Translations under genes and position numbers: made by a program
The notes under the pieces: model-generated
Databases searched by the model: none
What the model was told of the DNA's origin: nothing
Seen by the model: the letters and a program-made list of their open reading frames with translations, nothing else
Part shown: in pieces, positions 1-11,730 of the stretch
How positions within the stretch are numbered: the first letter of the stretch is position 1
How the letters are laid out: the number at the start of each line of letters is the position of its first letter
Assembly: GCA_903853735.1 (NCBI GenBank)
Contig: CAINUH010000211.1
Location: forward strand, 1-11,730
Source of the DNA: an uncultured Desulfomonile sp.
GTDB lineage: Bacteria; Desulfobacterota; Desulfomonilia; Desulfomonilales; Desulfomonilaceae
Length of the DNA stretch: 11,730 bases
Direction of reading: 5' to 3'

Positions 1-2
1 CC

Positions 3-68
3 ATGCTCAAGGATGGAAAGACGTTTCTTTGGGAAGATGCCTTGAGCGAGTGGTGTCTGGGCAAATGA
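3..68 (+). CDS. Possible 3' end of an upstream gene
   Basis: This short open frame runs from the window edge to a TGA at 66-68 and ends in the residues EDALSEWCLGK. It could be the C-terminus of a gene that begins before the window. It could also be chance, because a second frame stays open through base 112. There is too little sequence to name a family. From here to the convergent stop at 206 I see no other gene. The stretch contains a short palindrome (CTCTTAAAAGAG, 192-203) with no T-tract, so it is not a convincing terminator. Confidence 0.25.
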   Translation: MLKDGKTFLWEDALSEWCLGK

Positions 69-205
69 TCTATGCCACAGCAGCTCTAAGGGGTATCAAT
101 CACTCGGTTTAAATTCGTCTCCGGCCGGTTCTTGTGTCAATTATTTTTTCGAGATGGCGCAGGCCACATTTTGGCCAATGCCGCCATTTGGCTCTTAAAA
201 GAGTC

Positions 206-475
206 TTACTCACTTTCCGGTGACTTGGCTCCAGCCTTTCCCTCCAATTGTTTCTTGGACTCGAGATAGAGTTGGCGAATTTCTTCCAGGCGTTCCGCGG
301 AAAGATGGTATCTCTCGTCTCTGGGAGGCGGCTGATTCATCTGATGACTATTCCATTTGGCCTGATCGGCCTCAGGGCGGTTCACCGCCGCGGTCGATTG
401 GGCATGGGATGTGGCCAATGAAAGGAAGCAACCCGCCAAGAAGATCAATATAGTCAGGTGAATGACCAGCCTCAT
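206..475 (-). CDS. Small exported protein of unknown function (89 aa)
   Basis: The frame is open further upstream, but the ATG at 475 is preferred. It has a GGGGAGG Shine-Dalgarno (482-488 on the minus strand) six bases upstream, and the protein then begins with a textbook signal peptide: MRLVIH followed by a hydrophobic core to about residue 21. Two processing sites are possible: a lipobox-like LAGC (residues 13-16) or a signal-peptidase-I site after SHA (residue 25). The second looks better because the hydrophobic run continues past Cys16. The mature part is short, hydrophilic and charged, with a PPPRDERYH segment and then a likely amphipathic helix (about residues 58-80), and no enzyme motif. 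It is probably periplasmic or surface-associated. I do not recognise the family. It is the only minus-strand gene and has no evident link to the metabolic genes. Confidence 0.6.
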   Translation of the reverse strand: MRLVIHLTILIFLAGCFLSLATSHAQSTAAVNRPEADQAKWNSHQMNQPPPRDERYHLSAERLEEIRQLYLESKKQLEGKAGAKSPESE

Positions 476-797
476 TACAAGCCTCCCCAGTTGATACGAG
501 CCCCCAACGAGGGGGTAACAAAGCCTAAAGAGATTATCCTTTTCCTTAACAGGAAACAACTACCGATAACTTGACGAATCTGCAATGCCTTTTCAGAAGA
601 CCAGTTTATTTGCTCGACACCATCGGCTGTCTTCAAGCATAATTTCTTTCGAAAGATGTACATCCCGGACAGAGTCGCCAATCACAGAACCTCGGAATAA
701 CTTGTGATGGCTTGCTCTGGTCTTCGATGCCGTGAACTCTACGAAAGTCATCATCAAAATTCATAAATGACCTGAATCCAGACGGAAATACGGACAA
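476..797. other. Intergenic region between divergent genes
   Basis: About 320 bases separate the minus-strand exported-protein gene from the plus-strand peptidase-like gene. The minus-strand leader contains a CCCCC/GGGGG hairpin (501-515) and, further upstream, a GATAAT-like box with no good -35 partner. No RNA gene is seen. A short minus-strand open frame here has no ribosome-binding site and no recognisable motif. Confidence 0.4.
501..515 (-). promoter_or_regulatory. Leader hairpin upstream of the exported-protein gene
   Basis: CCCCC-AACGA-GGGGG forms a five G:C-pair stem with a five-base loop, 25 bases upstream of the ATG at 475. It lies between a possible promoter and the GGGGAGG ribosome-binding site. 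The C-run could alternatively pair with that G-rich site, so an effect on translation is conceivable. There is no T-tract, so it is not an intrinsic terminator. Confidence 0.25.
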
Positions 798-1247
798 ATG
801 CCTTCAACCCCCTCTGAAGAGATACATCGCAGAATTTCCTCGCTGCAAGCGGCCATGATTAGGGAAGGATTCGAAGGAGCCCTCATAATCCAACGCGCAG
901 ACCTTTTTTACTTTTCCGGCAGCGCTCACGATGCTCATCTTTTCGTCCCTGCTGAGGGATCGCCCATTCTTCTGGTGCAGAAGAATCTCGAGATGGCTGC
1001 CGAGGAATCCCCTTTGGATTATGTGATTTCCGCCGCGGAATTTTCTGACCTGAGAAGCGCAATAGAATCAGCTTACGGTCCTCTGATGTACCTGGGAATG
1101 GAATTGGACGTACTGCCGGTAAATCTTTACCGGAGGTACGAACAGCTATTTGCTGGCACACAGATCAAAGACTGTTCAATGATTATCAGGACAGTTCGGA
1201 TGTTTTGTGGTTACCGATTGAGGCATGGAAAAGCTCACACGATTTGA
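798..1247 (+). CDS. Truncated M24 (Xaa-Pro peptidase/creatinase-like) N-terminal domain
   Basis: The protein (149 aa) matches the creatinase-type N-terminal domain that precedes the catalytic pita-bread domain in M24 Xaa-Pro dipeptidases. It has RRISSLQAAM then GFEGALIIQRADLFYFSGS (about residues 11-42), a substrate-side beta-strand region, and IIRTVRM near residue 130. In the family that last motif is normally followed by K-S-P/D-x-E-I and the metal-binding catalytic domain. Here it is followed by FCGYRLRHGK and a stop, and I find no catalytic-domain residues in any frame of the next 300 bases. It is therefore probably a gene remnant rather than a working peptidase; metal ligands and catalytic residues are all absent. 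The ATG at 798 has only a weak G-rich upstream sequence. A free-standing regulatory or scaffold domain is a less likely alternative. Confidence 0.55.
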   Translation: MPSTPSEEIHRRISSLQAAMIREGFEGALIIQRADLFYFSGSAHDAHLFVPAEGSPILLVQKNLEMAAEESPLDYVISAAEFSDLRSAIESAYGPLMYLGMELDVLPVNLYRRYEQLFAGTQIKDCSMIIRTVRMFCGYRLRHGKAHTI

Positions 1248-1285
1248 TGATGAGATTCAGGTGCTTCATTAGGTCAGCAATGATG

Positions 1286-1317
1286 CCGTCTTCAGTTGGG
1301 CGTAACGGCGAAGACGG
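1286..1317 (+). promoter_or_regulatory. Stem-loop upstream of the thiolase
   Basis: The arms CCGTCTTC (1286-1293) and GAAGACGG (1310-1317) are perfectly complementary around a 16-base loop. The loop itself contains GTT/AAC, which can extend the pairing. It is not followed by a T-run. It sits directly before a possible -35 box at 1320 and could be an operator-like or RNA element. Confidence 0.3.
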
Positions 1318-1319
1318 GG

Positions 1320-1349
1320 TTGACTACCGGGATGATGGTGCAGTATGCT
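1320..1349 (+). promoter_or_regulatory. Candidate sigma70 promoter for thiolase/DUF35
   Basis: TTGACT (1320-1325) and TATGCT (1344-1349) are 18 bases apart, agreeing with the -35 and -10 consensus at five and four of six positions. The site is about 200 bases upstream of the thiolase ATG, which would give a long leader. The match could be due to chance. Confidence 0.25.
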
Positions 1350-1548
1350 AAATGAGTGGTTATAACGATTCGCGTTCAAACATGTAAGGCAAAGGACAAA
1401 AGGCATTGGTGGCGACGGGCCGTGGACGATACCCGGGAAATGGCTGCTGGTATCATTCATGCCGAGAGATAATGCACCTTAGTTAAAGGCCTCTTTTCTA
1501 CACGAGCTTTCAGCCGGGGTGCCAGACCCTGACAGTAAGGAGGAACGC

Positions 1549-2727
1549 ATGTCAAGGCAGGGAGACAGAGTGGCAATCGTGGCCGCGGGCATGACCCGAT
1601 GGGGCAAGCGGGCGGCCACGTTCAGAGACCTCGTGGCCGAGGCGGGAAAGGCCACTTTTGACGCTAATCCGAACATCAAACCAGGCGACATAAAATCTTT
1701 TATCATATCCACGGTGTACCCCGAGCGCTCAGCCTTCCAAGGGCATCCGGCACCGCTCGCTGCTGAGTGGTGCGGGGTGAGACCGAGTGAGTTTCACTGC
1801 CGGGTGGAGAATCAGTGTGGAAGCGGTACCACTGCGATCCGTACGGCCTACGCCGCTATCAAGAGTGGCCTGACGCAAATGGTTATGTGCGTAGGAGCGG
1901 AGAAGATATTGATACCGTCCCACGAAGAGATCTTCCTGAATGCCATGGCCGGCTGTGATCGTGAGTGGGAAGCCTGCTTCGGGGTGACTCCCCCGCCCCT
2001 GTTTGCCATGGTTGCACAGGCACACATGAAACGATACGGTACCACCGAGGAGCAGTTGGCCTTGGTAGCGGTAAAAAACCACAATCATTCTCTGAGCAAT
2101 CCGTACGCTCATCATCAAAAGGGCGCCACGTTGGAGCAGGTGATGACGTCTCGTCCCATTGCCAGCCCTTTGAAGCTCTTCGATTGCTCCACCAACACAG
2201 ACGGCGCCGCAGGAGTAATCGTCGCTACCGAGGAACTTGCCAGGGACCTCTGCGACCAGCCAGTCTATATCCTTGGTACGGCACAGATCAATGACGGCTA
2301 TCCATGGGCCAATTATCATAAGGACTGGTCTTCGTGGCCCGCACTCAAAACCGCCGGAGAGAAGGCGTACCAGATGGCGGGCATTAGTCCGAGCGACGTT
2401 GACCTCGCAGAAGTCCACGATTGCTTTTCCATTTCTGAAATATTGGAATATGAGGAATTGGGCTTCTGCCCGAAAGGGGAGGGCGGCCGATTCGTGGAAA
2501 GTGGAATGGCTGACTTTGGAGGCAGGGTAGTGATCAATCCCAGCGGGGGCCTTATGGCATGCGGCCATCCCTTTGGTGCTACCGGGATCAGGCAGGCGTA
2601 CGAGTCCTTCGTGCAACTGCGAGGCGAGGCCGGCGATCGCCAGGTGCCAGGGGCCAAGATTGCACTGACCCATAATCTGAGCGGCTTGGGAGAACATCAC
2701 CTTTTGGTGTACGGGAGGGAATCATGA
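1549..2727 (+). CDS. SCP-x-type thiolase / acetyl-CoA acetyltransferase family
   Basis: This 392-aa protein is a full-length thiolase of the non-decarboxylating SCP-x-like branch. It catalyses CoA-dependent cleavage of a beta-keto acyl-CoA, or the reverse condensation. Motifs are in the expected order: nucleophile Cys90 in NQCGSGT, HDCF at about 290-293, and GGLMACGHPFGATG with the acid/base Cys338 and His340. The C-terminus has the usual NLSGLGEHH segment. The start is the ATG at 1549, because TAAGGAGG (1536-1543) lies five bases upstream; an in-frame GTG at 1519 lacks such a site. The stop overlaps the start of the DUF35 gene by ATGA, implying translational coupling. Thiolase-DUF35 pairs are known as obligate complexes, for example BbsB/BbsA in anaerobic toluene degradation and related bacterial steroid side-chain enzymes. 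The substrate here cannot be read from the sequence; a bulky acyl-CoA is plausible. Confidence 0.9.
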   Translation: MSRQGDRVAIVAAGMTRWGKRAATFRDLVAEAGKATFDANPNIKPGDIKSFIISTVYPERSAFQGHPAPLAAEWCGVRPSEFHCRVENQCGSGTTAIRTAYAAIKSGLTQMVMCVGAEKILIPSHEEIFLNAMAGCDREWEACFGVTPPPLFAMVAQAHMKRYGTTEEQLALVAVKNHNHSLSNPYAHHQKGATLEQVMTSRPIASPLKLFDCSTNTDGAAGVIVATEELARDLCDQPVYILGTAQINDGYPWANYHKDWSSWPALKTAGEKAYQMAGISPSDVDLAEVHDCFSISEILEYEELGFCPKGEGGRFVESGMADFGGRVVINPSGGLMACGHPFGATGIRQAYESFVQLRGEAGDRQVPGAKIALTHNLSGLGEHHLLVYGRES

Positions 2728-3191
2728 CGGCAGCGAGAGATATCGAAGGCTACATAGTTGATCGCAACGTTTACAGTATGGATCCGGTACCGCTGGAAGC
2801 GAAAGAATATAACCGCATTTATCCATTCTATGATCACTTGAAGCAGGGACGGCTGACTACCACACAATGTGTCGATTGCGGCCACATTTGTTGGCCCCCT
2901 CGTATCGTGTGTCCACAGTGCATTTCGGATCAGTTGGATTGGGTGGATTTTCCAAAAGTAGGGCACGTCTATGCATACACCGTCCAACAAAATGGGAACC
3001 CACCCGGTTTTCCTGCTCCCATGATATACGCGCTCATAGATTTCGACAACGGAGTGCGCATTATTTGCCCCGTGGTGGACTGCAAACCCGAGGATGTCGA
3101 GTTTGGGTCCGAAGTAGTGCTCAAGGTCGTACCCGCTCCCAGGGACCGGGTACTGTTCTTCTTTCAACTCAAATCAAAGTCCCACCAATAA
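2724..3191 (+). CDS. DUF35 OB-fold protein with Zn-ribbon, thiolase partner
   Basis: The 155-aa protein has the DUF35 layout. An N-terminal helical stretch contains YPFYDHLKQGRLTTTQC. It is followed by a rubredoxin-like zinc ribbon of two CxxC pairs, Cys49/Cys52 and Cys63/Cys66, and then an OB-fold beta-barrel from about residue 75 (DFPKVGHVYAYTVQQ, then a PMIYALIDFDNGVRI strand). Members bind acyl-CoA and are structural or catalytic partners of SCP-x-like thiolases and of related hydratases. GGGAGG lies five bases upstream of the ATG, and the ATGA overlap couples it to the thiolase. It has no enzyme active site of its own. It most likely forms a heteromeric complex with the thiolase, as BbsA does with BbsB. 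Confidence 0.85.
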   Translation: MTAARDIEGYIVDRNVYSMDPVPLEAKEYNRIYPFYDHLKQGRLTTTQCVDCGHICWPPRIVCPQCISDQLDWVDFPKVGHVYAYTVQQNGNPPGFPAPMIYALIDFDNGVRIICPVVDCKPEDVEFGSEVVLKVVPAPRDRVLFFFQLKSKSHQ

Positions 3192-3290
3192 ACCCGGAGC
3201 GAGTGTTTCGGCAGAGGATTATCATTATCCCTGAGCAAATATTAGTGATCAACTATCTGATATCATAATGACAGTTGACTAGGGTGACGT

Positions 3291-3443
3291 ATGTTGCCTA
3301 ATTATATTAAGCCAAAAGCATTCCTAGAGGGGATTCGCACCACCCCACACATGATGAAATGGTGTATACAACTAGGATCCAAACAGCGAACAGTCCGGAC
3401 GCGTGCAGAGCATGTGCGTAACCATTTTAAATGGCGAGAATAA
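3291..3443 (+). CDS. Possible small protein (50 aa), unknown
   Basis: This is an ATG-to-TAA frame with an AGGGTG sequence four bases upstream. The protein is basic (MLPNYIKPKAFLEG at the start, RAEHVRNHFKWRE at the end) with no signal peptide or recognisable motif. It sits in a gene-poor spacer, so it could be a genuine small protein, the stub of a decayed gene, or chance. I do not recognise it. Confidence 0.2.
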   Translation: MLPNYIKPKAFLEGIRTTPHMMKWCIQLGSKQRTVRTRAEHVRNHFKWRE

Positions 3444-3514
3444 ACAACTGTTACCCGAGCGAGGGGAAGTCAAGGTGGTCATTCAGCGTCGAGAAGGCAA
3501 TCACAACATTTGTC

Positions 3515-3543
3515 TTGACAAACTCAAAACCTAATGGTATTAG
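3515..3543 (+). promoter_or_regulatory. Candidate sigma70 promoter with overlapping inverted repeat
   Basis: A perfect TTGACA (3515-3520) is followed after 17 bases by TATTAG (3538-3543). The perfect inverted repeat CCTAAT-GGT-ATTAGG (3530-3544) overlaps the -10 box, which is a typical place for a repressor site. It lies about 300 bases upstream of tetR. The target gene is uncertain. Confidence 0.3.
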
Positions 3544-3803
3544 GTCATGAGGGGATGTCACAAGGTTCTCAGTATAAAAATTACAGAATAATAGTTGGTT
3601 ATGTATCTTTGTGATAATATGAATACGTGGCAGGCGTTTGGGCAATTCCCTATTCACAAGGATCCTATGAGTGCCTGACTCAGTAGCCTGGACGTGTTAA
3701 TCCGGCGGCCGTCAATACGAGGCAGGTCGTCTAAGAAAGGCGGTTGCGCTCGATCATCAGAAACAGACCCGAACTCAATGGTTGTGGCAGTATCGCTGAG
3801 TTG

Positions 3804-3817
3804 TGTTTACGTAAACA
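3804..3817. promoter_or_regulatory. 14-bp palindromic operator candidate upstream of tetR
   Basis: TGTTTACGTAAACA is a perfect palindrome, ending 23 bases before the TTG start of the TetR gene and immediately upstream of its AAGGAG ribosome-binding site (3825-3830). TetR-family repressors commonly bind such sites in their own promoters. I infer autoregulation. I see no second copy before the thiolase or the OYE gene. Confidence 0.5.
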
Positions 3818-3840
3818 GGGACTGAAGGAGCGGAAGACTC

Positions 3841-4455
3841 TTGGGCCTGAGCAAGAAGGGAGAAGATACCAGGGAGCGGATAGTCAGTAGCGCCAAAGCT
3901 CTGTTTGCCGAGAACGGATTCCAAAAAACTACCGTTGTGGATATATGCAGGCAAGCCGGTCTTTCGGAGGCGGCCCTTTACGAGTACTTCAAGGGCAAGG
4001 AAGACCTCCTGTTAGCTATCCCCGACCTTTGGGTCTCCCAGCTTCTCGCGGACCTGGAGGATCAGATGTACGGAATTAAGGGAGCCTTCAACAAGCTGAG
4101 AAAATATATATGGTGGACTTATCGCCGTGTTGAGGAGTCACCCTTGGATGCCAAGATTGTTTATCTGTTTCTTAAGACAAACGCTAACTTCATGGAGACG
4201 CCTGTATATGCAAACGTGGCAGCTCTCTATCATTATATTATTGACATATTTGAGGAAGGTAGACTGTCCGGGGAAATGAAGCCGGACTTGGACCCTTATG
4301 TGGCCAGAAGCATCGTCATAGGCACTATGGATTACACGGTGATGCGGTGGCTGCTCAAGAACATGGCATATTCACTAGAAGAGAAGCTGGAAGAAACCTT
4401 TGAGTTATTCGTGGACGCCTTCTCAAATAAGGGACAGAGAGCAGCCAAGTCCTAG
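3841..4455 (+). CDS. TetR/AcrR-family transcriptional regulator
   Basis: The 204-aa protein has the N-terminal TetR DNA-binding domain: TRERIVSSAKALFAENGFQKTT leads into a helix-turn-helix at about residues 31-51 (VVDICRQAGLSEAALYEYF), then KGKEDLL. The rest is an all-helical ligand-binding/dimerisation domain of normal length for the family. The start is TTG at 3841: an in-frame TGA at 3823-3825 excludes any start further upstream, and AAGGAG lies ten bases before it. The C-terminal part has an aromatic-rich helix (KYIWWTYRRVEE) that resembles acyl-CoA-responsive members, but the ligand is unknown. Its place between the thiolase pair and the reductase genes suggests it controls one or both, probably as a repressor released by an acyl-CoA intermediate. 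That role is inferred. Confidence 0.9.
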   Translation: MGLSKKGEDTRERIVSSAKALFAENGFQKTTVVDICRQAGLSEAALYEYFKGKEDLLLAIPDLWVSQLLADLEDQMYGIKGAFNKLRKYIWWTYRRVEESPLDAKIVYLFLKTNANFMETPVYANVAALYHYIIDIFEEGRLSGEMKPDLDPYVARSIVIGTMDYTVMRWLLKNMAYSLEEKLEETFELFVDAFSNKGQRAAKS

Positions 4456-4684
4456 TCTGGAATGGGGAAAAATAATCGCGCGGTTTGTTGACGAAAAGGA
4501 TAGAACGATGTCCCGTTATTGCTTGATGCACGGGGTCCGTCAAGGACGGCGTCTTCAATCTTCCAATTATAGGCAAGGCATCAACTACTGCTAAGACAGT
4601 ATTGTAGGATTGCGCCGACTGCAATGAGGCAGGAGGCAAGAATCATTGGCCGGTATTTTCAGTGATCAAGGAGGGAGTCTCAAT

Positions 4685-5245
4685 ATGGCCAAACAACTGT
4701 TCGAATGGGACTACAGCAAGTATTCTGGGGCCAAGAAATACCCCAATCTTTTCAAATCTATTCAAATCGGAAACCTTGTTATCCCAAACAGGGTGAAGTA
4801 CGCCGCCACTGAAGACAATCTGAACGACCATCACGGCTTCGTTACGGACGCGGACGTCGCCTACATCCGGTCGCGGGCCGAGGGCGTGGTAGGCGGTTTG
4901 TGCTTTATGCAGGGAGTGTACATGGATCCACCCCACAAAGGGCAGGGATATGTGGGTCAGGCTGCTGCATGGGATGATAAGTACATTCCAGGCCTAAAAA
5001 GACTGGCTGACGCGATCCACGGAGAGAAGGCCGTTGCAGGCTTCCAACTCATGGACTGCGGAAGGGTCGGTTCGGTGGATGTGCCATTTGGCCACGGACC
5101 CTCGACGGTACCGCAGCGCCTCCGTATTTTCAGGCCTATGCATGAGATGACCAAGGCCGAGATTAAGGAGGTGGTCAACAGCACATCGATGCGGCTAAGC
5201 GCGGAGTGGAGGCAGGCTTTGACATCATCGAAATCTCAGGAATAG
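4685..5245 (+). CDS. OYE-family (2,4-dienoyl-CoA-reductase-like) N-terminal part, frameshifted
   Basis: This is the first half of the FMN-binding TIM barrel of an NADH:flavin-oxidoreductase/old-yellow-enzyme protein. It includes YPNLFKSIQIGNLVIPNRVKYAATEDN (about residues 19-45), the GFVTDADVAYIRSRA segment and IFRPMHEMTKAEIKEVVN (about 148-165). The expected QL.H.GR motif reads QLMDCGR, with Asp124 in the usual His position. After about 5178 the frame reads residues unlike the family and stops at 5245, while the family sequence continues in the frame one base back, so the two frames form one gene of about 663 aa. ATG 4685 has AAGGAGGG upstream. An in-frame TTG at 4646 also has an AGGAGG and would add 13 residues. 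Bases 4456-4684 show no clear promoter or terminator. Confidence 0.8.
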   Translation: MAKQLFEWDYSKYSGAKKYPNLFKSIQIGNLVIPNRVKYAATEDNLNDHHGFVTDADVAYIRSRAEGVVGGLCFMQGVYMDPPHKGQGYVGQAAAWDDKYIPGLKRLADAIHGEKAVAGFQLMDCGRVGSVDVPFGHGPSTVPQRLRIFRPMHEMTKAEIKEVVNSTSMRLSAEWRQALTSSKSQE

Positions 5246-6675
5246 TGGGTTACCTGGTGTCCAACTTTATTTCGAGCTACACCAACCGCCGCACCGATGA
5301 GTATGGCGGGGACATACGGGGCCGCATGAAGGCGGTAGTGGAAATCATCCAGGGGGTTAAAGCCGCAATAGGCCCGGATATCCCTTTGGGTATTCGGCTT
5401 TGCTGCATGGAACTCTTGGACGACGTGCGCGGCAATACGCCGGAGGAGTCCATTGAGACCTACAAAATCTCCGAGGAGGCAGGCATAGACTACATCAGCG
5501 TCACCGCCGGCTGGCAAGAGTCCATCGTACCCGTGATAAGCCGTGACGTGCCCATGGGCTCGTGGCTACACTTGGCCAAGAAGGCCAAGCAGCACGTAAA
5601 GGTGCCCATACAAATGGCCTACCGCCTTTTTGTGCCTGAACTGCCGGACAAGGCCATTGCCGCGGGCGAACTTGATATCTGGGAGATTTGCCGTTCCATG
5701 ATTGCTGATCCTCTGATGCCCAAGAAGGTGTTGGAGGACAGGCAGGAGGAGATACGACACTGCGTGGCCTGCAACTTGTGCCTGGCGCGCCTGTTCCGAG
5801 ATGCTCCCATGACCTGCTACATCAATCCGCTGTGCGCCCACGAGCACGACCCGAAATACTACCCGCAACCGGTGGCTGAGGACGAAAAGAAAATTGTGAT
5901 GATCGCCGGTGCAGGCCCGGCCGGTATGGAATGCGCTTATGTAGCCGCCCAGAGGGGACACGAAGTGCATGTCTATGACAAGCGTGAGTTGAAGGGCGGC
6001 ACCATCCTGGAAGCCTCTCAGGCCCCCTACGGGGATGACGAACTCATGACCTGCATCAAATACCAGAAAGCCATGTGCGAAAAGTACGGCGTCCAGTTCC
6101 ATCTTGGGACCGAGGTTACTCCGGAACTCATAAGCGAGGAGATGCCGGATGTTGTCGTCTTGGCCACAGGCCCGGTATACGCGCAGCTCAAAGGCGCCGA
6201 CCCAGGGGACAAACGATTGGTTAACGTGCTGGACGTGTTGAGCGGCAAGGCCGAAGTTGGAAACAAGGTGGTGGTGTGGGGCAACCGCAAACCCGGCATT
6301 GGCGTGGCGCTGGATTTGGCCAAGAAGGGAAAGAAAGTAACCATCGTGGGGCGGGAAAAATCCGCAGGATTCGACGTCAACCCCTCGTTTAAGTGGCGTT
6401 ATATGATCTATCTTCGCCAGAACGGCATCAGCGCCTACAACGACTGCGATATTGCCCAGATCGGCGACGGGGTGGTCATGGTGAAGACATACGACGGGTA
6501 TCTCTTCCCGGTCCCGTGCGACACTGTGGTGATCACTGAGCGCCAGGCCAATGACAATCTGAAGGAAGTTGTGCAGGGAGAAGGCATCCAACTTTTTGTC
6601 ATCGGTGATGCTTTGGTTCCGCGCAATCTTTCCAGTGCGGTACACGACGGCTACCGGATCGGTCTGAGAATTTAG
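5206..6675 (+). CDS. OYE-family (2,4-dienoyl-CoA-reductase-like) C-terminal part: 4Fe-4S, FAD and NAD(P)H domains
   Basis: This is the remainder of the split reductase. Family sequence is already present in this frame from about 5182 (HIDAAKRGVEAGFD), before the first possible start, GTG 5206. The barrel continues with EISGIVGYL and SSYTNRRTDEYGGD; the EI.G...GYL form is that of 2,4-dienoyl-CoA reductases. A [4Fe-4S] motif follows, C-x2-C-x2-C-x11-C (codons at 5761, 5770, 5779 and 5815), one residue shorter in the second gap than in E. coli FadH and closer to trimethylamine dehydrogenase. Next come the FAD motif GAGPAG (about 5908), a degenerate NAD(P)H-binding loop (VVWGNRKPGIGVALD) and the closing FVIGDALVPR motif. 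Such enzymes pass hydride from NAD(P)H through FAD, Fe-S and FMN to an unsaturated acyl-CoA. Anaerobic relatives include 2-naphthoyl-CoA-reductase-like enzymes. The substrate is not determined. Confidence 0.85.
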   Translation: MEAGFDIIEISGIVGYLVSNFISSYTNRRTDEYGGDIRGRMKAVVEIIQGVKAAIGPDIPLGIRLCCMELLDDVRGNTPEESIETYKISEEAGIDYISVTAGWQESIVPVISRDVPMGSWLHLAKKAKQHVKVPIQMAYRLFVPELPDKAIAAGELDIWEICRSMIADPLMPKKVLEDRQEEIRHCVACNLCLARLFRDAPMTCYINPLCAHEHDPKYYPQPVAEDEKKIVMIAGAGPAGMECAYVAAQRGHEVHVYDKRELKGGTILEASQAPYGDDELMTCIKYQKAMCEKYGVQFHLGTEVTPELISEEMPDVVVLATGPVYAQLKGADPGDKRLVNVLDVLSGKAEVGNKVVVWGNRKPGIGVALDLAKKGKKVTIVGREKSAGFDVNPSFKWRYMIYLRQNGISAYNDCDIAQIGDGVVMVKTYDGYLFPVPCDTVVITERQANDNLKEVVQGEGIQLFVIGDALVPRNLSSAVHDGYRIGLRI

Positions 6676-6690
6676 TCAGGAGGTTTAACT

Positions 6691-7218
6691 ATGTCCTTCG
6701 ATGCGGAAAAAGAGATAAGCAAACTGTGGCGCAATCTTCACAGCGCTCACGATGAAATCGGGAAAACCTACATGAGATGGCGTCAGGTGGCTCTGGAACT
6801 GGCAGGGCCCCAGGCGGATCCCCTGGATGTGAGCCTCAAGGCGGCAGAACGTATGGGCCTGGACATGGGCAAGAGCTGGCTTCCCCGCCTCAATTGGACC
6901 AAAGGCGAAGAGGCTTGGTTAATGGGTCTAGCCCAGAGTTACGCGGGGCAGTGGATCAACCAAGGCGCCATTGTCAAGCTTGAAAAGGGCGAAAAACCCT
7001 TCGAAGTCTTCATCAAGTGGGAAAGATGCCCTTGGCCTACCTATTCCAAGGAGTACGGCGTTCCCATGGAAGAAGATGTGCGCTGCTGCGACAGGATTCT
7101 GCAGTCAGTCCTGAAGGACGTGAACATATTTTTCAATGTGAATTACAACATCGAGACCTTGAAGGCGATTCCAAGGGGCCAGGGAATTTGCCTCAGAAGG
7201 CTCTATAAAGTCGGGTAA
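6691..7218 (+). CDS. Conserved-looking Cys-containing protein (175 aa), possibly ATC-hydrolase/V4R-like
   Basis: The gene starts 15 bases after the reductase stop and has AGGAGG seven bases before the ATG, so it is very likely cotranscribed. The protein is soluble, with an N-terminal helical half and a mixed alpha/beta C-terminal half. No signal peptide or membrane segment is seen. The C-terminal pattern is Cys113 in WERCPWP, Cys132-Cys133-Asp in RCCDRIL, then DVN, and IPRGQGIC with Cys167. It resembles the spacing in L-2-amino-thiazoline-4-carboxylate hydrolase-like (V4R-related) proteins, where C...C..D...N...G...C is common. That assignment is by eye and weak. Position suggests an accessory subunit or a small-molecule-binding partner of the reductase pathway. 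I do not claim an activity. Confidence 0.7.
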   Translation: MSFDAEKEISKLWRNLHSAHDEIGKTYMRWRQVALELAGPQADPLDVSLKAAERMGLDMGKSWLPRLNWTKGEEAWLMGLAQSYAGQWINQGAIVKLEKGEKPFEVFIKWERCPWPTYSKEYGVPMEEDVRCCDRILQSVLKDVNIFFNVNYNIETLKAIPRGQGICLRRLYKVG

Positions 7219-7238
7219 GCACGACAGGAGGGCATGAA

Positions 7239-7445
7239 ATGGCTGCTCAGATCGATCCTAATAAATGCACAATGTGTGGGGGGACAGTTCAACCCCTGTG
7301 TATCGAAGCCTGTCCGGATTCTGCGATCAGGGTCCAGGACAACCGAGTGGTGGTCACCGAGTTTATTTGTGAGGACTGCAACGAGTGCGGTTGCGTGTGC
7401 CCTGACAAGGCCATCTCGGTGCCGCTGGAGAAGGTGACCTTCTAA
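7239..7445 (+). CDS. 2[4Fe-4S] ferredoxin (68 aa) with atypical first cluster
   Basis: Two cluster-binding motifs are visible. The first is unusual, C10-x2-C13-x7-C21-x3-C25-P, with a GGTVQPL insertion where most have two residues. The second is C44-x2-C47-x2-C50-x3-C54-P with an extra Cys52 inside. An extended second-to-third cysteine gap is known in one cluster of Allochromatium-type low-potential ferredoxins. The start at ATG 7239 is chosen over the out-of-frame ATG 7234 because only this frame encodes the motifs, and GGAGGG lies upstream. It is a cytoplasmic electron carrier and, by position, a likely electron donor or acceptor for the adjacent reductase. Confidence 0.85.
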   Translation: MAAQIDPNKCTMCGGTVQPLCIEACPDSAIRVQDNRVVVTEFICEDCNECGCVCPDKAISVPLEKVTF

Positions 7446-7474
7446 GTGTTCAAGGCCCTTGGCTCTGGGTACAT

Positions 7475-7506
7475 GGCCATCAGGGAACGGGTGTTCCCGG
7501 ATGGCC
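7475..7506 (+). promoter_or_regulatory. Strong intercistronic hairpin
   Basis: The arms GGCCATCAGGGAAC (7475-7488) and GTTCCCGGATGGCC (7493-7506) pair at 13 of 14 positions around a GGGT loop. No T-run follows, so it is not an intrinsic terminator. It lies between the ferredoxin stop and the ribosome-binding site of the VOC gene. It could stabilise the upstream mRNA, mark a processing site or reduce read-through. Confidence 0.55.
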
Positions 7507-7532
7507 CAACGAGTGGGAACTAGGAGGCGACT

Positions 7533-7967
7533 ATGAAAGTGAACAAGCTGGACCATATTTGTATAGCGGTCAAGAACCTGGATGAGGCCCGCAAAGTATG
7601 GGAACCGCTTTTGGGAAAGGATAAGCCGGACGACGCCTATATAGATGAGCCGGAGAAGATCAGGGTGGCTCGTTACTGGGTGGGAGAGGTGGGCTTCGAA
7701 CTGATGGAATCCACTACACCCGACGGCGATGTGGCCAAGTTTGTTGAGAGGCGGGGTGAGGGCGTCATGCTCATCAGCTTCAATGTGAACAATACCCGTG
7801 AGGCAGTTAACGAGTTGCAGGGCAAGGGCTATCCCTTCATTCCCGACCATAGAGGAGAGATCGCCCGGCCCTTTCGTGACTGCGAGTTCGCTTTTGTGCA
7901 TCCAAAGAAGCTTAATGCGGTCTTGACCGAGTTGATTGATTACAAGTGGGAGGAACTGAAGAAGTAG
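7533..7967 (+). CDS. VOC-family protein, methylmalonyl-CoA-epimerase-like but lacking the HH motif
   Basis: The 144-aa protein has two beta-alpha-beta-beta-beta modules typical of glyoxalase/VOC proteins and closest in layout to methylmalonyl-CoA epimerase. It has LDHICIAVKNLDEA (His8 as first metal ligand), FELMES (Glu56 at the second ligand position), GEGVMLISFNVNN and FVHPK...LTELI (Glu133 as last ligand). In epimerases the third segment is normally GxHHIAF with a metal-binding His; here it reads Met79-Leu80. The metal site would therefore lack one ligand, so standard epimerase activity is doubtful. AGGAGG sits five bases before the ATG. In this context it may act on, or simply bind, an acyl-CoA intermediate of the pathway. 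Confidence 0.8.
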   Translation: MKVNKLDHICIAVKNLDEARKVWEPLLGKDKPDDAYIDEPEKIRVARYWVGEVGFELMESTTPDGDVAKFVERRGEGVMLISFNVNNTREAVNELQGKGYPFIPDHRGEIARPFRDCEFAFVHPKKLNAVLTELIDYKWEELKK

Positions 7968-8090
7968 CTTCCCGGGGTGGTCTGCTGCCCGTCCTCTTGC
8001 ACTGCATGCACGTAAATAGCAGCACTGGTCGGCTCTGCAAAGGCGGTACTTCTCAAGCTTATATCGTTGGTCAAAAATTCCGTCTGGTTT

Positions 8091-8162
8091 CCTGGGAGTG
8101 CAGGCATCTTGCCTGCCCACAACTGTTGTACCTTTTGCAGGCTGGAAGCCTGCGCTCCCAGG
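8091..8162. repeat. REP-like double-hairpin palindromic element
   Basis: The outer arms CCTGGGAGTGCAGGC (8091-8105) and GCCTGCGCTCCCAGG (8148-8162) are complementary at 14 of 15 positions. Each outer arm also forms its own small hairpin with an inner copy: GCAGGC-ATCTT-GCCTGC (8100-8116) and GCAGGC-TGGAA-GCCTGC (8137-8153). This GCAGGC/GGGAG architecture is that of dispersed intergenic palindromes, and I recall closely similar sequence in many environmental bacterial genomes. Translated, it yields the familiar spurious peptide SAGFQPA. It may be mobilised by a RAYT-type transposase elsewhere. It has no coding capacity itself. Confidence 0.65.
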
Positions 8163-8212
8163 GAGATTCATGCTTGAGAGTTGACAGCGAATCGGAAACT
8201 AATTTTGACACC

Positions 8213-8221
8213 TGCTATAAC
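8213..8221 (+). promoter_or_regulatory. Candidate extended -10 promoter for ferredoxin/HdrA genes
   Basis: TGCTATAAC matches an extended -10 (TGnTATAAT) at all but the last base. Two perfect TTGACA hexamers lie upstream (8181-8186 and 8205-8210), but neither is at the normal 16-18-base spacing. Such spacing is not needed for an extended -10 promoter. The site is about 70 bases before the second ferredoxin gene. Confidence 0.35.
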
Positions 8222-8291
8222 GCCCCAGGGAGCGGCAGACCACCCTTATCCCCACCCCCGGTCGGTAATGGCACCGGATTAGGCGGAGATA

Positions 8292-8501
8292 ATGGCCAAA
8301 CAATACCGCACCTATGAAGTTTACATGGTCTATGTGGATGAAGACAAGTGTGATGGGTGCAAAGAGTGCGACTACTACTGTCCGGTGAATGTCTTTGACG
8401 TTTTTCAGAAGGCCTATGCGGTGAGACCCCAGAACTGTCTTGGCTGCCGAACATGTGTGGCAGTGTGCAAATCAAAAGCTATAGTGATTACTGAAATATA
8501 A
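8292..8501 (+). CDS. 2[4Fe-4S] ferredoxin (69 aa)
   Basis: After a short N-terminal strand (YEVYMVYVDEDKC) the protein has two standard cluster motifs: C20-x2-C23-x2-C26-x3-C30-P and C49-x2-C52-x2-C55-x3-C59, the second followed by Lys rather than Pro. The length is normal for a bacterial-type ferredoxin. It differs from the other ferredoxin in this window in having no insertion in its first motif. The ATG is preceded by GGCGGAG. It lies 106 bases before the first HdrA-like gene, so it probably exchanges electrons with the HdrA pair. The 8502-8607 gap has a T-run after GGGGG (about 8569-8580) but no stable stem, so read-through is likely. Confidence 0.88.
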   Translation: MAKQYRTYEVYMVYVDEDKCDGCKECDYYCPVNVFDVFQKAYAVRPQNCLGCRTCVAVCKSKAIVITEI

Positions 8502-8607
8502 TACCGCTTGCCAACTACCTGGCGCCCCCTATTATGGACAGACTCCCTATGTTGGGTAGGCATAACTGCGGGGGAATTTTTTCTTTGGCCCTTAACGAGG
8601 TGCTGAC

Positions 8608-9954
8608 ATGAGTGAGCCCATTCTGATAATCGGTGCGGGCGTGGCGGGAATCAACTGTGCTCTGAACGTCGCGGACTATGGGGTAAAGGCCTATCTGGTT
8701 GACGATACACCCAGTATCGGAGGCATGATGGCCCGCCTGGATAAGACTTTCCCCACCAATGACTGCTCTATTTGTATAGAAGCCCCTCAAATGTACAAAG
8801 TGGATAATCATCCCAACATTGAAATCCTCACAAACACAGAGCTGAGAAGGGTCAAGAAGACTAATGACTCCTTTCAGGTCAGGCTGGTGAAAAAGGCTCG
8901 CTTTGTCGATGAGGAGAAATGCACGGGCTGCGGCGCTTGTATAGAGGCCTGCCCGGTCACCCTGCCTGACGAGATGGATGGCAAAGTCGGCGGCAAGCGC
9001 AAGCTTATCTACATGCCATTTCCTCAGGCGGTACCAAATGTGGTGGTCCTGGATCCCGAGTGCCGTTACGGCAAGAAGCGATCAGACGGCTCATGCGTAG
9101 GCGGCTGCGTGGTGGATTGCGGCCAATGCCGCGAGTGTCCGATTGCCCTTTGCGTGAAAGCCTGTCTAAAGGAAGGAAAGGACGCCGTTCGGCTCTGGCA
9201 GGCCAACAAGAACATCGATCTGAAAGTGAAGAGCATCGTAGTGGCTACAGGTATCCGAGACTACAAACCTCCCCAGGGTCTTCACGGATACGGCCTGCAC
9301 GAAAACGTCATCACCAACTTGCAGTTCGAAAGATTGATGAACGCCGGCGGGCCTACCTCAGGGCATATCATTCGCCCCTCGGATGGCCGAGGCGCCAGGA
9401 ACATAGCCTGGTTTCAGTGCGCGGGCCGGGGTCTAAGCCAAGGAGTTCCCTACTGCTCCAAAGTGTGCTGCATGATAGCCACCAAGCAGACCATCATCAC
9501 CAAAGAGCACGACGCGGGAGTGCAGGCCGCCATATTTTTCAATGACCTCAAAGCTTACGGAAAAGGCTTTTGGGATTTCTACAAGAAAGCCAAGGAGAGT
9601 GGTGTCCGCTACGTCAAAGGCCGTCCCTACGATGTGCTGGAAAATCATGAAACTAAGAATCTATTGGTGCGCTACGAAGAACTGGAATCCGGCCTGCTCA
9701 AGGAAGAAGAGTTTGATCTTGTGGTACTGTCCACAGGTCTAGTTCCCAGTGAGCGGAACCAGCAGCTTGCCAAAGTGTTAAATATCGAATTAGACAGCCT
9801 GGGTTACTTCAAGGAGAAAGATCCCCTGACCGCGCCTCTTGAAACCAAGGTCGAGGGCATTTACCTGTGCGGTGGAGCCACTGGTCCCATTGACATTTCC
9901 GAATCAGTGGTCCAGGCCACCGCAGCAGGTATGAAAGCGGTCTCTGTCAAATAG
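8608..9954 (+). CDS. HdrA-like FAD/Fe-S protein, short form with inserted Cys-rich ferredoxin domain
   Basis: The 448-aa protein starts directly with the HdrA flavin domain: GAGVAG (residues 9-14), then SIGGMMARLDKTFPTNDCSIC with Cys53/Cys56. An inserted ferredoxin domain follows, with C105-x2-C108-x2-C111-x3-C115-P and an extra Cys-rich part (Cys152, 163, 167, 171, 174, 177, 182, 186). The flavin fold then resumes with VVATG, the HdrA motif PYCSKVCC (Cys283/287/288) and the closing CGGATGPIDISESV. It lacks both the N-terminal HdrA domain and the C-terminal ferredoxin domain. HdrA proteins hold the bifurcating FAD of heterodisulfide reductase and related complexes; QmoA is a similarly short relative. 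The ATG has GAGGTG upstream. Only 15 bases separate it from the next gene. It is likely cytoplasmic and a subunit of an electron-transfer complex. Confidence 0.85.
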   Translation: MSEPILIIGAGVAGINCALNVADYGVKAYLVDDTPSIGGMMARLDKTFPTNDCSICIEAPQMYKVDNHPNIEILTNTELRRVKKTNDSFQVRLVKKARFVDEEKCTGCGACIEACPVTLPDEMDGKVGGKRKLIYMPFPQAVPNVVVLDPECRYGKKRSDGSCVGGCVVDCGQCRECPIALCVKACLKEGKDAVRLWQANKNIDLKVKSIVVATGIRDYKPPQGLHGYGLHENVITNLQFERLMNAGGPTSGHIIRPSDGRGARNIAWFQCAGRGLSQGVPYCSKVCCMIATKQTIITKEHDAGVQAAIFFNDLKAYGKGFWDFYKKAKESGVRYVKGRPYDVLENHETKNLLVRYEELESGLLKEEEFDLVVLSTGLVPSERNQQLAKVLNIELDSLGYFKEKDPLTAPLETKVEGIYLCGGATGPIDISESVVQATAAGMKAVSVK

Positions 9955-9969
9955 GCGAGGATTATTTCA

Positions 9970-11727
9970 ATGGGTGAAGATATCCGTATAGGTGTTTTTA
10001 TTTGTGATTGCGGCTCGAACATCGCAGGCTTCGTGGACGTGCCCGCGCTGGTGGAGTACTCCAAGGCCATGCCCCACGTTGCTTTTGCTGATGAAGGCAA
10101 ATGGTCTTGTTCGGTGGATTATCTCTCCCGTCTTCAGAATTTCATTAAAGAGCATGAACTCAACCGAGTGGTGATAGCCTCCTGCACCCCGAGAACCCAT
10201 GAGTCGTTGTTCAAGAATTCAGTGAGAGAGGCTGGGCTCAACCCCTACCTCCTTGAGTTCGTAAGCATCAGGGAGCAGGTGTCCTGGGTACACATGGCCG
10301 ACCGGGAGCGGGCCACCCAAAAGGCCAAGGATCTCATCAAGATGGGGGTAGCCAAGGCTGCTCTGTTGGAGGAAGGCGAGGAGATAAGGCTGCCTGTCGG
10401 CAAGTCTTGCCTCGTTATCGGTGGCGGGATCGCAGGCATGAGTACCGCCCTCGCGGTTGCAAATCAAGGCTTCTCGGCCGTAATAGTGGAAAAGGAACCG
10501 CAGTTGGGAGGCCTGTTGAACCAGGTGTTCGTGATCTCCCATGAGCACGGCAAAATGCCCACTGCAAGCATACGAAAAGACAAGATCGAACAAGTTTTGT
10601 CCAATCCCAACATAACGGTATTCATCGATACACTGATCGAAGAAGTTGCCGGGTACATTGGAAACTACAAGGTCAGGCTCAAGAAAAGGGGAGAAGACGA
10701 TGTCATGGGCCAGACATTGGACATCTCTACCATTGTCGTGGCCACGGGTATGAAAGAGGTCGAGCCCACCAATCAGTTTGAATATGGAAATGATCCCCGT
10801 GTGATCACCCAACTGCAACTGGAGAGGCTTCTTGCTGAACAGGCAGTGGGAAACTTCAAAGACGTTGTCATCATTAATTGCGTTAATTCCAAGAACGAAG
10901 TCAGATGTTGTTGCAACCTGGGCTGCCACGTGGCGGTCAAAAACGCCTACGCCCTGAAAAAGATCAGCAAGGATTGCCGAGTTCATATCCTTTACCGTGA
11001 TCTCAGTCTGGTCAGGGAGGAGCATTTCCATCTGGATGCAGCCAAGGAGGCGGGCGTCAAGTTCATCAGGTTCCCGGACGACCGGTACCCCGAGGTGATA
11101 AGAGAAAACGGCTCTCTGAAGGTCCAGGTTCGCGACATCCTGCTGGGTCGAGATTTTACACTGCCGGCGGACCTCCTGGTAGTCACTACGGCCTTCCAGG
11201 GAGACCCCACGGTAGGAGACATCAAGGGTCATCTCAAGGTATCCGCGAACTCCGACGGTTTTTTCCAGGAGGCCCATGTGAAGTTGGGGCCCGTGGATTT
11301 CCCCGCGGACGGCCTCGGTTTGGCCGGGTGCGCCAAGTCGCCGAAAACCTTCAAGGAGAGTTGTGAGGAAGGCATAGCCGCTGCCATGCGCGTCTCGATC
11401 CCCATGAACCGGGGTTATATCGAAGCAGAAGGCATAGTGGCGGACATAGATCTAAGCCGGTGCAACAAATGCGGCCTCTGTCACAGAAAGTGTCCTTACA
11501 CGGCCATCCGGGTCTCAGAGGACAAGGAACCCACCGTGATAAAGGCCCTCTGCAAGGGGTGCGGACTGTGCGCTGCCGACTGCCCACAGGAGTGCATCAC
11601 CATTGTTCACTTCTCGGACGAGCAGATCATGGCCCAAGTGGAGGCAGCGCTGGAAGAGGAACCGGCAAAAAAGATCGTGGGTTTCGTGTGTCACTGGTGC
11701 GCCCTTGGCGGGGTGGACATGGCCTAA
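9970..11727 (+). CDS. HdrA-like FAD/Fe-S protein with C-terminal 2[4Fe-4S] domain and truncated MvhD domain
   Basis: The 585-aa protein has the modules its neighbour lacks. An HdrA N-terminal domain (RIGVFICDCGSNIAGFVDV; Cys12, Cys14, Cys47; Cys72 in SCTPR) comes first; its IREQ-C-SWVH motif has Val104 where most HdrA have Cys. A flavin domain follows (GGGIAG, 151-156, with VVATG and CCCNLGCH near 313-320) with no inserted ferredoxin. A C-terminal ferredoxin domain has C498/501/504/508 and C528/531/534/538. After the linker, KKIVGFVCHWCALGGVDMA matches the first residues of an MvhD [2Fe-2S] domain, but TAA at 11725 ends the frame there. The layout is that of QmoB or of an HdrA-MvhD fusion cut short. 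TTTCA spacing and GCGAGGA precede the ATG. It probably pairs with the short HdrA upstream. Confidence 0.85.
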   Translation: MGEDIRIGVFICDCGSNIAGFVDVPALVEYSKAMPHVAFADEGKWSCSVDYLSRLQNFIKEHELNRVVIASCTPRTHESLFKNSVREAGLNPYLLEFVSIREQVSWVHMADRERATQKAKDLIKMGVAKAALLEEGEEIRLPVGKSCLVIGGGIAGMSTALAVANQGFSAVIVEKEPQLGGLLNQVFVISHEHGKMPTASIRKDKIEQVLSNPNITVFIDTLIEEVAGYIGNYKVRLKKRGEDDVMGQTLDISTIVVATGMKEVEPTNQFEYGNDPRVITQLQLERLLAEQAVGNFKDVVIINCVNSKNEVRCCCNLGCHVAVKNAYALKKISKDCRVHILYRDLSLVREEHFHLDAAKEAGVKFIRFPDDRYPEVIRENGSLKVQVRDILLGRDFTLPADLLVVTTAFQGDPTVGDIKGHLKVSANSDGFFQEAHVKLGPVDFPADGLGLAGCAKSPKTFKESCEEGIAAAMRVSIPMNRGYIEAEGIVADIDLSRCNKCGLCHRKCPYTAIRVSEDKEPTVIKALCKGCGLCAADCPQECITIVHFSDEQIMAQVEAALEEEPAKKIVGFVCHWCALGGVDMA

Positions 11728-11730
11728 TCG

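Follow-up and report, generated by a model that had tools for sequence, protein, structure and literature searches.

We found that the window, an 11,730-nucleotide stretch of DNA from an uncultured Desulfomonile sp., holds most of a widely shared, unstudied operon of anaerobic bacteria. Its genes are genuine and form part of a conserved operon that recurs in other phyla, in which a flavoprotein reductase (OYE) is linked to two ferredoxins and a pair of HdrA-like proteins. Our best reading, to which we give an even chance, is that this OYE is a reductase of the 2-naphthoyl-CoA reductase (NCR) clade that acts on a small cyclic or aromatic acyl-CoA, its electrons coming from an HdrA-based bifurcation module by way of dedicated ferredoxins.

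Gene content and conservation of the operon

Gene calls and family searches found, on the + strand of the window, all the genes that an earlier sequence-only reading had listed; the OYE is not one frame and HdrA2 is not complete. The features are:

1549..2727, + strand: SCP2-type thiolase (Pfam Thiolase_N/C), loosely linked to the operon
2724..3191, + strand: ChsH2/DUF35 OB-fold partner of the thiolase (PF01796, PF12172)
3841..4455, + strand: TetR regulator of the FadR/YsiA type (PF00440, PF08359)
4685..5245, + strand: OYE N piece, which covers half of the FMN barrel, the first, before the frame is lost (PF00724)
5206..6675, + strand: OYE C piece in another frame, with the rest of the FMN barrel, the 4Fe-4S linker and the FAD/NAD domains (PF00724, PF07992)
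6691..7218, + strand: U175, 175 aa, an unannotated family without a family match
7239..7445, + strand: Fd1, a 2[4Fe-4S] ferredoxin with 8 Cys
7533..7967, + strand: VOC protein, methylmalonyl-CoA-epimerase-like (PF13669)
8292..8501, + strand: Fd2, a 2[4Fe-4S] ferredoxin (PF00037 twice)
8608..9954, + strand: HdrA1, an HdrA-like FAD protein that carries a 4Fe-4S insert of its own (PF07992, Fer4)
9970..11727, + strand: HdrA2, cut at the end of the window and contig (Fer4, Pyr_redox_2)

The conserved order is (TetR)-OYE-U175-ferredoxin-VOC-ferredoxin-HdrA1-HdrA2/FlpD, followed by an HdrC/NfnB-like gene that lies past the end of the window. This full order is seen in Desulfobacterota and Planctomycetota, a rearranged version is found in Chloroflexota and Actinomycetota, and archaeal loci keep OYE-U175-ferredoxin. 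When we counted each gene over 36 bacterial loci, scoring it only where there was enough flank, OYE was present in 35/36, Fd1 in 35/35, the VOC gene in 32/32, Fd2 in 24/30, HdrA1 in 28/30 and HdrA2 in 23/24 loci; TetR lies upstream of OYE in 15 of the 28 loci with at least 3.2 kb before U175. Because gene order and sequence are kept across phyla, the linkage is more than chance. The proposal that the OYE, ferredoxin and HdrA genes are linked is therefore upheld: the association recurs in the 36 bacterial loci, and a gene-order search found conserved linkage rather than scattered homologues or HdrA genes belonging to an unrelated operon. U175 and the operon-type OYE are confined to the same 7 genomes among 297 Desulfobacterota. 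An Rfam search of the window gave no match, and among the matches listed in the open-licence literature, no title, abstract or passage covered describes the operon. Mo-hydroxylase genes neighbour the operon at loci L010 and L041 and partially at L011, which are too few loci to use.

The thiolase and its DUF35 partner had been called BbsBA-like and placed in the same pathway. The label is too strong: both equivalog cut-offs for a BbsBA benzoylsuccinyl-CoA thiolase (NF053628 and NF053627, NCBIfam) failed, with 203 bits for BbsB (cut-off 750) and 36 bits for BbsA (cut-off 250), and this candidate was rejected. The top NCBIfam match of the thiolase is PRK06064 (396 bits, under the cut-off of 420), and its top PDB match is an archaeal-type acetoacetyl-CoA thiolase (6esq, 249 bits; BbsB 7pxp, 198). 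Membership in one pathway finds weak or no support, since a matching thiolase adjoins the operon in only 4/41 loci: L007, where the homologue is at the same place and 88% identical, L039, L041 and L030 (30%). For the TetR protein, Bacillus FadR is the top NCBIfam model, under its cut-off, and family resemblance only suggests that the regulator may respond to acyl-CoA.

Family placement and active site of the OYE

The OYE of the window is split by a frame shift into two overlapping ORFs in different frames. Against the intact 663-aa OYE of locus L007, the N piece shows 82% identity (residues 1-165) and the C piece 80% (residues 175-663). Of 41 fetched loci, 38 have the OYE as a single frame, some of them running to a contig end; the three exceptions are L006, which is cut by its contig, L037, which starts within U175, and L023, which has only a 187-aa C-terminal piece. 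The named strain Desulfocarbo indianensis, whose genome is on record, has an intact operon copy (L010), and the sequence of this copy confirmed the barrel, the 4Fe-4S linker and the FAD domain by Pfam and by fold model. The cluster cysteines are 360, 363, 366 and 378.

The description as a FadH-like OYE with 4Fe-4S and FAD proved right in architecture and wrong in kinship. In a 48-row tree, the OYE groups with NCR, the type III aryl-CoA reductase, apart from FadH and its paralogues, so it is not grouped with fatty-acid dienoyl-CoA reductases. A reciprocal search also allies it with NCR, and the best PDB match of the C piece is NCR (6qkg, 351 bits), with FadH at 211. E. coli FadH shares the architecture, FMN, FAD and 4Fe-4S cluster of the OYE; in contrast, it lies outside the clade, is without the NCR residue Glu341 and has His26 and His252, both of which are missing from the OYE. 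The FadH-type fatty dienoyl-CoA reductase family was thus rejected.

Like NCR, the OYE has the three-domain fold, the four cluster Cys and the Tyr/Tyr/Arg/Glu positions: Tyr190, Tyr89, Arg238 and Glu334 correspond to NCR Y197, Y82, R245 and E341, with the exception of L004, which has Gln at the Glu341 position. NCR has Glu341 beside Arg245 (low FMN potential), Tyr197 with Tyr82, and His284 activating Tyr197; its Trp459 blocks the NADPH site and Phe375/Phe573 form a hydrophobic cluster. Unlike NCR, the operon OYE is without the Phe375/Phe573 pair and Trp459, and Gln takes the place of the His at the catalytic site (His284 in NCR, shared by FadH) in 38/38 aligned OYEs and in the window C piece; this replacement speaks against our best reading. 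As the NADPH-blocking Trp459 is absent, the OYE may use NAD(P)H directly. NADH is used by two published relatives, dihydro-2-naphthoyl-CoA reductase and AprC (at 40%). The FMN-site residues Glu334 and Glu43 point to a flavin that is probably of low potential. We place the OYE as a sister family inside the NCR clade, not as NCR itself, since aryl-CoA reduction with low-potential electrons is only a putative activity. In the 7.3-kb locus of an NCR orthologue (L101), U175, the VOC protein and the HdrA module are unmatched, whereas the operon OYE is linked to all three; the part of the apr cluster description that is available does not mention them either.

The HdrA pair and the small proteins

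HdrA1 scores 447 bits against NF040770 (HdrA2), under the cut-off of 1100. The HdrA2 ORF ends 3 bases short of the window end, in the middle of an FlpD/MvhD motif that is found in 25 of 27 relative HdrA2 ORFs, all 25 of which extend beyond the window's cut point; in L010, PF02662 (FlpD) covers residues 568-686. An HdrA FAD protein, an FlpD/MvhD domain and an NAD(P)H-type partner therefore occur together, the FlpD domain and partner being seen in relatives, and the HdrC/NfnB-like partner, judged by domain only, may handle NAD(P)H. HdrABC-MvhD and FlxABCD-HdrABC are known HdrA-based bifurcation modules; the operon resembles these in having an HdrA with an FlpD/MvhD domain, ferredoxins and an NAD(P)H module, and differs from them in pairing HdrA1 with HdrA2, usually without HdrB. 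HdrB is found in L020 and, weakly, in L006, and the operon has no constant gene for an electron acceptor of high potential. Operon-type HdrA genes are missing nearby in five archaeal loci, L003, L023 and L073 (HdrA-like genes are ~4-5 kb off in archaeal L036), so HdrA is not a required part.

QmoAB as the HdrA pair was a lead only and was dropped. The nearest HdrA1 paralogues in four genomes lie mostly in long frames of ~820-1114 aa (38-45%), and proteins of 411 and 414 aa are less similar (30-32%). A separate 436-aa protein at 42% speaks the other way; no QmoA was identified by name.

Both ferredoxins keep their cysteines. The 8 Cys of Fd1 are invariant in 42/42 sequences, its first motif having a long loop (Cx2Cx7Cx3C, then Cx2Cx2Cx3C), and Fd2 has 8 Cys in 27/27 sequences. 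Of the two small proteins that had been left unexplained, only U175 matched no family; the other is the VOC protein, which is glyoxalase/methylmalonyl-CoA-epimerase-like (73 bits against TIGR03081, 115 needed). The epimerase motif HH is absent from the window and from all 34 aligned operon VOCs, while a separate epimerase in L009 keeps it. The metal-ligand positions of the epimerase include the His of HH, and the other three are kept in 36/36 sequences; the VOC protein thus falls short of the full methylmalonyl-CoA epimerase metal site by one His position.

The fold of U175 is predicted by modelling to be TRAPP/V4R/MopR-like, a small-molecule-binding fold, although family and sequence searches gave no match to any TRAPP/V4R/MopR member family. 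Cys113, Cys133 and Cys167 are all present in 138/161 aligned sequences. In the remaining 23, Cys133 and Cys167 are both missing and position 113 is Cys or Asp, which rules out an obligatory metal site.

Possible reactions of the operon

In our best reading, the HdrC/NfnB-like subunit encoded past the window end in relatives would oxidise NAD(P)H, and electrons would pass to HdrA2 by way of its FlpD domain and be split at the HdrA flavin(s). The substrate would be a small, monocyclic acyl-CoA, aromatic or unsaturated, destined for a BamA-type ring-opening pathway; U175 may bind or present it, and the VOC protein may act on the CoA ester by isomerisation or epimerisation. What the analysis shows is the conservation of the operon, the clade of the OYE, its conserved residues, the folds as modelled and the association with BamA; which way electrons flow, whether they are bifurcated, the substrate and the parts played by U175 and the VOC protein are inferred. 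BamA, a ring hydrolase, passes its cut-off in 17/21 operon genomes as compared to 64/297 background genomes, the genomes being related and not independent, and is under the cut-off in the other 4. The class II benzoyl-CoA reductase BamB (E 1e-150 or better) occurs in 11/21 operon genomes, away from the operon, and G003 has a 170-residue BamB piece besides. A weak class I match in the archaeon G014 proved to be bzd-type and over its cut-off. Given these occurrences, we rejected a general replacement of benzoyl-CoA reductases by the operon. In G002 (a MAG chromosome record), BamA is present, and neither BamB nor a bcrC/bzdN above its cut-off was found. Besides the Gln replacement, several findings weigh against our best reading: the absence of Trp459 and the NADH use of published relatives, the loci without operon-type HdrA genes nearby, the lack of a constant acceptor gene, the benzoyl-CoA reductases alongside the operon (BamB in 11 genomes, bzd-type in one archaeon), the 4 genomes under the BamA cut-off, the relatedness of the genomes and the broken OYE gene of the window.

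A tentative and somewhat unlikely proposal is a new kind of ring reduction, in which an NCR-clade flavoprotein, linked by private ferredoxins to an HdrA bifurcation module of its own, reduces a cyclic dienoyl-CoA or a monocyclic aryl-CoA. Such a system would do with a flavin what the BamB-HdrA complex does with tungsten, and could replace known benzoyl-CoA reductases in some genomes, G002 for example. The Bam complex (BamBCDEFGHI) likewise joins a low-potential acyl-CoA reductase to HdrA-, MvhD- (BamF) and NAD(P)H-dehydrogenase-like parts. The operon differs in that its catalytic subunit is a flavoprotein, no BamB/AOR-like gene being found among the window genes or recurrent operon genes, and in that an NfnB/GltD-like gene stands where Bam has BamGHI. 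Likenesses of Bam subunits to HdrA- and NAD(P)H-dehydrogenase-type parts are given in PMC12016498.

We judge it unlikely that the substrate is an ordinary fatty-type enoyl-/dienoyl-CoA, straight or branched, which the OYE reduces at high potential, and that HdrA1/HdrA2 thereby reduce ferredoxin with NAD(P)H, Fd1 and Fd2 being products and not donors. The exergonic step would drive ferredoxin reduction in the manner of Bcd/Etf. The FadR-like TetR, the fused 3-hydroxyacyl-CoA dehydrogenase/enoyl-CoA hydratase that adjoins the operon in 7/41 loci (cluster threshold), the adjoining thiolases (4/41) and the lack of a ring-cleavage gene fixed in the operon are consistent with a fatty substrate; however, Glu334 and Glu43 at the FMN site, the NCR clade and the BamA co-occurrence argue against one.

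We consider it improbable that the OYE is an oxidative enzyme (a dehydrogenase) of a degradation pathway, with HdrA confurcating electrons from ferredoxin and OYE to NAD(P)+. HdrA complexes are reversible in principle, which counts in its favour. Histamine and trimethylamine dehydrogenases have the same architecture and export electrons through the cluster, as stated in PMC6502838; however, they score 213/182 bits compared to 454 for NCR and were not placed in the trees, and the NCR-type residues speak for a reductive enzyme. A role in redox balance or biosynthesis, in which the TrpB2 (4/41 loci), IorA/IorB (IorA in 4/41) and SerA/SerC (L014 and L020, by eye) neighbours of some genomes are functional, is very improbable, as these neighbours occur in few loci and lie on differing sides in different genomes, and a patchy distribution (7/297 genomes) is unlike a housekeeping role.

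Taken together, these data extend the reach of the NCR clade to genomes of several phyla and to archaea, and add a widespread unannotated family, U175, as well as a VOC protein whose metal site is altered. The operon offers a concrete and testable donor chain (Fd1, Fd2, HdrA1, HdrA2/FlpD and the NfnB-like protein), and because Desulfocarbo indianensis carries an intact copy, the question is open to culture work. The operon may help explain how NCR-type flavin enzymes obtain electrons; if the proposed ring reduction is true, the source of low-potential electrons for type III reductases would be answered.

Gene content and conservation of the operon

Family and profile matches place the following features in the window, in which the OYE is a flavin enzyme of the 2-naphthoyl-CoA reductase clade (NCR, a type III aryl-CoA reductase) and not of the FadH type.

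798-1247: lone Creatinase_N domain, a fragment of an M24 peptidase and the sole family match upstream of 1549
1549 to window end, + strand: 11 genes or gene pieces
4685-5245, + strand: OYE N piece, 82% identical to residues 1-165 of an intact relative (L007)
5206-6675, + strand: OYE C piece, 80% identical to residues 175-663 of the same relative

The genes run in the order thiolase, DUF35 partner, TetR, OYE (two pieces), U175 (an unannotated 175-aa protein), ferredoxin Fd1, VOC (a methylmalonyl-CoA-epimerase-like protein), ferredoxin Fd2, HdrA1 and the start of HdrA2. L007 (MAG name Desulfomonile tiedjei) is the locus closest to the window in gene order: its thiolase (88% identical), DUF35 (69%), TetR (74%) and OYE follow one another as they do here. 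In L020 and L034, M24 and HyuA-like genes lie 3' of the operon.

The OYE pieces lie in different frames: the frame is lost at window 5180-5245 and resumes in another. OYE is intact in relatives, and the break in the window may be a real mutation or a sequence error. In HdrA2, a stop codon falls 3 bases short of the window end (11700-11730), within an FlpD motif that is present in 25/27 relative HdrA2 ORFs; 25/25 read through past this position, and the stop is likely an end artefact. Operon genes are also split in single other loci (HdrA1 in L009, HdrA2 in L021).

To locate the operon elsewhere, we used U175 as a marker and searched the GTDB genome collection with two alignment-derived peptide patterns, which gave at least 41 loci; because it rests on two patterns, the list is not exhaustive. 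When we scored each gene only where the flank suffices, we found OYE in 35/36 bacterial loci (a C-terminal piece only in L023), Fd1 in 35/35, VOC in 32/32, Fd2 in 24/30, HdrA1 in 28/30, HdrA2 in 23/24 and TetR in 15/28. The operon is conserved; counting against this, HdrA was not seen beside the operon core in L003, L023 and L073, where flank is present. The HdrA genes are in opposite orientation in L030 (Chloroflexota) and placed first in L033 (Actinomycetota), and neither locus has an Fd2 match. A thiolase match adjoins the operon in 4/41 loci. Beyond HdrA2, an HdrC/NfnB-like gene with Fer4_8, Fer4_20 and GltD-type FAD/NAD domains was matched in 22 loci (in two pieces in L017; partial in L020, which has HdrC- and HdrB-like genes in its place); 21 loci extend 1.5 kb past a full HdrA2. 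Five archaeal loci carry OYE, U175 and ferredoxin (weak in 3), with thiolase and DUF35 also present in 2/5. Within Desulfobacterota, a search for U175 gave 7/297 genomes, and the close OYE group (at least 67% identity to the OYE of L010, from Desulfocarbo indianensis) was found in the identical 7 of 297.

U175 has 227 homologues and no family match. Its predicted model (pLDDT 88) appears to resemble TRAPP subunits, the phenol sensors MopR/PoxR and the V4R protein MJ1460, at middling Z, a level that may reflect no more than a widespread arrangement. The pair Cys133/Cys167 is retained jointly in 138/161 sequences and lost jointly in 23/161. In Fd1, 8 Cys are invariant in 42/42 sequences, and the first motif has a long loop that may resemble Alvin-type low-potential ferredoxins. 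VOC keeps 3 of 4 epimerase metal-ligand positions in 36/36 rows; the HH motif is absent in the window and in all 34 aligned operon copies, and a separate epimerase in L009 retains it.

BamA and known benzoyl-CoA reductases

The ring hydrolase BamA (BamA/Oah, TIGR03200) is above cut-off in 17/21 operon-carrying genomes. Near full-length matches fall below the cut-off of 464 in G027 (454.8) and G016 (379.7), the match in G015 is partial, and G302 has none. BamA is not rare, since the background is 64/297 in Desulfobacterota and 72/294 in Planctomycetota. Against the pooled background minus operon genomes (129/582), a Fisher test gives p about 4e-8, for operon genomes that are related and mostly picked via the U175 marker; inside the 297-genome sample alone, 5/7 operon genomes have BamA vs 59/290 others (p 0.006). 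Thiolase-DUF35 pairs lie near BamA in 5/17 fetched loci (L135, L137-L140), and the operon has neighbours of these gene types in the window itself and in L007, L039 and L041; BamA-side and operon-side thiolases are 36-67% identical where compared. A second type of BamA cluster (L138, L139, L140) is ordered BamA-SDR-thiolase-DUF35-enoyl-CoA hydratase, with its copies in the other two genomes 68-85% identical to L140.

BamB-like proteins (tungsten subunit, class II benzoyl-CoA reductase) are found at E 1e-150 or better in 11/21 operon genomes vs 77/297 phylum genomes, and the copy of G001 scores 1009 bits to 4z3w. For the class I subunits, bcrC is above cut-off in 0/20 operon genomes (G015 left out) and bzdN is present in G014. 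The MAG chromosome record G002 has BamA and no BamB at 1e-60; its single class I relative at 1e-20 is HadC-like and was rejected as bcrC or bzdN. A Methanomassiliicoccales archaeon chromosome (L181) carries BamA, the operon core and a benzoyl-CoA reductase subunit of bzd type, which scores 530 bits (above cut-off) to TIGR03190.

Other NCR-clade OYE and HdrA loci

In Group B (L076, L077, L078, L104, L105), a Gln-bearing OYE is followed by a ferredoxin in 4/5 loci (L104 is cut there) and VOC is 72-74% identical in 3/5; neither U175 nor operon-type HdrA matched in the five. In Group C (L079-L089, L108-L110), a His-bearing NCR-clade OYE has an NCR-like Phe pair, and a 63-67-aa ferredoxin gene lies immediately 3' in 11/14 loci. 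In Group D (L090, L091), labelled by eye, an NCR-clade OYE adjoins an acyl-CoA ligase gene and genes for a branched-chain-type ABC transporter, with BcrAD-like ATPase genes too in L091. Alignment rows of the NCR relatives L102 and P0282 have MYE in place of the WHE motif and WEMMR in place of WEMCR; in L102 and L103, fumarate-reductase-like flavoprotein genes adjoin (by eye). HdrA-containing frames of 820-1047 aa in seven loci (L115-L117, L119, L121, L124, L130) each have one in-frame TGA inside the match, possibly selenocysteine.

Proposed electron supply and substrate

We found no description of the operon in the open-licence literature searched. The best reading of this gene set, which joins a low-potential-type OYE to operon ferredoxins and to genes of HdrA, FlpD and NAD(P)H type, is a reductase supplied by bifurcation. 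The HdrA module would feed the OYE reductase via bifurcation; we infer this electron direction, and likewise what U175 and VOC do and which substrate is used. The system may work similarly to the BamB-HdrA complex, except that its catalytic part is a flavoprotein. For NCR itself, a ferredoxin donor is presumed, and the literature consulted, which includes PMC6502838, names none. Two OYE relatives, dihydro-2-naphthoyl-CoA reductase and AprC, accept NADH according to published work, so the OYE may also take a direct NAD(P)H route.

The FadR-like regulator and the HCDH/ECH neighbours leave room for a fatty-type substrate. Unlike NCR, the operon OYE is without the Phe pair. Its absence, along with the association with BamA, leads us to favour a monocyclic substrate.
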